From Methanocorpusculum labreanum Z (GTDB lineage: Archaea; Halobacteriota; Methanomicrobia; Methanomicrobiales; Methanocorpusculaceae): a stretch of DNA of 64,000 nucleotides. Under the pieces are notes generated by a model. That model was given only the letters and a program-made list of their open reading frames with translations. It ran no database searches and was not told where the DNA came from. Positions 1 to 64,000 of the stretch are shown piece after piece. The stretch is from NCBI RefSeq assembly GCF_000015765.1, contig NC_008942.1, positions 1,317,921 through 1,381,920 of the forward strand, read 5' to 3'. Made by a program: the position numbers and the translations under genes. The first letter of the stretch is position 1. Every line of letters begins with the position of its first letter.

Positions 1-204
1 AACAATATTGTAATCAAGCTGCGTGTAGTTGCCGCTGACCAGATTTTGCAGAATGGGAAACTGACTGAAAATAACATTGATTGTTGTTGCAGGACTAACG
101 CTTACCGGTCCAAGACCGACAGCAAGCAGCATGCTGACCAGAACAATCGGGGTAAGTATGATCAGGAGCGTTTTTAGTTTGAATTCTTTTTTTTGCAGAT
201 TCAC
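1..204 (-). CDS. FecCD-type metal/siderophore/cobalamin ABC transporter permease (N-terminal part)
   Basis: Only the first 68 codons lie in the window; the gene runs off the left edge. The start is GTG at 204-202 with an ideal GGAGGGG Shine-Dalgarno about 6 nt upstream. The protein opens with a short basic stretch, one hydrophobic membrane segment (about residues 11-31) and then GLGPVSVSPATT, which resembles the 'G-s-v-x-i-s-p' start of the permease core in the BtuC/FhuB/FecCD family. The family forms the membrane channel for iron-siderophore, haem or cobalamin import with a periplasmic-type binding protein and an ATPase, presumably encoded beyond the edge. Substrate cannot be judged from this fragment. 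Confidence 0.7.
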   Translation of the reverse strand, partial: MNLQKKEFKLKTLLIILTPIVLVSMLLAVGLGPVSVSPATTINVIFSQFPILQNLVSGNYTQLDYNIV

Positions 205-559
205 AGAGCCCCTCCGTAATGGGACATCAACAAGCTAAATAACAGCTCTCCTGTTGTTGTGTAGAGAAGGAGGGGGAGACTGTATTTTCACACATAAATT
301 TAAATTAGTAATACTATAAATGACTATTCAATTTATTGTTAATACATATTTCCACATTAGAAAACAAATGTATCTAAGAATTGATGCAAAAGCTAATCTC
401 TATGCTCAAGTCGCCAAGAGAGGGAAGTGAATCTTATTTTTAATCAAACCAAGTTAACAGGAGATTTATTTTACAAACCACAAATGAAAGAACACCCTAA
501 GCCACAGTATTGAATATCTCGCGCATACAAATACTATTCAGTATTTATCGGAGATTCAC
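205..559. other. AT-rich intergenic region between divergent permease and argG genes
   Basis: No open frame that looks like a gene and no RNA gene is visible. It should hold two divergent promoters. An A/T-rich tract at about 290-360 includes an ACTATAAAT-like box near 310-318, and TTTATTTTA lies near 464-472, but neither can be assigned to a gene with confidence. The right end carries a perfect palindrome listed separately. Confidence 0.6.
529..546 (+). promoter_or_regulatory. Palindrome in argG leader (possible operator or leader hairpin)
   Basis: AAATACT-ATTC-AGTATTT is a perfect 7-4-7 inverted repeat ending 13 nt before the argG ATG and just upstream of its GGAG ribosome-binding site (550-553). 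It could be an operator for repression of arginine synthesis or a weak RNA hairpin next to the ribosome-binding site. The regulator is unknown. Confidence 0.4.
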
Positions 560-1768
560 ATGACAGATACAAATGAGAAAACAGGGAAAGGCACTGTTGT
601 CCTCGCCTTTTCCGGAGGTCTCGACACCTCAATCTGTGTTCCAATCTTAAAGAACATGTACGGATACGATCGTGTGGTCACGGTTGCGGCAGACGTTGGT
701 CAGCCCGAAAGCGAAGTCAAGATGGCGACCGATAAAGGAAACCTCATCGCCGACAAGCACTATACCCTTGATCTTAAGGATGCATTCGTCAAAAATCATG
801 TCTTCCCGGCAATCAAGGCAAATGCGCTTTACGAAGGATATCCGATGGGCACATCCCTCGCCCGCCCGATCATCGCAGAAGAGATCGTAAAGATTGCAAA
901 AAAGGAAAATGCAGCGGCTATCGGACATGGATGTACCGGCAAAGGAAACGATCAGCTTCGATTCGATTACATCTTCCGCATGCACGGATTCGACATTGTA
1001 GCCCCCATGCGTGAACACAATATGACCCGTGAATGGGAAATCGATTACGCAGAACAGAACAACGTCCCAATCCCAGTCAAGAAATCCACGCCGTGGAGTG
1101 TTGATGAGAACATCTGGTCACGCAGCATCGAAGGCGGCCGCCTTGAAGAGCCGGACTACCACCCCCCCGAAGAGATCTATCACTGGACTGCAGCTCTCAA
1201 AGACACGCCGAACGAACCGGAAATCGTCACGATCGGATTTGAAAACGGTGTGCCGGTATCCCTTAACGGCAAAAAGATGAGCGGCGTTGAGCTGATCGTC
1301 ACGCTCAACAAACTTGCCGGAAAACACAGCGTCGGCAGAAACGATATGGTCGAAGACCGTGTGCTTGGTCTGAAAGCCAGAGAAAATTACGAACACCCCG
1401 CGGCAACCGTTCTGATTGCAGCTCACAAAGATCTGGAAAAACTGGTCCTTTCCCGGGCGGAGCTGAAGTTCAAGAACATGGTCGATGATCAGTGGGCAGA
1501 ACTCGCCTATATGGGACTTATCCACGAACCGCTCTACCACGACCTGAATGCGTTCATCAACAAAACGCAGGAACGCGTCACCGGAACGGTAGATGTTCAA
1601 CTCTATAAAGGAGGCCTTCACATCATGGGCAGAGCTTCACCGAATGCGATCTACTCTATGGACATGGTGTCCTTTGATTCAACGACCATCGATCAGCGGG
1701 ATGCTATCGGCTACTCCAAATACTTCGGCATCCAGGGCAGAATGCTCTGGCAGCTCCAGAACAAGTAA
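560..1768 (+). CDS. argG: Argininosuccinate synthase
   Basis: Catalyses ATP-dependent condensation of citrulline and aspartate to argininosuccinate in cytosolic arginine biosynthesis. The 402-residue length is normal for the family. The PP-loop ATP-pyrophosphatase signature SGGLDTS is at residues 18-24, and the citrulline/aspartate-binding motifs [11 protein letters not shown] and [14 protein letters not shown] follow. The ATG is preceded by GGAG at 550-553. The gene is followed after 6 nt by a glycosyltransferase gene, so the two may share a transcript although their functions are unrelated. Identification is secure. Confidence 0.98.
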
Positions 1769-1774
1769 CTAATA

Positions 1775-2704
1775 ATGAATAAAGACGACGTCTGTGTACT
1801 GATCCCGACACTCAACGAGAAAGCAACGATCGGACCGGTCATCAAGGAGCTGCAGAGTCTTGGTTACCGGAATATCCTGATAGTTGACGGGCACTCCACC
1901 GACGGGACGCCGGAAATTGCATCGGGACTCGGTGCCAGGATCCTTATGCAAAACGGCAAAGGAAAAGGAGCTGCGATGATCGAAGCATTCAAACAGATCA
2001 CCGAACCCTACATCCTTATGCTGGACGGAGACGGAACCAACCCTCCGGAATACGCCGATGCAATGCTCGAACCGCTTGTATCGGGAAGAGCCGACCATGT
2101 GATCGGGGACCGGCTCGGCAGTTATGAGCACGGAGCACTCACCCGTTTGAATCGCCTTGGAAACACTGTCATGAACAAGTATTTCAAATGGGCGCACGGG
2201 GTCTATATGACGGATATCCTGTCAGGGTATCGGGCGTTCACCAGAGAATCCATCGATAAGATGAATCTTTCCGAGACAGGATTTGAAATCGAGACGGAGA
2301 TCAGTTCGGCCGTTGTGCATCACAACCTCAGATTCGAGGTTGTCGAAACATATTATAAGAAGCGGCCGGGATCCCCCACGAAACTGAATCCTTTCCGTGA
2401 CGGATACAAAATCATCAGGGCCATAAACAGATACGGGAAGATGAATAATCCCTTGTTCCATTTCAGCGTTCTTGGAGTACTTCTGGGCCTAGCAGGCTTC
2501 ATTACCGGCATTTATGTTCTGGTGGATTGGTTTAAGGGGATCGAACATCTGCCGATGACGATTCTGACCATGCTCCTGATTGTGACCGGCATTCTCACAT
2601 TTATGATCGGCCTCATCAGCGACATGATCCTCGCTTACCACCGGGAACAGATCCTTGAACTGGAAAAGATCCGTGCCGAACTTGAAGAGCTGAAAAAAAA
2701 GTAA
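1775..2704 (+). CDS. AglJ-like family 2 glycosyltransferase (dolichyl-phosphate sugar transfer)
   Basis: GT-A fold glycosyltransferase, 309 residues. The N-terminal half has the nucleotide-sugar motif LIPTLNEKATIG (9-20), a VDGHSTDGT block (37-45) and the catalytic metal-binding DGDGT at 84-88; SGYRAF at 150-155 is typical of dolichol-phosphate-sugar synthases. Two membrane segments (about 228-250 and 261-285) are followed by a charged, probably coiled-coil tail. This architecture fits the AglJ group that adds the first sugar to dolichyl phosphate in archaeal N-glycosylation of S-layer proteins. The exact sugar is not readable from sequence. It lies 6 nt after argG. Confidence 0.82.
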   Translation: MNKDDVCVLIPTLNEKATIGPVIKELQSLGYRNILIVDGHSTDGTPEIASGLGARILMQNGKGKGAAMIEAFKQITEPYILMLDGDGTNPPEYADAMLEPLVSGRADHVIGDRLGSYEHGALTRLNRLGNTVMNKYFKWAHGVYMTDILSGYRAFTRESIDKMNLSETGFEIETEISSAVVHHNLRFEVVETYYKKRPGSPTKLNPFRDGYKIIRAINRYGKMNNPLFHFSVLGVLLGLAGFITGIYVLVDWFKGIEHLPMTILTMLLIVTGILTFMIGLISDMILAYHREQILELEKIRAELEELKKK

Positions 2705-2724
2705 AATCAAAAATAATTGTATTT

Positions 2725-3375
2725 TTAGCTGGTTGTTAAGTAACCAACCATTTTTATATCGATTGTGTCAGAGCCGTACTGCAAAGTCAGACCGTCATCG
2801 GTTTTCGCAGTGACAACACATACACGATATGCTGATGCTTCTTCACCGTCTTCATTTGTATAGGGAACAGTAATAAAGACCCTGTCGTCAACTTTCATAT
2901 CATCAAATACCAGACCCGCAGTCTCGGTTTCTTCCTTGGTTAACTGGTATGCCAGATTGGAGCCGGAACCGGCGACAGTTGTGCTTTCTCCAGGAACAAG
3001 ACCAATTACTCCTGCCGATATCTGATTAAACTCTGATGCATAGATCACAAAGGGGTACTCGTATCCTTCAACGTTTACGTATAGAGATTGGTTCACTTCA
3101 GTTCCTGCCTGAAATCCCATGACATTCTCGAAAACTGCGGAATTGTTGACGTTCAATGTGTAATTCACATAAACGGGATTTCCTGCAACGACTTTACCTG
3201 TTTCAGAAATTCCATCGCCATTGATGAGATTGCCGAGAGCATTCGGGAGGCCGCTGAATGATACAATGCACATGAATACCAACAGAACGCAAAAGCCGAT
3301 AACACCGACCTGCATCCAATTTATTTTTTTCTTCGGACCTTTATCCTCAGATTTTGACTTCGTCTGTACTGCCAT
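2725..3375 (-). CDS. Membrane-anchored FKBP-like protein
   Basis: 216 residues: a basic N-terminus, one membrane segment (about 22-42) and an extracellular domain. The domain starts with VVAGNPVYVNYTLNVNNSAV, like the opening strand of FKBP peptidyl-prolyl isomerases (G-D-x-V-x-V-x-Y-T), and later has ISAGVIGLVPGEST, like the FKBP 'i-p-G-l-x-G-m-k-x-G-e' segment. An inserted region then leads to C-terminal strands. A surface folding helper is the likely role, but several FKBP active-site aromatics are not obvious, so catalysis is uncertain. Divergently transcribed from hsp20, which also suggests a folding role. No clear ribosome-binding site; a TTTAAAATA box near 3425-3437 could be its promoter. 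Confidence 0.6.
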   Translation of the reverse strand: MAVQTKSKSEDKGPKKKINWMQVGVIGFCVLLVFMCIVSFSGLPNALGNLINGDGISETGKVVAGNPVYVNYTLNVNNSAVFENVMGFQAGTEVNQSLYVNVEGYEYPFVIYASEFNQISAGVIGLVPGESTTVAGSGSNLAYQLTKEETETAGLVFDDMKVDDRVFITVPYTNEDGEEASAYRVCVVTAKTDDGLTLQYGSDTIDIKMVGYLTTS

Positions 3376-3441
3376 TTAGCTATAATATGGAGATGTATTA
3401 TCATAAACGTCTTCTCTTCCGACACGTATTTTAAAGTGAGG

Positions 3442-3476
3442 AAAATATATATGCAATTGTGACTTACTATTAGTAA
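3442..3476 (+). promoter_or_regulatory. hsp20 promoter with TATA box and operator-like palindrome
   Basis: AAAATATATATG at 3442-3453 is a strong archaeal TATA box after a purine-rich stretch. The inverted repeat TTACTA-T-TAGTAA at 3464-3476 covers the expected start of transcription (about 25 nt downstream of the TATA box), the position where archaeal heat-shock repressors such as Phr and HSR1 bind. The repressor itself is not in the window. Confidence 0.5.
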
Positions 3477-3513
3477 ATCACATTAGATGATGAAATTACA
3501 GAAGGTATATACA

Positions 3514-3993
3514 ATGTCAATTCGATTCTGCCCATTCAGCTTTGGAACACTTGGTTCTGAACTCGACACGCTCTTCTCCGAGATGGAGGAACGTGCCGAG
3601 AATCTTGCATCGCGCTCAGAAAGCTTGAAAACAATTGCAAAAAATGCCGTCCCGAGAATCACCGGAGATTTCCACATCGATCTGTGCGAGACTCCAACCG
3701 AGATCATCATTACCTGCGATCTCCCGGGAATTGAAAAACAGGATGTTTCAGTAAAACTTCTGAACGAAACATCCCTTCAGATCAAAACAACGTATGACCG
3801 TGAGGTTTCGAAGACGGATGCCTCGGGCGTCTATCATTTACGTGAACGCAGAGCCGGGTCGGGAGAGAGAATCATCCACCTCCCGGCAGAGGTTATTTCC
3901 GACGGAGCAAAAGCCTCGTTCAAAAACGGCATCGTAGAGATCACCCTCCCAAAAGTCGTAACGGACGCCGGGATACCGATCGAGATCGAGTAA
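3514..3993 (+). CDS. hsp20: Hsp20 / alpha-crystallin small heat-shock protein
   Basis: ATP-independent holdase chaperone that binds unfolding proteins in the cytosol. The alpha-crystallin domain runs from about residue 48 (FHIDLCETPTEIIITCDLPGIEKQDV) to the end and includes the conserved A-x-x-x-(N)G-[IV]-[LV] signature as ASFKNGIVEITLPK. I chose the ATG at 3514 because GAAGGT lies 7 nt upstream; an in-frame ATG at 3487 would add nine residues but has no ribosome-binding site. Length (159) is normal. Likely heat-induced through the promoter described at 3442-3476. Confidence 0.93.
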   Translation: MSIRFCPFSFGTLGSELDTLFSEMEERAENLASRSESLKTIAKNAVPRITGDFHIDLCETPTEIIITCDLPGIEKQDVSVKLLNETSLQIKTTYDREVSKTDASGVYHLRERRAGSGERIIHLPAEVISDGAKASFKNGIVEITLPKVVTDAGIPIEIE

Positions 3994-4080
3994 CGCGAAA
4001 TTCTGCAGGGCAATTACCCCGGCCCAAACCTTTTTTTAACAAAATTGATGTCCTCTGATTACGAATACTAGGCTTAAGCG

Positions 4081-5619
4081 ATGGAAAAAAAACAGGTCCG
4101 CGACTACATGACACACGATGTCATAAGTATCGATGCATCCAAAACGGTTGGGGATGTGATCCGCCTGATTCATACAACGGATCATGACGGGTTTCCAGTC
4201 CTCAGACTGGGAAAAGTTGTAGGATACATCTCTGCACGTGACATCATCGGCGAACACCCGTCAACAAAAGTTGAACTGAGGATGACGCGCCACCCCATCA
4301 CTGCACGTCCTGATGTGACGATTACCGAGGTTGCACGCCGGATATTCAGAACCGGCATCCAGAAGCTCCCCGTGATCGGGCCGGATAATGAACTCTTAGG
4401 CATCATCTCCAATATGGATGTGATTCGATCCCAGATCGAACGTGTAACACCGGAAAAAGTATTCAATTTCATGCGGGCGCTTCACGCTCTGTATGGGGTA
4501 GAGACCCATCTCAAGCGTGAACATATCCCCGTCAAAGATATCCAGCCGACCCAAAGTTCCGTTCATCAGGACGAACTTGAAGGGAGAACATACGAACTCC
4601 AGAAAAATCTCGCCGAGCCGGTTATCGTGGTGAAATCCGGAGAGCGGATCATTCTGGTCGATGGCCACCACCGGGCGGTAGCAGCTGAAAAACTCGGATT
4701 AAGTGAATTGGACGCATACGTTGTGTATCTGGATGCCGATATTGAACTTGGACTGGAAAAAACCGCACATGCGATGAAAATTTTCAGCATCAAAGATGTA
4801 AAAATCGACGACAGTCCGGAAAGATCCCTGGTGCGTCCCACACACCCGAAACTGATCCCGACCGAGAAGAAACTCGTCAGTGAATATATGACGACCAATG
4901 TGATCAGTCTTGATGCGGGAAAGACGGTAAAGGATGTTATTGGACTTATCCGGACCACAACCCATGACGGATTTCCTGTATTATGTAAGGGAAGAGTCGT
5001 CGGTCTGATTGGAGCGAAGAATATCATCGGCGCTAAAGCAACCGACGGCATCGCCCCCCTGATGGAGCCGGTGATACTCAAAACCCAGCCTAACGAAGGT
5101 ATGACCGATGTCGCACGGAAAATGTTCAGGTTCTGCGTCCAGAAACTTCCGGTTGTTGATAATGAGGGACAATTTGTCGGCATCATCACGAATGCGGATG
5201 TGATCCGCTCCCAGATCGAACGCGTCACGCCGGAGAAGGTGTTCGATTACATGACCACCCTCAAAACGCTGTACGGATTGGATCCTCTGCTTTCACGCGG
5301 CATGGTTCCTGTTAAAAGTCTGATTCCAACCCAGTCCAAAGTGTATATGGATGAACTGGACGGGCGGGCGTATGAGATCAAAAAAGGTCTTGCCGAACCG
5401 TTGATCGTTGTTCGGAGAAGGGGCAAATACATCCTGATCGACGGACATCACCGGGCCGTTGCTGCAAACAGAATGCGCGTTCAGGAACTCGATGCTTATC
5501 TTATCGACATCGACTCGGACATCGAACTCGGTATTGAAAAAACCTCAAGGAATATGCGCCTGTGGTCGCTTGACGATGTGCAGATCATGGATGAATCGCG
5601 ATGCGCATTTCTCGCGTGA
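4081..5619 (+). CDS. Tandemly duplicated CBS-CBS-ParB-like domain protein
   Basis: 512 residues formed by two copies of the same ~245-residue unit (about 1-245 and 261-505). Each unit has two CBS domains (starting EKKQVRDYMTHDVISID and EKKLVSEYMTTNVISLD) that usually bind adenosine nucleotides, followed by a ParB/sulfiredoxin-like domain with DGHHRAVAA at 194-202 and 455-463. SQIERVTPEKVF and a P-T-Q-S segment recur in both. The ParB-type box suggests nucleotide or DNA binding, so the protein may be an energy-sensing regulator; this is inference. Linkers are conserved, so duplication was in-frame and both copies seem maintained. The downstream minus-strand gene ends 4 nt away. Confidence 0.8.
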   Translation: MEKKQVRDYMTHDVISIDASKTVGDVIRLIHTTDHDGFPVLRLGKVVGYISARDIIGEHPSTKVELRMTRHPITARPDVTITEVARRIFRTGIQKLPVIGPDNELLGIISNMDVIRSQIERVTPEKVFNFMRALHALYGVETHLKREHIPVKDIQPTQSSVHQDELEGRTYELQKNLAEPVIVVKSGERIILVDGHHRAVAAEKLGLSELDAYVVYLDADIELGLEKTAHAMKIFSIKDVKIDDSPERSLVRPTHPKLIPTEKKLVSEYMTTNVISLDAGKTVKDVIGLIRTTTHDGFPVLCKGRVVGLIGAKNIIGAKATDGIAPLMEPVILKTQPNEGMTDVARKMFRFCVQKLPVVDNEGQFVGIITNADVIRSQIERVTPEKVFDYMTTLKTLYGLDPLLSRGMVPVKSLIPTQSKVYMDELDGRAYEIKKGLAEPLIVVRRRGKYILIDGHHRAVAANRMRVQELDAYLIDIDSDIELGIEKTSRNMRLWSLDDVQIMDESRCAFLA

Positions 5620-5623
5620 ATAA

Positions 5624-6745
5624 TCAAAGGGTAAAAGATCCATAGCGGCCGCCGCCGCCGGGAATCAGCGTGACGCGGCCTTCCCGCATCGATAAAACGG
5701 CTCCGGCTATCTCTGGCGATATGCGGGCCAGTTCATCACGCGGCACTTCAAGGAGAATTGCGATCTCATTATCGAATGCCTCGATAAATGCAGAATAAAG
5801 CGCTCGTGCTTTTTTAGTGTTTGGCGAGGAAACACCCAGAACGCGGGCAATGACTTCGCCAAGCGGCACCATCTTCAGATAGGGCGGACGGACCGTTGGA
5901 GGGATCGTGGAAAGCTGTTCTGCGCGTTCCCTCACACCGATTTTTATCCGGCCTTTGTCAGCAGGGCACTTCCAGTGAAGACGCTCGGCTTCAGCAAGAG
6001 AGAACTGCGCATAACACCGCGTGCAGGCGGTTCGGTTGTATTTTCCTTCTTCCGGGAAAAAACCGGCATTCAGCACGACCGAACCTTTTTTTATCGCCTC
6101 GAGAACCGCAGGAACCGTTGAAGCCGACATCTCCAGGCGCGTAAACTCGCGGCCGAGTTTCTCAGGCGCGGCACTGTGGGCATCCGAATTCGAAAGAAAA
6201 GGAACGCCGGCAAACTCTTCGATGCCGGCCCCGTAGGATGAATCGGCGGAAAGCCCCAGCTCGCAGAACTCGATGCTCTCTTCGCCGTAACATTCAGAAG
6301 GCAAATCGAACGCGGCAAAAAGAGAAGTCCACGGCGTGAAGGCATGCGCCGGCCCAATCATCCCGCCAAGGTCATGAACCTCCCGGGCGATCTCTTCCCC
6401 GGAAAGATGGAGATGAGGGCGGCCCGCAGTCGTAAGATGTCCGCATGCCGGTGTAAACCTCTGCTGGAGTTCAGCAAACTGGTCGAAGGTTTCCATTAAG
6501 ATCAGATGATGGACACGGGAAGAGTCCTCAACCTCGGTCTGGGGAACAACCGTGATCCCATACTCATTTTCGAGAAACGGTTCCCACATCCCGCGCCAGA
6601 CAGGATGGAGTGCATCCCCGCTTCCAACAACATGAATCCCCTTGGTCCGGCAGCCGGCAAGTATCTGTTTTGGGACCATCTCGGGAGAGGTCGCCATCGA
6701 AAAACAGGAGTGTAAATGGAGATCGGCGTTGTACTGCATGGACAT
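5624..6745 (-). CDS. Endonuclease Q-like PHP-domain protein
   Basis: 373 residues. The N-terminal PHP phosphoesterase domain has the metal ligands in DLHLHSCFS (8-16), a glutamate in PQTEVEDS, PAHAFTPW and the C-terminal SNSDAH motif. A zinc finger follows (CTRCYAQFSLAEAERLHWKC) and then KGRIKIGVRERAEQL. This matches the archaeal EndoQ family, which nicks DNA 5' of deaminated bases (uracil, hypoxanthine) and abasic sites. EndoQ of Thermococcales is somewhat longer. The ATG overlaps the stop of the upstream PAC2 gene as TAATG, so translation is probably coupled; the gene ends the S27e/aIF2alpha operon. Confidence 0.82.
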   Translation of the reverse strand: MSMQYNADLHLHSCFSMATSPEMVPKQILAGCRTKGIHVVGSGDALHPVWRGMWEPFLENEYGITVVPQTEVEDSSRVHHLILMETFDQFAELQQRFTPACGHLTTAGRPHLHLSGEEIAREVHDLGGMIGPAHAFTPWTSLFAAFDLPSECYGEESIEFCELGLSADSSYGAGIEEFAGVPFLSNSDAHSAAPEKLGREFTRLEMSASTVPAVLEAIKKGSVVLNAGFFPEEGKYNRTACTRCYAQFSLAEAERLHWKCPADKGRIKIGVRERAEQLSTIPPTVRPPYLKMVPLGEVIARVLGVSSPNTKKARALYSAFIEAFDNEIAILLEVPRDELARISPEIAGAVLSMREGRVTLIPGGGGRYGSFTL

Positions 6746-7503
6746 TATCCGATATAGCGCAGATCGTCGGCATTGTTTTTCTGCATGGTTGAGGCAATTG
6801 CCGAGACTTCCGTCATCATCTGCGAAGCAAGTTCGGCAAGTTCGGTCCGGTCGGCTTTGATGCCGGTAAGTTTCTCCAGGACATCGAGAACAGCGGTCGA
6901 ACTGACGGGATCCACCAGATAGCCGGAGGTCTCACCAAGGAGAGCGATGCCCTCCATTCCTACAAGACGGCCGAGCGTGATCAAAAGACCGGCGGCACCG
7001 ATGATCCCGCCGACCGGTTCGTCTTTGTTCAACACGGCTCCGGCAAAAAGAACCTCTTCTTTGAGGGATGAGGAGGAAAGTGCGGCAAGAATCCGCGGCG
7101 TCTCTACCATTCGGCCGACCCCGTATCCGCCGAGCGTATATATCCGTTTTACTCCCAGAAGTTCAAAGATGCGGATATACGCATTCCCAAGAATATAATG
7201 ACCCTCGGGCGTCGTGCTTTGACAATCGCCCGCTAGGAGAAGGACCGCGGGGGAATTCTCCGACCCTGGCGCAAAAAACACCTCGTTTCTCGGCATGCGG
7301 AGTACCGCATCCTCGGAAAGATACATCTGCGGAGGAAAGAGTGTAGATGTGATCTCGGCAACTTTTACGGCCGAGAGAACATGAACAAGATGATCGACCA
7401 CGAGTTTGCCGACATGTCCGACACCGGGGAGTCCGGCAATCACGATCGGAGAGGAGTGAGCGGCGACATCCTCAACATACCATCTGACGTTTACTTGATC
7501 CAT
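6745..7503 (-). CDS. PAC2 family proteasome assembly chaperone-like protein
   Basis: 252 residues of the PAC2 / COG2047 fold: IVIAGLPGVGHVGKLVVDHL at 20-39 is the family's start, followed by SEDAVLRMPRNEVFF and YTLGGYGVGRM. Archaeal members (PbaA/PbaB) assist proteasome assembly or disassembly. The association with Nop10 and aIF2alpha is conserved in euryarchaea. The start overlaps the nop10 stop by 13 nt, so translation is likely coupled. Confidence 0.9.
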   Translation of the reverse strand: MDQVNVRWYVEDVAAHSSPIVIAGLPGVGHVGKLVVDHLVHVLSAVKVAEITSTLFPPQMYLSEDAVLRMPRNEVFFAPGSENSPAVLLLAGDCQSTTPEGHYILGNAYIRIFELLGVKRIYTLGGYGVGRMVETPRILAALSSSSLKEEVLFAGAVLNKDEPVGGIIGAAGLLITLGRLVGMEGIALLGETSGYLVDPVSSTAVLDVLEKLTGIKADRTELAELASQMMTEVSAIASTMQKNNADDLRYIG

Positions 7504-7652
7504 GTTTTTGCCATCCTTCGATATTTACCATAGGGATCCTCAGGAGAATATCTTGCCGGATGGGCAGACACCGTAGGACATCCGCATTTCTGACATGTAT
7601 TAAAAAGAGTGTAGGTGTTGCATTCAGGGCATCTACGAATATGACCTGTCAT
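7491..7652 (-). CDS. nop10: Ribosome biogenesis protein Nop10 (H/ACA RNP)
   Basis: A 53-residue protein with the two-CxxC zinc ribbon of archaeal Nop10: MTGHIRRCPECNTYTLF then CQKCGCPTVS, followed by the conserved tail HPARYSPEDPYGKYRRMAK. Nop10 is a core part of H/ACA ribonucleoproteins with Cbf5, L7Ae and Gar1, which guide pseudouridylation of rRNA. It lies 15 nt after aIF2alpha and overlaps PAC2 by 13 nt. The gene is short but conserved sequence and context make it certain. Confidence 0.96.
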   Translation of the reverse strand: MTGHIRRCPECNTYTLFNTCQKCGCPTVSAHPARYSPEDPYGKYRRMAKTWIK

Positions 7653-7667
7653 GAAAAACACCGGATA

Positions 7668-8441
7668 TTACTTCTGTTTCCGGATGAGTTTGCCGGAACC
7701 TTCAGCGCGTTCCATCACACCGATCGCTGCTTCGGATGCTTTGACCAGAGCTTTTTCTGCAGTCTTATAATCCGGGGCGACAACTTTAACCCGGTAGTGC
7801 GGCGCTCCAAGATAGAGAAGTTCGATCTCGGCACCGTCAACTTTGGGTTCAGCACTCCTAAGAGCGCGGCGAATAATGTTGACTCCGTCGGGTTTGGTGG
7901 AGGTCAGTTCCAAAATCGCACTGACGGTGACTTTTGGAACCTTGACATTTTCAGAAGCAACCTTTGCCAAGGCAGCTGCTGCTTCGGCTGGAAGCGAGAA
8001 TTTGGCGAGAGTTGCATCGCCATATAAAGCGATACCCTCGAACGCGGCATAAAGCGAACCAAATTCGGCATACATTGCCTCTTCAAACGTCTTGACGTCG
8101 ACCTTCGACTCGGCTGAGGCAAACCCTATCCACTTGTGTGCCTTCTGCTCGTTTTTCCAGTCCTGGATCTTTTCCCGGCGCTGGTGTTCATTGACATCTT
8201 TGAGGGAAAGATCGATATGGCCGCGGTGTTCATCGACGTGAAGGACTTTACAGACAACTTTCTGTCCTTCACGGATGTAGTCCCGGATATATTTAATCCA
8301 GCCACGGGCAATTTCCGCGATTGGAATTAACCCCTGACGTCCTTCATATTCATCCAGGTTTACAAATGCCGCGAAGTCCTTGACTTCTGTAACGCTGCAG
8401 ACGACAAGTTCTCCTTCTATTGGCCAATCTCTTTCACTCAT
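7668..8441 (-). CDS. Translation initiation factor 2 subunit alpha
   Basis: 257 residues. aIF2-alpha joins the beta and gamma subunits to deliver initiator Met-tRNA to the small ribosomal subunit. The N-terminal S1/OB domain is clear (GELVVCSVTEVKDFAAFVNLDEYEG, then GHIDLSLKDVN), followed by the helical domain and the C-terminal alpha/beta domain (VKVPKVTVSAILELTST onward). Placed 17 nt after the S27e gene in the conserved L44e-S27e-aIF2alpha-Nop10 order. Confidence 0.97.
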   Translation of the reverse strand: MSERDWPIEGELVVCSVTEVKDFAAFVNLDEYEGRQGLIPIAEIARGWIKYIRDYIREGQKVVCKVLHVDEHRGHIDLSLKDVNEHQRREKIQDWKNEQKAHKWIGFASAESKVDVKTFEEAMYAEFGSLYAAFEGIALYGDATLAKFSLPAEAAAALAKVASENVKVPKVTVSAILELTSTKPDGVNIIRRALRSAEPKVDGAEIELLYLGAPHYRVKVVAPDYKTAEKALVKASEAAIGVMERAEGSGKLIRKQK

Positions 8442-8458
8442 TAGATAATTTTCCAGAT

Positions 8459-8647
8459 TTATTCAAATGTTGCTACGATATCTGCTTTAAGAGCAGCTTT
8501 GCCGCCGGTCGGCTCTGCAAGGATGCGGCCGCAGACTGTGCATTCAACAACGGAGGTTGCTTTCTCGAATACGAGCTGTTCATTTTCACAGTCCGGACAT
8601 TTTACCTTCAGGAATTTGCTCCGGGTTTCTCGGGATGCTTTTACCAT
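8459..8647 (-). CDS. rps27e: 30S ribosomal protein S27e
   Basis: 62 residues with the zinc ribbon [10 protein letters not shown] ... [11 protein letters not shown] (CxxC-x14-15-CxxC) and the FLKVKCP start typical of S27e. ATG 8647 was chosen over an in-frame GTG at 8656 because GGAG lies 8 nt upstream of the ATG and known S27e proteins start MVKASRE-like. The SD overlaps the end of the L44e gene. Confidence 0.96.
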
Positions 8648-8652
8648 ATTAC

Positions 8653-8931
8653 TCACTCCGTAAGTTCGAATTTACCTGCACGGTAACCTTCTCTTAAGTG
8701 GGCTTTACCGCATTCTTTGCACCGGTAGCGCATGTTGATCTTCTTGGTCGGTTTGTCTCCTCCCGGAACTTTGCCGAATTTACCACGGTTACCAACGTTG
8801 CTGCGGCGTGCTTTCTGACGGTCAATCCAGTGGAGACCGGTTGTCTTACCTTTCTTTACCCTCTCAACCTCGTGCTCGGTGTGTTTCCGGCAGTATGGGC
8901 AGTAGGTGTTAAATTTTACTGGTTTCTTCAT
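8653..8931 (-). CDS. rpl44e: 50S ribosomal protein L44e
   Basis: 92 residues. The conserved start [22 protein letters not shown], the basic central part and the second zinc-binding pair [24 protein letters not shown] identify L44e, an archaeal/eukaryal large-subunit protein near the tRNA E site. First gene of the translation operon that continues through S27e, aIF2alpha, Nop10, PAC2 and EndoQ. Confidence 0.97.
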
Positions 8932-8972
8932 GAATATTTACCCCTTTTAAACGGGAATACCAAATACCATAC

Positions 8973-9665
8973 TTATTTGCGAAGCCTGATACTTAAGGCT
9001 TTGTTGTCTTTACACAGAACATCTGCCATCTGGGGTGGCAGCGATACGACATCTCCTGGCGAAAGAGCGTAAATTCGTCCGCTATAATCCTGAAATTCTG
9101 GAAGATTTTCATATACCGCTATCACGCGGTATGACTCGGGAGCATGGGCATCGGCGGACGTTACGTTCACTTCATCTGCGCACAACTCATCCGGAGTTTC
9201 GTTCACAGGCTGCAGCAAAACCGGAGCTTGTTCGGCTGAAACCTCTGCGGGAACGAAATGGTATGCAGTGGTCTCTAATGTTGGTTTCCCATCTAAAAGA
9301 GTCTTTCTGCATGAGAGAGCTGATTCATACACGACATCAAACAAAACGCGTTCGCCCGGCACCATCATCCTGATTTCATCCCGGTCGATTTCTTCACCAT
9401 TTGCCCGAGCGAGGGCAAGAGCGAGGATTTTTCGTGTCCTGACCCCGTAGAGATCACGAATATATTCGCGCAGACTTTCGCGCTCCTTTAGAATACTTTG
9501 TGCGCCCTCACCGAACGGATCCTCGTGCGCCGCGGCCTGCTTGTAGAGTGAAAGAATATCGGCATGGATCTCTTCATAGAGCGTTGCCGGAATTTCGGCA
9601 AGGGAACCCATATTTCTCTCGTCGATCAAGTATCCGTGCAGATCGGAGGTACTGATGCGGCTCAT
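8973..9665 (-). CDS. Archaeal GINS subunit (Gins51/Gins15 type)
   Basis: 230 residues. The helical A domain (ILSLYKQAAAHEDPFGEGAQSILKERESLREYIRDLYGVRTRKILALALARANGEE) resembles Sld5/Psf1-type GINS proteins, and the C-terminal part (YRVIAVYENLPEFQDYSGRIYALSPGDVVSLPPQMADVLCKDNKA) is the small beta B-domain seen in archaeal Gins51. GINS activates the MCM helicase with the RecJ/Cdc45-like protein. It follows priS directly with no gap, a conserved pairing that supports the call. The RecJ-like gene at 52515 could be a partner. Confidence 0.88.
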   Translation of the reverse strand: MSRISTSDLHGYLIDERNMGSLAEIPATLYEEIHADILSLYKQAAAHEDPFGEGAQSILKERESLREYIRDLYGVRTRKILALALARANGEEIDRDEIRMMVPGERVLFDVVYESALSCRKTLLDGKPTLETTAYHFVPAEVSAEQAPVLLQPVNETPDELCADEVNVTSADAHAPESYRVIAVYENLPEFQDYSGRIYALSPGDVVSLPPQMADVLCKDNKALSIRLRK

Positions 9666-10808
9666 TCAGATACCTCCCGACAATTCGGCAATCCCTCTGC
9701 AGCAGAGAAAAACGCCCAATGCCTCGGGAACAACATTTCGGCCCGCTGTCAGCGTATAATTATTCCCAAGGATAGGCATGGAGAGATTGAAGGCGCAGTC
9801 AACGGAGACATTTCGTTCGCCAAACACCACGGCATCGATTAAAGGATCGAATGCGTCCAGCTGATCAACGGAAATCGGAACGACGCGCATGCCGGATCCT
9901 CCGTGCAGAGAGCCGGGGTGACGGATCAGACGCTTCACATCGGTCGTTACCGGCTCGTCCGCCTGGGCTGCGCGGGAGAGGATTCCTGCCTGGAACGGTT
10001 CATTTTCCGCGTTGGCGATCGCCCGCACCACTTTGTTTGCAAGAAGCTTTTCCGGATTCGATTTGAGCAGATTTTGGGTCTGAGAGATGTTTTTCAAAAA
10101 TCCTGCCGCAAACGTCTCCGATATCCCGGACAAGCCTGACAAATAGGAAAGCGCATCTTCACACGGCAGTCCCGCGATCCGGGCGAGTTCATCGTTTAGA
10201 GCATCGTGATAGCGAAGCTTCCAGCCGGATTTTTGGGAGGGGGCCATCATGCTGTCGAATGAAAGACCGGTGCCCGAGACGTAATTCACCAGTTCGCGCC
10301 GCTCGGCGGTATCCCAGCCCCGAACGGAAAGAAGCGGGAGATGGACATGATATCCGCGCCCGCCGGAAAAGTTGATTCGAAGATCCCGTTTTGCAAACCC
10401 GAGCTCTCCAGTAAGCATATCGATGAGTTTGAAAAGTTCCTCTTTGACACGGGCAAGCATGATATCATACGGGCCGCGAACGATATGATCCGCATCTAAA
10501 TCGAAGATGACATCAGCCCCGCGCCACTCTTTATCCGCCATCTGGGCTGCCCCCGGATGGGTGTAATATGCGGTCGAGTAATACACATGAGCCGGAACCA
10601 TGCTTTTCAGATAGGAGGTCAGCTCATCCTGAGAAGTGAACGAGATATGACGCCGCATCCCGGAACGCTGGTTTTCCGTAAAGAAAAGAAACCCCCACTC
10701 CCGTTCAGTAAGGGATTCGGGGCTATATCCCGCACCCGCTCCCGGGATAGCCCCATTGTAGTAGGCAAAAAAGCGCTGCCTGAGAAATTCCAGAGTGGCA
10801 GGTTTCAT
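9666..10808 (-). CDS. priS: DNA primase small (catalytic) subunit PriS
   Basis: 380 residues. Synthesises RNA/DNA primers with PriL. The catalytic carboxylates are in VIFDLDADHI; SGGRGYHVH and a late RLIRHPGSLHGGSG motif, which binds the nucleotide triphosphate, are also present. Length is normal for euryarchaeal PriS. It is directly followed by gins51 and overlaps elp3 by 4 nt (ATGA), so all three are probably one transcription unit. Confidence 0.97.
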   Translation of the reverse strand: MKPATLEFLRQRFFAYYNGAIPGAGAGYSPESLTEREWGFLFFTENQRSGMRRHISFTSQDELTSYLKSMVPAHVYYSTAYYTHPGAAQMADKEWRGADVIFDLDADHIVRGPYDIMLARVKEELFKLIDMLTGELGFAKRDLRINFSGGRGYHVHLPLLSVRGWDTAERRELVNYVSGTGLSFDSMMAPSQKSGWKLRYHDALNDELARIAGLPCEDALSYLSGLSGISETFAAGFLKNISQTQNLLKSNPEKLLANKVVRAIANAENEPFQAGILSRAAQADEPVTTDVKRLIRHPGSLHGGSGMRVVPISVDQLDAFDPLIDAVVFGERNVSVDCAFNLSMPILGNNYTLTAGRNVVPEALGVFLCCRGIAELSGGI

Positions 10809-12367
10809 AGATTCTTAATCATATATGGACCTATACGCTGATATCCCTGTCTATGATAATAGGGTCTTACCCCAATGCCGCTCATCACGGCCACCGTGGA
10901 ATATCCGGCATCCCGCGCAGTTTCTTCGGCACGCGACAATAACTGCTGACCGTAGGATCTGTGCTGACGCTTCTCTCCTGACCCATGCACACCGAGAGGG
11001 ACGATTTCGCCGTACACGTGGAGTTCTCGAACGAGAGCCGCACCGTCGAGCTCCGGTCTGAATACGGTTCCGGGAAACCGCAGACGAACAAAACCGATCA
11101 GTGATTCTCCGGCAGTGGTCGAAAGGAAATGTTCTGTCCCCCCACAGCAAGGATACACGAGGGTCTTCTCCTCATCCACGGCAGAACTCGGGCGGCGACC
11201 GATCTCCCGACACCGGATACACTGGCAGCTCCCTCCCTGTTCTTTGAGTCTTTCAGCAGCCATCTGACGTATGTGCCCGTGAATCGAACCGGAGACGATG
11301 AGTTTTGCAGGAATATCCCGCTGGATACGCTGAAGTCTGACATAGGGAGGAAGCCTGCTTTTTGCGTAGGCGAGGAGATCGACAAGGTCATCCTCGTCAT
11401 ATGTTTTGTATTCTCCCTTTTGCCAGAGTTCTTCGAGTTCTGCGCCGGGGGTGACCAATGTTGGATAGATCTTTAGAAAATCCGGACAAAATCTTGGGTC
11501 GGTGAAGAGCGTATCGAACATCTCCCGGTCACGCGGAATCGTGCTTCCGTACAGATTCGGCATAACATGAAAGCCGACTTTGATGCCGGCATCCCGAAGG
11601 AGCGTGTTTGCCAAAACGCTGTCAGCAACCGTGTGGCCGCGTTTGTTTAACAGCAGGAGTTCATCATCGGTGTGTTGGAACCCGAGTTCGACTTTGGTCA
11701 CGCCCAGTTCAAGCATCTTATTGATATGTTCCTCCCGACACCAGTCGGGACGGGTCTCGAAGGTTGTCGCGATACAGCGGACATCGGCTTTTTCGTTCTC
11801 GAGCATCAGCTCTTCCACCGATCCCGCGGTGGATTTTTGTCCGGAGAACTCGTTCATCGCCCGCAGACATTCGGAAACGAACCATTCCTGATATGCAGCG
11901 TCCCGGGCGGTCATCGTCCCCCCCATCACGATCAGCTCGGCTTTATCGACATGGTGTCCGAGAAGTTTGAACTGCCCAAGTCTTGCGGTCACCTGACGGT
12001 ACGGATCATACTCATTCTGACGGGCACGCAGAGCCGCCGGTTCTTCTCCGGTGTAACTCTGGGGTGATTTGAATATGTGATCAGGTCCTCCGGGGCACGG
12101 CAGACATTTTCCGTGCGGACAGGCGCAAGGAGACGTCATCACCGCGACCGGAGCGACGCCTGAGAGTGTTCGTGTCGGTTTGACCATCAGAACGCGACGA
12201 AGGGCCTCGTACTCCTCGGGTTTTGCGGCGGCGAGAATCGCGGAATTTTTCGGCATCGCATCGAGAGAATACTTACGGCACACGGAAAGTTTGATGTGCT
12301 GAATATCCGGGTTCGGATCGGAAAAAATGAGTGAGATAAGCTCACGATAAATGGTGTGCTCTTCCAT
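10805..12367 (-). CDS. elp3: Elp3: tRNA uridine-34 carboxymethyl-type radical SAM/GNAT enzyme
   Basis: 520 residues. Modifies U34 of tRNA using S-adenosylmethionine radicals and acetyl-CoA. The iron-sulfur cysteines are in CPHGKCLPCPGG (C83, C88, C91), followed by a TIM-barrel radical-SAM core (GGTMTARD, LGFQHTDDELL) and a C-terminal GNAT acetyltransferase domain (HVYGEIVPLGVHGSGEKRQH, GQQLLSRAE, YYHRQGYQRIGPYM). Archaeal Elp3 works without the other Elongator subunits. First gene of the elp3-priS-gins51 unit. Confidence 0.97.
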   Translation of the reverse strand: MEEHTIYRELISLIFSDPNPDIQHIKLSVCRKYSLDAMPKNSAILAAAKPEEYEALRRVLMVKPTRTLSGVAPVAVMTSPCACPHGKCLPCPGGPDHIFKSPQSYTGEEPAALRARQNEYDPYRQVTARLGQFKLLGHHVDKAELIVMGGTMTARDAAYQEWFVSECLRAMNEFSGQKSTAGSVEELMLENEKADVRCIATTFETRPDWCREEHINKMLELGVTKVELGFQHTDDELLLLNKRGHTVADSVLANTLLRDAGIKVGFHVMPNLYGSTIPRDREMFDTLFTDPRFCPDFLKIYPTLVTPGAELEELWQKGEYKTYDEDDLVDLLAYAKSRLPPYVRLQRIQRDIPAKLIVSGSIHGHIRQMAAERLKEQGGSCQCIRCREIGRRPSSAVDEEKTLVYPCCGGTEHFLSTTAGESLIGFVRLRFPGTVFRPELDGAALVRELHVYGEIVPLGVHGSGEKRQHRSYGQQLLSRAEETARDAGYSTVAVMSGIGVRPYYHRQGYQRIGPYMIKNL

Positions 12368-12378
12368 TTGTGATAAGA

Positions 12379-12642
12379 TCAGTGTTCGGCAACAATACTC
12401 TGGCTGGATTCCTGGGCAAACGGAGTCTGGGCGGTCTGAGTGGCGTGCATCTCCGACACGATCTCATTTCCGAGAGTAAGAAGAGCGACGCGATGCAGAT
12501 TCTTATTTTTATGAATGTGGATCGGCGAGATCTGCAATGCGTCGTATTCGACAGTTTGAACGGTTTTTCCAGAGACGGATTCATAGTATTTCTTAATCTG
12601 GACCATCAACATGTGTAAATGTAGTAACTCTTCTTTCTGCAT
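12379..12642 (-). CDS. UPF0058 family protein
   Basis: 87 residues. The N-terminal MQKEELLHLHMLMVQIKKYYE matches the small UPF0058 family found in methanogens and other euryarchaea, of unknown function. Predicted mostly helical at the N-terminus, with the C-terminal 25 residues low in structure. A TATAAATA-type box on the minus strand near 12718-12727 may be its promoter. It lies 12 nt upstream of elp3. Confidence 0.82.
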   Translation of the reverse strand: MQKEELLHLHMLMVQIKKYYESVSGKTVQTVEYDALQISPIHIHKNKNLHRVALLTLGNEIVSEMHATQTAQTPFAQESSQSIVAEH

Positions 12643-12899
12643 TATTTGGTAACACCTCTTATCAAAAAATCTTCCTTAATCTTTTCTATCATATCGACAC
12701 ATATAGGTTACTCGTCATATTTATATCAGAGTTCAGAGACAGACCCGTTTTTGCACGACGACAATGAGATATACGCAATAATCTAACTTTGATTGGAATT
12801 CCAACCGTTAAAAATGCCCGGATTTTCAGCGCGGCCCCATCTCTGAAAGCCAGATTTCAGACAAGCTTATATGTAAGAACGGTCTAGGTGATGACAATT

Positions 12900-13739
12900 A
12901 TGAATGATCTGCAGGCAAGGATTAGGGGAGGGTTATTCGGCTGTGCGGTCGGCGATGCACTCGGTTCATCGTTCGAGGGATCGGGCAGGGATGAGAGAAG
13001 AGAGATCCGCATGTCAGGCGGCGGGCAGTTCAATCTGAAAACAGGAGATGTCACCGACGACACGCTGATGATGCTGGCGTTAGCCGAAACGTACTGCGAA
13101 ACAGGATATTTCGACATGACAGTTTTTCTCCATAAGGTCATCCTTACGCTCCGTGAAGATGACACTACGTTCGGCAGAACAACCAAAACGATGACCTCGC
13201 TTCTCGAACAGGGCTGTATTCCAAAAGCAGCCGTATCCGCGCTCCATGCCGCATGCGGGAGCAGCACGAACGGAAGTGTCATGCGGACGATTCCCGTCGG
13301 TCTGACGATGACAAAGGATGTTGAAAATGTGGCCAGAAAGGTATCGGCATATACCCATTATGATACAACGGCAGGAAACTGCTGTGCGGTAATATCCAAA
13401 GCCGCAGCAGGACTGACCGAAGGAAAATCGAAAGAAGATGTCCTGAAAGAGATCCCCGAATACTACCTCAGGGGAGAACTCATCCCGTCGATCGACCCGA
13501 TAGAAACGACAAGATGCGCCCTCGCCTGTTTTCGCGACGGATGCAGCTATACGGACGTGATCCGCCGTGCCTGCGTTTTAGGAGGGGACACGGATACGAT
13601 CGCCTGCATTGCCGGAGGGCTCGCCGGAATCTTGTGGGGAGTCCCGGAAAACCTGACTGATACCTTACTCCTGAAAAAAAGGATCGAGAACGTCGCCTTG
13701 AGGCTGACTGAACGAGTCGAAGAGCAGCGCAGGCTTTGA
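12900..13739 (+). CDS. ADP-ribosylglycohydrolase family protein
   Basis: 279 residues. DraG/ARH-type hydrolase fold: RGGLFGCAVGDALGSSFEG at the N-terminus, VTDDTLMMLA with metal-binding T-D-D, and the C-terminal GGDTDTIACIAGGLAGILWG with the second metal-binding acidic cluster. Such enzymes remove ADP-ribose from proteins or small molecules; DraG reactivates nitrogenase reductase in bacteria. No nitrogenase genes are in the window, so the target is unknown. I chose ATG 12900 because AGGTGA lies 7 nt upstream; GTG 12888 and ATG 12891 are also in frame. A TTATATG box near 12867-12873 fits a promoter. Confidence 0.92.
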   Translation: MNDLQARIRGGLFGCAVGDALGSSFEGSGRDERREIRMSGGGQFNLKTGDVTDDTLMMLALAETYCETGYFDMTVFLHKVILTLREDDTTFGRTTKTMTSLLEQGCIPKAAVSALHAACGSSTNGSVMRTIPVGLTMTKDVENVARKVSAYTHYDTTAGNCCAVISKAAAGLTEGKSKEDVLKEIPEYYLRGELIPSIDPIETTRCALACFRDGCSYTDVIRRACVLGGDTDTIACIAGGLAGILWGVPENLTDTLLLKKRIENVALRLTERVEEQRRL

Positions 13740-13752
13740 AATCAGCCGGAAA

Positions 13753-14211
13753 TTACGTTGGGACCGGGCGCATCTCAACGAGTTTCAGGTTCTTTGTACC
13801 TTTCGGACACTCGGAGTAGGGACCGAGAACTTCCAGAACCACATATCTGCCCTTTTCAGTCAGCCCGTCCGGGTGACAGAATGCATATCCTTTGCAAAAT
13901 ACATCATCGCAGACGGGAGTATAGGTTATCCGGGTTCTGCGGGTCGCCTGACTTGTCGGGATGACGGCCGTGATGATCGTTTCTGCCACTTCCACGGCCT
14001 TTGCCCCGCCTTCATGTACGGCGCAGTCGTGCTTTGTTTTTCTGACCGATACGACACGGTATCTTTTTCCTTCGCGAAGCTTTGCGTTATGACAGACCTT
14101 TGCCACTTTGCATGATTCGCATTCGGCTGCTTTTCCGGCATACACGAACTCGGCACCCTCATGAGCTAAAACCGAGCCGACGATTGTTACGATTGTTTCT
14201 TCCTTATCCAT
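13753..14211 (-). CDS. UPF0179 family protein
   Basis: 152 residues of the archaeal UPF0179 family: VTIVGSVLAHEGAEFVYAG, paired cysteines CESCKVAKVCHNAKL, then KHDCAVHEGGAKAVEV and CDDVFCKGYAFCHPDGL. About seven conserved cysteines suggest a metal or Fe-S site. Function unknown. It starts 3 nt after the egsA stop, so it is probably cotranscribed with egsA, and converges on the ADP-ribosylglycohydrolase gene. Confidence 0.88.
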   Translation of the reverse strand: MDKEETIVTIVGSVLAHEGAEFVYAGKAAECESCKVAKVCHNAKLREGKRYRVVSVRKTKHDCAVHEGGAKAVEVAETIITAVIPTSQATRRTRITYTPVCDDVFCKGYAFCHPDGLTEKGRYVVLEVLGPYSECPKGTKNLKLVEMRPVPT

Positions 14212-14214
14212 GAT

Positions 14215-15297
14215 TTACTCCTCATATAAGCGGGCGACCAGACACTCGGCCTGCTCTCTGGTAATATCCTCATCAAAGATGGTGTAGCGCTCAGGGCGGA
14301 TCTCTTTTGCCCGAAGAATTGCCTCAATGACGATCTCGTCGGAAATGCCGAGATCCTTCGGCGTTGTCGGGGCGCCGATCAACCGAAGAGAGTTCCGGAT
14401 CTTTTTCCAGTCTCCTTCGTGCATGATCATACTGATGATGGTCCCAACCCCGCAGGCTTCCCCGTGAAGGACTTTTCCGGGAACCAGACGTTCGAGCATA
14501 TGGGCAAACTTGTGTTCACCTCCCGATGCCGGGCGGGAACTTCCGGCGATACTCATCGCAACGCCGGAGGCAAACAACGCCTTTACAACGATCCAGGCCG
14601 CATTTTCATCGAAGGCCTTGATCTTTTCCGCATTCTCCACCATCAGTTCGGCGGTTATCATGGAGAGCGTCATCGCATATTCGCTGACCTGTTCGCCGGT
14701 CTTTGATTTTGAAAGATCCCAATCCATGACGGCGGTATAGTTTGCCACCATATCCGCATACCCGGCAGCCATCAGCCGGTGCGGGGCCCCCGCTATAATT
14801 CCCGTGTCGGCGACGATGGCGAGCGGCGGATGGGCCGCCACGCTCACATTCCCGTCTGCCGTCATGATCGAGGCCCGCGAAGAGGCGATACCGTCATGGG
14901 ATGCGGCGGTTGGAACACTGATGAACTGGATATCGAGATTGTAGGAGACGACCTTGGCCGTATCGATAACCCGGCCTCCACCCACAGCGATGATCAAAAC
15001 CGCACCGATGTTTTGCGCCAGATCCTCGACCCTCGCGATCTCCTCATAGGTGATCTCCCCGACTACTGCGCTTGTGACCTGTCGGTCTTCCAAAAGCCGG
15101 AGAACCTCGAGACCCACGGTCTGCAGGGTCGTTTTTCCCGAAAGAAGAAGTAATGGACCGGTGACACCCAGATCGGTGATGACGTTAGGAAGCTGAAGCA
15201 AAGCATCGTGACCGGCGATCACATCCCTCGGCATCTGAATCCACCGGGATTTGTCAAAGGTTTTATCCTTGAGTATCCTATTATTCTTAGCTTCCAT
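14215..15297 (-). CDS. egsA: sn-Glycerol-1-phosphate dehydrogenase
   Basis: 360 residues. Reduces dihydroxyacetone phosphate to sn-glycerol-1-phosphate, setting the stereochemistry of archaeal ether lipids. Family hallmarks: the NAD(P)-binding AVGGGRVIDTAKV, FISVPTAASHDGIASSRAS, zinc ligands in GYADMVAN (Asp) and SGGEHKFAHMLE / LHGEACGVGT (His). The ATG follows a CATATAATTC TATA box at 15321-15330 by about 25 nt, so the mRNA is probably leaderless. Confidence 0.97.
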   Translation of the reverse strand: MEAKNNRILKDKTFDKSRWIQMPRDVIAGHDALLQLPNVITDLGVTGPLLLLSGKTTLQTVGLEVLRLLEDRQVTSAVVGEITYEEIARVEDLAQNIGAVLIIAVGGGRVIDTAKVVSYNLDIQFISVPTAASHDGIASSRASIMTADGNVSVAAHPPLAIVADTGIIAGAPHRLMAAGYADMVANYTAVMDWDLSKSKTGEQVSEYAMTLSMITAELMVENAEKIKAFDENAAWIVVKALFASGVAMSIAGSSRPASGGEHKFAHMLERLVPGKVLHGEACGVGTIISMIMHEGDWKKIRNSLRLIGAPTTPKDLGISDEIVIEAILRAKEIRPERYTIFDEDITREQAECLVARLYEE

Positions 15298-15311
15298 GGT
15301 CGTGATCCTAT

Positions 15312-16148
15312 ATGTTTAATGAATTATATGCGTGGATAGTCGAACTGGAGGGCTCAACCTATACGGTCATCCAGACGATTTTGTATGCTTTATTAGTCCT
15401 CTTGGGACTGTATATACTTTACCGATGTCTGAAAAAGGCAAATATTGCAATCGATACGCCTTTGATCCTCACCGGTCTTACATATATCATTCTCGGAGGA
15501 CTGCTTCGCGTGGTGGAAGATACGGGCATGGTCCCCGAACCCTGGTGGATCCTGTTTGTGACCCCGCAGGTCTATTTCCTCACCATGTTCTTTGCCATGG
15601 CGATGCTGTTTATCTCCTACCAGCTGCAGAAAAAGAAGAAGGTCGTATCATACACGACGCCCTTCATGCTCGGCGGAATTATCTCGTCCCTTATCGTAGC
15701 AGGATTTTTGGTCTGGTTCGGGTTTACCCAGGCGACCAATGTTGATGTGGGTGCGGGAATCCTGGTCCTTCTGATAGCGGCGGCAGCTGCGGTGGCTCTT
15801 TGGGCGGTTCTTCGATATCTGTTCCGCTGGGAGTATGTGAATCAGCCTTTGTATCTCGTTTTGATTGGCGGACATATGCTGGATGCCTCGGCGACAAGTT
15901 ACGCCCTCGCATTTAAAGGATACATCGAACAGCATGTCCTTGGAAGCACGCTGATCGACCTTACAGGAACACCGTATGTGATGTTTGCGCTGAAAATCGT
16001 TGTGCTGATCCCCGCCATCTGGATTCTGGAAAAGTTCCGGAAAGAGGAAGGAATGGAAGCGATTTGGCATCTGGTTCTGCTTGCAATGATCGTCGTGGGT
16101 CTTGCTCCCGGTCTTCGGGATGTCCTGCGCATGGTTCTTGGAATCTAG
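15312..16148 (+). CDS. DUF63 family membrane protein
   Basis: 278 residues with seven or eight membrane segments, including GGLLRVVEDTGMVPEPWW and LIGGHMLDASATSYAL, which are hallmarks of the euryarchaeal DUF63 family. Function is unknown. It starts 14 nt from egsA on the other strand, which may hint at a link to membrane lipid metabolism (inference). No SD precedes the ATG, so a leaderless mRNA is likely. A run of ten T follows the gene at 16172-16181. Confidence 0.88.
   Translation: MFNELYAWIVELEGSTYTVIQTILYALLVLLGLYILYRCLKKANIAIDTPLILTGLTYIILGGLLRVVEDTGMVPEPWWILFVTPQVYFLTMFFAMAMLFISYQLQKKKKVVSYTTPFMLGGIISSLIVAGFLVWFGFTQATNVDVGAGILVLLIAAAAAVALWAVLRYLFRWEYVNQPLYLVLIGGHMLDASATSYALAFKGYIEQHVLGSTLIDLTGTPYVMFALKIVVLIPAIWILEKFRKEEGMEAIWHLVLLAMIVVGLAPGLRDVLRMVLGI
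15321..15330 (-). promoter_or_regulatory. egsA TATA box inside the DUF63 coding start
   Basis: On the minus strand CATATAATTC lies 24-33 nt upstream of the egsA ATG (15297). Only 14 nt separate the divergent egsA and DUF63 starts, so the promoter sits inside the first codons of DUF63. A CTATTATTC box at 15279-15287 could likewise serve DUF63 from inside egsA. Confidence 0.55.
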
Positions 16149-16171
16149 TATTCCAATCCGAATCGCCAATC

Positions 16172-16181
16172 TTTTTTTTTT
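16172..16181 (+). terminator. Oligo-T terminator after DUF63
   Basis: A run of ten T residues begins 24 nt after the DUF63 stop codon. Oligo-T runs are the usual intrinsic termination signal of archaeal RNA polymerase. Confidence 0.45.
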
Positions 16182-16262
16182 GCTATTTTCTTTCTCTCAG
16201 GAAGATTTCGTCCCCGCACCACCCCACAATACTCATAATACCCTGCAACAAATATAGACGGA

Positions 16263-17441
16263 ATGAAAGCATGCATTATGTGCGGGGGAGAAGGAACCCG
16301 TCTTCGCCCGCTAACATTTGAGCGGCCGAAACCCTGTATCCCGATAGCCAACAAACCTTCGATCGTACATCTGGTTACGCACCTTGCCAACCTCGGTTTT
16401 ACCGATATCGTTTTGACCATTGGATATCTGGGTAACGATATTCAGGATGCACTTGGAGATGGATCACTCTACGGCGCAAATATCACCTACGTCTCCGAAG
16501 AGATAAAACTCGGAACTGCCGGCAGTGTGAAAAACGCCCAGAAGTATCTTGAAGATGCCCCCTTCCTCGTGGTCGGCGGCGACCACATGACCGATCTCAA
16601 CCTCCTGGAGTTTTACCGGGACCATATGAATTCCCCGGCGATCACCTCGATCGGTCTGATCAGTATCGAGGATCCCCGCGAGTTCGGCATCGCCGAGATC
16701 GATGCATCCCTCAGAATCCAGAGATTCAGAGAGAAACCGGCGCCCGGAGAGATCTTCTCCAACCTCGCAAGCACGGGAATCTATGTCTGCGACCCGAAGA
16801 TCTTCGAGTTCATTCCGGAAAACACCAAGTTCGACTTCGCAAAAGACCTCTTCCCGCTCTTAATGGAAAAAGGATATCAGCTCAACGGCTGGCTGGCACG
16901 CGGGAACTGGACGGATGTCGGCAACCCGGCGATGCTGCGTGCCGCCGAGAAGTGGATCCTGCAGGAAAAGACCGTGACGAGTGTATCGGGAACCCTCAAT
17001 ATTAAGGATGCGCATATCACGGGACCCGTGACACTTGGAGACGGCGTAACGCTTGGGTCAGGATCGAGGATCGTCGGGCCGGTAATCGTTGGAAACGGTG
17101 TTATGATCGGAGAAAACGTCATCATCGGTCCGTACACCAGTATCGGAGACAACTGCGTTATCAAAAATAATGCAAAAATATTCTCATCCTCAATCTACAA
17201 CGGGGTCGTCGTCGGATCCAACACCACGATCTCGGGCAGCATCATCGACGTCAATACCAATATGGGAGATAACTGTTCCATTGAACACAATACCGTGGTC
17301 GGCCCGCGCTCGATCCTGCAGAACAATGTTACCATCCACTCCGGGACCAGACTCTGGCCGGAGGTCATCGTCAAGGAAGGAGCGGTCGTAAAGGTCCATC
17401 TCCTGAACCCCAAGTTCGACTCGCGCTTCGAAGGATCTTAA
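16263..17441 (+). CDS. NDP-sugar pyrophosphorylase with left-handed beta-helix (GlmU/ManC-like)
   Basis: 392 residues. The nucleotidyltransferase domain has the signature MCGGEGTRLRPLTFERPKP (residues 7-25), GYLGNDI, and VVGGDHMTDL. From about residue 245 hexapeptide repeats (LGDGVTLGSGSRI, VGNGVMIGENVIIG and so on) form a left-handed beta-helix. It probably makes a UDP-, GDP- or dTDP-sugar for glycans; the substrate (glucose, mannose or GlcNAc phosphate) is not clear, and an acetyltransferase role for the helix is unproved. It may feed the AglJ-type glycosylation path. The 458-bp inverted-repeat element begins 2 nt after its stop codon. Confidence 0.88.
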   Translation: MKACIMCGGEGTRLRPLTFERPKPCIPIANKPSIVHLVTHLANLGFTDIVLTIGYLGNDIQDALGDGSLYGANITYVSEEIKLGTAGSVKNAQKYLEDAPFLVVGGDHMTDLNLLEFYRDHMNSPAITSIGLISIEDPREFGIAEIDASLRIQRFREKPAPGEIFSNLASTGIYVCDPKIFEFIPENTKFDFAKDLFPLLMEKGYQLNGWLARGNWTDVGNPAMLRAAEKWILQEKTVTSVSGTLNIKDAHITGPVTLGDGVTLGSGSRIVGPVIVGNGVMIGENVIIGPYTSIGDNCVIKNNAKIFSSSIYNGVVVGSNTTISGSIIDVNTNMGDNCSIEHNTVVGPRSILQNNVTIHSGTRLWPEVIVKEGAVVKVHLLNPKFDSRFEGS

Positions 17442-17442
17442 A

Positions 17443-17900
17443 TAGGACTTACGCGGTGTGGTTGTGAATCCAATTCGGGAAGGGTATGGCTGGGTTTGGA
17501 AACATGAGGTTATTTAACCGCCAATCTCCGCGAATTAACGCGAATCGCATTTTTCTTGCGTTCGGGTGCTCTGCTTCGGCTGATCGCCTACACAGAATCG
17601 CACCCTCTCTGGAAAAATGCTGAGGAAAAACCCGCGTGCGGGTTTTTCTTATCTTGCATGTCTTTTTTCTGCAAAAAATAGATGAATAATGCCTTTTCTT
17701 GATATGGGGTGCGGGGCCGCGACTTCGGCGCGGAGCGGCCCACGGTGGGATATCCTATTTGCTGAGGCCCCTCTACGTTTCCAGATAGTTCAGCTGGAGT
17801 GAAGGATTCAGATAGGAAATATGTGATGATTGTGAGGATATAATTCGGGAAGTATATGGCTGGGTGTGGAAGCATGAGAAAGCCTACCGCGTAAGTCCTA
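17443..17900. mobile_element. Non-coding element with 15-bp terminal inverted repeats and 6-bp target duplication (copy 1)
   Basis: The ends are TAGGACTTACGCGGT (17443-17457) and its exact reverse complement (17886-17900). Both flanks carry CTTAAA (17437-17442 and 17901-17906), as expected for a target-site duplication. Inside the ends lie two direct ~50-bp relatives (about 17463-17510 and 17832-17880) sharing AATTCGGGAAG, TATGGCTGGGT and CATGAG. A strong hairpin AAAAACCCGC-GT-GCGGGTTTTT is at 17626-17647. No transposase is encoded. A related element lies at 63226-63842. It looks like a MITE-type non-autonomous element. Confidence 0.72.
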
Positions 17901-17926
17901 CTTAAAAAAGATTTTTTTTATTTTTT

Positions 17927-18871
17927 TTACATTGACCGAGATGCCTTTTCTTTGGCTTCCCGGCATTTATTGATCAGCTCACGGTTATTTCCATTCGCAA
18001 ACGAGAGCGCCTTGTCGAAAGACTCGATCGAATCCGCATATTTTCCAAGAAGCATCTGTTCGTATCCTTTGTTGTACCAGGCATCCGCGTCGTTTGGAAG
18101 AGCGATCAAAACCCGGCGGAAACAGTCATACGCTTCCTCATGTCTTCCAAGGATGCTGAGCGCCATTCCTTTGTTGTTCATAGCCCCGGTCATCGAGCGT
18201 TCGTATTTCAGAGCCTTGTCGTAGTAAAAGAGCGACTCCTCATGTTTTCCCAAGGAAGACAGAGCATTGCCGCAGTTGAAGTAACTGACCGAATGACCCG
18301 GAGCGATCGTAAAGGCTGCCTTATAGCAGGTGACCGCATCCTCGAGCTTCCCGCAGTCATACAGCATCGTGGCACGGTTGAACCAGTGTTCCGGACCGCG
18401 GGGTTCCAGATCGCAGACATGTGCCATGACTTTGTCGGCCTCGCTGAATTTTTTCGCGATCGACAGCATCCGTGCATGGCTGGTAAGAAACACCACGTCG
18501 TCGGGAGCGAGAGAAAGCGCCTTTAGAAAGCAGGCATCCGCCTCGTCATACCGGTGAAACGTCGCAAGGGCATCCCCTTTATTATGGCAATACACCGCCG
18601 AGTCCGGGCGGAGTTCGATCGCCCGGTCGTAACAGGGTATCGAAGCCTTCTCTTCATTGACCATAGCAAGGAGGCGGCCCTTCTCGTGCCAGGCGAGCGG
18701 GTTCTCCTTATCGCAGGCGATCGCTTTATCAAGACAGTGAAGAGCATCGGTATATCGTTCGAGTCTGATATATGACTCGGCCTGAGAGAACCACATCGCA
18801 GAGTCTGCTTCTTTTGAGGCTTCTTTTGAAGCGGCATTCTCCTGTTTTTTAAACCTGTCGAACAATCCCAT
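17927..18871 (-). CDS. TPR-repeat protein
   Basis: About 314 residues, nearly all tetratricopeptide repeats (roughly eight, for example WFSQAESYIRLERYTDALHCLDKAI and AWHEKGRLLAMVNEEKASIPCYDRAI). TPR domains mediate protein contacts. I chose the ATG at 18871 (MGLFDRFKK, a common start for such proteins); an in-frame ATG at 18922 would add 17 residues. No SD is seen at either. Divergent from the coiled-coil/nuclease-like gene. Function unknown. Confidence 0.75.
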   Translation of the reverse strand: MGLFDRFKKQENAASKEASKEADSAMWFSQAESYIRLERYTDALHCLDKAIACDKENPLAWHEKGRLLAMVNEEKASIPCYDRAIELRPDSAVYCHNKGDALATFHRYDEADACFLKALSLAPDDVVFLTSHARMLSIAKKFSEADKVMAHVCDLEPRGPEHWFNRATMLYDCGKLEDAVTCYKAAFTIAPGHSVSYFNCGNALSSLGKHEESLFYYDKALKYERSMTGAMNNKGMALSILGRHEEAYDCFRRVLIALPNDADAWYNKGYEQMLLGKYADSIESFDKALSFANGNNRELINKCREAKEKASRSM

Positions 18872-18953
18872 GTACTGATAAATCAGTTTGTGTTGAAAGG
18901 TGATGAACGATTCGGAAAACATGAGGGAAAAAATCCGCAGGTACCGTAAAATG

Positions 18954-18961
18954 CTTATAAC
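18954..18961 (+). promoter_or_regulatory. TATA box of a leaderless gene
   Basis: CTTATAAC is centred 26 nt before the ATG at 18984, so transcription should start at or next to the start codon. No SD is present in the gap. Confidence 0.55.
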
Positions 18962-18983
18962 AAACCCTCTAAAGTGTTAGTCA

Positions 18984-20570
18984 ATGATACCCTCCTCTCT
19001 ATCCGAGTTCATCACCTATCTCCGCGGCCTTGGTCTCTTTAAACGTCTGTTTTCCTGGAAACAGGTGATAATCCGGGCCGAAGATGCATATTCGCAATAT
19101 CTTGCAGAGACACAGGAGGCGAAACGGAGATATCAGGAACTCGAACAGCGGTTCAGCCAGGTTTCCGGCGAGCTGCAAAGAGAGCTGCAGAGAACCTCAT
19201 CGCTCGAAGGGCTGAGGGATGCCGAACGAAAAGCCTCGGAAAATCTCCGGGACAGATTCGAGATCACGGCACGGGAACTGGAAACAGCACGGGGAAAACT
19301 GTTTGGTATCGAGAGGATGCGTGAAGAGCAGACCATAGCCGAGGTTGAACGCAGAAAGGAAGAGACGGAACGATACCAGCGGCTTGAAACAAAGAGCCTG
19401 CTGCTCGGAGAAGAACTCACCGCCGCAAAAGGAAAAATTGCCGCTCTCGAGGGAGCCCGCGAGGAGCAGAATTACGCCGAAACCGAGCGCAGAAAAGAGG
19501 AGCGGGAAAGATATCAGGATCTCGAGACGGCATTCACCGAACTCACGGAAAACCTGACCCGGGCAAAAGGTCAGATCACGGCCCTTGAAAGCCTAAGGGA
19601 TGAGCAGATATCAGCCGAAGCCGCACGAAGAAAAGAGGAAGCCGAGAAGTATCTGGAGCAGAAGGAAAAGCTGGATACGGTAACTCAGGATCTCATCGCG
19701 GCAAAAGAACAGATATCCGCATACGACAGTGTCAGAGAGGAACAGACGGCAGAATACAGCAGAAAAATCGAACGGATCAACACGCTGTACGATCAGCTGA
19801 AATCCGACCGCGAAACCCTGGCGAACGAACAGATGGACAGCCTGGTTCGAAAACAGGAGGAACTTGCCGTCTCCTGGCAGAAGCATGAGAGCGAGGTCGC
19901 AGAAAGCATCCGGACGATCTGCAGAAAGCATGATTTTGTGTGGTGCGAAAAATGCGAATACCCCCACCCGGGAACGCCCGACAATGTTGTTCTGATCGGC
20001 AAGATGTACACCATCTTCGATGCGAAGAGTCCGAAAAATCCCGAAGAACTGGAAAACTTCCCGACGTATCTGAAAAACCAGGCCGAGTCGATGAAAAAAT
20101 ACTGCAAACACGACGATGTCAGAAAGGAAGTGTTCCTCGTCGTCCCGTCAAGCACGCTTGAGGTTCTCACGACCTATCACTACGATCTCGCAGAGTATGT
20201 GGTCTACATCATCACGCCCGAGGCACTGACGCCGATCCTGCAGATTCTGCGGCAGATCGAGAACTACGAATTCACCGACACGATGAGCCCCGAAGATCAG
20301 GACAAACTCTGCAGATTCATCGGCAAACTCTCGCATGCGACCAAGCGAAAGATCCAGATCGACACCTACTTCTCCCGCGAACTCATCGATGCCCTGAGAG
20401 GGATCGATATGATTCCGGAGGATTTCGCCGCCGAGATCGGCAAATATGAGCAGAAAGCAAAACTCAACCCGCCGATGGAAAAACGCGTCAAGATGATCGA
20501 GATAGAAGATGTGGAAAACGAAGTCAAAAGAATGGAAACAGAGATCGCAGTGAGAACTGCGGTCGAGTGA
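18984..20570 (+). CDS. Long coiled-coil protein with C-terminal RmuC-like PD-(D/E)xK domain
   Basis: 528 residues. A short N-terminal helix is followed by a long coiled coil (about 33-310) containing a 46-residue repeat: 103-148, 149-194, 195-240 and a partial fourth from 241, each with an R-E-E-Q/R-D-E-Q step and an R-R-K-E-E step. The C-terminal domain begins with CEKC (321-324) and has TPDNVVLIGKMYTIFDAKSP: P332-D333, then D346-A-K348, the spacing of a PD-(D/E)xK nuclease and close to the RmuC pattern. Coiled coil plus nuclease is also the RmuC plan. DNA cleavage or recombination control is inferred only. Ends where the convergent HEAT-repeat gene ends. Confidence 0.65.
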   Translation: MIPSSLSEFITYLRGLGLFKRLFSWKQVIIRAEDAYSQYLAETQEAKRRYQELEQRFSQVSGELQRELQRTSSLEGLRDAERKASENLRDRFEITARELETARGKLFGIERMREEQTIAEVERRKEETERYQRLETKSLLLGEELTAAKGKIAALEGAREEQNYAETERRKEERERYQDLETAFTELTENLTRAKGQITALESLRDEQISAEAARRKEEAEKYLEQKEKLDTVTQDLIAAKEQISAYDSVREEQTAEYSRKIERINTLYDQLKSDRETLANEQMDSLVRKQEELAVSWQKHESEVAESIRTICRKHDFVWCEKCEYPHPGTPDNVVLIGKMYTIFDAKSPKNPEELENFPTYLKNQAESMKKYCKHDDVRKEVFLVVPSSTLEVLTTYHYDLAEYVVYIITPEALTPILQILRQIENYEFTDTMSPEDQDKLCRFIGKLSHATKRKIQIDTYFSRELIDALRGIDMIPEDFAAEIGKYEQKAKLNPPMEKRVKMIEIEDVENEVKRMETEIAVRTAVE

Positions 20571-21656
20571 TTATTTTTTTCCTTCCGCGGTAGTCAAAGC
20601 GTTTTTAATGATCCCTGCAAGGATCGGATTATTGGTATTTGCCGCCTCTTTCAGTGCTAAAATCACCGGCTCGCCGCCGATATTTCCAAGCGAAGCTGCA
20701 GCGGCGGCACGGATCCCGGGTTTTGGATCGGAAAGGCAGGCAATCAAAGCAGGGACCACATCAGGCCTTGTTGAGTTGCCGAGAGCAGACGCAGCGGCCC
20801 GGCGAACACCCGGAACCGAATCCGAAAGAAGCGGAAGAAGCGTGTCTTCCAGATTGAGTTTCTGCTTTCGGACCGATTCGGCCGCTGCCGATCTCACCGA
20901 GTGATCGGAGTCACAGCATAATTCGGTAAGAACAGGGACCTCGGCGGTCACCGAAGCAAGGGCCCGCCTGACATACGGCGAAGAATCGGCGGTGAGCGAG
21001 CCCGGAGTCAGCGCATCCAGAACATACACGGCGGCGGCGCGAATATCCTCGCATTCATCGGTCAGAACGTTCAAAACGGCCGAAAGCTCATCCCGGGTCA
21101 GCTGCCGGCCGCGAAGACCGGAGAGAGCCGCCAGCCTGATCTCAGGAAGATCCGACAACGCAGAGATGAGCGTTGGAACGATCATCTGATCGTGATAAAC
21201 CCCAAGAGACATCACGGCGATCTCCCGGATATCCTGTTCGGATGACGAGGCAGCAGAGATCAGCGCAGGGATCGCTGCCGGAGCCCGAAATTGGCCAAGG
21301 GCCTGGACAGACGCATACTGAATCGCCATATGCGGAGAAGAAACGCCGGTAACCAGCGTGTCGACTGCCGACTGGCCTCCGTCGATAAAGAGCATAAGCG
21401 CGGCTTCGCGGACCCCGAGATCCTCGGAGGAAAGATACGAAAGATACTGCGCGTAATCAAGATCTGCCGAATAATTCCGCAGCGCCCAGAGCATAACGCG
21501 CTGGGTCAGAGGATCATCCTCTTTGAGGACGGACAAAATATGAGAGAGTGAAACAGGATCGTTCAATGAACAGATCTTGTTCGCCGCAGACTCCTGCCTT
21601 GCGCTGTCATCACTCCTGACAGCAGCGACTAAGTCATCGAAGGCAGATTTTTTCAT
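20571..21656 (-). CDS. HEAT-repeat protein
   Basis: 361 residues composed of PBS-lyase-type HEAT repeats of about 30 residues, e.g. DSVPGVRRAAASALGNSTRPDVVPALIACLSDPKPGIRAAAAASLGNIGGEPVI. Such solenoids bind other proteins. No catalytic motif is seen. It follows ppiC by 6 nt, in a unit with Mmp10, the RNase III-like gene and ppiC; HEAT proteins near methanogenesis-enzyme maturation genes could be assembly factors (inference). Confidence 0.85.
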   Translation of the reverse strand: MKKSAFDDLVAAVRSDDSARQESAANKICSLNDPVSLSHILSVLKEDDPLTQRVMLWALRNYSADLDYAQYLSYLSSEDLGVREAALMLFIDGGQSAVDTLVTGVSSPHMAIQYASVQALGQFRAPAAIPALISAASSSEQDIREIAVMSLGVYHDQMIVPTLISALSDLPEIRLAALSGLRGRQLTRDELSAVLNVLTDECEDIRAAAVYVLDALTPGSLTADSSPYVRRALASVTAEVPVLTELCCDSDHSVRSAAAESVRKQKLNLEDTLLPLLSDSVPGVRRAAASALGNSTRPDVVPALIACLSDPKPGIRAAAAASLGNIGGEPVILALKEAANTNNPILAGIIKNALTTAEGKK

Positions 21657-21662
21657 AGAGGA

Positions 21663-21944
21663 TCAGTTCTTAATATCGGTTACTTTGATGATATGCCAGC
21701 CGAACTGGGTTTTGACCGGGCCCACAACATCGCCGGCTTTTGCCTTGAAACAGGCGTCTTCGAAGGGTTTCACCATCTGGCCTTTGCCGAAATAGCCGAG
21801 GTCGCCGCCGGCATTGCCTGACGGACACTGCGAATACATTTTGGCGAGTTTGGCAAAATCATCGCCGGCAGAGATCTTCTGCATGATCTCTTTTGCTTGA
21901 GCTTCGGTCTTTACTAAAATGTGGGATGCTTTTACCCGTACCAT
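21663..21944 (-). CDS. Parvulin-type peptidyl-prolyl cis/trans isomerase
   Basis: 93 residues, a single-domain cytosolic parvulin. The family hallmarks ASHILVKTEAQAKEI, DFAKLAKMYSQCPSGNAGGDLGYFGKGQMVKPFEDA and TQFGWHIIKV are all present, including the active-site His, Cys and Phe positions. It accelerates proline isomerisation. It lies between the HEAT protein and the RNase III-like gene. Confidence 0.95.
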   Translation of the reverse strand: MVRVKASHILVKTEAQAKEIMQKISAGDDFAKLAKMYSQCPSGNAGGDLGYFGKGQMVKPFEDACFKAKAGDVVGPVKTQFGWHIIKVTDIKN

Positions 21945-21988
21945 ACGTCTATCATATCGTATTCACTGCCAATAAGCTCTATGGTTTT

Positions 21989-22426
21989 TCACGGCATCCA
22001 GACGTGATCGAGGATAGCAGAAGAGGCCTCGACACCCCCGTCAAGATATGCTGCCCCCATCAACGCCTCGAAGCATTCGGCTGAAACTCGGCCGCTTGTC
22101 CAGATCTGCATGCGGAGTTCGCCTTTTCCCCACCGCATATACTCAGGAAGACCGATATCCTCTGCGAGTTTTCGAACCACGGTCATGTTCACGAGATCGA
22201 TTTTTTTCCGGGTGATCTCGCCTTTATCAAACTCGCCTTCCTCGATTAACCGGCGGATCACGATCAGATCGAGGACGGCATCTCCGAGAACGGCCAGCGA
22301 ATCCATCGTCTCGCTCATGGAAAGTTCGTTTTCCCGGGCATAGGCCGTTCGGGTGAGGGCATGGAGAAGAAGATCGACATTCGCAAACGTGTAGCCGATC
22401 TTTGCATACAGGTCAGAGTAGTTCAT
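21989..22426 (-). CDS. RNase III-like single-domain protein with altered catalytic site
   Basis: 145 residues, about the RNase III domain alone; no dsRNA-binding domain. It starts like RNase III (YAKIGYTFANVDLLLHALTR), and has LAVLGDAVLDLIV (44-56) at the place of the signature LEFLGDAVL and AECFEALMGAAYLDGG (116-131) at the place of ADAFEAL(I)GAIYLD. Compared with the bacterial active site, the second Glu of the signature is Ala45 and the first C-terminal Asp is Glu117; Asp49 and Glu120 remain. Cleavage may be weak or lost. It overlaps the Mmp10 gene by 4 nt (ATGA). RNase III proteins are uncommon in archaea. Confidence 0.78.
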   Translation of the reverse strand: MNYSDLYAKIGYTFANVDLLLHALTRTAYARENELSMSETMDSLAVLGDAVLDLIVIRRLIEEGEFDKGEITRKKIDLVNMTVVRKLAEDIGLPEYMRWGKGELRMQIWTSGRVSAECFEALMGAAYLDGGVEASSAILDHVWMP

Positions 22427-23646
22427 TCTGTTCTCCCGTATTGATTGATGAGCTGGATCAGGTAGGTAAAACCCTCCATCTCCATCGTTAATACACCGGT
22501 CAGATCCATCCCCATACTGGTTTCGCCGTCGGCGGACAAAGTCTCCGGACCGCGGATCACTCTTTTATCAAGGACCGATTCGGCCTCGGGATCGTGGACA
22601 AAGGCCCGGCCCGGAATGATAACGGTCTCTTCGAGTTTCGATGCATCCAGTTTTTTCAGATCATCGATCGTGATAAGACAGGATATCTCCTTATCTACGG
22701 ATACGACCATGCCTTCCAGGGCCCCGCATGCACCAAGGATCTCCGCGATGTAGGGGGCTGCGATACTGCCGGTGACGACCGACACCTTCCCGGTTACCCG
22801 GGGAAGATGGGCAAGCAGATCAGGCTCGTTTCGGATCGCAAACGGCGAGTCGAATGCCGGATCGTAGAGCGGCGTTGCCGACAGACGAAGGTTCGGGAAT
22901 CTGGCCGCTGCTTCGCTGACCAGTTCACGGAACTCTTCCACCGTATGGACCCGCTGGTTTTCGATGACGGGCGCATTATCCAGAATGAGGCCCTGGTTTT
23001 CCCGGTTCGCAAACCTCATCAGAATAACGCCTTTGACCCCGATCTTTTCGAGCCACCCAAGGGTGTTCCAGAGAACTTCCCCGTCGTTTACGTCGGGAAG
23101 AATCACGAGAGCGGCGTACACATCGATTTTTGCGGCAAGCCGTTCGATCACGTCGAGCGAGGCCTGCGGGGTCGGATCATGCATGTATTTTTCCCGAAGG
23201 GCAGGGTCGCTTGCAAAAATCGTGAAGGAAATTTCCTTCATATTATTCTCGATCATAAAATCGGCGATATCGACATCATCGAATCCTTTTCCGCTCGTGT
23301 ACCCGATATGAAGAGGGACGTTGAGGGAGCCGAGGATCTCTATTAGAGAGTTGAACTCCGGATAGCAGCTCGGGTCGCCCCCGCCCGATATCGTGATTTT
23401 TGTGATGTCGCCTGTCACCATCTGCAGATCGGCAAGGAAATGGTCCGCGACGTCTTGCAGCGAGTAAAAGCCGGCGTACTCTTCTTTGACGCCTTTGGCG
23501 CAGTAATCGCATCCTTTTTTGAACGGCATGCAGTATCTGCAGCCGAACGGGGGTACATCTTTTGCATGCTTGAAGTAGCAATAAGAGCAAAAACCCCGGC
23601 AGTCTTTACCGGGTTTTCCTCCTATATCGATCGTAAGATGTACCAT
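22423..23646 (-). CDS. mmp10: Mmp10: methyl-coenzyme M reductase arginine methyltransferase
   Basis: About 407 residues. A radical SAM, cobalamin-dependent enzyme that C-methylates an active-site arginine of McrA, specific to methanogens and relatives. Motifs: DIGGKPGKDCRGFCSYCYFK with the cluster cysteines C16-x3-C20-x2-C23, a further cysteine-rich patch FGCRYCMPFKKGCDYC, and ISGGGDPSCYPEF. I chose ATG 23646 (MVHLTIDIGG) because the family begins close to this strand; an in-frame ATG at 23685 adds 13 residues. First gene of a unit with the RNase III-like, PpiC and HEAT proteins. Confidence 0.94.
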   Translation of the reverse strand: MVHLTIDIGGKPGKDCRGFCSYCYFKHAKDVPPFGCRYCMPFKKGCDYCAKGVKEEYAGFYSLQDVADHFLADLQMVTGDITKITISGGGDPSCYPEFNSLIEILGSLNVPLHIGYTSGKGFDDVDIADFMIENNMKEISFTIFASDPALREKYMHDPTPQASLDVIERLAAKIDVYAALVILPDVNDGEVLWNTLGWLEKIGVKGVILMRFANRENQGLILDNAPVIENQRVHTVEEFRELVSEAAARFPNLRLSATPLYDPAFDSPFAIRNEPDLLAHLPRVTGKVSVVTGSIAAPYIAEILGACGALEGMVVSVDKEISCLITIDDLKKLDASKLEETVIIPGRAFVHDPEAESVLDKRVIRGPETLSADGETSMGMDLTGVLTMEMEGFTYLIQLINQYGRTE

Positions 23647-23706
23647 GTTCTCTATGTATATTGGCGTCACTGAATATGAAACCAATCAGTTGCGGGCTCG
23701 TTCTCT

Positions 23707-24423
23707 TTACGTTCTTCGAAGAATGACTGCGATGAAGTTCATGTACTTCCCGCCGCCGGCTTCCATGGTTTTCCGGTCGCCAACTGCATACGGGTTGTCT
23801 GAGGCGAGCCAGTCGTTCCAGACCTCTTCATTGCTTTCCATCTCATGGATCGAAAGGATCTCGACGCCGTCCGTGGCACGAATGACGTCTTCCCAGTATG
23901 CGGCGTCGTGAATATAGTCGAGCAGTTCGGGAGTCCATGAGAGCAGGAGTTCGGGCGGCAGATTGTCGTGGCAGTCTCTTTTCATTCCCGGAATAGCGAA
24001 GTAGAGGTATCCACCGTGTTTGACGAACGGAAGGAGATGCTCGCCGAGGTATGCTTTGTCTCTGCCGAAGAAGTTGTATGCATCTATGCAGACAACGGCA
24101 TCGAAGAACTCTTCTGCGAAGGGAAGGTCGGTCGCGTCCGCGTGGATCGGGATGATCTGCTCGCTTGTTAAGCCCATCTGTTCGAAGAACCGCATGTTCT
24201 CCGATGGATTGCTCCAGAGATCGGCGGCGAATACGCGAAATCCGTAATCTTTTGCAAGGAAGACGGAAGTGAGCCCCTGACCGCTGCCAAGATCCATGAC
24301 GGTGGCTCCAGGTCGGATGTTGTGGTCCTGTAGAAGTTCTTCGGTTAATTTGAGGGGGTTAGGCCCCATGATCTTTTCAGTAACGATCTTTGGATCGTAG
24401 GTAGTGCTTTTGATATATTTCAT
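23707..24423 (-). CDS. Class I SAM-dependent methyltransferase
   Basis: 238 residues. Rossmann-fold methyltransferase with VMDLGSGQGLTSVFLA (SAM-binding motif I), VFAADLW (motif II acid), HADATDLPFAEEFFDAVVCIDAYNFFG (motif III/post) and KHGGYLYFAIPGM. It resembles small-molecule methyltransferases of the UbiE/cyclopropane-synthase group; the substrate is unknown. It is separated by 60 nt from mmp10. Confidence 0.88.
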   Translation of the reverse strand: MKYIKSTTYDPKIVTEKIMGPNPLKLTEELLQDHNIRPGATVMDLGSGQGLTSVFLAKDYGFRVFAADLWSNPSENMRFFEQMGLTSEQIIPIHADATDLPFAEEFFDAVVCIDAYNFFGRDKAYLGEHLLPFVKHGGYLYFAIPGMKRDCHDNLPPELLLSWTPELLDYIHDAAYWEDVIRATDGVEILSIHEMESNEEVWNDWLASDNPYAVGDRKTMEAGGGKYMNFIAVILRRT

Positions 24424-25189
24424 TTTTTATGTAACTGTCGTATGCGTAAAACTATGCTGGTTTAGAGCTCTCGCTCGGTAAAACCACCAAGGAATACTGA
24501 AGATTTATGAGAGGGTTCAGATCGTCAGAACCGATGCTGCATAAATCTTCGTCGACACGGTCTCCAAGTCACCACAGTATGTTATTGTCATATTATTCAC
24601 CAATGCAGAATATATTCGTCGTAATAATATTTGAGAATTTGGAGGCGGTGTGGGCGTGTGCCAATTCAGTAAAAGGGAAAAAAAGGATCATTGAGATGAA
24701 AATCCACCTGCTTTTAGACATTTCATGTTTTTTCACCTGCCGTCATCACACAAAATTCACGAAAATCAGCGAAATGCACAAAATGGAGGTATAAGGAGGA
24801 ACGGATACCTACTTGCCGAAAATTGAAGATAGTTGTCAAATGGTTCGTCAAGTGTTTGCTGGCGAATTTCGGCAATCGAAGGGTGATGATGGTTTTGATT
24901 TTGGTATTTGCCAATTTGTTCCATTTGACGAAAGTATGGAAAGAGGAGATGTTGGGTGATGAGGCCTGCCGGGCAGAGAGGGTCTTTTGGCTTGTCTCTC
25001 TCTTTTGTGGAAAATTGTAAAATAAAATAATTATTATTATAATTAAAGGTATTTTTAGATTTAAAGGAAGAATTGGGCATCTTCTTGTTGTCAAACGATT
25101 CGACAAGTAGCTGACAAGTTGACAAGTAGGTCTGTCCGATTATGAAGGAGAGGCATCTTCACTGTTAAGAAAACCGACGTGAAAATCTC
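24424..25189. other. 766-bp intergenic region with several inverted repeats, no credible gene
   Basis: AT-rich, with no frame that has gene-like composition. It holds a nested stem-loop at 24499-24550 (outer 11-bp arms GAAGATTTATG/CATAAATCTTC, inner GGTTC/GAACC), a TTGCCGAAA/TTTCGGCAA pair at about 24813-24875, a GTCAAATGG/CCATTTGAC pair further right, and TGACAAGT-like direct repeats near 25095-25130. It could hold non-coding RNA or remnants of a mobile element. Confidence 0.5.
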
Positions 25190-25645
25190 TCAGACCTCTT
25201 CCGAGATATCCTCGTTCCAGACGGTTGGATTTTCCTCGATAAACGTTTTCATCATACGAATGATCTCTTCATTATTTAGGATCGTCACCTTGACCCCGCG
25301 TGAACGCAGGAATGCAGTTTCGCCAGGATAATTGACGTCTTCCCCTACAACGACTTCCGGGATCTTATACAGCAGAATCGCACCAGAACACATGATGCAT
25401 GGCGCAAGGGTCGTGTACAGGGTGCATTCTTTGTAGAAAGATGCCGGATGCCGGCCCGAATTCGAGAGAGCATCCATCTCCCCGTGCAGGATAGGGTTCC
25501 CCTTCTGGACCCTTTGGTTATGTCCCCTTCCTACAATTTCTCCGTTTCGAACGAGAACGGCGCCGATCGGGATCCCTCCTTCGTTTCGCCCGGCAAGCGC
25601 CTCTTCATACGCGGCCCTCATATACTGATCCATCGATTCCGTCAT
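25190..25645 (-). CDS. Cytosine deaminase of the yeast (Fcy1) type
   Basis: 151 residues. Zinc-dependent deaminase fold with HGEMDA (zinc His54, proton-shuttle Glu56) and PCIMC (Cys83, Cys86). The similarity to yeast cytosine deaminase extends over the whole chain: AYEEALAG, EGGIPIGAVLV, GRGHNQRVQKGNPILHGE, CTLYTTLAPC, VVVGEDVNYPGE and the C-terminal FIEENPTVWNEDI. It would convert cytosine to uracil in pyrimidine salvage. Other deaminases with this fold (guanine, tRNA adenosine) fit less well. Most archaea lack this type; transfer is likely. Divergent from thrS. Confidence 0.85.
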   Translation of the reverse strand: MTESMDQYMRAAYEEALAGRNEGGIPIGAVLVRNGEIVGRGHNQRVQKGNPILHGEMDALSNSGRHPASFYKECTLYTTLAPCIMCSGAILLYKIPEVVVGEDVNYPGETAFLRSRGVKVTILNNEEIIRMMKTFIEENPTVWNEDISEEV

Positions 25646-25889
25646 GTTAGTTCACCGATAATCCAGAGATGGACCTGCGGGAATAATAATACTACGGTTT
25701 TCGGCCGGGAAACCGCCGGCTAGTCCATACGTAATCAGCCCTGCTGGTTCTCCTGTACCGAAATACATATGCCTTGCAAAACCAAAACACATAAGAATAT
25801 TTAGATCTGACCGTACCGGGAAAAGCCCGGCAGAAACATATCTGAATGCCGTAAATAGAGTTGGAAAATACGAGGAAAGGAAGGAATAC
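25646..25889. other. Divergent promoter/leader region between cytosine deaminase and thrS
   Basis: No gene. A TATA-like AGAATATTTAG lies at about 25792-25802 for thrS. A hairpin CCGGG-AAAAG-CCCGG at 25816-25830 would be at the start of the thrS leader. GGAAGGAA precedes the thrS ATG. A C/G-rich inverted repeat CGGTTT...AAACCG lies near 25696-25716. Confidence 0.4.
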
Positions 25890-27650
25890 ATGAAAGTTAT
25901 TTACAGCGACGGAACAATCGGAGAGTGTCCGAAAGAAGAAGAACTGCACGTAATACGCCATACAGCGGCCCACGTGCTGGCCCAGGCGGTCAAACGCCTC
26001 TACCCTCACGCAGCGTTCGGCTATGGTCCGGCTACCGAGAAGGGATTCTATTACGACATTGACCTAGGAGACACCAAACTCTCCGACACCGATCTTGCCG
26101 CAATCGAACAGGAGATGCGGGAGATCGTCAAGGCCAACCTGCAGATCAAACCGTTCATTCTTCCGCGTGCCGAAGCATTGAAGCTGATGGAAGAGCGCAA
26201 AGAGCCGTACAAAGTCGAGCACATCGCCGACCTGGACGAGAACGAGCCGCTGAGTTTCTTCCAGCAGGGCGAATACATCGATATGTGCACCGGCCCGCAC
26301 CTTACTTATACCAAGACCCTCAAAGCCTTCAAACTCACCGGACTGTCCGGCGCATACTGGAAAAACGACAGCAAAAACAAAATGCTGACGAGAATCAACG
26401 GAACCGCGTTCTCGAGCGGAAAAGAGCTTGAGGATTTCCTCAAACTGCAGGAAGAAGCGGAACGCCGCGACCACCGCAAGATCGGAAAAGAGATGAAGCT
26501 CTTCATGTTCTCTGACGAGGGTCCGGGATTCCCGTTCTTCCTGCCAAACGGCATGATCGTAAGGAATTCCCTGCTCGACTACTGGCGTGAACTCCATGCA
26601 GAAAACGGGTATCAGGAGATCTCGACGCCTTTGATCATGAACCGCTGTCTTTGGGAGACCAGCGGACACTGGGATCACTACAAGGACAACATGTACGCGA
26701 CCTGCATCGATGACGAGGATTACTGCATTAAACCGATGAACTGCCCGGGAGGCGTGATGGTCTACGCAAACGAGCCGCATAGTTACCGGGAACTTCCGAT
26801 GCGTCTCGCCGAACTCGGTCTGGTTCACCGTCATGAGCTGAAAGGCACGCTGCACGGACTCTTCCGTGTCCGCTGCTTCACGCAGGACGATGCCCATATC
26901 TTCATGAGAAAGAACCAGATCTCCGACGAGATCGCTGGCGTTGTCCGGCTCATCAACGAGGTTTACACCAAGTTCGGCTTCGAGTACTTCCTGGAACTCT
27001 CCACCCGCCCGGAAAACAGTATGGGCAGCGACGAGGACTGGGAAGCAGCAACGAACGGTCTCAAAGACGCTCTGGATCTGCTGAAGCTTCCCTACACGAT
27101 CAACGAAGGAGACGGGGCATTCTACGGGCCGAAGATCGATTTCCACTTAAAGGACTGTCTCGGCCGTACCTGGCAGTGTGGAACGATCCAGCTCGATTTC
27201 CAGATGCCGATCAACTTTGATCTCGCGTATGTGGATGAGAACGATGAGAGACAGCGGCCGATCATGATCCACCGGGTCTGTTTCGGTTCGATCGAGCGGT
27301 TCATCGGCATCCTGACCGAGCATTTCGCCGGCAGGTTCCCTGTCTGGCTCGCACCGATGCAGGCCAAGGTCCTTCTCGTTACAAAGAAGAGCGAGAGTTA
27401 TGCAGAAGAGATCTATGCGATGCTTAAGGATGCAAAGATCCGCTGCGAGCTCGACAACCGCAATGAAAAGATCGGATATATGATCCGGCAGGCGCACTAT
27501 ACCGAACGCGTCCCGTATATGATCATCATCGGCGAAAAAGAGCTTGAGGATCACACCGTTTCGATCCGTACCCGCGATGGAAAGACGGTGACGATGACGC
27601 CGGAAGAGTTCTTAACAAAGATCACATCCGAGATCAAAAACCGTATCTAA
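25890..27650 (+). CDS. thrS: Threonyl-tRNA synthetase, bacterial type, without TGS domain
   Basis: 586 residues. Class II synthetase that charges tRNA-Thr. It contains the bacterial/eukaryal editing domain (H24-x3-H28 in HVIRHTAAHV; MCTGPHL later), not the D-aminoacyl deacylase-like editing domain of most archaea. Catalytic motifs: RNSLLDYWRELH, YQEISTPLIMNR, CIKPMNCPGGVMVY (zinc Cys), VRCFTQDDAHIF, and a C-terminal anticodon-binding domain. Only about 18 residues precede the editing domain, so the usual N-terminal TGS domain is missing. A bacterial origin is likely. Ends with T7 at 27652-27658. Confidence 0.97.
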   Translation: MKVIYSDGTIGECPKEEELHVIRHTAAHVLAQAVKRLYPHAAFGYGPATEKGFYYDIDLGDTKLSDTDLAAIEQEMREIVKANLQIKPFILPRAEALKLMEERKEPYKVEHIADLDENEPLSFFQQGEYIDMCTGPHLTYTKTLKAFKLTGLSGAYWKNDSKNKMLTRINGTAFSSGKELEDFLKLQEEAERRDHRKIGKEMKLFMFSDEGPGFPFFLPNGMIVRNSLLDYWRELHAENGYQEISTPLIMNRCLWETSGHWDHYKDNMYATCIDDEDYCIKPMNCPGGVMVYANEPHSYRELPMRLAELGLVHRHELKGTLHGLFRVRCFTQDDAHIFMRKNQISDEIAGVVRLINEVYTKFGFEYFLELSTRPENSMGSDEDWEAATNGLKDALDLLKLPYTINEGDGAFYGPKIDFHLKDCLGRTWQCGTIQLDFQMPINFDLAYVDENDERQRPIMIHRVCFGSIERFIGILTEHFAGRFPVWLAPMQAKVLLVTKKSESYAEEIYAMLKDAKIRCELDNRNEKIGYMIRQAHYTERVPYMIIIGEKELEDHTVSIRTRDGKTVTMTPEEFLTKITSEIKNRI

Positions 27651-27655
27651 TTTTT

Positions 27656-28348
27656 TTATTGGGGACAAAACCGGATCCGGTCTTTGTCTGTTGGAATCCC
27701 GTTGGATACGGATTTCCACTCGCCGTTTTTATATACTTCGTATTTTTCAAAAGCGCAAGGAAGTCCGTTTGCCGTCGCTATGTTGCTGCTGTCCATTAAC
27801 TGAAAATGCAGATGCGGGGCAAATGAATTGCCGGAGTGGCCCACCCTCCCGATCAAGTCTCCTTTTTTGACGGTCTGTCCTACAGTAACCTGGACCGACC
27901 CTTTCTGCAGATGGACAAGCGCGGCATAGACGTTTTCGCCGCATTTCAGAATCATGTAGTTGCCCGCAATGCGCTGGGCGTCATCTTTTTCCGGATCGAA
28001 GTAATGCGCATTTTTGTAGGCGTTGGCGATGTCCGAAAACAGATTCGTTCGTGCCCGTTCTTCATAACCGTCCTCTGCCTGAACAACGATCCCATCGCAC
28101 GGTGCATACACGTTTTGGCCCCAGCAGTAGTAGTCCTTTAAGGAAACCCCGAAAATCAAATAGTGAAGGAAACTCACGCGATAGGCGGGATTGCCCTTTC
28201 TCTCCCAATCCACCTGAATGAAATCATACGCATATCTCGTTCCGAACCGGTTCGTGCCGTGGCTTGGAATTTTGGTCCCGGGCGTTGTTGGAGAGAGCCA
28301 TTCCCCCCTCAAAGGAAACTCAACTATTATCGGTGCACGCTCGTTCAT
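27656..28348 (-). CDS. M23/LytM-family peptidase-like protein
   Basis: 230 residues, no signal peptide. The C-terminal half is a LytM beta-barrel: YAPCDGIVVQAEDG, GNYMILKCGENVYAALVHLQKGS, VGQTVKKGDLIGRVGHSGNSFAPHLHFQL with the HLH zinc ligand pair. The usual first His-x3-Asp ligand pair is replaced by RYAYDF, with a nearby H in SHGTNRFGT. M23 enzymes cut peptide cross-links in bacterial walls, which methanogens of this group lack; the target could be pseudomurein-like material, a protein, or foreign bacteria. Converges with thrS. Confidence 0.8.
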   Translation of the reverse strand: MNERAPIIVEFPLRGEWLSPTTPGTKIPSHGTNRFGTRYAYDFIQVDWERKGNPAYRVSFLHYLIFGVSLKDYYCWGQNVYAPCDGIVVQAEDGYEERARTNLFSDIANAYKNAHYFDPEKDDAQRIAGNYMILKCGENVYAALVHLQKGSVQVTVGQTVKKGDLIGRVGHSGNSFAPHLHFQLMDSSNIATANGLPCAFEKYEVYKNGEWKSVSNGIPTDKDRIRFCPQ

Positions 28349-28413
28349 CCGCGGGTCTCTTTTTCATTTTTCACTGTCTCTACTGGTGATTATTCGCTAT
28401 CCATCATCGTTTA

Positions 28414-28556
28414 TTTTGCGGTGTGGTGGGGGGGGACAGGACCCGCCGCACGTGGGAAGACAAACTGTAAATAAACGATTTGCTCCGCTAAGGTCGTCCG
28501 TTTCGCTTCGCTCGCGTCCAACCCGCATCTTAAATAATTTCCACACCCAATCAAAT
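28414..28556. repeat. Probable decayed copy of the inverted-repeat element, upstream of addB
   Basis: A 22-bp stretch at 28477-28498 starting GATTTGCTCCGC and ending GGTCGTC is identical to 63391-63412 inside the large element. CCAACCCGC follows in both after a short gap, and GGGTGTGGAAA (reverse strand near 28543-28555) matches the conserved module of both elements. No terminal repeats are recognisable. The addB promoter must lie here. Confidence 0.45.
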
Positions 28557-28561
28557 CACAT

Positions 28562-31309
28562 ATGGATCCCTTCTCCCTCATCCTCTCCGAATACACCTCA
28601 CATGCCAAAACCGACCCTTTCGGAACATGGATCCTCTTTGAAAACACCTCTCTTGCAAACACCGCCGTACAAAAACTCCGCGAAGAAGACGCCATCCTCC
28701 CCGACCACATAACAACCGTAAAAGGCCTTGCAAAAAGCATCCTCAGCGCCCTCTCTCCTGCCACACGCATCATCGACCCCGAAGAACAGCACCTCCTCTT
28801 CGCCCGGATCGGGTCAGACGTCCTCGGGAAAAAACGCATCACCGACACCCAGACCGAAAACCTCGTCAACCTTTTTATCACCCTCAAAACAAACAAACTC
28901 GTCCTCCCGGAGGGTGAAGACAAATTCAACGACTTCCGGGATATATTTTCCCGCTATGAAGAGTTCTGCCGCGAAAACGACTGCTTTGACTCCATCCTCG
29001 CAATAGAAAGGGCCTCTGGAATAGCCGGTGAAATGGAAATCGGCACCGTCCTCTGCTACGCATTATACAAACCAACCCCCCTCGCCGTCGACCTCCTCCT
29101 TGCACTTCCCGGCACCATCATAACCCGGCCGCCCGTTACTGAAATCCCCGGCCTCCCGGAAACGTGCAGAGGCGTCTATCAATACACCGACACCCGCACC
29201 GAACTCCGCTCCGCCCTTGAATCCATTGCCGCACTCATCGAATCAGGCGTCCCGCCAAAAGACATCGCCCTCCTTACGCCCTCCCTCCCGTCCGCTCTGC
29301 CCCTCCTCGACGAACTCGTCCCCGACTTCAGCGTCCTGCTGGAGGGGACACGGCGGCCCCTCGGATTCTTTGCCGGCGAAGACATCCCGATCGAAAACCT
29401 CCCGCCTGTCCGCTGTGCCCTCGCCTGGCTCGCCGCATTCGCCTTCGACTGCAGAATCGACGACCTCAAAATCATCATCGAAAGCCCCTACTTCTCCCTC
29501 AAGAAGGACTGGCTCACCGCCGGCAGACTCGAAAAAGCCGGCATCATCACCAAAACCGAAAAAGGCAGGGCTGCCTGGCGGACCGTCGCCGAACGGCTCG
29601 CCGCTGCAAGGAAAAAAGAGATCGGCGAGCACGACGCCGCATTCCAGGCGAGCCTCGACCGGCTCCTTGACCGGCTCGACGAAAACCTCGAACACACAGG
29701 CACCCTTGCCGGACACTGCCGGGCACTCAAAGCAGACCTCTCCGCCCTTGGGTGGACGAAGATCCAGATGAAGCCGCAGGACGAAGCGGCCCGTCACGCC
29801 TTCCTCCGCCTGCTCGACAAACTCGCTCTCACCTCGCTTGCCGAAGTTTCCTACACCGTTCGCGAATTCTACGCGATGCTTTCCCGATTCTGTGAGAAAA
29901 CCACCAAGATCAGCTACCCCGAATCGAAACACGCCTTCTTTGCAGGCGACCTCCGCTCCGTAGCCGGCACGAAGCGGCCCTACGTTTTTATCACCGGCCT
30001 CTCCGCCGACCGGATCCCGAGGATCGAGGCGGCCATCCCTCTCCTGAACGCTCAGGAGACCGCCCGCATCCAGCCGGACAGGGTCCAGAACCTGCTGGAT
30101 GCAAGCCGATACTACTTCCACGCCGCCGGGCTTGCCGCCGAAAAACAGCTCATCCTCTCCTGCGCCGGTCACGACGGCGAGAAAAGCCTGACCCCGTCCC
30201 CGTATCTCACCCGCCTCGCCGAGCCGGAACCAAAAAGTCCGGGATTTCTGGCCCATTCGATGACCGCGAACCAGACGAGGGCCGGAGAACTGCTCGCCGC
30301 CGGCAGGGAAAACGAATGCGAAGGTCTCTTCGGCATCCCATCCCTCGAGACCGCGGCGGAGATCATCGGGATCGAGACCGTGGACCGGACCGGGACGCCG
30401 GGCATCTACGATGCGGAGTTTGCCGGCGACGGGATCGCCGAAGCATTCGCCGCGGCCTACACGGAAAAGACCGAGTTCGCCCCGACCGTGCTCGAACGCT
30501 ACCGGGAATGCCCGTTCAAATGGTATCTCGCGGACCATCTCCGCCTCGAAAACCCCGCGGATTTCAGTGCGGAGAGGATCATTGTAGGCACCGTCATGCA
30601 CAAAGCGATGGAGCGGTTTTTCCGGGAATACATGTCCCCCCTGACCGAGGAAAACGAATCAGACGCCGCGGAGTTTCTGAAAAAACTCGTGACGGAGGAG
30701 TTCAAAAACCGGCACATCAAAACGCCTTCCTGGCAGTCGATGCTGAACGGATATCTGGGGAACGGCGGGCTTGAGAGCAGCTGCGATTTGATCATCCGGC
30801 TCGAGACCGGATTCTACGCCGCAGGATTTCGCACCCTGCCCGAGTGGCTGGAACAGAAGGTCACGGCGGAGATCCCGGGCGGAGATCCGTTCACGGTCAC
30901 CGGATGGGTCGACCGGGTGATGTTCAACGAACAGACCAAAGAGTTCGCGGTCGTCGACTACAAGACCGGGAACGTAAAAACATGGAAGGAACTCGAGGAA
31001 GGATCCGCACTGCAGATCCCTCTCTACACCGAGGCCGTACGGCAGATGACCGGCTGCAGCCCGCTGCCCGGGACCTATCTCAAAATTGCCCCGGACGAGG
31101 TGAAGGACAAAAATCCCTACCTTGTTAGAGGAAAACAGCAGAAAAGCGTCGAGGAAGTCGGCGACGCGGCGTTCGCATTCTGCCGGGAGACGCGGGAGAT
31201 GATGAAGGCAGGAAAATGCGGCACCGTGTCCGGCGAAACGTGCCCGGACGATTACTGCCCGTACAAACGGATCTGCCGGTTCGTCCCGTTCCGGGGGGAG
31301 GAGGCATGA
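28562..31309 (+). CDS. AddB-like ATP-dependent nuclease subunit (PD-(D/E)xK, Fe-S)
   Basis: 915 residues. The N-terminal two thirds resemble the helicase-like part of AddB but have no Walker A motif. The C-terminal nuclease has IVGTVMHKAMERFF (GxxxHxxM type), the catalytic VVDYKTG, and SALQIPLYTEAV with the conserved Gln. Cysteines in ECPFKWYL and in CPDDYCPYKRICRF would hold the 4Fe-4S staple found in AddB. It overlaps the AddA-like gene by 4 nt. With AddA it should process double-strand DNA ends. Codon use is richer in C/G than neighbouring genes. Archaea normally use HerA-NurA. Confidence 0.85.
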   Translation: MDPFSLILSEYTSHAKTDPFGTWILFENTSLANTAVQKLREEDAILPDHITTVKGLAKSILSALSPATRIIDPEEQHLLFARIGSDVLGKKRITDTQTENLVNLFITLKTNKLVLPEGEDKFNDFRDIFSRYEEFCRENDCFDSILAIERASGIAGEMEIGTVLCYALYKPTPLAVDLLLALPGTIITRPPVTEIPGLPETCRGVYQYTDTRTELRSALESIAALIESGVPPKDIALLTPSLPSALPLLDELVPDFSVLLEGTRRPLGFFAGEDIPIENLPPVRCALAWLAAFAFDCRIDDLKIIIESPYFSLKKDWLTAGRLEKAGIITKTEKGRAAWRTVAERLAAARKKEIGEHDAAFQASLDRLLDRLDENLEHTGTLAGHCRALKADLSALGWTKIQMKPQDEAARHAFLRLLDKLALTSLAEVSYTVREFYAMLSRFCEKTTKISYPESKHAFFAGDLRSVAGTKRPYVFITGLSADRIPRIEAAIPLLNAQETARIQPDRVQNLLDASRYYFHAAGLAAEKQLILSCAGHDGEKSLTPSPYLTRLAEPEPKSPGFLAHSMTANQTRAGELLAAGRENECEGLFGIPSLETAAEIIGIETVDRTGTPGIYDAEFAGDGIAEAFAAAYTEKTEFAPTVLERYRECPFKWYLADHLRLENPADFSAERIIVGTVMHKAMERFFREYMSPLTEENESDAAEFLKKLVTEEFKNRHIKTPSWQSMLNGYLGNGGLESSCDLIIRLETGFYAAGFRTLPEWLEQKVTAEIPGGDPFTVTGWVDRVMFNEQTKEFAVVDYKTGNVKTWKELEEGSALQIPLYTEAVRQMTGCSPLPGTYLKIAPDEVKDKNPYLVRGKQQKSVEEVGDAAFAFCRETREMMKAGKCGTVSGETCPDDYCPYKRICRFVPFRGEEA

Positions 31310-34300
31310 CAGCCGAACTGACCGAGGCCCAGAGACGGGCGCTCTTTATGGAAGAAAGCGTCTGCGTGACCGCGGGCGCCGGGACCGGGAAGACATTCCT
31401 TTTGACCAAACGGTATATCGCCGCGCTCACCTACCGGCGGGAGACGATGCATACCGGGGCAAGCGACATCCTCGCCCTCACCTACACCGACAAGGCGGCG
31501 GCCGAGATGCGGACGAAGATCGGCCGGGAACTCAAGAAAGCGGCGGAAGAGGATCCAGAGCTCGAAGGGGTCTGGGAGAGTTTTTCGCGGTGCAGTATCA
31601 GCACGTTCCACGGATTCTGCCTCTCGCTTTTGAAGGAGTTCGCCTACGAGGCAGGACTCGACGCGGGATTTTCCGTGATGGACGAGCTCGACACCCACGA
31701 ACTCGTGACGGGAACGATCCGTGAGATGCTGGAACATCCGCCGGCCACCCTTTTCGGCGACGTGGTCACCCTCTTCGATCATCTGCGGGAGGCAACGATC
31801 GCGGGATATCTCCAGAGCCTGATGCGGATCGAAGGGGCCAAAGACTGGTTTTCTCTGCTGGAGAAAAACCCCTCTGCCGTGATCGCGGTCTGGCAGAAGG
31901 CCTGGGATGAAGAGATCACGGCGTATCGAGACGATCTTGCCGGCGACGAGCTCGTTAACGCCCTGATGGCGGAACTCCGGGCCCTCGCTCCCGAACGAAA
32001 AGGCGAGCTCTTCCAGGCGGGACCGGCGGCATTTGCGGCATTCTGCGATGCAAACGGGCCGGCCGAGATGTATGCCGCAGGAAAACTCCTCGCAGGCATA
32101 AATACGAACGCCTACAAAGCCCCTCTTCCGAAAGGAGGCCTGGAACGGTTCAAGGAAAAACGCGAGGTGTTCAAAGAGTTCCCGACCCACCCGGACGAAT
32201 CCGATCCGAGAACGCGGCTCACGTTCGAGATCCTCGCGGCCCTCGGACGGGTCGCCTCCGCCGTCTCTGAAAGAACGGTCCGCGAAAAACAGCAGAGGGG
32301 CGTCCTCGACTTCGACGACCTGATTCAAAAGACCCGGGATCTGATCGAAAACGACGCCGTTCAGAAAACGCTCAACGCCAGATACCGGTATATCCTCGTC
32401 GACGAGGTCCAGGACAACGACCCGGTCCTCACCGACATCATCCGGATCCTCTGCGGCGACCCGAAAGAGAACAACCGGCTGTTCATCGTCGGGGACGCGA
32501 AGCAGTCGATCTATCTTTTCAGAGGAGCGGACGTCTCCGGATTCAACGCCTTCCAGACCGTTTTTGCAAACGATCCCGTGGAACTCGACACGAGTTTTCG
32601 GACCGTGCCCGAGATCATCCGGCTGGTGAACCACGTATTTTCGTCCGTGTTTGCGGACCCAAAAGAGATCTGGGAGGCCGGATACGGCGAGCTCACCCCC
32701 CACCGGGCCGGCCACTCCGGATCAGTGACCCTGATCCGGCTTCCAACTGGCGAGACCAAAGCCGAGTCGATGCGGCGTGAGGCACGGACCCTCGCTTCCT
32801 GGATTTTCGACACGGTTTCCCGCAAAAAACTGAGCGTCTATGATAAAGACGGGACCTGCCGGCCCGCACGGTTCGGCGATATCGCGGTCCTCATCGAGGC
32901 ACGGACCCATATGGACAAACTCCGGCACGCTCTGGAGAGCTACGGGGTCCCCTATACCGAGGAGAAGGGATACAGCTTCTATCAAAAGCAGGAGGTCTTC
33001 GACTTCACGAATCTCCTGAAGGCGATCGTGTATCCCGAGGAGGACATCCCGCTCTACGGCGTGCTTAAGTCCCCCTACTTCGGGATCTCCGACGCGGAAC
33101 TCTGCCGGGCAGCGGCGGGCAGCGGGCGGCCGCTGATCTGGCGGCTGCGAAACTACGCGACCGCGAATCCCGATTCGAAGATCGGGAAAGCGGTCGGAGA
33201 TCTCGCCCGCTGGCATGCGGAGATCGGAACGGAGCCTTTCGTCCCCTTCCTTTCCCGGCTGATCGCGGAGTCGGGGATCGCGGCGGTCTACGGCGGCCTC
33301 CCGTTCGGGCGGGAAGCGACCGCAAATCTGGAGAAACTGGTGGCGATCGCCCGTTCGCGTTCCATGAACCGGCCGTTTTCGGTGTACGAGTATCTCGGGA
33401 TCCTGGACACCTGCATGGAGGAGGAGTTCGACGAGCGGGAAGGGATGGTCCCAAGCGAAGAGGACGACCGGGTGAAGATCCTCACCGTGCATGCCTCGAA
33501 GGGGCTGGAGTATCCGATCCTCGCCCTCTGCTTTGCCGGGACGGGGGACGGTCTGAAGGTTTCGGCCCCGGTGTTCGATGCAGAACTGGGCGTGGGGATC
33601 CCGGTCCGGCTCGCGGGCGAAGGGGAGGGACTTTCATTCGTGATCGAGTGCCTGAAGCCGGAGATGAAGGCAAAACTACTTGCCGAGCGGAAACGGCTGT
33701 TTTACGTGGCGATGACCCGGGCCCGGGACCATCTGGTGATTTCGGGAACGGACGGGAAAAAGGGGCCGGAGACGAACTCGTTTTTATCGATGTATGATGC
33801 GGGGATCAGCGGATGTCCGTATCTCCCGGAACTGATCACGGATTGTGTCGCAGAGCCGGGTGATCTCTGCCGGATCCGGCCGAAGGTCCCGGATGGGTGG
33901 ACGGATACCCCTCTGCCGACAAAAGAGGAGGAGGCCGCACAAAGCCTGACCGCGGCCGTGAGAAACCGGACCCCGTCCGCGGCGGAAGAGGCGGCGATGC
34001 TTCGGGGAACGGCGCTCCACGAGGTGTTCGAGGGTAAGCCGGCGGATGCGGCGGTGAAACGCTACGGACTTCCCCCCGCGGCGGCAGAAGAGTTTGCGGC
34101 GAAGTATGCGGCGTTTCTTGCGTCGCCTTTGATGCAGAATGCGGCAAAAAGCATCTGCGAGCAGGAGGTCGCGTTTTCCTTTGAAGGGACTCCCCTGAAT
34201 GGGGTGATCGACCGGCTGGTTCAATATGAGGATGGAAGCTGGATGATCATCGATTATAAAACGGGCCGGCCTTCAAAAATGGAGCTGGAGAGATACGAGA

Positions 34301-34479
34301 GCCAGCTTGCGGTGTATTTCCTGTGGGCGAAACGTTTGTTCGGGAAGGATCCCGAGGTGTGTCTGTATCTTTCGGATAAGAATGAGGTCGTGTCGTTTAC
34401 GATGGATGAGGAGCGGGCGATGGGGCTGGTGGCGGAGAAGATGTGGGAGAACCGGGCGGAGGGGGAACCCACTCCCTAA
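31306..34479 (+). CDS. AddA-like UvrD-family helicase-nuclease subunit
   Basis: 1057 residues from ATG 31306, chosen because GGAGGAGG lies just upstream and the start overlaps the addB stop (ATGA). Superfamily 1 helicase: Walker A AGAGTGKTFLLTKRYI, YTDKAAAEMRTKI, Walker B ILVDEVQDNDP, GDAKQSIYLFRGAD, TVHASKGLEYPIL and VAMTRARDHLVI. The C-terminal PD-(D/E)xK nuclease has GTALHEVFEG and WMIIDYKTGRP with YESQLAVY. Both subunits thus keep nuclease motifs, as in bacterial AddAB. High G+C and long open frames on the opposite strand again differ from the flanks. Confidence 0.92.
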   Translation: MTAELTEAQRRALFMEESVCVTAGAGTGKTFLLTKRYIAALTYRRETMHTGASDILALTYTDKAAAEMRTKIGRELKKAAEEDPELEGVWESFSRCSISTFHGFCLSLLKEFAYEAGLDAGFSVMDELDTHELVTGTIREMLEHPPATLFGDVVTLFDHLREATIAGYLQSLMRIEGAKDWFSLLEKNPSAVIAVWQKAWDEEITAYRDDLAGDELVNALMAELRALAPERKGELFQAGPAAFAAFCDANGPAEMYAAGKLLAGINTNAYKAPLPKGGLERFKEKREVFKEFPTHPDESDPRTRLTFEILAALGRVASAVSERTVREKQQRGVLDFDDLIQKTRDLIENDAVQKTLNARYRYILVDEVQDNDPVLTDIIRILCGDPKENNRLFIVGDAKQSIYLFRGADVSGFNAFQTVFANDPVELDTSFRTVPEIIRLVNHVFSSVFADPKEIWEAGYGELTPHRAGHSGSVTLIRLPTGETKAESMRREARTLASWIFDTVSRKKLSVYDKDGTCRPARFGDIAVLIEARTHMDKLRHALESYGVPYTEEKGYSFYQKQEVFDFTNLLKAIVYPEEDIPLYGVLKSPYFGISDAELCRAAAGSGRPLIWRLRNYATANPDSKIGKAVGDLARWHAEIGTEPFVPFLSRLIAESGIAAVYGGLPFGREATANLEKLVAIARSRSMNRPFSVYEYLGILDTCMEEEFDEREGMVPSEEDDRVKILTVHASKGLEYPILALCFAGTGDGLKVSAPVFDAELGVGIPVRLAGEGEGLSFVIECLKPEMKAKLLAERKRLFYVAMTRARDHLVISGTDGKKGPETNSFLSMYDAGISGCPYLPELITDCVAEPGDLCRIRPKVPDGWTDTPLPTKEEEAAQSLTAAVRNRTPSAAEEAAMLRGTALHEVFEGKPADAAVKRYGLPPAAAEEFAAKYAAFLASPLMQNAAKSICEQEVAFSFEGTPLNGVIDRLVQYEDGSWMIIDYKTGRPSKMELERYESQLAVYFLWAKRLFGKDPEVCLYLSDKNEVVSFTMDEERAMGLVAEKMWENRAEGEPTP

Positions 34480-34522
34480 TCCAACATCAAAGAACGTTTT
34501 TCAAAAAGAGAGAGATGATCCC

Positions 34523-35557
34523 TCACATCGCAAACAGCGGAGCGAGTTCCACCTTCTGCCAGTCCAGATCGATCACCTTCATCCACAGGGTCCGGGTCGC
34601 CGGAACGAATACCACCTGGTGGTTCGAAGAGTACGGGTATCCAAAGAGCTCCGAGTGACGGAAGGTCGCCCCGTCGTCGGTCATGAGCACATCGCGGATC
34701 TGCATCATTTCTTCAGCATCGATCGACCCCTTTGCCGCCTCCGCCTGACTCAGCAGATTCGCATATCTCGTCAGCGAGTGTTCTCCGGGCGGGGTCGTCA
34801 GATCCCAGCTCGGGTCGACGAAGTGGTTCGCCGCGGCAACGACCCCGTCCCCGATCCGAACCTTCGTTTCGTTAAGCCCGACCTCAAAGACGTATGCTCC
34901 ATCCGGCCCTCCGACATCCACGATCCAGGCAACATCCGGACGGGTCGTCAAAACACCCGTCTTCAAACCGTCAAGATCCGAGTAATCGAGCATCAGGCGG
35001 AAGAACTCCGATATCAGATCAGGGCGGTCATCCTGGCCGACGGGAGCGAGACCCGAGTTGTCGTCTGCAATAAAGAGACCGGCGCTGTTCATCAGCGTCT
35101 CGGGGCGGGAACCCGCCGGGCCGAAGGTTGCAACACCGTTGCTTCCGTCCGTCGGCCGGCACACGGCAAGCACGTAATACGGATTGAACGGATCCAAAAG
35201 ATCGGGAAGGTCCCAGTTCCGCGAAAGGACGACCGATCCGTCCGTTGTATAAGTATCCCAGACGGCGAGATAGGAACAGCCGGCCGGCATCGAGATATAC
35301 AGGGCCGGACCGTAGTAGAGAATCGAAAGGTCGGCCTCCGAAAGACCGGTCGTCTCGGCCATCCCGCGGGTGATCTCCTTCATCCGCTCGGGCTGGAATT
35401 GTGTGCCGGCTGACGCATACCAGCGGAGATAATCGAGGGAATATCCGCGGTCTTCAAGGGTTTTTGTGAGCATGGCATACTCAGACAGCAGTTCGGTTTT
35501 CATCAGACCGCCGTACTGCCTGCCCATCTCCCGATACGAGCCTTCAAGCAGGATCAC
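34523..35557 (-). CDS. C45/choloylglycine-hydrolase-like Ntn hydrolase, 5' end lost by frameshift
   Basis: 344 residues read from a GTG that is probably not the real start. GSYREMGRQYGGLMK and AGCSYLAVWDTYTTDGSVVLSRNWD are typical of the C45 acyltransferase / phospholipase B-like Ntn group; Cys94 would be the autoprocessed nucleophile. SRNWDLP and a late PYSSNHQVVF segment fit. The natural reading frame continues upstream as GRAYLAGNYTVILLEG, which joins a lipoprotein signal peptide in another frame (see 35554-35718). It may cleave amide bonds of a lipid- or peptide-like substrate at the cell surface. Confidence 0.7.
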   Translation of the reverse strand: MILLEGSYREMGRQYGGLMKTELLSEYAMLTKTLEDRGYSLDYLRWYASAGTQFQPERMKEITRGMAETTGLSEADLSILYYGPALYISMPAGCSYLAVWDTYTTDGSVVLSRNWDLPDLLDPFNPYYVLAVCRPTDGSNGVATFGPAGSRPETLMNSAGLFIADDNSGLAPVGQDDRPDLISEFFRLMLDYSDLDGLKTGVLTTRPDVAWIVDVGGPDGAYVFEVGLNETKVRIGDGVVAAANHFVDPSWDLTTPPGEHSLTRYANLLSQAEAAKGSIDAEEMMQIRDVLMTDDGATFRHSELFGYPYSSNHQVVFVPATRTLWMKVIDLDWQKVELAPLFAM

Positions 35558-35718
35558 GGTGTAGTTGCCGGCAAGATACGCTCGCCCCCTTCAAAGGAAG
35601 AGACAAAGGTCATCTCGGGGTTGTCCGGAGGCGAAACGGAGGTCGATGTTATACATCCGGGTGCGATAATGAGAGAGAAAAGCAGCACAATAAGGAATAG
35701 CGGTTTTTTCAGAATCAT
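35554..35718 (-). pseudogene. Signal-peptide fragment of the C45-like lipoprotein, out of frame with the body
   Basis: 54 codons from ATG 35718 (GGAGTGGT just upstream): MILKKPLFLIVLLFSLIIA then PGC is a lipoprotein signal with lipobox, followed by a Ser/Pro linker and SFEGG, then the frame runs to a stop at 35554. Adding one base in the five-C run at 35585-35589 (plus strand) would join SFEG-GRAYLAG to the hydrolase frame. Either a sequencing error, a real mutation or phase-variable slippage. Confidence 0.65.
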
Positions 35719-35830
35719 ATGACCACTCCACACACAGTCATTAGAGGAATACTCGCACGTGCAAGTATATTATCTCTCCTGACGGGAAAAAGTGAAAATT
35801 ATTTCCTGAAAAAGGACCGGAGGTTGATGA

Positions 35831-36814
35831 TCACTGCCGGCTACGCTCCAGTATCCGCCGGCACAAAAACGTCAGATACAAAGACGGCTGTTTCTTCTGC
35901 CCGAAATCCCATCCCTTGAACTTCTGATAGACCGACTCGGGCACGAACAGTCCGTCCTCACGCATTTTACCCCGGATGACTGCCGTCATTTCACGAAAAC
36001 CCGGATCCTGCCGGACAAAATCGAATCTGCTCAACACATCCGCAACGCTCACGATATCATACCAGAGAGCAGGAGCCTTCAGTTTTCTGAAATCGGTCCC
36101 CATGTAAAACATGTACGGATGGACCTCGAGACTTCGCTCCCACAACGAGAGAAGACCGTCTGCCAGACCTTTTGCCGTTTCGCTGTCCCGATATTCAGGG
36201 ATTTCAGACAGCAGTCGGAGCATGATCAGCGATGCATACGGGCAGTTGTCGCTCTTTTTTCCCGGGCCGCGAAACCTGCCAAGCTCTTTTGAGACCACGC
36301 AGGGAAACCCGTCTCCGGCAAAAAACCCGAGAAGATACGCGACACCCTGCCGGATAGAGGCCTCGTAATCGACGCCGGCTCTTACCAGAGCAAGCAGGAG
36401 AAGGGGTGCGTCGCACAATGCCCAGCCGAAGGTGTCCTCGCCGCTTCCGCCGAAGTGCCGGGGGATGTTGATCTTCGACTGATACACGCCGTTTTCGTCT
36501 TTGTGCGCTAGAATGGCCTCCACGGCGGCGTTGATCTCCGGGACCTCGACGCCAAACCCCAGATCCAGAAGAAACAGCAGTTTATGGATCGGGAGGCCGG
36601 CATTTTTGTGACTCGTCACCAGGACGCCGTGGAAGTCGGCGATATCCCGGATAAGAGCCTGGATCTTTGGATCCGCCAATGCCCGGTCGTGAAGATCGGT
36701 CAACGACGAAGGGTCTTCCTGCAGAACCGTCGATCTCGCGGCATACTGCAGCCATGCCTCCCCGTCACGCAAAAGATCGGCAGTATATCCGTCTCCTTTT
36801 TCCTGTGCATTCAT
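35831..36814 (-). CDS. Alpha/alpha-toroid (prenyltransferase/terpene cyclase-like) protein
   Basis: 327 residues, predicted cytosolic. Repeated helical segments of about 50 residues with G-x-G and W patterns (GVYQSKINIPRHFGGSGEDTFGWALCDAPLLLLAL; GVAYLLGFFAGDGFPCVVSKELG; GLLSLWERS) resemble the squalene-oxidase/prenyltransferase toroid seen in many methanogen proteins. A DxDD cyclase motif is not evident, so activity as a cyclase is doubtful. Function unknown. G-rich tandem repeats lie just upstream. Confidence 0.6.
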   Translation of the reverse strand: MNAQEKGDGYTADLLRDGEAWLQYAARSTVLQEDPSSLTDLHDRALADPKIQALIRDIADFHGVLVTSHKNAGLPIHKLLFLLDLGFGVEVPEINAAVEAILAHKDENGVYQSKINIPRHFGGSGEDTFGWALCDAPLLLLALVRAGVDYEASIRQGVAYLLGFFAGDGFPCVVSKELGRFRGPGKKSDNCPYASLIMLRLLSEIPEYRDSETAKGLADGLLSLWERSLEVHPYMFYMGTDFRKLKAPALWYDIVSVADVLSRFDFVRQDPGFREMTAVIRGKMREDGLFVPESVYQKFKGWDFGQKKQPSLYLTFLCRRILERSRQ

Positions 36815-36867
36815 CAGAGAACTCCTTCATTTTAGTACCGCGATACTGCCACATAAAACATCTGACG

Positions 36868-36894
36868 GATCGGGGGGATCGGGGGGATCGGGGG
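36868..36894. repeat. GATCGGGGG x3 tandem repeat
   Basis: Three perfect 9-bp units give three runs of five or six G separated by ATC on the plus strand, and C-runs on the minus strand, 54-80 nt upstream of the minus-strand gene at 36814. Could form a G-quadruplex-like structure or change length by slippage. Confidence 0.8.
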
Positions 36895-37004
36895 AACCGC
36901 CGGCATTCGGGAACACAAAAAATCCGGTTTTTGTAACCCATCTCTCTGAGTGACAACGGGGGTTTTCCCTCTCCCCCGGGCATTATCGCACCACGCGGTT
37001 TGGG

Positions 37005-37069
37005 ATTTATATCATGTCGGGTCGTAGCTTGATTACACATTCCGGGGGTCCCCGGACAGGAGGTCAGAT
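37005..37069 (+). promoter_or_regulatory. Promoter and leader hairpin of the small gene at 37070
   Basis: ATTTATATC at 37005-37013 is a TATA box. TCCGGGG/CCCCGGA at 37041-37056 forms a compact hairpin in the leader, ending 3 nt before the GGAGGT ribosome-binding site (37059-37064). Confidence 0.45.
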
Positions 37070-37357
37070 ATGATGAATGATATTCCCCCAACACTCCAGG
37101 AGCAGCTTACTCCGTTATTTTTCAAAAAGGACGTTTATTCAGGGAAGCTCTGCGAAAAAGGAAAGGAGATCCGAAGGCTCCAGCTCGAACTGATGAAGGA
37201 GGGGCAGCCTGCCGAAGAACTCCTGAGACGCTCCAGAAGTCTGATCGAGGAAGCGACTTATCTTACCACGAAACTGAGAGCTCTGGAGCGGGAGATCGAC
37301 GGCGTTTTGACCCAGGAACTGCTGATCACTGGCAAGAGGGAGAGGGCGGAGGGATGA
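37070..37357 (+). CDS. Small helical protein of unknown function
   Basis: 95 residues, highly charged, predicted two-helix coiled coil (about 25-85: KLCEKGKEIRRLQLELMKEGQPAEELLRRSRSLIEEATYLTTKLRALEREIDG). The start has GGAGGT 5 nt upstream of ATG 37070 and 8 nt upstream of ATG 37073. The 3' end overlaps the 3' end of the convergent hybrid cluster protein gene by 32 nt. I do not recognise a family. Confidence 0.65.
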   Translation: MMNDIPPTLQEQLTPLFFKKDVYSGKLCEKGKEIRRLQLELMKEGQPAEELLRRSRSLIEEATYLTTKLRALEREIDGVLTQELLITGKRERAEG

Positions 37358-38963
37358 TCCCAAGACTCACCATATCCTCCGCCGGCGTCGAGATCAGCTG
37401 AACGTCGAACTTCTTTACGAGCATGTTCAGCACGTCCGGCGACAAACATGCCGGCAGATTTGGTCCGATCATGATGTTTTTGATGCCCAGCGCCAGCAGA
37501 ACCAGAAGCACCAGGATCGCCTTCTGCTCATACCACGCGATATTGAATGAAAGCGGGAGGTTCTCCACTTCCACATGCAAAGCCTTTGCTAACTCCTGAG
37601 CGATCACCACAAGAGAGTACGAATCATTGCACTGCCCGGCATCCAGAACCCGGGGGATGCCTTCGATATCGCCGAGACCAAGACGGTTATACCGGTACTT
37701 CGCACACCCTGCCGTAAGAATGACCACGTCGTTTGGCAGCGCCTTTGCAAACTCCGTGTAATATTCACGCTCCTTGTGCCGGCCGTCGCATCCCGCCATC
37801 ACGACGAAATGTCTGATCTTCCCCCGCTTCACGAGATCGAGGATCTTTGGAGCGAAAGCAAGTACCGCGTCATGACCTGCGCCGGTCACGAGATCCCCGC
37901 ACTGCAGATCACTCGGCGGACCGCACTTCTTTGCACAGGCGATGATCCGGGAAAAATCCTTCGAGCCGTCCGGCTTCTCCGGGATATGGACGGCGTTTGG
38001 AAAACCGACCGACCCGGTCGTAAAGATCCGGTCCCGATACTCAGGCGGCGGAGGGACAAGACAGTTCGTCGTAAACAGGATCGGGCCGTTGAACTTGGGG
38101 AACTCCTTCTTCTGGTTCGCCCAGGACGTCCCGTAGTTTCCGATCAGATGAGGGAACTTCTTGAAACACGGATGGGCATGGGCGATCAGCATCTCGCCGT
38201 GGGTGTACACGTCGACGCCGGTCCCGCGGGTCTGGCGAAGCAGCAGAAACAGGTCGCGAAGATCGTGACCCGTCACAAGGATGCCGGGATTTGTGCCGAC
38301 CCGGCCGCTCACCGTCGTGATCTCGGTCGGACCGTAGCGTTTGTTCGCCGACTCGAGAAGTGCGAGCACGGTCGCTCCGACCTTCCCGCATTCCATGACC
38401 AGAGCCGCACGCTCCCCAAACGAGTGCTTCTCGAACCGGGAAGCCAGACCCTTATAGATGAAGTTCACGACTGCCGGATCGGTCATTCCAAGCACCTCGG
38501 CATGCGAGTAGTAGGCGGCGATGCCCTTCAGACCGAACAACAGGAGGGAAAACAGGGACCGCTCGTTGTCGTCCTCGATGGAACGGAGCCCGATCCCTCC
38601 GCCAAGCGTGACGATCTCCTCTCTGGATTGCGGGATCCAGGAACATGCCGGCGGCTCTCCCGGGACCGGCCGATAGGCATCCCGAAACGCGATCGCCGCA
38701 TCCAGATATGCGGCGAACCGGGATTCATCGAAGTTCACGTTCGTCAGGGTCGCAAACAATGCCTCGATCACCAGCCGATCCCGCTCCGGTTTCTCCGGCG
38801 GGAGCTTCGCTTCCTTTGGCTGATGGATCTTCCGGTAGGCGATCCCTGAGAGAACAAAGTTCACGGCATCCTGATAACAGGCCGTATCGTTCGTTTTACC
38901 GCAGACGCCTGCGGCCGTGCAGCCGAGGTTTTTGGCGGTTTCTTCGCACTGCTGACAAAACAT
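37326..38963 (-). CDS. hcp: Hybrid cluster protein (hydroxylamine/NO reductase)
   Basis: 545 residues from ATG 38963, which has GGAGATCA upstream; the frame stays open upstream but lacks homology. N-terminal 4Fe-4S ligands C3-x2-C6-x8-C15-x5-C21 and hybrid 4Fe-2S-2O cluster ligands in VYTHGEMLIAHAHPC, TTNCLVPP, LTAGCAKYRYN and LDAGQCND identify Hcp. It reduces nitric oxide or hydroxylamine and protects against nitrosative/oxidative stress in anaerobes. A strong TATA box is at 39022-39032. Confidence 0.96.
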   Translation of the reverse strand: MFCQQCEETAKNLGCTAAGVCGKTNDTACYQDAVNFVLSGIAYRKIHQPKEAKLPPEKPERDRLVIEALFATLTNVNFDESRFAAYLDAAIAFRDAYRPVPGEPPACSWIPQSREEIVTLGGGIGLRSIEDDNERSLFSLLLFGLKGIAAYYSHAEVLGMTDPAVVNFIYKGLASRFEKHSFGERAALVMECGKVGATVLALLESANKRYGPTEITTVSGRVGTNPGILVTGHDLRDLFLLLRQTRGTGVDVYTHGEMLIAHAHPCFKKFPHLIGNYGTSWANQKKEFPKFNGPILFTTNCLVPPPPEYRDRIFTTGSVGFPNAVHIPEKPDGSKDFSRIIACAKKCGPPSDLQCGDLVTGAGHDAVLAFAPKILDLVKRGKIRHFVVMAGCDGRHKEREYYTEFAKALPNDVVILTAGCAKYRYNRLGLGDIEGIPRVLDAGQCNDSYSLVVIAQELAKALHVEVENLPLSFNIAWYEQKAILVLLVLLALGIKNIMIGPNLPACLSPDVLNMLVKKFDVQLISTPAEDMVSLGIIPPPSPSCQ

Positions 38964-39021
38964 TCTGATCTCCTCTCTGCTCAATTCATGAGCTTTCGAT
39001 AGGTGAAAGATGGCGCGCGAA

Positions 39022-39091
39022 GTATATATAGATTCACAATGGCGAAAAAATGAACGGCAAATCAAACAATTTGTCAAAAACGGCGGACAAA
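39022..39091 (-). promoter_or_regulatory. hcp promoter and possible operator
   Basis: On the minus strand TATATATACT (39022-39032) is a strong TATA box about 60 nt before the ATG, giving a short leader with SD. Further upstream TTTGTC-N10-GACAAA (39070-39091) is an inverted repeat at an activator-like position. Confidence 0.5.
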
Positions 39092-39114
39092 AAATAGATT
39101 TGAGATTCGAGCCG

Positions 39115-39786
39115 TTACTCGGCGTGCTGGTCGGAAGCACGGAACCGGGGGGCGTCAAAGAGCGGCGTATCGAAAAGATCCACCGGGCCGGCAAGCCTTC
39201 CGTCACAGAGCGAAAAGCCGAGGCCGACCACCGGGATGACGGTTGTCCGGACATTCGACGAATCACAGAGACTCACAGGGCATACGCCCTGCTGATTTAC
39301 ACCGCGGCGGGCGAACCTCTCGCAGAACGCCGCAACGGACGGGAACTCGCCCTCGGCACGTGCGAGGAAGAGAACCCCGTCCACGATACAGGCATCGTCT
39401 GAGTCCCGTCCGGGGGTCATGACCTCGCCCCATGGCATGACGTCCGACCCGGCGAGAAACAGGAGAAACGGCTCGTTCGCCCTTTCCGGGATCGTCATCC
39501 GGCAGACCGACACCGGGGCGGCATCACAGAACAGATGACGTTTTTGTGCGAGTTCCTCGGCTGCGGAGAAGACCGCGGCAATAAGCGTGTCCGGCAGAAC
39601 ATCCGGATCATGCACCGCGATCAGGACCAGCCGGTCGGCCGTGTGGGTCACGAACGAGTCGGTGAGGATCCCGCCTTCCGCCTTTTTGAGCATCTTTGCC
39701 GCCGTCTGGAGGATATCGGGGAAGACCCGGGTCGTCCCGGAGACCCCGCCGACCGGCTTTGCAAAGACCGAGACCGTCGTGTGCAT
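39115..39786 (-). CDS. Degenerate FBP aldolase/phosphatase (class V FBPase)-like protein
   Basis: 223 residues against about 365 in active enzymes. The first ~120 residues follow the FBPA/P fold start: MHTTVSVFAKPVGG, TRVFPDILQTAAKMLKKA, THTADRLVLIAVHD, ERANEPFLLFLAGSDVMPWG. Metal-binding residues expected in K-A-D-I-G-x-x-x-G-H and G-D-D-L are replaced (KPVGGVSGT, TADRL), and the C-terminal third is missing. Probably not a working phosphatase; perhaps a regulator. Placed 2 nt after class I FBPase, which it may partner or modulate (inference). Confidence 0.68.
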   Translation of the reverse strand: MHTTVSVFAKPVGGVSGTTRVFPDILQTAAKMLKKAEGGILTDSFVTHTADRLVLIAVHDPDVLPDTLIAAVFSAAEELAQKRHLFCDAAPVSVCRMTIPERANEPFLLFLAGSDVMPWGEVMTPGRDSDDACIVDGVLFLARAEGEFPSVAAFCERFARRGVNQQGVCPVSLCDSSNVRTTVIPVVGLGFSLCDGRLAGPVDLFDTPLFDAPRFRASDQHAE

Positions 39787-39788
39787 GT

Positions 39789-40673
39789 TCAGCGAATCGC
39801 CTCGATTTTCGCGATCATCCCTTTGCTGCCGACATACACGGGCGTTCTCTGATGAACCTTTGTCGGGACGATCTCAAGGGTCGAAGACTCGCCGTTCGAG
39901 ACTGCCCCTCCTGCCTGGACCGCGAGGAAACCGATCGGGTTGATCTCGAAGACCAGCCGCAGTTTCCCGGACGCGGACTTCTTCGTCGCCGGATAGGCAT
40001 ACACGCCGCCGTACTCCAGGATCTGGTGGAAGTCGGCCACGAAAGAGCCGGAGTACCGGTTCTTTCCGCCTTCGCACTCGATCGCATTCATGTACTGAAT
40101 GTGTTTCTCGGTCCACTCGGGCCGCAGACCGCCGCTTCCGCAGAGCGTGCCTTCCGGAATCCTCACATTCTCTTTTAAGAGAACGTAGGTGCCTTCCTCA
40201 TTCATCGCAAAGATCGAGACCCCGTTCCCAAGCGAGATCGTCAGCGTCGTCAGCGGGCCGTAGAGCATATAGAATGCGGCGCGAAGCTTGTTACCCGCCT
40301 GAAGAACGTCGCCTTCATAGATCCCGACGATCGTCCCGACGGTCAGATTTACCTTGATAAGCGAGGAGCCGTCTAGGGGATCCATCACGACCGAATACTT
40401 CGCAGAAGGAGACATCTCGGTGATATCCTCCTGTTCTTCGGAAGCAATGGAACGGACAAGCCCGCTTTCCTGGAGAACTGAGGTGATCCTGGTGTCGGCC
40501 CAGGTGTCCATCTCGGCCTGATCCTCGCCGGAAGAGTTCGTGGAGCCCGCATAATTCTGGTTGCTGATAAACGCGGAACGGATCGGTCCTGCCTGGTCCG
40601 CGATCATCATGATTATTTTTCCCAAATCCTCAGGGGCATGTGAGGCGGAAAGATACTCCTGCAAGGTTTTCAT
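39789..40673 (-). CDS. fbp: Fructose-1,6-bisphosphatase, class I
   Basis: 294 residues from ATG 40673 (MKTLQEYLSAS), chosen since the longer open frame upstream has no family resemblance. Metal-binding DPLDGSS is in VVMDPLDGSSLIKVNLTVGTI, preceded by EEQED; IRYSGS-type NRYSGSFVADFHQILEYGGVYAYPA and the C-terminal INPIGFLAVQAGG motif fit. Releases phosphate from fructose-1,6-bisphosphate in gluconeogenesis. Most methanogens use the bifunctional FBPA/P instead, so its presence beside a degenerate FBPA/P-like gene is notable. Confidence 0.95.
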   Translation of the reverse strand: MKTLQEYLSASHAPEDLGKIIMMIADQAGPIRSAFISNQNYAGSTNSSGEDQAEMDTWADTRITSVLQESGLVRSIASEEQEDITEMSPSAKYSVVMDPLDGSSLIKVNLTVGTIVGIYEGDVLQAGNKLRAAFYMLYGPLTTLTISLGNGVSIFAMNEEGTYVLLKENVRIPEGTLCGSGGLRPEWTEKHIQYMNAIECEGGKNRYSGSFVADFHQILEYGGVYAYPATKKSASGKLRLVFEINPIGFLAVQAGGAVSNGESSTLEIVPTKVHQRTPVYVGSKGMIAKIEAIR

Positions 40674-40775
40674 AGTATCTATGATATGCGTGCTGGAGGC
40701 AAAAAAACGTATCCTGAACGAAGGAACGAAACCAAAAACTGAGCCTCTCACCCAGCGAATCGAGATCCGTGGAAA

Positions 40776-40821
40776 GAAAAAAAGAGGCCGCCGGGTTATC
40801 CGGACCCGGTCCCGCGGCGGC
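40776..40821 (-). terminator. Hairpin plus T-run terminator
   Basis: Reading the minus strand, a G/C-rich hairpin (40821-40787, arms with GCCGCCG/CGGCGGC) is followed by CTCTTTTTTTC. It lies just after the stop codon (40837) of the lipoprotein gene. Confidence 0.6.
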
Positions 40822-40836
40822 AGAAATGGGCCTGGC

Positions 40837-41523
40837 TTATGCCAGAACTTCGGAGACGACAACGGACCATTCGCCGTCGCACATCACATTGAGCAGATAG
40901 TTGTCGGACTTGGTGATTGGGACAACGATCGTGTCATTGTAGGTTCCAAGGTGGTAGGCAAGCGGCTCTTCGAACGTGTTCGTTGCATCCATGACCGGGT
41001 TGCCGTCATAATCCATCAGGCAGACTCCAATTGCGGTGTTGTTCGTCGCTTTGATCGCAAAAGAGACGTTGCCTTCATTGATCATGAAGAAAGGCGTGGC
41101 TGCATTCCCGATACCGGTAAAGGTCTGGGGCGGGACGCCGTCGATCTGCTGCGGGAAGGCAAACTCTGCTTTCCAGTCGCCGGTTGCATTGATCACCAGC
41201 GTCGGATTGGCGTCGGTCAGCAGAGCATAGGTCCAGACCCATCCGTCTGCGGTTTTGGCAGCTGCTGCCGCGGCGTCGGTGTATCTTCCCTCAATAAAGG
41301 TTTCTGTCTCTTTCGTTTCAACAGAGACGGCGGTGATATTGGCCTGGGTTATGGTGACGGTATAAACGCCGGCAGGGAGTTCGGTTGCGATGCTTTCGTT
41401 TCCGGTCCCGGAAAACGAGGTGCCGGGCGTTGTAGTGGGGGTTCCAACGCAGCCTGCCGTGATGACCAGGCCGACAAGGGCCAGAGCCAGCAGAAGCGCC
41501 GGAAATGTGAAGGTCTTTCTCAT
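40837..41523 (-). CDS. Secreted lipoprotein of unknown function
   Basis: 228 residues. Signal peptide TFTFPALLLALALVGLVITAGC with lipobox cysteine at about 25, then a Thr/Pro/Gly-rich linker and a domain rich in beta strands and N-glycosylation sites (several N-x-S/T). DNPTLVINATGDWKAEF and DGEWSVVV suggest beta-sandwich repeats. No known catalytic motif. Anchored outside the membrane. A hairpin terminator follows. Confidence 0.75.
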   Translation of the reverse strand: MRKTFTFPALLLALALVGLVITAGCVGTPTTTPGTSFSGTGNESIATELPAGVYTVTITQANITAVSVETKETETFIEGRYTDAAAAAAKTADGWVWTYALLTDANPTLVINATGDWKAEFAFPQQIDGVPPQTFTGIGNAATPFFMINEGNVSFAIKATNNTAIGVCLMDYDGNPVMDATNTFEEPLAYHLGTYNDTIVVPITKSDNYLLNVMCDGEWSVVVSEVLA

Positions 41524-41616
41524 AGCGAGTATATCTGCTGGAAGAATATTTTAGAGTTTGGAAAGAATCTCTGGACTAGAGGGGGCAAAAGATGTGGTAA
41601 AAATGCTTTTTAGGTA

Positions 41617-41637
41617 AAAACGGGAAGATCCCGTTTT
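41617..41637 (-). terminator. Hairpin terminator
   Basis: AAAACGGGA-AGA-TCCCGTTTT is a 9-bp stem with a 3-nt loop, overlapping the stop codon of the minus-strand gene; the minus-strand RNA continues with a U-run. Confidence 0.55.
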
Positions 41638-41974
41638 ATGTCCCAAAAGGAGGGGTTTCTCCGTCTGTGCCCGGAGATTGGAGTGATTCATCGAATGCTG
41701 TTGGATCTTCGGTGTTCCTGAACCACGCTGCTATGTCCTCACTGACCGTTTCAGTCTCCTCGGTCTCAATTAGATCATCTCTGAAGAAAGGACTCAATTC
41801 AGCATGTTCAGGGAGTTCCTGCTGAGTTGTGATACTGACATGCAGGATGTGGACATCCCCATTGAATGGATTTTGCGCAGTAACACTGATCTCTTCCTCG
41901 TCGATTGCAGCGACGGGAATGATCAGACACATTGCTGCACACAATAGTGCCAGTATTTTAGAGAGAGTATTCAT
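41636..41974 (-). CDS. Small secreted acidic protein
   Basis: 112 residues: signal peptide (about 1-23, LSKILALLCAAMCLIIPVAA), then a very acidic domain without cysteines (DEEEISVTAQNPFNG ... DDLIETEETETVSED). No family recognised. Two palindromes (42058-42102) lie upstream and may control it. Confidence 0.6.
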   Translation of the reverse strand: MNTLSKILALLCAAMCLIIPVAAIDEEEISVTAQNPFNGDVHILHVSITTQQELPEHAELSPFFRDDLIETEETETVSEDIAAWFRNTEDPTAFDESLQSPGTDGETPPFGT

Positions 41975-42057
41975 GATGTGCGGTTCCTGAGTGTTTACTG
42001 ATTGTTTATTTGGTGTTTATTTACCGGTCTCCCGGCAATACTATTATTCAACGCACA

Positions 42058-42102
42058 TGTAAATAATCATTTACATTTTGTTTTGTAAAATATACATTTA
42101 CA
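42058..42102. promoter_or_regulatory. Paired TGTAAA palindromes (operator-like)
   Basis: TGTAAAT-AATC-ATTTACA (42058-42075, perfect 7-4-7) and TGTAAA-N7-TTTACA (42084-42102) share half sites and have centres about 26-27 bp apart. They lie between the small secreted gene (start 41974, minus) and tRNA-Leu (minus). Two related GTTTATTT motifs are at about 42004-42022. Confidence 0.5.
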
Positions 42103-42222
42103 GGTGTAGCCGTTCAGCAAAAAAACGCCGGATGAAACGCTGTGATAAGGGAAAACATTGTCGTGAAATTAGTGGGTCAAATGGGGAAAATCGGCTGAAA
42201 ATATGATCCGGTAAAAGAGCAA

Positions 42223-42306
42223 TGCGAGGGAAGGGATTCGAACCCTTGAACTCCTAGAGACAGGGTCCTAAACCCTGCGCCGTTAACCTGGCTTGGCAAC
42301 CCTCGC
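42223..42306 (-). tRNA. tRNA-Leu (UAG anticodon)
   Basis: 84 nt with a 7-bp acceptor stem (GCGAGGG/CCCTCGC), class II long variable arm, anticodon stem CAGGG/CCCTG with loop TTTAGGA giving anticodon TAG, and a T arm with GGTTCGAATCC. Discriminator A; the CCA end is not encoded. Confidence 0.95.
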
Positions 42307-42383
42307 AATTTTGACTGTAACATATTGACAGGAAAGGAAAAATAACCTTCGCATTAATCTAGGTGGATGAACAATAGTATTCT

Positions 42384-42536
42384 ATGGTAGTTCAGCACAC
42401 ATGCGGCTTTAAACGCGAGATATTCTGTCGGGAGTGCGGCACCGAACTCGTTCAGGATTCACGGGGAAAACTCTACTGCCCGCGGTGCGGACGGCGGCTT
42501 GCGATCCTCTGTCCCCACTGCGGAAAACTCTGGTAG
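42384..42536 (+). CDS. Small double zinc-ribbon protein
   Basis: 50 residues with eight Cys/His-type ligands: FCRECG, YCPRCG and LCPHCGKLW give three CxxC pairs plus C7. The domain resembles the zinc ribbons used in RNA polymerase or ribosome-associated proteins, but no partner is evident. AGGTGG lies about 17 nt upstream, rather far. The stop falls 9 nt before the end of the convergent DUF1922 gene. Short but composition is clearly gene-like. Confidence 0.6.
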   Translation: MVVQHTCGFKREIFCRECGTELVQDSRGKLYCPRCGRRLAILCPHCGKLW

Positions 42537-42545
42537 ACACGGCCC

Positions 42546-42821
42546 TTATGCGGCCGGACCGTTGAGCCATTCCACATACTTCTCCCGGATCAGGTCGACC
42601 TCTTCTCTTGTCAGGTCGAGACGTCCGGTATGGGAAAGATACCGTTCAACCTCTTTTATGAGCACTTCAGCCTCGGAGAAGTCGTCCACCTCCAGATACA
42701 CCGGCACGTTCCTCACCGAGATCACTTCCCCGCAGACCGGGCAGAGCTTCCACTTGCCGTAATAGTCGGTGTAGGTAAACTGATGACAGCCTGGGCAGCG
42801 GATCACCCGATAGGTACTCAT
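42546..42821 (-). CDS. DUF1922 family zinc-ribbon protein
   Basis: 91 residues from ATG 42821 (MSTYRVIRCPGCHQ). Two cysteine pairs, RCPGCHQFTYTDYYGKWKLCPVCGEVISVRNVPVY, then DDFSEAEVLIKEVERYLSHTG, match the archaeal DUF1922 family (zinc ribbon, function unknown; structure known for a methanobacterial member). An in-frame upstream ATG at 42854 is less likely. Confidence 0.8.
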   Translation of the reverse strand: MSTYRVIRCPGCHQFTYTDYYGKWKLCPVCGEVISVRNVPVYLEVDDFSEAEVLIKEVERYLSHTGRLDLTREEVDLIREKYVEWLNGPAA

Positions 42822-42917
42822 AGATAGTAATTGATGATTGGCGCAGAGAGTCAAAAAGATTGCCCCCTCGCATCAAACCCGTGCTTTTATTAGCCGGCAG
42901 GTAAATATGAAGAGTCT

Positions 42918-43655
42918 ATGTCAGTTCAGGTAACGGGAATTTCCGGAATCCCGCTCATTCAGAAAGGCGATGATCTCCCGGCAATAATCTGCAGAAATAC
43001 CACGTTCGAAGACGAGGATATCCTTTGTATAGCATCAACGATCGTTTCGAAAGCAAAAGGGTATACCCGCGCTCTCGCAGATATCACCCCTTCGCCGGAT
43101 GCCCTGCGGATCTCCGGCCTCACCAAAGAAGACCCCCGGTTCATCCAGGCGATCCTTGATTCATCCACCGAGATCATCCAGGAGTATCCGTTTATCCTCT
43201 CCGAAGTCCCCTGCGGCCACGTAGGTGTGCGCGCCGGTGTGGACAATAGTAATATAGAAGGCGAAAATATCATCATCCTTCCAAAAGACCCCTCGGCCGA
43301 GTGCAGAGAAATACGTGACTCAATAAAAAAGATCACGGGAAAGAATGTCGGCGTCATCGTGACCGACACCTGCGGCAGGGCATTTCGCCGCGGTCAGTGC
43401 GGAAACGCTATCGGCTGGGCAGGCATGACCGCGATCCGTGACTTTAGAGGCGACCACGATCTGTTCGGTCTGGAACTCGAAATCACGGAAGAAGCGGTCG
43501 TCGATGAGATCGCCGCCTTCTCCAACTTCATTATGGGGGAGAGCAACAACGGGATCCCGGCCGTGAAATTTTCCGGCTGCGGTACCTGGAAAGGCCACGA
43601 CTCGCTCTACTTCACCAAAGAAGAAGACCTGATCAGAAAGGCTATGAAACGATAA
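42918..43655 (+). CDS. cofE: Coenzyme F420-0:L-glutamate ligase
   Basis: 245 residues. Adds glutamate(s) to F420-0 with GTP, completing the F420 tail. Family motifs: ISGIPLIQKGDDL, EDILCIASTIVSKAKGY, VPCGHVGVRAGVDNSNIEG, VIVTDTCGRAFRRGQCGNAIG and GESNNGIPAVKF. First gene of a unit with the HisA-like protein and tmk, the next gene starting directly after its stop. Confidence 0.97.
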   Translation: MSVQVTGISGIPLIQKGDDLPAIICRNTTFEDEDILCIASTIVSKAKGYTRALADITPSPDALRISGLTKEDPRFIQAILDSSTEIIQEYPFILSEVPCGHVGVRAGVDNSNIEGENIIILPKDPSAECREIRDSIKKITGKNVGVIVTDTCGRAFRRGQCGNAIGWAGMTAIRDFRGDHDLFGLELEITEEAVVDEIAAFSNFIMGESNNGIPAVKFSGCGTWKGHDSLYFTKEEDLIRKAMKR

Positions 43656-44321
43656 ATGAAGGTCATTCTCGCAATGGACCTGATGGACGGGTATGTCGTC
43701 CACGGGAAAAGCGGCAACCGGGATCATTACAAGCCCCTGACCTGGGGGCTTTCCCCCTCGGCCGAGCCGCTGTCGTATCTTTCGGTGATGAAGCCGAAGT
43801 ACGCATACGTGGCCGATCTTGACCGGATCGGGATGTGCGGCGATCACACCGAGACGATCCTGCGACTCGCATCGATTCCGGAGAAGCTCTGGGTCGACAG
43901 GGGATGCAGTATCCCGGAGGAGTATCTCCCGGGGGTTGCGAACATCATCGGGACGGAAACGGCTGATGCCCCCTTCGAAGAGTTCACCGGCGGATATCTC
44001 AGTGTCGATGTAAAGGACGGAAAGGTCATCCCCGACGGGCTTGACCCGGTCGAGGTGATCCGCGAGGCCGACAAATACGCCTTTGACGGGATCATTCTCC
44101 TAAACATCTCCTCGGTCGGTACCGAATCCGGGATCGATCTGGATTTTGCAAAGCGGATCAGGGCGGCAACGAAAAAACCGCTCCTCTACGGAGGAGGGGT
44201 GAACACGCTGGATGATCTTCGCACCCTCTGCGATGCGGGGTATGACGGCGTGATCATCTCGACTTCCGTTCACAAAGGAAAGATCCCGGTGGAAATCGTG
44301 CAGGAGGGAACATTTTGCTGA
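43656..44321 (+). CDS. HisA/HisF-related TIM-barrel protein
   Basis: 221 residues. Beta-barrel start KVILAMDLMDGYVVHGKSGNRDHYKPL and phosphate-binding LLYGGGVNTLDDLRTL ... GYDGVIISTSVHKG resemble the HisA-related archaeal family COG1411. Distance from true HisA and its location between cofE and tmk argue for a cofactor role, but no reaction is established. Overlaps tmk by 7 nt. Confidence 0.8.
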   Translation: MKVILAMDLMDGYVVHGKSGNRDHYKPLTWGLSPSAEPLSYLSVMKPKYAYVADLDRIGMCGDHTETILRLASIPEKLWVDRGCSIPEEYLPGVANIIGTETADAPFEEFTGGYLSVDVKDGKVIPDGLDPVEVIREADKYAFDGIILLNISSVGTESGIDLDFAKRIRAATKKPLLYGGGVNTLDDLRTLCDAGYDGVIISTSVHKGKIPVEIVQEGTFC

Positions 44322-44911
44322 TCACTCTTGAGGGAATCGACGGAGCGGGAAAATCCACGCTCTATGAAGGTCTCAAAACACGGCTCCAGGATCTCGAACC
44401 GGTGTTCACCAAAGAACCGGGCAGCCCTCTCGTGAATTCGGCGGTCCGTCGTGAGATCGGGGCGAACAGGGATCCGTTCGCGGAGGCCACGCTTTTTGTT
44501 GCCGACCATGCAGCACATCTTGCTCAGGTCGTGCTTCCGGCGCTCGAAGAAAAGAAACTGGTCATCTCGGACCGTTACTCCGACAGCAGGTTTGCCTACC
44601 AGCAGGTCTCGCTCATCGGGATCGTGCCAGATCCAAAAGCATGGCTCACCGCGGTACATGCAGGCTGGTCGGTCCGTCCGGACCTGACGATCCTTCTTTT
44701 GATCTCTCCCGAAACGGCGATGAACCGGCTTCACGAGAGACCGGGAAAGGAGCACTTCGAGGACCCGGCGTTTCTCGAGGAAGTCCAGAAAAAATATCTT
44801 GAACGGGTAACCGAGGACCCCGAACGCTTCCTTCTGATCGACGCCGCCCAGGAGCCGGAAACGATCCTTGACTTCGTCGAGAAGAGCATTCGGGCACTTC
44901 CCCGACAGTGA
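44315..44911 (+). CDS. tmk: Thymidylate kinase
   Basis: 198 residues. Phosphorylates dTMP to dTDP. P-loop EGIDGAGKST (6-15), DRY motif SDRYSDSRFAYQQ, and lid region RPGKEHFEDPAF. The start is a TTG at 44315 with GGAGGG 7 nt upstream, overlapping the HisA-like stop; no ATG fits as well. Confidence 0.95.
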   Translation: MLITLEGIDGAGKSTLYEGLKTRLQDLEPVFTKEPGSPLVNSAVRREIGANRDPFAEATLFVADHAAHLAQVVLPALEEKKLVISDRYSDSRFAYQQVSLIGIVPDPKAWLTAVHAGWSVRPDLTILLLISPETAMNRLHERPGKEHFEDPAFLEEVQKKYLERVTEDPERFLLIDAAQEPETILDFVEKSIRALPRQ

Positions 44912-44950
44912 CCTTTTTTCCATACGAAAGCTGATAAGAGTACAGGACGT

Positions 44951-45724
44951 ATGTATCCCCACATGTCGGGTTTCTTTTCCGTTTACGGGATTTCCACAGG
45001 ACTGCTCGTATCCGGCGACGATATAATTGACCGGGTCATCAGTTCTCTGAAAGACACCGAGGCTAAATCAATAGAAAACGGCGACATTCTGCTTTTTGCC
45101 GAGTCGCCGCTCTCCACCACCGAAGGCCGCAATATCAGGCTGGACGACATAACACCGTCTGCCGAGGCATACCGGCTTTCGGAGAAGTATCATCTCGACG
45201 CCCGGCTTGCCGAGGTCGTCATCCAGGAAAGCGATACGATCGTCGGCGGTGTCCCGGGATACCTCCTTGCCGGAAAATGGGACCTTATCCTCCCGAACGC
45301 CGGCGTGGACGAGTCGAACGCCCCGGACGGGTGGGTCACCCGCCTCCCGGCAGATCCGGAAGCAAGCGCCAAACGACTGCGTGACGAGATCAGGGAACGC
45401 ACCGGAAAAGATACCGCGGTCATCATCATCGATTCACGGACCCATTCGATGCGCCTTGGGGTATCGGGGGTCGCCATCGGCTGCTCCGGGATCCAGCCGA
45501 TTTCGGACGAGCGGGGAAAACCAGACCTTTACGGAAACAAACTGCAGGTCACAAGAAGGGCGATCGCCGACTCTCTCGCCTCGACCGCCGAACTTCTGAT
45601 GGGAGAGGCCTCCGAGGGGGTCCCGGTCGTTCTTGTACGCGGATACCCGTACATCAGATGCGAAAACTGCAGAATAGAAACGATACCCGCCGAAGAGGAT
45701 CTCTTCCTCAATCTCGGCAAATAA
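44951..45724 (+). CDS. Second CofE-like ligase (paralogue)
   Basis: 257 residues. The CofE fold is clear (ENGDILLFAESPLSTTEGR; GVPGYLLAGKWDLILPNAGVDESNAPDG; VIIIDSRTHSMRLGVSGVAIGCSGI; GEASEGVPVVLVRG) but the active-site region differs from the real CofE at 42918: D-T-C-G-R-A-F-R becomes D-S-R-T-H-S-M-R, and CGHVGVRAG becomes LILPNAG. It may add glutamate to another cofactor or act as an unknown amide ligase. Starts 39 nt after tmk. Confidence 0.82.
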   Translation: MYPHMSGFFSVYGISTGLLVSGDDIIDRVISSLKDTEAKSIENGDILLFAESPLSTTEGRNIRLDDITPSAEAYRLSEKYHLDARLAEVVIQESDTIVGGVPGYLLAGKWDLILPNAGVDESNAPDGWVTRLPADPEASAKRLRDEIRERTGKDTAVIIIDSRTHSMRLGVSGVAIGCSGIQPISDERGKPDLYGNKLQVTRRAIADSLASTAELLMGEASEGVPVVLVRGYPYIRCENCRIETIPAEEDLFLNLGK

Positions 45725-45751
45725 TTTTTTTGTAAATTTGGTAAAAAAAAG
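45725..45751. terminator. Bidirectional oligo-T/oligo-A termination region
   Basis: Between the convergent CofE-like and prefoldin genes, T7 on the plus strand (45726-45732) serves the left gene and A8 (T8 on the minus strand) near 45743-45750 serves the right one. Confidence 0.5.
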
Positions 45752-46129
45752 TTACTGGGCAGCAGGGACGCCGCCGCTGATTGCTTCCTGGATCTGCTTC
45801 TGGAGCTGCGCTGCTTTGGTGGTCATTGCCTTCTCCTGCTTGTCGAGAGAACCGATGCGGAGTTCAAGGGAGTCGACCTTCTCTTCGAGTTCCGCTTTGA
45901 CGGCAGCCTTCTGTTTCTGGATCAGAATGGATCCAATCGCCGAGTAGATCACGGAATCGTCTGCCGCGGCCTCGATCTCTTCAAGAGCACGCTTCGTTTC
46001 ACGGAGCGTCATCTCATACTGCATTTTCTGGGACGATACCTGCTGAAGCTGCTGCTGGATCTGCTGGAACATTCCAAGCTGCTGCTGGATCTGCGGCGGG
46101 ATTCCCGCCGCCTGCTGGGGTGCTGTCAT
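45752..46129 (-). CDS. pfdB: Prefoldin subunit beta
   Basis: 125 residues. Two coiled-coil helices joined by a beta hairpin (DDSVIYSAIGSILIQKQ) are typical of prefoldin beta. The Gln-rich N-terminus PPQIQQQLGMFQQIQQQLQQV is family-specific. The hexamer delivers unfolded proteins to the group II chaperonin. Last gene of the L37Ae-Rpo12-Brix-Pcc1 operon. Confidence 0.96.
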   Translation of the reverse strand: MTAPQQAAGIPPQIQQQLGMFQQIQQQLQQVSSQKMQYEMTLRETKRALEEIEAAADDSVIYSAIGSILIQKQKAAVKAELEEKVDSLELRIGSLDKQEKAMTTKAAQLQKQIQEAISGGVPAAQ

Positions 46130-46132
46130 TTT

Positions 46133-46363
46133 TTACAACTCCAATACTTCGTGGGATACATTAACCAACCGCAGCCACATATTGAGGGACGCACGAAGAG
46201 ACGCCGCATCCTCCGCTTCCACCTGGAGTGTCACGGAAGAGTCGCCGCAGGTGAGCCGCACGTTGGATTTTTCCCCCGGATCGCTGACGGTTTCCGGGGC
46301 GAGAACTTCATACAGTTTTGCTGCAAACGGGGTTTCAAAGACAAAACATGCTGCGTGGTTCAT
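46133..46363 (-). CDS. pcc1: KEOPS complex subunit Pcc1
   Basis: 76 residues from ATG 46363 ([21 protein letters not shown]). The short alpha/beta fold with LRASLNMWLRLVNVSHEVLEL at the C-terminus is the Pcc1/CTAG signature. KEOPS makes t6A37 in tRNA. It overlaps the Brix gene by 4 nt. The alternative start at 46405 would overlap more. Confidence 0.9.
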   Translation of the reverse strand: MNHAACFVFETPFAAKLYEVLAPETVSDPGEKSNVRLTCGDSSVTLQVEAEDAASLRASLNMWLRLVNVSHEVLEL

Positions 46364-46761
46364 ACCATGACCTGCAGGACATACTGCCTTTTCTGGGTGC
46401 CGCAAAAAACGATAGGACCGTCGGCGTTCTCATCATAGGTGATGGGAACATGCGGCGAAAGGTAATCGAACAACTCCTTTTCCCGGGTGAAAAACCCTTT
46501 GGCAAAGATGCCGGTACGTTCGGATTCGGTGACCTTGGTTATCAGCATGGAAAAGACGAGAGAGTCGTTGACCATCAGATCGAAGACGGGACCTTGCCGT
46601 TTTGAACCCGACAGAAAAATAACGCGGGGGTCATCCCCCCCTATATCATGAACTCCAGCTTTCCCGCGCTGAACAAACGGAAAGTCCAGAGCAAAGGCGA
46701 TCTCCTTTGCCAGTTTGCGGACTTCCGGAGCCGGTTTGCGCGATGAAGTTACAATTGTCAT
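46360..46761 (-). CDS. Brix-domain ribosome biogenesis protein
   Basis: 133 residues. [33 protein letters not shown] and PRVIFLSG... [17 protein letters not shown] match archaeal Brix proteins (Imp4/Rpf1-like), which assist rRNA assembly. Overlaps rpoP by 4 nt and pcc1 by 4 nt. Confidence 0.93.
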
Positions 46762-46889
46762 CTGGCTTTCAGTTCTTTCGTGCCGGCTCCGCGGGCCTTG
46801 AAAAGAATACGGTGACCGCAGTAGGGGCAGCGGATGTTCGTACCGATCTCAACCAACTGTTTACAGCGGGCGCACTTATAAGCAACCAT
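46758..46889 (-). CDS. rpoP: DNA-directed RNA polymerase subunit P (Rpo12)
   Basis: 43 residues: [15 protein letters not shown] then [22 protein letters not shown], the CxxC...CxxC zinc ribbon of Rpo12/Rpb12. ATG 46889 is 4 nt after the L37Ae stop. The reading frame is open further upstream but homology starts here. Confidence 0.96.
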
Positions 46890-46893
46890 TGGG

Positions 46894-47178
46894 TTATACT
46901 CCTTTGGTCTCGATAGTACGAAGAACGACCTTGAGGCCGGGGGTCTGCGGGACGTAGGCGCCGCCTGCGTATTTGTATCCGCATTTTCTGCATTCCCAGA
47001 TGCCGGTTCCGACACGCTTTACAGCGATCGTATCGCACATCGGGCACAGGTGCTTCGCGCGGGAGATCTTCTCGCTCTCATTGACCATCTTACGGCAGAA
47101 ACGGCCGTATCTCGGACCAAAGCGTCCGGCGCTGCCGGTGACGCGTCCTTTTGCAACATGTTTACTCTTGGATGCCAT
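46894..47178 (-). CDS. rpl37ae: 50S ribosomal protein L37Ae
   Basis: 94 residues. The zinc finger [31 protein letters not shown] and the N-terminal RFGPRYGR identify L37Ae. GGAGGAAT lies 7 nt before the ATG. In most archaea rrp42 precedes this gene; here the SBDS gene does. Confidence 0.97.
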
Positions 47179-47237
47179 TTTTTATTCCTCCAGAAATATC
47201 TAGTAATATTCGTTCTTAGTTGTTTTAATAGTATGCG

Positions 47238-47939
47238 TTACTCAAGTATCTTGAGCTGAGCATCGCCTTTCGCCGCAGCGTTCGCCAGATTGAAGAACTC
47301 TTCCTGCATGCCGGCAGGGATCGTCACGACGCAGATCCAGGACCCGTCGTTCTGCCACTCGTTTTTATCCATAGTGACATACGCCGCGCCCGAGATGGCC
47401 GCATACGCTCTGGCTGCAAAGTCCATCGGGAATTTGGCGGCGATACGCCGTTCCTCGAACCGGATCGGAAGGATCGGGCGGAGCGCTTTTACGGCCTCCT
47501 TGACCAGATCGTCCACGGACTTGAAGGGATCGTAGTTTATGCGGACCTGATCCAGCGCCATCTCGATACGCATGACGGGATGCGGCAGACCGGTCTGCGG
47601 GTTCACGGCGTTTCGTGCGATGAAGGTGATGACGCGTCTGCGTTTTTCTTCAATCAGGTGACGGCGCTGCTCGGTCGTCAGATGGATTTCGCCTTTGAGA
47701 ATGATATGTTTTGCGATCTCAGTAAAATCGGTGGTCTTGAACGCTTTGATCAGATCTTCGTCCGGGGACTTGTCTCCGCGCGAAGCGTTCTCGTATACAT
47801 ACATTGCTGCAACAACATCTTCGATGTCGAGATCCTCGCCGTGCCTCATTTTGTCGGCAAGTTCGGGATCAACCAACAGTTCAAATTTCAGCCCGTGTGT
47901 CTCCAGACGGGCGGTTACTGCATCATCAAGGGAAATCAT
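47238..47939 (-). CDS. Ribosome maturation protein SBDS
   Basis: 233 residues. The three-domain SBDS family (Shwachman-Bodian-Diamond syndrome protein) releases the anti-association factor aIF6 from the large ribosomal subunit. Motifs: TARLETHGLKFELLVDPELA, GEIHLTTEQRRHLIEEKRRRVITFIARNAVNPQTGLPHP, and a C-terminal RRM-like fold. 8 nt after psmA. Followed by L37Ae, not by the exosome genes usually found here. Confidence 0.97.
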   Translation of the reverse strand: MISLDDAVTARLETHGLKFELLVDPELADKMRHGEDLDIEDVVAAMYVYENASRGDKSPDEDLIKAFKTTDFTEIAKHIILKGEIHLTTEQRRHLIEEKRRRVITFIARNAVNPQTGLPHPVMRIEMALDQVRINYDPFKSVDDLVKEAVKALRPILPIRFEERRIAAKFPMDFAARAYAAISGAAYVTMDKNEWQNDGSWICVVTIPAGMQEEFFNLANAAAKGDAQLKILE

Positions 47940-47947
47940 AGATTAAC

Positions 47948-48766
47948 TCACTCCTTTTTCGCAGGAGTCGTCTTGGAAAATTTGGCAACAGCTGCCTTTA
48001 CTTCATCCACATTCAGTTTTCTAAATGCGATGGTCGATATTTTTGTTCCGTTCGCGGTCTCGCTCTCCTTTTTGGAGGAGTGTTTCTTGGAATACTCGCC
48101 TGCTATACCGATCTCGACGGTGTTCATATCGAACTTGCCTTCGGTCGCGGTGTGCAGGGCTTTAAGGCCAAGCAGGACGGCTTCTTCTGCCGAGCAGGTT
48201 TCTTTGTACTCCTGTTCGAAGAGTTTGATGACGGCAGGTCTGCCGATACCAATACCGGTGGCGGAGTACTCGAGAAGGGTTCCTGAGGGATCGGTCTCGA
48301 AGAGATGATACTTTGTACCGGTCGGTGACGACTCGGCACCGGCGATCAGAAGCGCCGTACCGTAAGGGCGTGCCCCGCCGAACAGGGTGTAGCTCTGCAT
48401 GTGGTCGCAGAGTTTCTTTGCCAGCGTCTCCACATCGACCGGTTCGCCGTAGCTTACCCGGTTGATCTGAGCCTCGATCCGGGCACGGTCGACAAGGATC
48501 CGGGCATCGCCGACAAGGCCGGAGGAGGCGACACCGATGTGTTCGTCGATCCGAAAGATCTTCTCGATCGACGATGGTTCCAGAAGACGGGAGTTGACCC
48601 GTTTGTCAACGAGAAGTACGACTCCCGTCTTACATTTGATACCAACCGCGGTCGTTCCCCGTTTTACCGCTTCACGTGCATATTCAACCTGATACAGACG
48701 TCCGTCGGGGGAGAACATCGTGATGGCACGATCGTACCCGCCCATTTGATATTGTTGTGGCTGCAT
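47948..48766 (-). CDS. psmA: 20S proteasome subunit alpha
   Basis: 272 residues. Ntn fold alpha subunit with the N-terminal gating helix GGYDRAITMFSPDGRLYQVEYAREAVKRG and RPYGTALLIAG. Forms the outer seven-membered rings of the proteasome; the beta subunit gene is elsewhere. Starts 2 nt after rnp2 (pop5). A longer C-terminal tail (KKHSSKKESETANGTKIS...) is charged and probably flexible. Confidence 0.97.
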   Translation of the reverse strand: MQPQQYQMGGYDRAITMFSPDGRLYQVEYAREAVKRGTTAVGIKCKTGVVLLVDKRVNSRLLEPSSIEKIFRIDEHIGVASSGLVGDARILVDRARIEAQINRVSYGEPVDVETLAKKLCDHMQSYTLFGGARPYGTALLIAGAESSPTGTKYHLFETDPSGTLLEYSATGIGIGRPAVIKLFEQEYKETCSAEEAVLLGLKALHTATEGKFDMNTVEIGIAGEYSKKHSSKKESETANGTKISTIAFRKLNVDEVKAAVAKFSKTTPAKKE

Positions 48767-48768
48767 TG

Positions 48769-49212
48769 TTACTCCTTAATTATATCATCTCTAGTTAGAT
48801 ATCTATGCCCATTCTCTTTTGAGAGATTATTAACCTTCTTACCTGCGCACAAATACCCCGGATATGTGGTGTCGTCGATGCTTTCGGGGATCACCTTCTT
48901 TTTTAAAGAAAGGATCGTGCCGGATGTAGCGAGCGACCGAAATGACGCAGGTTCTCCGCAGACTTTGGTGACAACGGCCAAAGCGGCGATGAGGGACTGT
49001 TCGTATCCGCGGGTACATCTGGCGATCGCATACTCGCCCTCCGACCAGACGACGGCCGGGTGCATTTTTGCCGCCCCGGCGTCACCGAAAAGTGCGGAGA
49101 CCGAATCCGCCATGGACCGGTACACCTCTTTTTGGGTCGGGTTCACCAGGGTGATGATGCGAAACAGGACGTAGCGCCGGTTTTCGCGAAGGGTCGGCGG
49201 AAGAACGCTCAT
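48769..49212 (-). CDS. rnp2: RNase P protein component 2 (Pop5)
   Basis: 147 residues. LPPTLRENRRYVLFRII at the start and WSEGEYAIARCTRGYEQSLIAAL match archaeal Pop5/Rnp2, which activates the RNase P catalytic RNA with Rpp30. It overlaps the rnp3 gene by 4 nt. The C-terminal region is about 25 residues longer than usual. Confidence 0.92.
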   Translation of the reverse strand: MSVLPPTLRENRRYVLFRIITLVNPTQKEVYRSMADSVSALFGDAGAAKMHPAVVWSEGEYAIARCTRGYEQSLIAALAVVTKVCGEPASFRSLATSGTILSLKKKVIPESIDDTTYPGYLCAGKKVNNLSKENGHRYLTRDDIIKE

Positions 49213-49853
49213 GATTTCTCCTCCACGATCTCGACCGTCTTTTTCGGATAGAGGATTCCGTCAAGGGAGGAAAGAGCGGCGTTCGTCTCTTCCTTCGTCA
49301 TGCCGAAGAGGGCGACTAGCGCAGTGACCTCCTGGATGTTTCTCTGCCCAAGACTATCGGATGCACCGCTGGCCAAAAGAAGCGGGAAACGGTACTTCCG
49401 ATGGAAGGCGAGGATCTCGGCATACCGGGAAAGAGCCGCCCGCCGGGTCTTTGGATCGATGATCCGGGAAAGGTCGAGAACGACTCCGGTGTTCTGCTGC
49501 GCCGCCATCTTTGCCGTGATGTGATCGAATCCTCCTTTTGGAAGGTCCGCAATGCCGGTCAGAAGATGTACGCCTTTTGTGGTGATCGCCGTACGATTGA
49601 AACCGTTTTCGCCGGCCTGCACGAACACGACCGTCCCCGCAGGAGTTTTTCTGACGGCATCGAGGAATGCCTTTCCGGTCACTCTGCCGATCATTTTTCC
49701 TTTCAGGATCGAAACGCCGGCATACTCGGAGATGTCCTCTGAGGAATCACAGGCAATGATCCGGGAAAAACCGCAGGAAGCGGCGGTCAGAGCAAAGCGA
49801 CGAAGCGTGGTGTTTGACGAGTCATTCGCATACACGCATGCGTCTGTTATCAT
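49209..49853 (-). CDS. rnp3: RNase P protein component 3 (Rpp30)
   Basis: 214 residues, TIM-barrel Rpp30: TDACVYANDSSNTTLRRFALTAASCGFSRIIAC, LPKGGFDHITAKMAAQQNTGVVLDLS, and LLLASGASDSLGQRNIQEVTALVALFGM. Pairs with Pop5. Lies between L15e and Pop5 as in other euryarchaea. Confidence 0.94.
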   Translation of the reverse strand: MITDACVYANDSSNTTLRRFALTAASCGFSRIIACDSSEDISEYAGVSILKGKMIGRVTGKAFLDAVRKTPAGTVVFVQAGENGFNRTAITTKGVHLLTGIADLPKGGFDHITAKMAAQQNTGVVLDLSRIIDPKTRRAALSRYAEILAFHRKYRFPLLLASGASDSLGQRNIQEVTALVALFGMTKEETNAALSSLDGILYPKKTVEIVEEKS

Positions 49854-49876
49854 AATGAGAAAAAATGAGAACCGGG

Positions 49877-50461
49877 TTATTTACCCTGATTCTTGTGGGA
49901 GGTAAGGCTTGGCCGGCACTTTTCAGTTCCGGTTCCGCGGTTGTGGAGACCGCGTGCCCTTCTTCCGGCGGAAGTCTTTCCACGGAACACACGTCCACGG
50001 GTGTCTGCGACCCATGCAAGGTTCTTGTCGGCGAGAACAGACGGGCTGTTTCTGTCAACAAGGATAACCTCGTAGTACTTGCTCTTTCCGTCCTGACCTA
50101 CCCAGTAGGAGTTTAAAACTTCCATGTTCGGGTAGCGGGTTGCGGCGCGCTCTTCTGCGATGGACTGCAGGTTCTTGCCGGGGGTTGCTTTGCGCATTCC
50201 CATACGGTTGGTTCTGCGTCCGCGGATGTATCTCGATTTTCTGCGGCCACCACGGCGGATGGATGCGCGAACAACGATGATGCCCTGTTTTGCTTTATAT
50301 CCGAGCTCCCGTGCTCTGTCGATACGGGTCGGGCGCTCAAGCCGAACAACGGCACCCTGACGGCGCCAGGTCTGCATTCTCTCCCAGAGGAGCTTCTTTA
50401 CTCCGGACTCTGCGGGCTTTTTCCACGCGTCACGGACATATCCATACATTGATTTCGACAT
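49877..50461 (-). CDS. rpl15e: 50S ribosomal protein L15e
   Basis: 194 residues from ATG 50461 ([16 protein letters not shown]), preceded by GAGGTGA 8 nt upstream. [33 protein letters not shown] and the C-terminal [22 protein letters not shown] are typical of L15e. First gene of the L15e-Rpp30-Pop5-PsmA-SBDS unit. Confidence 0.97.
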
Positions 50462-50563
50462 GTGTTGTTTCACCTCAGGTTCAGCCGTATCGGCTACATT
50501 CCTGTGATATACAGACCGCACCTTGATGCGGCTAGCTGTAAACTGTATATTATTGGAGCTATG

Positions 50564-50575
50564 TTGTATAAATAC
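50564..50575 (-). promoter_or_regulatory. Promoter of the L15e-proteasome operon
   Basis: GTATTTATACAA on the minus strand is a good TATA box about 105 nt before the L15e ATG, giving a leader of roughly 80 nt. A second weaker AATATACAG lies at about 50545-50552. Confidence 0.5.
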
Positions 50576-50597
50576 TCCGTGATGACCGAAGAGGTCT

Positions 50598-51074
50598 TCA
50601 CTCAGGAGTGCCCTTGATCTTCTCTATAACGGAGATCCCGTCGATACGGGTCACCGGATACTGGCCTGCCTCATCCTTTTCCGCGGACTTGACCATGTCC
50701 CAGATCGTCAGAAGGGAAAGCGACACGCCGGTCAGGGCCTCCATCTCGATGCCGGTCTTCCCGTAGGTCTTCACCCGGCAGAACGCTTCGATGTACTCGT
50801 CCGTCTGTTCAAACCAGATCGTTACCCCGCCGACCGGGAGTGGGTGGCACATCGGGATCAAAGCCCAGGTCTGTTTTACCGCAAGCGTCCCGGCAACCTG
50901 AGCGGTCGCAAGCACATTTCCTTTCAGGACCCGGCCTTCGGCGATGGCCGCAAGCGTCTCCGGCCGCAGATAGATCCGCCCTTTGGCGGTCGCTTCACGA
51001 GATACGTCGGGTTTTGGCGTCACATCCACCATGTGGACTTCGTTATTTTCATTCAGATGAGTAAAAACCGGCAT
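50598..51074 (-). CDS. moaC: Cyclic pyranopterin monophosphate synthase MoaC
   Basis: 158 residues. Second step of molybdopterin/tungstopterin cofactor synthesis (needed for formylmethanofuran and formate dehydrogenases). [31 protein letters not shown] and [31 protein letters not shown] carry the active-site residues. Starts 1 nt after the nnr stop. Confidence 0.96.
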
Positions 51075-51075
51075 C

Positions 51076-52452
51076 TTATTTCTCCTTATACACTATGTAT
51101 GCAAGGTGCCTCAGTAAATCGGTTGCGATTAGACCGTCCCCGGTGTCTTCATCGGCCAGCTCCCCGGCAAGTCCCGCGGCATGCACCGCGGCGCAGGCGG
51201 CCTCGAAGGCATCCATCCGGGCAAGAAGCCCGCCGCAGACACCGGAAAGAACATCGCCGGTTCCTCCCGTGGTCATGCCCGGAGCGCCGGACCGGTTGAA
51301 CTTCACCCGGGAACCGTCCGAAATCACATCGACCGCTCCTTTCAACAGAACCGTCCCGCCGGCACGCTTCGCGGCTTCACGGACGATGATCCCCCGCTCA
51401 CCGAGTTTCTCCGGCACGGGACAAAAGACCCGGGCAAACTCGCCTGCATGCGGCGTATAGATCGTCTGTTCCCGTGCTTTCGGCAGAGGATTACGCAGAA
51501 GATCGGCGTCCACCACCGCACGTTTCGCGGCTGAGACCACCTGCGAAGCCACCTCGAGACTTTCCGGATCGGCGCCGAGCCCGGGTCCGGCGATCACCAC
51601 ACCCGCGTTCTCTGCCAATGCAAGCAGACGGGTCAGATGTTCTTTGCCCACTTTGTTTCCCGGCAGTCTCTCAAGGATCAGATCGGGCATGAATCCGTCA
51701 ACGGGAGCCGCCACGCGGACGACATCCGCACCCGAACGAAGGGCGGCGGTCCCTGCAAGGAACGGCGCACCCTGATACGGCCCGCCGCCGATCACGAGCA
51801 CATAGCCCGCCCATCCCTTGTGCGCCCCGGCCGGCTTTTTCGGGACGGAAAGAAGGTCCCCCTTCCCGCAGAAAACCTCGGCGCCGAACGGAATCCCGAT
51901 ACTGTATACCTCGGCGCCCTCGGTTTTTGCGAGATGAAAAGCGATCACGCGGTCAGCCCGGCCGCCCGGCGTCGGCATATCGCAGGCGAGAACACGGCCT
52001 TTTGCCTCGTTCATCAGACCCACAAGGGAAGCATACGGTTCTTTCAGCGGCAGGGAAGCGCCGGTCCCAAGAAGGGCGTCCACGATAACATCGGCGGAGA
52101 AATCTTCGGCCGACCAGGAGGAAGCGAGTTCCACCGGGCAGCCGTCAAGGGAGGAAAACGCCGCCCGTGCCTCCGGCGTCTTCGGTTCACCGGTAAAGAT
52201 CACCTTTACCGAATACTCCTTTGCGAGATGACGGGCACAGACGAACCCGTCTCCCCCGTTATTTCCCGTTCCGCAGAGGATAAGAACGGAAGCGGGACAC
52301 TCAGATCGAACGGCGGCGGCGAGTACGGACCCGGCGCTTTCCATGCGCTGGGCTGCGGAGATTCCGTAATCATCCGCGTTATTATCAACAACCCGCATCG
52401 TCTCCGGCGAAACAACCCCGGACAACTCGAACTGAACCAGATCCCGCATCAT
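51076..52452 (-). CDS. nnr: Bifunctional NAD(P)H-hydrate epimerase / ADP-dependent dehydratase
   Basis: 458 residues. Repairs hydrated NAD(P)H. N-terminal epimerase domain: [39 protein letters not shown]-terminal ribokinase-like dehydratase: [41 protein letters not shown]. Divergent from the RecJ-like gene with 62 nt between. Followed directly by moaC. Confidence 0.95.
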
Positions 52453-52514
52453 ATATGTTAGTGTGTGCCGCTCGGGTAATGATTTTTCCCCGGATACATC
52501 CCATCAGATAAGGA

Positions 52515-53912
52515 ATGGGATTCGTTGAAGATGTCAGCCGTGCCGCAGAGATGATCCGGGAAGCGAATGCCGCAACCCTCATCTCCCATATCGATGCTGA
52601 CGGGATCACCAGCGAAGCGATCATCTCGCAGGCGGTCTCCCGACTGGGTATCCCGGTAAACCCGGTCTTCGTTCGTCAGCTCGAACCGATGACGATGAAG
52701 TACATCCCAAACGACGACACGCTGAAAATCTTCACCGATCTTGGCGGGGGGCAGCAGAATCTTCTGGAAGAAGCGGGGATCCCGACAGATAAAGTCCTCA
52801 TCCTCGACCACCATATTAGCCAGCCGGCACCCGGCGGGACCGAATACTTTCAGGTCAACTCCCAGTTTTACGGAGAGGAATACACAAAATGCAGCGCGGC
52901 GGGGATCACCTATCTCGTCGCAAGAAAGCTTGATTCGGTAAACAAGGATCTTGCAAAACTTTCCGTTGTTGGAAACGTCGGTGATATGATGGCCAGAGAA
53001 AACCGCGGCCTGATCGGCGTTGCCAGATGGATCGCAGAAGACGGAGCCGACTTTGGGCAAATCAAAATCACCCGCGGGTTGAATTGTTACGGTCTTTCAA
53101 CACGACCTCTGCACGTCTGCCTCTCGAACTCCGACGACCCTATCATCCCCGGCATCTCCGGCAAACCGGCCGAAGCGGCCGCCCTCCTCTGCAGGACCGG
53201 GATCTATGAATCTCCGTCAGATCAGCGGCTTTGGGAGGAACTGTCTCCCGAAGAAGAAAAAATGCTGACGAGCGTTCTTGCCGAGCAGATGATCGCAAAC
53301 GGGGAAGCACCGAACGGACTTGTTGCCGAACTCTACTTTTTCCCGGACGAGATGGAAAAGACGCCGCTGAGAAACGCCTCCGAGTATGCCACGATGCTGA
53401 ACGCCTGCGGGCGGTGGACCAAACCGAAGATCGGCGAGGCGGTCTGTTTCGGCGACCGGGGACAAAAATACCGGGAAGCCGAACATATGCTCAGACATCA
53501 CCGGTCCATCATCCGGGAACTCTGCGAGTACATTATCGAAACGGGCGTGGAGGACATCGGATCCATACAGGTGATCCACACCGGAGAGAAGTATCCGGAC
53601 ACGATAGTTGGGATCGGCGCAGGGATGGCCCTTTCAAAACTCGACACCGATAAGCCGATCCTTGTTATGTGCAGCGTAACAGACGAGCCGGACCTCATCA
53701 AAGTCTCGATGCGGACCTACGAAAAGATCCTGCGCAGAGGGGTCGATCTGCAGGAGGCGCTGGTCACGGCCGCTGCCGAGGTAGGGGGAGCAGGCGGAGG
53801 GCATAATATTGCAGCAGGCGCATATATCCCCAAAGGATGCGAGAATGATTTCACCAGAAGAGTTAACGAGCTTGTCGAAGGGCAGCTTACAGCGGGTCCG
53901 AAGGATCGCTGA
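52515..53912 (+). CDS. RecJ-like DHH phosphoesterase (archaeal RecJ/Cdc45 family)
   Basis: 465 residues. DHH-superfamily motifs are intact: SHIDADGITSEA (I), FTDLGGG (II), ILDHHIS (III), and the DHHA1 motif GGAGGGHNIAAGAY at the C-terminus. Related proteins are single-strand exonucleases and can associate with GINS in replication. Since the catalytic residues are all present it is probably an active nuclease. A PUA-domain gene overlaps its last 68 nt. Confidence 0.9.
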   Translation: MGFVEDVSRAAEMIREANAATLISHIDADGITSEAIISQAVSRLGIPVNPVFVRQLEPMTMKYIPNDDTLKIFTDLGGGQQNLLEEAGIPTDKVLILDHHISQPAPGGTEYFQVNSQFYGEEYTKCSAAGITYLVARKLDSVNKDLAKLSVVGNVGDMMARENRGLIGVARWIAEDGADFGQIKITRGLNCYGLSTRPLHVCLSNSDDPIIPGISGKPAEAAALLCRTGIYESPSDQRLWEELSPEEEKMLTSVLAEQMIANGEAPNGLVAELYFFPDEMEKTPLRNASEYATMLNACGRWTKPKIGEAVCFGDRGQKYREAEHMLRHHRSIIRELCEYIIETGVEDIGSIQVIHTGEKYPDTIVGIGAGMALSKLDTDKPILVMCSVTDEPDLIKVSMRTYEKILRRGVDLQEALVTAAAEVGGAGGGHNIAAGAYIPKGCENDFTRRVNELVEGQLTAGPKDR

Positions 53913-54339
53913 CTTCCAGTTCGGGCGCGGGGCAGGAGAAGCCCTGTTCCCGGATCAGGTCACGTTCTCGTACTCAAACACAAAAAGGGTACGGTACGTC
54001 AGCCTCGCAAAGGACAGGCTGGTCACCGTGCGGGCAAATGACGGACGATTCACACTCGGGTATCCCGGAGCGAGCGCCCTGCATGCATTTCTCCCGGCCC
54101 CTGCGAACCGTGTCGTGATCATGGAGGACGCGGTGCCTTTTGTTGCCGACGGCAAAAATGCCATGGCAAAACACGTAATTTCGAGCGACCCCAATATCCA
54201 CGCAGAAGACGAGGTGTTCGTCGTCGATGAATCGGACAATCTGATAGCCACCGGGATGGCAATTCTTTCCGGAAGCGAAATGATCGGATTTAATTATGGA
54301 ACAGCAGTAAAAGTTAGACAAGGAAGGAACAAAAAATGA
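53845..54339 (+). CDS. PUA-domain RNA-binding protein
   Basis: 164 residues from ATG 53845, inside the end of the RecJ-like gene in another frame (68-nt overlap). The C-terminal half is a PUA domain (RVVIMEDAVPFVADGKNAMAKHVISSDPNIHAEDEVFVVDESDNLIATGMAILSGSEMIGFNYGTAVKVRQG), as in archaeosine transglycosylase and related proteins. Overlaps the NAC gene by 4 nt, suggesting an RNA/ribosome-linked role. Confidence 0.85.
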   Translation: MISPEELTSLSKGSLQRVRRIADFQFGRGAGEALFPDQVTFSYSNTKRVRYVSLAKDRLVTVRANDGRFTLGYPGASALHAFLPAPANRVVIMEDAVPFVADGKNAMAKHVISSDPNIHAEDEVFVVDESDNLIATGMAILSGSEMIGFNYGTAVKVRQGRNKK

Positions 54340-54674
54340 TGCCAGGAGTAAATCCCAAACAGATGAAAGCAGCGATGAAAAAGATGGGCATGAAGATGGA
54401 CGAGATCGAGGACGTGACCAAAGTCGTCGTGTACACCCCGAACGGGAATTACGTCTTCGAGAATGCCCAGGTCGTCGGCATCACGATGCAGGGACAGACC
54501 TCGTATCAGCTTACGGGCGATGTTCACTTCGAAGAGGCCGAAGTCGAGATCCCCGAAACGGATGTGGAGCTTGTTGCCTCCCAGACCTCGGTGTCGCCTG
54601 ACGTGGCCCGCGAAGCTCTCGTTGAGTGCAAAGGGGACATTGCCGAGGCAATTTTAAAACTGACTTCTGTATGA
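54336..54674 (+). CDS. nac: Nascent polypeptide-associated complex protein
   Basis: 112 residues. NAC domain (GMKMDEIEDVTKVVVYTPNGNYVFENAQV, then TSYQLTGDVHFEE) and a C-terminal UBA domain (VSPDVAREALVECKGDIAEAILKLTSV) as in archaeal homodimeric NAC. Binds emerging chains at the ribosome. 4-nt overlaps with both neighbours. Confidence 0.96.
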   Translation: MMPGVNPKQMKAAMKKMGMKMDEIEDVTKVVVYTPNGNYVFENAQVVGITMQGQTSYQLTGDVHFEEAEVEIPETDVELVASQTSVSPDVAREALVECKGDIAEAILKLTSV

Positions 54675-55405
54675 TCGGACCAAACAGAATCATCGTCCGC
54701 GGAAACGGACGCGAGTATTATGTCAGGGCCGGCGAGGGAAAGCTCTCGACAGATCTTGGCATGATCGATCTTTCCGAGGCCGCTAATCTTGAGAGCGGAG
54801 ACGTGATCCTGACCCATCTGGGTAAACCTTTCCACGTTTTCATCCCGAAAGCAACGGACTTTTTCTCGCACGGAAAACGGACCGGTGCTCCGATGATGCC
54901 AAAAGACATCGGGATGGTCATGGCATACACGGGAATGTGCCGGCGTGACCGCGTGCTGGATGCCGGAACCGGATCGGGGATCGCGGCCATCTTCTTCGGA
55001 GGATGTGCTGGATCGATCGTCACCTGCGAGGCACGACCCGAGTTTTCCAAAATAGCGGAAGGAAATATCCGGGACGCCGGACTCGACAACGTTGAGTGCA
55101 GGGCCTGCGATGTTCTGGAGGTCGACGACGGACCCTACGACATCGTGCATCTGGATATGCAGATCCAGCCCGAACATGTCAGACATGCATATTCCCTTCT
55201 GAAGATCGGCGGATACTTCGCGACGTATACCCCGTTTCTGGAACAGACTTTCTGCGTCATGGACACCGCCCGGGAACTCTTCGGTGAAGAGAATGTCCTG
55301 ACCTTTGAATGCATGGAAAGGGAACTCACACGAAGCAAACGGGGAACCCGGCCTTCGACACGCGTTTCGCACACCGGCTACCTGACGGTCTGCCGAAAAC
55401 TCTGA
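54671..55405 (+). CDS. trmI: tRNA (adenine-N1)-methyltransferase TrmI
   Basis: 244 residues from ATG 54671 (4-nt overlap with nac). N-terminal beta domain NRIIVRGNGREYYVRAGEGKLSTDLGMIDLS, then Rossmann fold VLDAGTGSGIAAIFFGG with SAM binding and DIVHLDMQIQPEHV. Archaeal TrmI methylates A57/A58 in the tRNA T loop. Family match is good along the whole length. Confidence 0.93.
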   Translation: MIGPNRIIVRGNGREYYVRAGEGKLSTDLGMIDLSEAANLESGDVILTHLGKPFHVFIPKATDFFSHGKRTGAPMMPKDIGMVMAYTGMCRRDRVLDAGTGSGIAAIFFGGCAGSIVTCEARPEFSKIAEGNIRDAGLDNVECRACDVLEVDDGPYDIVHLDMQIQPEHVRHAYSLLKIGGYFATYTPFLEQTFCVMDTARELFGEENVLTFECMERELTRSKRGTRPSTRVSHTGYLTVCRKL

Positions 55406-55447
55406 AATCTTTTTTTCAAAAAAGTGAGATGAGCAGACCTGCTCTAT

Positions 55448-55876
55448 TCATACTTTCGTCAGCGAAACGGTCACTTTGTCCGGAGTAAGCAGTGTGGCCG
55501 AAGTGTTTCCCGTAAGAGTGAATGTATAGACGCCGAGGAGTTGAGCGTTCATGGAATATACATTGTCTGCTTTAACAATATCGGCGGAGATCGAATACTC
55601 GGAACTGCTGCTTGAGGATCCGTCTTTTATTAGTTTTACATAATCAACGTTCCCGGATGAGGAATCATACACGGTGATCGTGTATGTGATGGTTGTTTGT
55701 TTGGTGCCGTTCGTATCGGTCCATACACCCGTCCAGTTTCCAACTGCCTGATCAGAGGAGGAAGTTGTTGACGTCGGGACGGGGACACTTGGGGTGGTCT
55801 CGAAATAAAGACAGCCAGCAGAAGAAATCACCGCAAATAAAGACAGAATTACGAGAGATACATAAAGAAGTTTCAT
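55448..55876 (-). CDS. Small lipoprotein of unknown function
   Basis: 142 residues from ATG 55876 (GGATGAT just upstream). Signal peptide LLYVSLVILSLFAVISSAGC with lipobox, a Pro/Thr/Ser linker, then NWTGVWTDTNGTKQTTITYTITVYDSSSGNVDYVKL, a beta-strand-rich domain possibly of the lipocalin-like kind. Ser-rich patch near residue 90. Converges with trmI. Confidence 0.7.
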   Translation of the reverse strand: MKLLYVSLVILSLFAVISSAGCLYFETTPSVPVPTSTTSSSDQAVGNWTGVWTDTNGTKQTTITYTITVYDSSSGNVDYVKLIKDGSSSSSSEYSISADIVKADNVYSMNAQLLGVYTFTLTGNTSATLLTPDKVTVSLTKV

Positions 55877-55967
55877 ATCATCCTCTATAGGTATATCTCG
55901 CCATATATGTTTGTCTTTTTTCCCGGGGGGAATATCCATATCTTTTAGGAGAACCCATACTCTTTGT

Positions 55968-56519
55968 ATGAAATGCAGCCGATGCAGCAGAGAGGCAGTC
56001 GTGACCCAGCCGTATTCAGGTCTTTCTCTCTGCGAACTTCACGCTGCAGCCGACATAGCGGCGAAAGCCAAAAAAGAGATCAGGCATAGGGGGGGCTTCC
56101 CCTCGGGATCCAAACTCTTTGTCGAAGAAGATCGGACGTTCCGCAGTTTTGCCCTGCGGATCTTTCTGGCGGACATGCTTTCGGCCCGGACTGATCTGCT
56201 CTTCGTAAAAGACCCAAAGGATGCCGATGTGATCCTTGAACCATCCACGCTGGACGATACCGCTCTCTTAGTGCTGGAATCCGTCTGTGCCGGGACCCAG
56301 GACCGGCTGGTCGATTCCGGCAAAGGACGGATCGCACCGTTTTCAGTGATCCCAACGGGCGAGGTGTTCTGGTATGCACAGCGGCACGGATACAAAGGAT
56401 CCAAACCAAAGATCGGCGGAAACACTGCGGAGTTCCTCGCCGGATTTACCGCAGAACATCCGGGCACCCGCTATGCGCTGAAAAATATCCGTGATGCGTT
56501 AAAATTGGAGGATAAATGA
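55968..56519 (+). CDS. TtuA/Ncs6-like protein lacking the PP-loop
   Basis: 183 residues from ATG 55968. MKCSRCSREAVVTQPYSGLSLCELH is the N-terminal zinc finger of the TtuA/Ncs6 tRNA 2-thiolation enzymes, and the end (IPTGEVFWYAQRHGYKG, then FTAEHPGTRYALKNIRDAL) resembles their C-terminus. But the SGGKDS ATP-binding loop is missing, with FPSGSKLFVEEDR in its place, and the chain is about 120 residues shorter. It keeps no other catalytic motif that I can see. It overlaps nadE by 4 nt. An inactive or repurposed relative is inferred. Confidence 0.65.
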   Translation: MKCSRCSREAVVTQPYSGLSLCELHAAADIAAKAKKEIRHRGGFPSGSKLFVEEDRTFRSFALRIFLADMLSARTDLLFVKDPKDADVILEPSTLDDTALLVLESVCAGTQDRLVDSGKGRIAPFSVIPTGEVFWYAQRHGYKGSKPKIGGNTAEFLAGFTAEHPGTRYALKNIRDALKLEDK

Positions 56520-57271
56520 CCGAAGTAACCTGTGAATGTATCGGATGCGAGATCGTAAAAACAAAAGACCTCATCAGACAGACCGTCTGGGAGGCAAACG
56601 CCCGCGGAGTGGTCATCGGCATCTCAGGCGGGATCGATTCGGCGGTCGCATGCTCGCTCTGCTGTAAAGCCCTCTCCCCCGAACGGGTGCTTGGCGTGAA
56701 TATGCCGGTCTCATCCAACAATCCGCAGGATCATCTGGATGCAGAGGAACTCTGCCGAGGCCTTGGCGTCGAGCTGATCACGGTTCCTCTGGAAGATGTA
56801 AGAGCCGCGTTCCTTGCAGCCCCCCACATCACCGACACTCCGGTCCTCAGAGGAAACATCGCGGCACGCCTTCGAATGACCACATTATACAATATCACCG
56901 CAGCCCGCAAATACCTCGTCTGCGGAACCTCGAACAAAACCGAGTATATGATCGGCTACTCGACCAAATGGGGAGACTCCGCAGCCGACATCCAGCCGCT
57001 CCTCCATCTCTGGAAAAAGGACGTGTACCTCCTCGCAAAAGAGTTGGGCGTTCCCGAATCAATCATCAGAAAAGCTCCAAGCGCAGGATTCTGGGAAGGA
57101 CAAAGCGACGAAGGAGAACTCGGCATGAGTTATGCCGATCTGGACGCCGCACTGATCGAACTGGAAAAGAACGGCGGCGTTCCAAACAATCCAAACGAGG
57201 AAAAGGCACTTGGATTCATCCAACGCTCGAGACACAAACGGGCACCTGCGGCAAACAGACTCTTCACCTGA
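56516..57271 (+). CDS. nadE: NAD+ synthase (ammonia-dependent type)
   Basis: 251 residues. Amidates nicotinic acid adenine dinucleotide. The PP-loop SGGIDSAVACSLC, YLVCGTSNKTEYMIGYSTKWGDSAADIQPL and APSAGFWEGQSDEGELGMSYADLD identify NadE. No glutaminase domain, so ammonia is the likely nitrogen donor. Overlaps the TtuA-like gene by 4 nt. Confidence 0.96.
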   Translation: MTEVTCECIGCEIVKTKDLIRQTVWEANARGVVIGISGGIDSAVACSLCCKALSPERVLGVNMPVSSNNPQDHLDAEELCRGLGVELITVPLEDVRAAFLAAPHITDTPVLRGNIAARLRMTTLYNITAARKYLVCGTSNKTEYMIGYSTKWGDSAADIQPLLHLWKKDVYLLAKELGVPESIIRKAPSAGFWEGQSDEGELGMSYADLDAALIELEKNGGVPNNPNEEKALGFIQRSRHKRAPAANRLFT

Positions 57272-57319
57272 GCCAAGACAACGGATTTTATGAGAATGGA
57301 GAACCAATAGGTACTAATT

Positions 57320-58255
57320 ATGGGTGAACTTATTCACACACATGCGGTGACCGAGATACGGCGTGTTCTCGAAACCGCAGGATATGACTGTGAGATTGAA
57401 GAGGGGCCGTTCAATCTCTCGGCAGTGCGGGGTGCAAAATGCATCCTCGTCATGTGTTCTGACGACATAAATCTTCTTCAGCGCTTCGACATGACCCCCT
57501 ACACGATAAACCTCGGCGGAACCAAAGTCCGCTGCGACAAGATCATTTTTACCGGCAGTTCCTATTTCCAACCAAAGGAGTCCGATCTTTGGTCAAAGGA
57601 TAAACTCCTCAAATACATAGGAGATGCAGCCGCTGCACGCATCTGGAGCCTGCCGTTCGATATCGTCGGGGCACCCAGTTATGCATACACGAACATCGGG
57701 GTCAATCAGCCGCCGATCGGATACGACCTTGTTCTTCCGGTCAGGATCTCCGGACAGGAGGCGATTCGCGTTGCCCGTCAGCAGGGAACGACCGTTCTCC
57801 GTATGATCCCATACTGGTATTATCACTACAAAAGCGGTGGAGAGGCAACCTACAAAGGAAAGAGCGTCTCCTTCGACGATGAAGGATCGGGCTGGATCAA
57901 TGCGATCAATGATCTCCCGGGACAGTTCGGCGATGTCGTTCCGCAGGAAGCAGAGCTCCCGCAGAATGCCGAGATCATGCCGCCGGTCACCAGTCTGGAT
58001 CAGGCAAAAGAGCGGATCAGATGCGATCTGATCAAAAAGCTCACCCGCAGAGTCAGAATCAAAACGACTGCTGGAGATGCGATCTTTGCCGAGGAGAAGG
58101 ACTTTAGGCCGAGCGATGAGAACATCGATCTGGTCTTCAAGAAAGTGTACGTCCCGGTATGGCAGGTACGAGGAAAGAAGGACATCGTGGAAGTGAACGC
58201 ATACTCCGGCGAGGAGCTGACACTTCCCTCCGATGAAGGCTGCGAAGTGTTCTAA
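57320..58255 (+). CDS. Conserved hypothetical protein
   Basis: 311 residues. Short charged N-terminus, then a domain with LVMCSDDINLLQRFDMTPYTINLGGTKVRCDKIIF and later a WYYHYKSGGEA segment; the C-terminus VPVWQVRGKKDIVEVNAYSGEELTLPSDEG looks like an extracellular-type small domain but there is no signal peptide. It lies 48 nt after nadE and just before the oxidoreductase gene, so a redox or cofactor role is possible. I do not recognise the family with confidence. Confidence 0.6.
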   Translation: MGELIHTHAVTEIRRVLETAGYDCEIEEGPFNLSAVRGAKCILVMCSDDINLLQRFDMTPYTINLGGTKVRCDKIIFTGSSYFQPKESDLWSKDKLLKYIGDAAAARIWSLPFDIVGAPSYAYTNIGVNQPPIGYDLVLPVRISGQEAIRVARQQGTTVLRMIPYWYYHYKSGGEATYKGKSVSFDDEGSGWINAINDLPGQFGDVVPQEAELPQNAEIMPPVTSLDQAKERIRCDLIKKLTRRVRIKTTAGDAIFAEEKDFRPSDENIDLVFKKVYVPVWQVRGKKDIVEVNAYSGEELTLPSDEGCEVF

Positions 58256-58256
58256 A

Positions 58257-59570
58257 ATGATCTACATTATAGGCGGAGGACCTGCCGGGCGAATGGCGGC
58301 ACTCCGCCTCGCCGGCGCCGGAAAAGAGGTCACCCTTCTTGAGAGAAAGGCGATCGGCGGAACCTGCATCCATGACGGATGCATGCTCGTCTGCGGGCTG
58401 AACGATGTTGCCCGCAGCATCAATACCATATCTTTTTTGAAAAATTCAGGGGTTATCGACGGAAATGCATCCGTCAGGTTCCCGGACGTTATCCAGAAAC
58501 TCGAAGGAGTCCAGAGGAAACTGGAAACCATCCTCGAACGGGAAACGAAAGCAGCAGGCGTCGTTATCGAATACGACGCGGCGGTCGAGATCCGGGACGG
58601 AAAACTGTTTGTGAACGGGGAGCCGCGTAAAGCGGAAAACATCATCATCGCGACCGGAGCCGGCATCCATGTGCCGGACATCCCGGGAAGTTCCCTTTCC
58701 GGCACGTACACCGCAAAGACGCTTCGCACGATGCCAACGCTCCCGAAAAAGCTCGCGATCATCGGCGGAGGCATCTCAGCAGCCGAGTTCGCCTACATCT
58801 ATGCGGCGTTCGGATGTGAAGTGACCATTTTCTGCAGAAGTGTGCTCCTGCCCATCCTCCCGGAAAAGATGATGAAGGCGGCACTCCGCGATCTCGCAAA
58901 TGTCACTATTCTCTACGGACAGGTCGAGGAGATCCTTGGAAAGGATAAGGTCGAGGGTGTTCGGATGGACGGGAAGGATCTGCCTTTCGATGCGGTGCTT
59001 TTCGCGACTGGTATGAAAGCCGAGACCTCGCTCTTTACCGGCATGAAGAAAAATCCGGACGGCTCTATCAAAGTGAATGAAAGGATGGAGACATCGATTC
59101 CGGGGATCTATGCCGCAGGCGATGTGACCGGAGCACCGTACTTCACCCCGGTCGCCCGCCTTCAGGGATTTGCGGCCGCGGATTCCATACTAGGACACCC
59201 GCGGACCGTAGATCTTGATCAGATCCCGTTCACGATCGTTCTTGGTCTGGACTACACCATCTGTGCTCCGAAAAAAGGAGAGGAGGGCGTAACCTTCTCT
59301 TCGCCCAACATCGCCGGACCCGAGTCGTTCTGGCATGTGGCGGACGGATCGGTCGGATCCATGCATCTTACCGTTTCAAAAGAAGACGGACTGATCCTCG
59401 GCTTTGCCACCGCAGCGCCTTCTACGAGTATCGTCGGAACGTATCTGGGATATCTGGTCCGTAAAGGGGTGACCGTACATGAGTTCTCTCCCATGCTCGA
59501 AGTCCACCCGACCCCCGACGGCATGTATTCGATGATCCGTCTCGCGGATGACGCTTTGAACAGACAGTAG
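58257..59570 (+). CDS. Dihydrolipoamide-dehydrogenase-like flavoprotein disulfide reductase
   Basis: 437 residues from ATG 58257, 1 nt after the upstream stop codon. FAD site YIIGGGPAGRMAALRLAGAGKEVTLLER, a C-x4-C redox pair in GGTCIHDGCML, NAD(P) site LAIIGGGISAAEFAYIYAAFGCEVTIF and GIYAAGDVTG. The C-terminal dimerisation domain ends HPTPDGMYSMIRLA, with the H-P-T motif near the active site. Substrate unknown; there are no 2-oxoacid dehydrogenase genes nearby. Confidence 0.9.
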   Translation: MIYIIGGGPAGRMAALRLAGAGKEVTLLERKAIGGTCIHDGCMLVCGLNDVARSINTISFLKNSGVIDGNASVRFPDVIQKLEGVQRKLETILERETKAAGVVIEYDAAVEIRDGKLFVNGEPRKAENIIIATGAGIHVPDIPGSSLSGTYTAKTLRTMPTLPKKLAIIGGGISAAEFAYIYAAFGCEVTIFCRSVLLPILPEKMMKAALRDLANVTILYGQVEEILGKDKVEGVRMDGKDLPFDAVLFATGMKAETSLFTGMKKNPDGSIKVNERMETSIPGIYAAGDVTGAPYFTPVARLQGFAAADSILGHPRTVDLDQIPFTIVLGLDYTICAPKKGEEGVTFSSPNIAGPESFWHVADGSVGSMHLTVSKEDGLILGFATAAPSTSIVGTYLGYLVRKGVTVHEFSPMLEVHPTPDGMYSMIRLADDALNRQ

Positions 59571-59608
59571 TCGCCTTTATCACGTTATATTAACTATATT
59601 TACGTAAT

Positions 59609-60859
59609 ATGTCTTCCCTGGCACTATTTGACCCGGAAATTTTCCAGCTGATAAACAAAGAACACAAGCGTCAGGTCGAGGGGCTTGAGCTTATCGCTTC
59701 GGAAAATGTCGTCGCACGCGAAGTAATGGAGGCAATGGGAACCATTCTGACCAATAAATATGCAGAAGGTTATCCGGGAAAGCGTTACTACGGCGGCTGC
59801 GAATTTCATGATCAGATCGAAAACCTCGCACGCGACAGACTCTGCCAACTTTTCGGTGCAGAACACGCAAACGTCCAGCCCCACTCGGGAAGCCAGGCGA
59901 ATGAAGCAGTATATCTCTCATGTCTGAAACCGGGAGACAAGATCCTCAGTCAGAGCCTGAATAACGGCGGTCACTTGTCCCACGGCGACCCGGCAAACAT
60001 GTCCGGAAAATGCTTCGACATCTCCTTTTACGGTGTCGACTTCGATACCGAACGTCTCGACTACGGCGTGATCGAAGAGCTTGCACGGAAAAACAAGCCT
60101 GACCTCATCGTCTGCGGAGCATCCGCATACCCGCGTGAGATCGATTTCAAAGCATTCGCAGAGATCGCAGAAGACGTCGGCGCCAGATCGATGGCGGACA
60201 TCGCCCATATCTCCGGACTCTGCTGCACCGGACTCCACAACTCTCCGGTCGGCGTTACCACCTACACCACCTCGACAACGCATAAAACCCTCCGCGGACC
60301 CCGCGGCGGCGTGATCATGTGCAATAAAGAGTATGCAAACTCTATCGACAAGGCGGTTTTCCCGGGAATGCAGGGCGGACCCCTTATGCACGTGATCGCC
60401 GCAAAGGCCGTTTGTTTCCGTGAAGCGCTCACCGACGACTACAAAGAATACGCTAAACAGGTCGTCAAAAACTGCAAAGTGCTTGCAGCAACTCTTGAAG
60501 ACAATAACTTCCGTCTCGTTTCCGGCGGAACCGACAACCACCTCTGTCTGCTTGACCTTTCCGACCACAACATATCCGGCCAGCAGGCGGAAGTCGCTCT
60601 TGGAAAAGCAGGCATCACCGTTAACAAAAACACGATCCCAAGACAGGCTCTCTCTCCCTTCGAGACCTCGGGTATCCGGATCGGGACGCCGACCATCACG
60701 ACCCGCGGTATGAAGGAAGAACAGTGTAAACAGATCGGAGACTGGATCGCCAAGGTCTTAAACCACATCGATGACGAGAAGACGATTGCCGGAGTCAAAG
60801 ACGAAGTTACGTCGCTTTGCCTGAAGTATCCTCTGTATCCGGAAATTCGGACCTTATAA
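59609..60859 (+). CDS. glyA: Serine hydroxymethyltransferase
   Basis: 416 residues. PLP enzyme transferring the serine hydroxymethyl group to a pterin, tetrahydromethanopterin in methanogens. [42 protein letters not shown] (Schiff-base Lys) and [16 protein letters not shown] are conserved. The TAATG end overlaps the DHPS-like start by 1 nt, linking C1 metabolism to pterin synthesis. Confidence 0.97.
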
Positions 60860-61662
60860 TGGAAGTCAGCATCAAAGGGATCGGCATTGGAGGTGCCAAT
60901 CCTCCCCGTCTTATGGGGGTACTCAACATCAGTCCAGAGTCCTTCTTCTCGGACTCGTTCACGCCTTACGAACTGGTAACGACCCGTGTCGAGGAGATGC
61001 GCCGCGCAGGTGCCGATATCATCGACATAGGTGCACGAAGTACGGCTCTTACGGCGCCGCCGATCACCGTCGCTGAGGAAAAGGAACGGGTCATCCGCAC
61101 GCTGAAGAATCTGGAAGATTCCGGCGCCGTCTTCTCACTCGATACGATGTATCCCGAGGTTCTCGAGGCGGCACTCAGATACAACATCGACGCGGTGAAC
61201 GATATCGGCGGACTCTCGAATGTCCGTTACGCAAAAGTTGCGGCGGACAGCGGCCTCCCGATAATCGCCATGACGGCACACAACCGGCCGGGCGATCCGA
61301 CCAACATTGCCTCCACACATGAAGCTTTAAGAGAGATCATCGTCAGGGCCGAACATTACAACATCGACCAGCTGATCCTGGACCCCGGTATCGGGAAGTG
61401 GATCGCAGAACGATCGAGCGAGGCGGACTGGGAACTCTGCCGCAGATTTTCCGAGCTGGACGTATACGGATATCCGCTTCTTGCTGCAGCATCCAGAAAA
61501 ACGTTCATCGGTGACTGTCTGGATAAGCCGCCGCATGAACGGCTTTACGGCTCCCTCGCCGTCCTTTATGCTCTTCTGGAGGGGGGAGCGGACATCGTGC
61601 GGGTCCATGATGTAGGCCCATCAAAGGACATCCTGAAAGTTTTTCAGATGATGCACCCCTAA
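60859..61662 (+). CDS. Dihydropteroate-synthase-like protein (methanopterin biosynthesis candidate)
   Basis: 267 residues from ATG 60859. TIM barrel with DHPS motifs LMGVLNISPESFFSDSF (8 of the typical V-N-x-T-P-D-S-F-S), GADIIDIGARST and ASRKTFIGDCL. In methanogens DHPS homologues are suspected to take part in making the arylamine-pterin of H4MPT. Translational overlap with glyA supports this, but the exact substrate is not readable. Confidence 0.88.
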   Translation: MEVSIKGIGIGGANPPRLMGVLNISPESFFSDSFTPYELVTTRVEEMRRAGADIIDIGARSTALTAPPITVAEEKERVIRTLKNLEDSGAVFSLDTMYPEVLEAALRYNIDAVNDIGGLSNVRYAKVAADSGLPIIAMTAHNRPGDPTNIASTHEALREIIVRAEHYNIDQLILDPGIGKWIAERSSEADWELCRRFSELDVYGYPLLAAASRKTFIGDCLDKPPHERLYGSLAVLYALLEGGADIVRVHDVGPSKDILKVFQMMHP

Positions 61663-61706
61663 GGAGAAAAGTATCTATCATCAAAAGGCCCCAAATAGTA
61701 GTAACA

Positions 61707-62345
61707 ATGTACTTCCACGCCCTGATTCCGTTCAAACCGGTCAACCCGAAGACCCGGCTTTCATCCGTTCTGTCCCAGGAGGAACGCGAGGAGTTTGCGA
61801 GGATAATGCTGGAAGACGTGATCCTCGCAGTCAGAAGGACAGGATGCAGTGCAACGCTCCTTTGCACGTCAAAGTACGAGTGCAGGGATGCCCTCGTGGC
61901 AATACGAAAGGAGGGACTCAATGAAGCGATCAACTGGGCCCTTCCGCAGTTCCACTGCCCGGCCCTGATCATCATGTCGGATCTTCCGATGGTGACGCCC
62001 GGAAGTCTTCAGCGGGTCATCTCCACCAAAGCGGATATGGCGATCGTGCCGGGTCTCGGCGGCGGGACAAATGTGATATTTGTCAAGAAGCCGGAAAAGT
62101 TCCATGTGGAATACTATGGATTCTCGTTCAGGCGGCATCTCCAAATCGCCGAGGAACTCGAACTCACCGTCGAGATCATCGACTCCATGAGAATGTCGAC
62201 CGACGTGGACGAGCCGGCGGATCTGGTCGAGCTGATGATCCACGGACACGGAAATGCCCGCGAATGGCTGTATGAACACGGATTCTCCCTCTCTGTAGAG
62301 GATGGACGGGTGAAGGTCCACCGGGACGGTAAGGAAGTTGTCTGA
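61707..62345 (+). CDS. cofC: 2-Phospho-L-lactate guanylyltransferase
   Basis: 212 residues. Activates 2-phospholactate (or phosphoenolpyruvate) with GTP for F420 synthesis. HALIPFKPVNPKTRLSSVLSQEEREEFARIMLEDVI, IIMSDLPMVTPGSLQRVI (metal-binding) and VPGLGGGTNVIFVKKPEKF are conserved. Overlaps the TPR gene by 8 nt. Confidence 0.96.
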   Translation: MYFHALIPFKPVNPKTRLSSVLSQEEREEFARIMLEDVILAVRRTGCSATLLCTSKYECRDALVAIRKEGLNEAINWALPQFHCPALIIMSDLPMVTPGSLQRVISTKADMAIVPGLGGGTNVIFVKKPEKFHVEYYGFSFRRHLQIAEELELTVEIIDSMRMSTDVDEPADLVELMIHGHGNAREWLYEHGFSLSVEDGRVKVHRDGKEVV

Positions 62346-63174
62346 TTTTATCGAAAAAGCCGAGGAGCTTGCCCTCTCCGGAAAGTTTGAGGAGGCTCTC
62401 GGAAAATATGACGAGGCAATTGGAGAAGATCCCTCTGATCCCCTCACGTATGTTGGAAAGGCCTCGGTTCTGAAGGCGCTTGGAAGATATGACGAGTGTA
62501 TAGAGTGTATGGATACTGCCGTCCGAATCATTCCGGAGTGGAAGGGAACAGATCCAGAACGGATCCCGGCGTTTACTTCGATGCTGCTCGTACTGAAAGC
62601 CGAGGCACAGTTATACGCCGAGAAACCAAACGAGGCGCTTGTCACGGTGGACGAGGCGGATGAAATCAGAACAGCGGACGCCGCATCCCTCGTCGTACGT
62701 GCCCAGGCGTATGCCCAGCTGCAAAACTACGAAGCGGCCGGCAACTGTCTGTACCGTGCGGAGGAGTGGTGTTTTCTGCATGACGACGCAATGCTGACCC
62801 AGATCTGGCTTTCAAAAGTTCATCTGGCAAAAGAGGCAGGCAAACCCTTTGTTCCGCCGTATGCCTCCGAGGTGTACAAATCCGGAAACTGGCGAACACC
62901 TGTTGGAACGGCCGAGGAGCTTTTCGAGCGGGGAAATAATCTCCGCAGCGAAGGTCTGCTGTACGACGCCCTCAGATATTATGACGCCTGTCTTGCGGCC
63001 GAACCCAAAAATAAGGCACTTGTTCTGTTCTTCAGGGGAATCATCTTTGAACAGCTGAAAAACTTTGGCGAAGCATATTCCATGTATTCGGATGCCTTGG
63101 CAGCCGGACCAGCGCCAGAGGATGAAATGAAGATCCGAGTAAGATGGGCAAACGCGAAAAGCCGGCGGATCTGA
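62338..63174 (+). CDS. TPR-repeat protein
   Basis: 278 residues starting at TTG 62338 (AAGGA 5 nt upstream). Five or six tetratricopeptide-like repeats: FEEALGKYDEAIGEDPSDPLTYVGKASVLKALGRYDECIECMDTAV, then LYAEKPNEALVTVDEADEI and RSEGLLYDALRYYDACLAAEPKNKALVLFF. Probably a protein-binding scaffold. Translationally coupled to cofC. Function unknown. Confidence 0.82.
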   Translation: MSDFIEKAEELALSGKFEEALGKYDEAIGEDPSDPLTYVGKASVLKALGRYDECIECMDTAVRIIPEWKGTDPERIPAFTSMLLVLKAEAQLYAEKPNEALVTVDEADEIRTADAASLVVRAQAYAQLQNYEAAGNCLYRAEEWCFLHDDAMLTQIWLSKVHLAKEAGKPFVPPYASEVYKSGNWRTPVGTAEELFERGNNLRSEGLLYDALRYYDACLAAEPKNKALVLFFRGIIFEQLKNFGEAYSMYSDALAAGPAPEDEMKIRVRWANAKSRRI

Positions 63175-63225
63175 ATACTCTTTTTTTATAATCGGTTTGA
63201 AAACAGAATCTGATAATTCATAAAA

Positions 63226-63842
63226 TAGGAGTTACGCGGTGTGCTCTCAATCCAATTCGTGAAGGGTATTACTGGGTGTGGACACATGAGATAAAACCAA
63301 CCGCGAATCGGCGCGAATCCGCCCTTCGGGCGAAGCGAATCGGATTTGCTGACCCTCACTCTCGCTCGTTGGGCCTGGTCGCAAATCAAAGATTTGCTCC
63401 GCTAAGGTCGTCGACTTCGTCGCCAACCCGCCGACCCAACGGCTCGTCCCTTCATCGGGATCGTTCGGGCAAATCCTGTCGGTGCCCCGGCACCTCCAGT
63501 GAGGGAGAGATTCATTGAGCAGTCCTTAATCTGAAAAATATCCACTGTACTGACAATCACGATATAAGATCAAGAGAAATATCAATAATAGGAGCCGCTG
63601 GGGCGGCGACAGGATTTGCCCGAACGGTCCCGATGAAGGGATGAGCAAGACAGCGAAGCTGGATTGCGAAAGTGAGGATCAGCAAATCCGATTCCGGGAG
63701 CAAGCCAAAGGCTTGCGGGATTCGCGCCGATTCGCGGTTGGTCTTTTCTCACGTGTCCACACTTATGCCACTCACGAAATCGAAGTACATCTCATAAGAT
63801 CTTCAGTTTTTTTCCGGTTAAGATCGCACCGCGTAAGTCCTA
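63226..63842. mobile_element. Non-coding element with terminal inverted repeats and ~200-bp inverted arms (copy 2)
   Basis: Ends TAGGAGTTACGCGGT (63226-63240) and ACCGCGTAAGTCCTA (63828-63842) match copy 1 in 14-15 of 15 positions. Flanks ATAAAA and TTAAAA are nearly equal. The arms pair over most of the length: 63296-63320 pairs perfectly with 63718-63742 (25 bp), 63448-63481 with 63607-63640 (one mismatch in 34), 63337-63352 with 63679-63694. Smaller hairpins (GCCCTTCGGGC; GCAAGCC-AAA-GGCTTGC) sit on the arms. No transposase. The right end is 14 nt from the 3' end of tRNA-Asp. Confidence 0.75.
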
Positions 63843-63856
63843 TTAAAAAAACGAAA

Positions 63857-63929
63857 CGCCCAAGTCGGAATTCGAATCCGAGTCGCAGCCGTGACAGGGC
63901 TGCATGATAGGCCACTACACTACTTGGGC
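63857..63929 (-). tRNA. tRNA-Asp (GUC anticodon)
   Basis: 73 nt with acceptor stem GCCCAAG/CTTGGGC, discriminator G, anticodon loop CTGTCAC between GCAGC and GCTGC giving GTC, and T arm with GATTCGAATTC. CCA not encoded. Confidence 0.96.
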
Positions 63930-63974
63930 AACAAACCGCACGTCAATCCCGCACAATCAAAACGAAAGAAGAAG

Positions 63975-64000
63975 CGCCCAAGTCGGAATTCGAATCCGAG
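63975..64000 (-). tRNA. tRNA-Asp, second copy, 3' part only
   Basis: The last 26 bases equal the 3' half (discriminator, acceptor strand and T arm) of the tRNA-Asp at 63857-63929, so a tandem tRNA-Asp continues beyond the right edge. Confidence 0.85.

Follow-up and report, generated by a model that had tools for sequence, protein, structure and literature searches.

A new family of MITEs in Methanocorpusculum labreanum Z and its probable mobilisation in trans by an IS701_2-like transposase that the strain lacks

We analysed a stretch of 64,000 nucleotides from Methanocorpusculum labreanum Z (contig NC_008942.1, positions 1,317,921 to 1,381,920), called the window below. An upstream open reading frame (ORF) at 16263-17441 and a convergent downstream ORF on the minus strand at 17927-18922 flank a short non-coding element with the following features, where G023 is the nearest sampled relative as judged by the gene at this locus (95% identity).

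17437..17442, no strand: left target duplication CTTAAA, within which the upstream ORF terminates; single copy in G023
17443..17900, no strand: non-autonomous element of 458 bp; its inverted repeats and target duplication are exact, the genome holds further copies, and G023 has the empty site
17443..17457, plus strand: left terminal inverted repeat TAGGACTTACGCGGT, exact, 15 bp
17459..17508, plus strand: left copy of a subterminal direct repeat of about 50 bp, 83% identical to the right copy (self-BLAST)
17625..17648, no strand: internal hairpin (arms GAAAAACCCGC and GCGGGTTTTTC), which recurs as a cargo unit within the MITE family
17827..17878, plus strand: right copy of the subterminal direct repeat (self-BLAST)
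17886..17900, minus strand: right terminal inverted repeat TAGGACTTACGCGGT, exact, 15 bp
17901..17906, no strand: right target duplication CTTAAA, exact; single copy in G023

The perfect 15-bp inverted repeats, the 6-bp target duplication and the internal hairpin had all been described in a first-pass annotation of this DNA, and each was recovered at the positions given above. The same annotation had read the upstream ORF as a sugar pyrophosphorylase and had placed the insertion 2 nt after its stop codon; the element does lie just past that stop, but only one base (17442) separates it from the TAA at 17439-17441. This TAA sits inside the duplicated hexamer, and the upstream frame was left intact by the insertion because the left CTTAAA contains it. 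The element had been said to encode no protein, and indeed nothing in it pointed to a gene, the ORF list giving a single frame of at least 60 aa, a mechanical one of 95 aa on the minus strand (17588-17875). Four sites in the window match TAGGACTTACGCGGT with at most 3 mismatches (three exact, one with 1 mismatch), compared to a mean of 0.89 in shuffled sequence, and this number was matched by 1 of 100 shuffles. Analysis of self-pairing at a span threshold of 290 bp detected only the ends and the hairpin in the window element, its subterminal 50 bp being repeated in direct orientation. No Rfam match above the gathering score was obtained for 17300-18000; an enterobacterial sRNA match in this region scored 26 of 50 bits, below the gathering score, and was taken as chance.

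The element is an insertion, because the sister genome G023 has an uninterrupted site with one CTTAAA, which is the empty site that the first-pass annotation had proposed to look for in a relative. At the same site G009, G020 and G005 carry no element and a single CGTAAA, while G010 has CATAAA and an alignment that is less clear beyond it. We compared 21 other elements of the host genome with G023, and observed empty sites that were precise in five cases (gap from -5 to -7) and near-precise in two (gap 2 and 4), with neither kind seen for the other 14. The outcomes were distributed as follows.

host 562120, 723770, 1276440, 1381146, 1407925: precise empty sites in G023
host 1290246, 1556741: near-precise empty sites in G023
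host 550016: element that appears common to the host and G023
host 1294650, 1488469: G023 has an element of another size or interior at the same spot
host 606702: G023 is empty, with a small deletion
host 273183, 1194685: no join obtained in G023
host 67008, 131487, 297595, 700082, 898354, 910343, 1063379, 1188204: the G023 sequence is other, decayed or unclear

The host element at 1488469-1489099 and its G023 counterpart (L300, 934-1399) differ in their interiors at nearly the same intergenic spot, reflecting either independent insertions or an exchange of interiors.

The host genome is a single contig of 1,804,962 bp. A search with the window element, another check that the first-pass annotation had called for, gave 78 matches, which reduce to 40 clusters if those within 700 bases of one another are merged, showing that copies are multiple and dispersed; the closest of them is 90% identical over element positions 1-456. 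End sites with at most 2 mismatches numbered 45 across the genome (24 forward and 21 reverse), compared to 3 (1 + 2) for a control in which the end pattern was read backwards. Matches and end sites combined define 52 places covering 19.2 kb, or 1.06% of the genome. Twelve of these places consist of end sites only; a single 829-bp element accounts for two of the twelve, one for each of its ends. For analysis of whole elements we used 22 end-to-end pairs out of 27 pairing rows, after 5 alternative or nested pairings had been dropped; self-complementary spans of at least 290 bp were found in 9 of the 22. Table 1 of PMC2686161, in the part of that paper available to us, credits the strain with 0 transposable elements. 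What it counts is probably genes, in which case short non-coding elements would have been missed.

A second member of the family lies within the window, 13 bases from a tRNA-Asp gene (63856-63930), and its site in G023 is empty (gap -6).

63226..63842, no strand: second element of the MITE family, 617 bp, with 1 and 0 end mismatches and flanks ATAAAA/TTAAAA (1 mismatch in 6)

An alignment of the window copy, three host copies, one copy from G005 and one from G020 showed a common backbone that in some copies is interrupted at a few points by short inserts rich in hairpins, and such inserts are found in neither the window copy nor the host copy at 898354. Longer copies that carry them are L141 (1426-1996), L142 (1450-2063) and the host elements 67008-67595 and 297595-298107.

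A hairpin with arms AAAAACCCGC or AAAAACCGGC recurs in the host stretches, where a pattern requiring the A5/T5 arms found 56 sites. The two commonest forms account for 43 of these sites (24 and 19); among the other 13, eight differ in the loop only, three are altered in stem or length and two are unrelated, though conservation in this set is inflated by search patterns that required A5/T5 arms or most of the stem. One stem pair, followed through 68 segments, was C-G in 42 and G-C in 26, with no mismatches, and the two versions may go back to one ancestral event. That the hairpin acts as a terminator is a guess. We also considered a structured RNA extending over the larger module, and rejected it when RNAalifold retained only the terminal hairpin and one stem of two pairs.

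Ends with at most 1 mismatch are present in 11 of 25 genomes of the genus, and DNA similar to the element in 15 of 25, the host being included in both counts. Among the 14 genomes without ends, 11 are less than 90% complete; G012, G013 and G024, at 90-97% completeness, also have none. Pairing of ends across the genus gave 65 pairs, including at least 2 nested alternative pairings. Exact 6-bp duplications flank 22 of them compared to 1.7 expected by shuffling, 5-bp duplications flank 8 (again 1.7 by shuffling), none has 7 bp, and in 20 a recognisable duplication is missing. Fifteen of the 22 exact 6-bp duplications read TTNNAA; the CTTAAA of the window is a near variant among the other seven.

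The first-pass annotation had reasoned that the element would need a transposase elsewhere in the genome. None was found there: searches of the host genome with the G004 IS protein, NF049921, PF13546 and PF01609 gave no match, and insertion sequences (IS) with matching ends were seen only in other species, among them G004 and, recognised by its ends, G020. In these two genomes the autonomous relative is present as a decayed or partly assembled copy. Inspection of ORF lists by eye at the solitary host ends 672564 and 1499431 and in the 829-bp element at 723770 revealed no obvious transposase.

The IS of G004 is 1103 bp long, with 0 and 1 mismatches in its ends and a 5-bp duplication. Its frame is frameshifted and matches Pfam DDE_5 and DDE_Tnp_1; it also matches NCBIfam NF049921 (transpos_IS701_2; E = 1.1e-62), where this broken frame reaches 212 bits, under the curated cut-off of 250 bits. 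Copies above that cut-off with such ends occur elsewhere in the order, in which 47 of 199 genomes matched NF049921 at E <=0.001 and 15 did so above the cut-off; the corresponding numbers among 14 control genomes were 5 and 1. We collected 36 IS701_2-type loci inside and outside the genus (L154-L189), of which 21 have paired ends with at most 3 mismatches in all to TAGGACTTACGC, several of the remaining 15 being interrupted by contig ends. G008 and G010 hold IS fragments, and the genus genomes examined showed no intact IS with ends of this type. PF01609 gave 19 hits across 10 of the 25 genus genomes, with a matching end pair in the G004 IS alone, some of the other 18 loci being broken off at contig ends. 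G010 also has two long end pairs, of 1020 and 1507 bp, that are interrupted by stretches of N and look MITE-like by eye, and each of eight IMG/VR viral contigs (L258-L265) carries a single end that lacks a partner at up to 2 mismatches.

Paired ends were usable in 18 IS copies, comprising 14 from the order including G004 and 4 more, some from outside the order. A 5-bp duplication was found in 12 of the 18 (13 with the outer right end of L187) and a 6-bp duplication in none; 6-bp duplications of an IS were seen at two places in G020 only.

The G020 IS is known from contig ends. The first 134 bp of contigs C2 and C3 are one and the same IS left end, while C1 and C8 open with a 174-bp IS right end, which includes the final 46 codons of a frame and is 71% identical over 175 bp to the right end of the G004 IS. 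G020 gave no match to the G004 IS protein or NF049921, and only the two ends of its IS are assembled, presumably because the IS is multicopy and its interior was thereby left out of the draft. When these contigs are placed by synteny with the host and G023, C3 adjoins C1 and C8 adjoins C2, and the first of these places corresponds to an empty target in the window.

438..443, no strand: empty target TTTTAA, uninterrupted in the window; in G020, C3 ends and C1 begins with IS ends there

TTTTAA is thus found on both sides of the IS at the first place and once in the host window, and TTAAAA on both sides at the second. Both places lie in A/T runs, and the contig joins are made by synteny. At the second place the host carries a MITE (1556741-1557237; 3 and 1 end mismatches, no clear duplication), and G023 has no element. 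The G020 branch of the IS therefore seems to give 6 bp, like the MITEs, which suggests that duplications of both 5 and 6 bp can come from a single group of transposases. Over 32 bp the G020 IS left end is 100% identical to the end of a MITE in G020 itself (L276) and 96.9% identical to ends of host element 67008-67595 and of L136 in G005; other MITE ends agree less, or over shorter stretches. The ends of the second window element (63226-63842) reach 96% over 25 bp and 87.5% over 32 bp, and those of the element at 17443-17900 share 22 and 21 of 32 positions, following the IS left end over the first 15-18 bp and departing from it beyond about 18 bp. Host elements often pair one end resembling the IS left end with an end of another type.

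Taken together, the copies in the genome, the IS with the same ends in relatives and the empty site bear out the first-pass reading of 17443-17900 as a MITE, and it is a new family of a known kind. Its mobilisation was probably in trans, by an IS701_2-like transposase that this strain lacks. Our best overall explanation, to which we give a probability of about 90%, is insertion of the MITE by a DDE transposase of the IS701_2 kind that the strain as sequenced does not encode. With the 15-bp ends as its recognition sites, such a transposase would have inserted the element at an A/T-rich hexamer cut with a 6-bp stagger, and repair would then have duplicated the hexamer. The strain may have lost this transposase or may have received it from elsewhere, and the interior would be passenger DNA between IS-type ends.

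Comparable elements are the MITEs SM1-SM4 of Sulfolobus solfataricus, whose ends differ from those of the present family. According to the portion of PMC10969869 available, these range from 25 (SM2) to 44 (SM3) copies, and they resemble the M. labreanum elements in being short, non-coding and present in tens of copies. Unlike them, the M. labreanum MITEs have no partner transposase found in the strain, and their interiors hold hairpin modules and, in the 9 host elements noted above, long self-complementary spans. With IS701_2 elements (NF049921) the family shares the same or nearly the same ends and, in G020, the 6-bp duplication; the MITE differs in carrying no transposase, and most readable IS copies give 5 bp. 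The IS701 family as delimited in the available part of PMC2266710 (1400-1550 bp, duplication of exactly 4 bp) is linked to the partner IS by the name of the transposase model in NCBIfam, but most partner copies measure about 1.1 kb and their duplications are of 5 or 6 bp, and neither the G004 IS (1103 bp, 5 bp) nor the G020 IS (6 bp) falls within that definition. A search of titles and abstracts, with subscription papers and ISfinder outside its scope, found no description of this MITE family. The sole mention of transposases in the accessible text of PMC10035134 concerns bacterial-like genes in M. vombati, and that of PMC3035222 mentions transposable elements in its annotation method only.

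The 6-bp duplications of most MITEs, set against readable IS701_2 copies of which none shows 6 bp, would fit a transposase from a different, unsampled family that shares these ends and makes a 6-bp staggered cut, as would the want of an intact IS with these ends in the genus. We regard this as very unlikely, since the G020 IS, with its right end related to the IS701_2-type element of G004, has 6-bp duplications at two places, and 18 of the 19 PF01609 hits in the genus come without such paired ends, even if some of those loci are cut by contig ends. Shared ends, extending to 32 bp or more in some members, could also mean that the element is an internally deleted IS copy whose interior is IS sequence. 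In the 22 host elements, however, all matches (E <=0.01) to the G004 IS or the G020 IS ends fall within 58 bp of an element end, a comparison that is complete for the interior of the G004 IS and represents the G020 IS by its ends, and we consider an internal deletion highly improbable.

A different proposal makes mobility secondary: the element would be retained as a functional unit whose hairpin serves as a two-way transcription terminator between the convergent genes. The position between convergent ORFs agrees with this, as do the recurrence of the A5/T5-armed hairpin in copies and the stem pair that is never mismatched. A terminator scan of 17300-18000, which needs a loop of at least 3, found none, however; the search patterns inflate the apparent conservation of the hairpin, its two stem versions may represent one event, and relatives carry the locus without the element. 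On balance such a role appears rather unlikely.

Insertion by an IS701_2-kind transposase from outside the present gene content of the strain remains our preferred reading. A broader picture, which we offer as doubtful, is that of an orphan population of some fifty MITEs in a strain with no detectable cognate transposase. Some of them would have entered after the split from the nearest sampled sister, so that the enzyme moving them in trans would either be a recent loss or a visitor, and the elements would be spreading a hairpin that may serve as a portable two-way terminator. A strain tabulated with 0 transposable elements in the accessible part of PMC2686161 has about 1% of its genome in this family. 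The family is a clear example of MITEs for which the genome that carries them has no detectable transposase while a sister species has a partner IS, and one place is occupied by the IS, occupied by a MITE or empty across three species.
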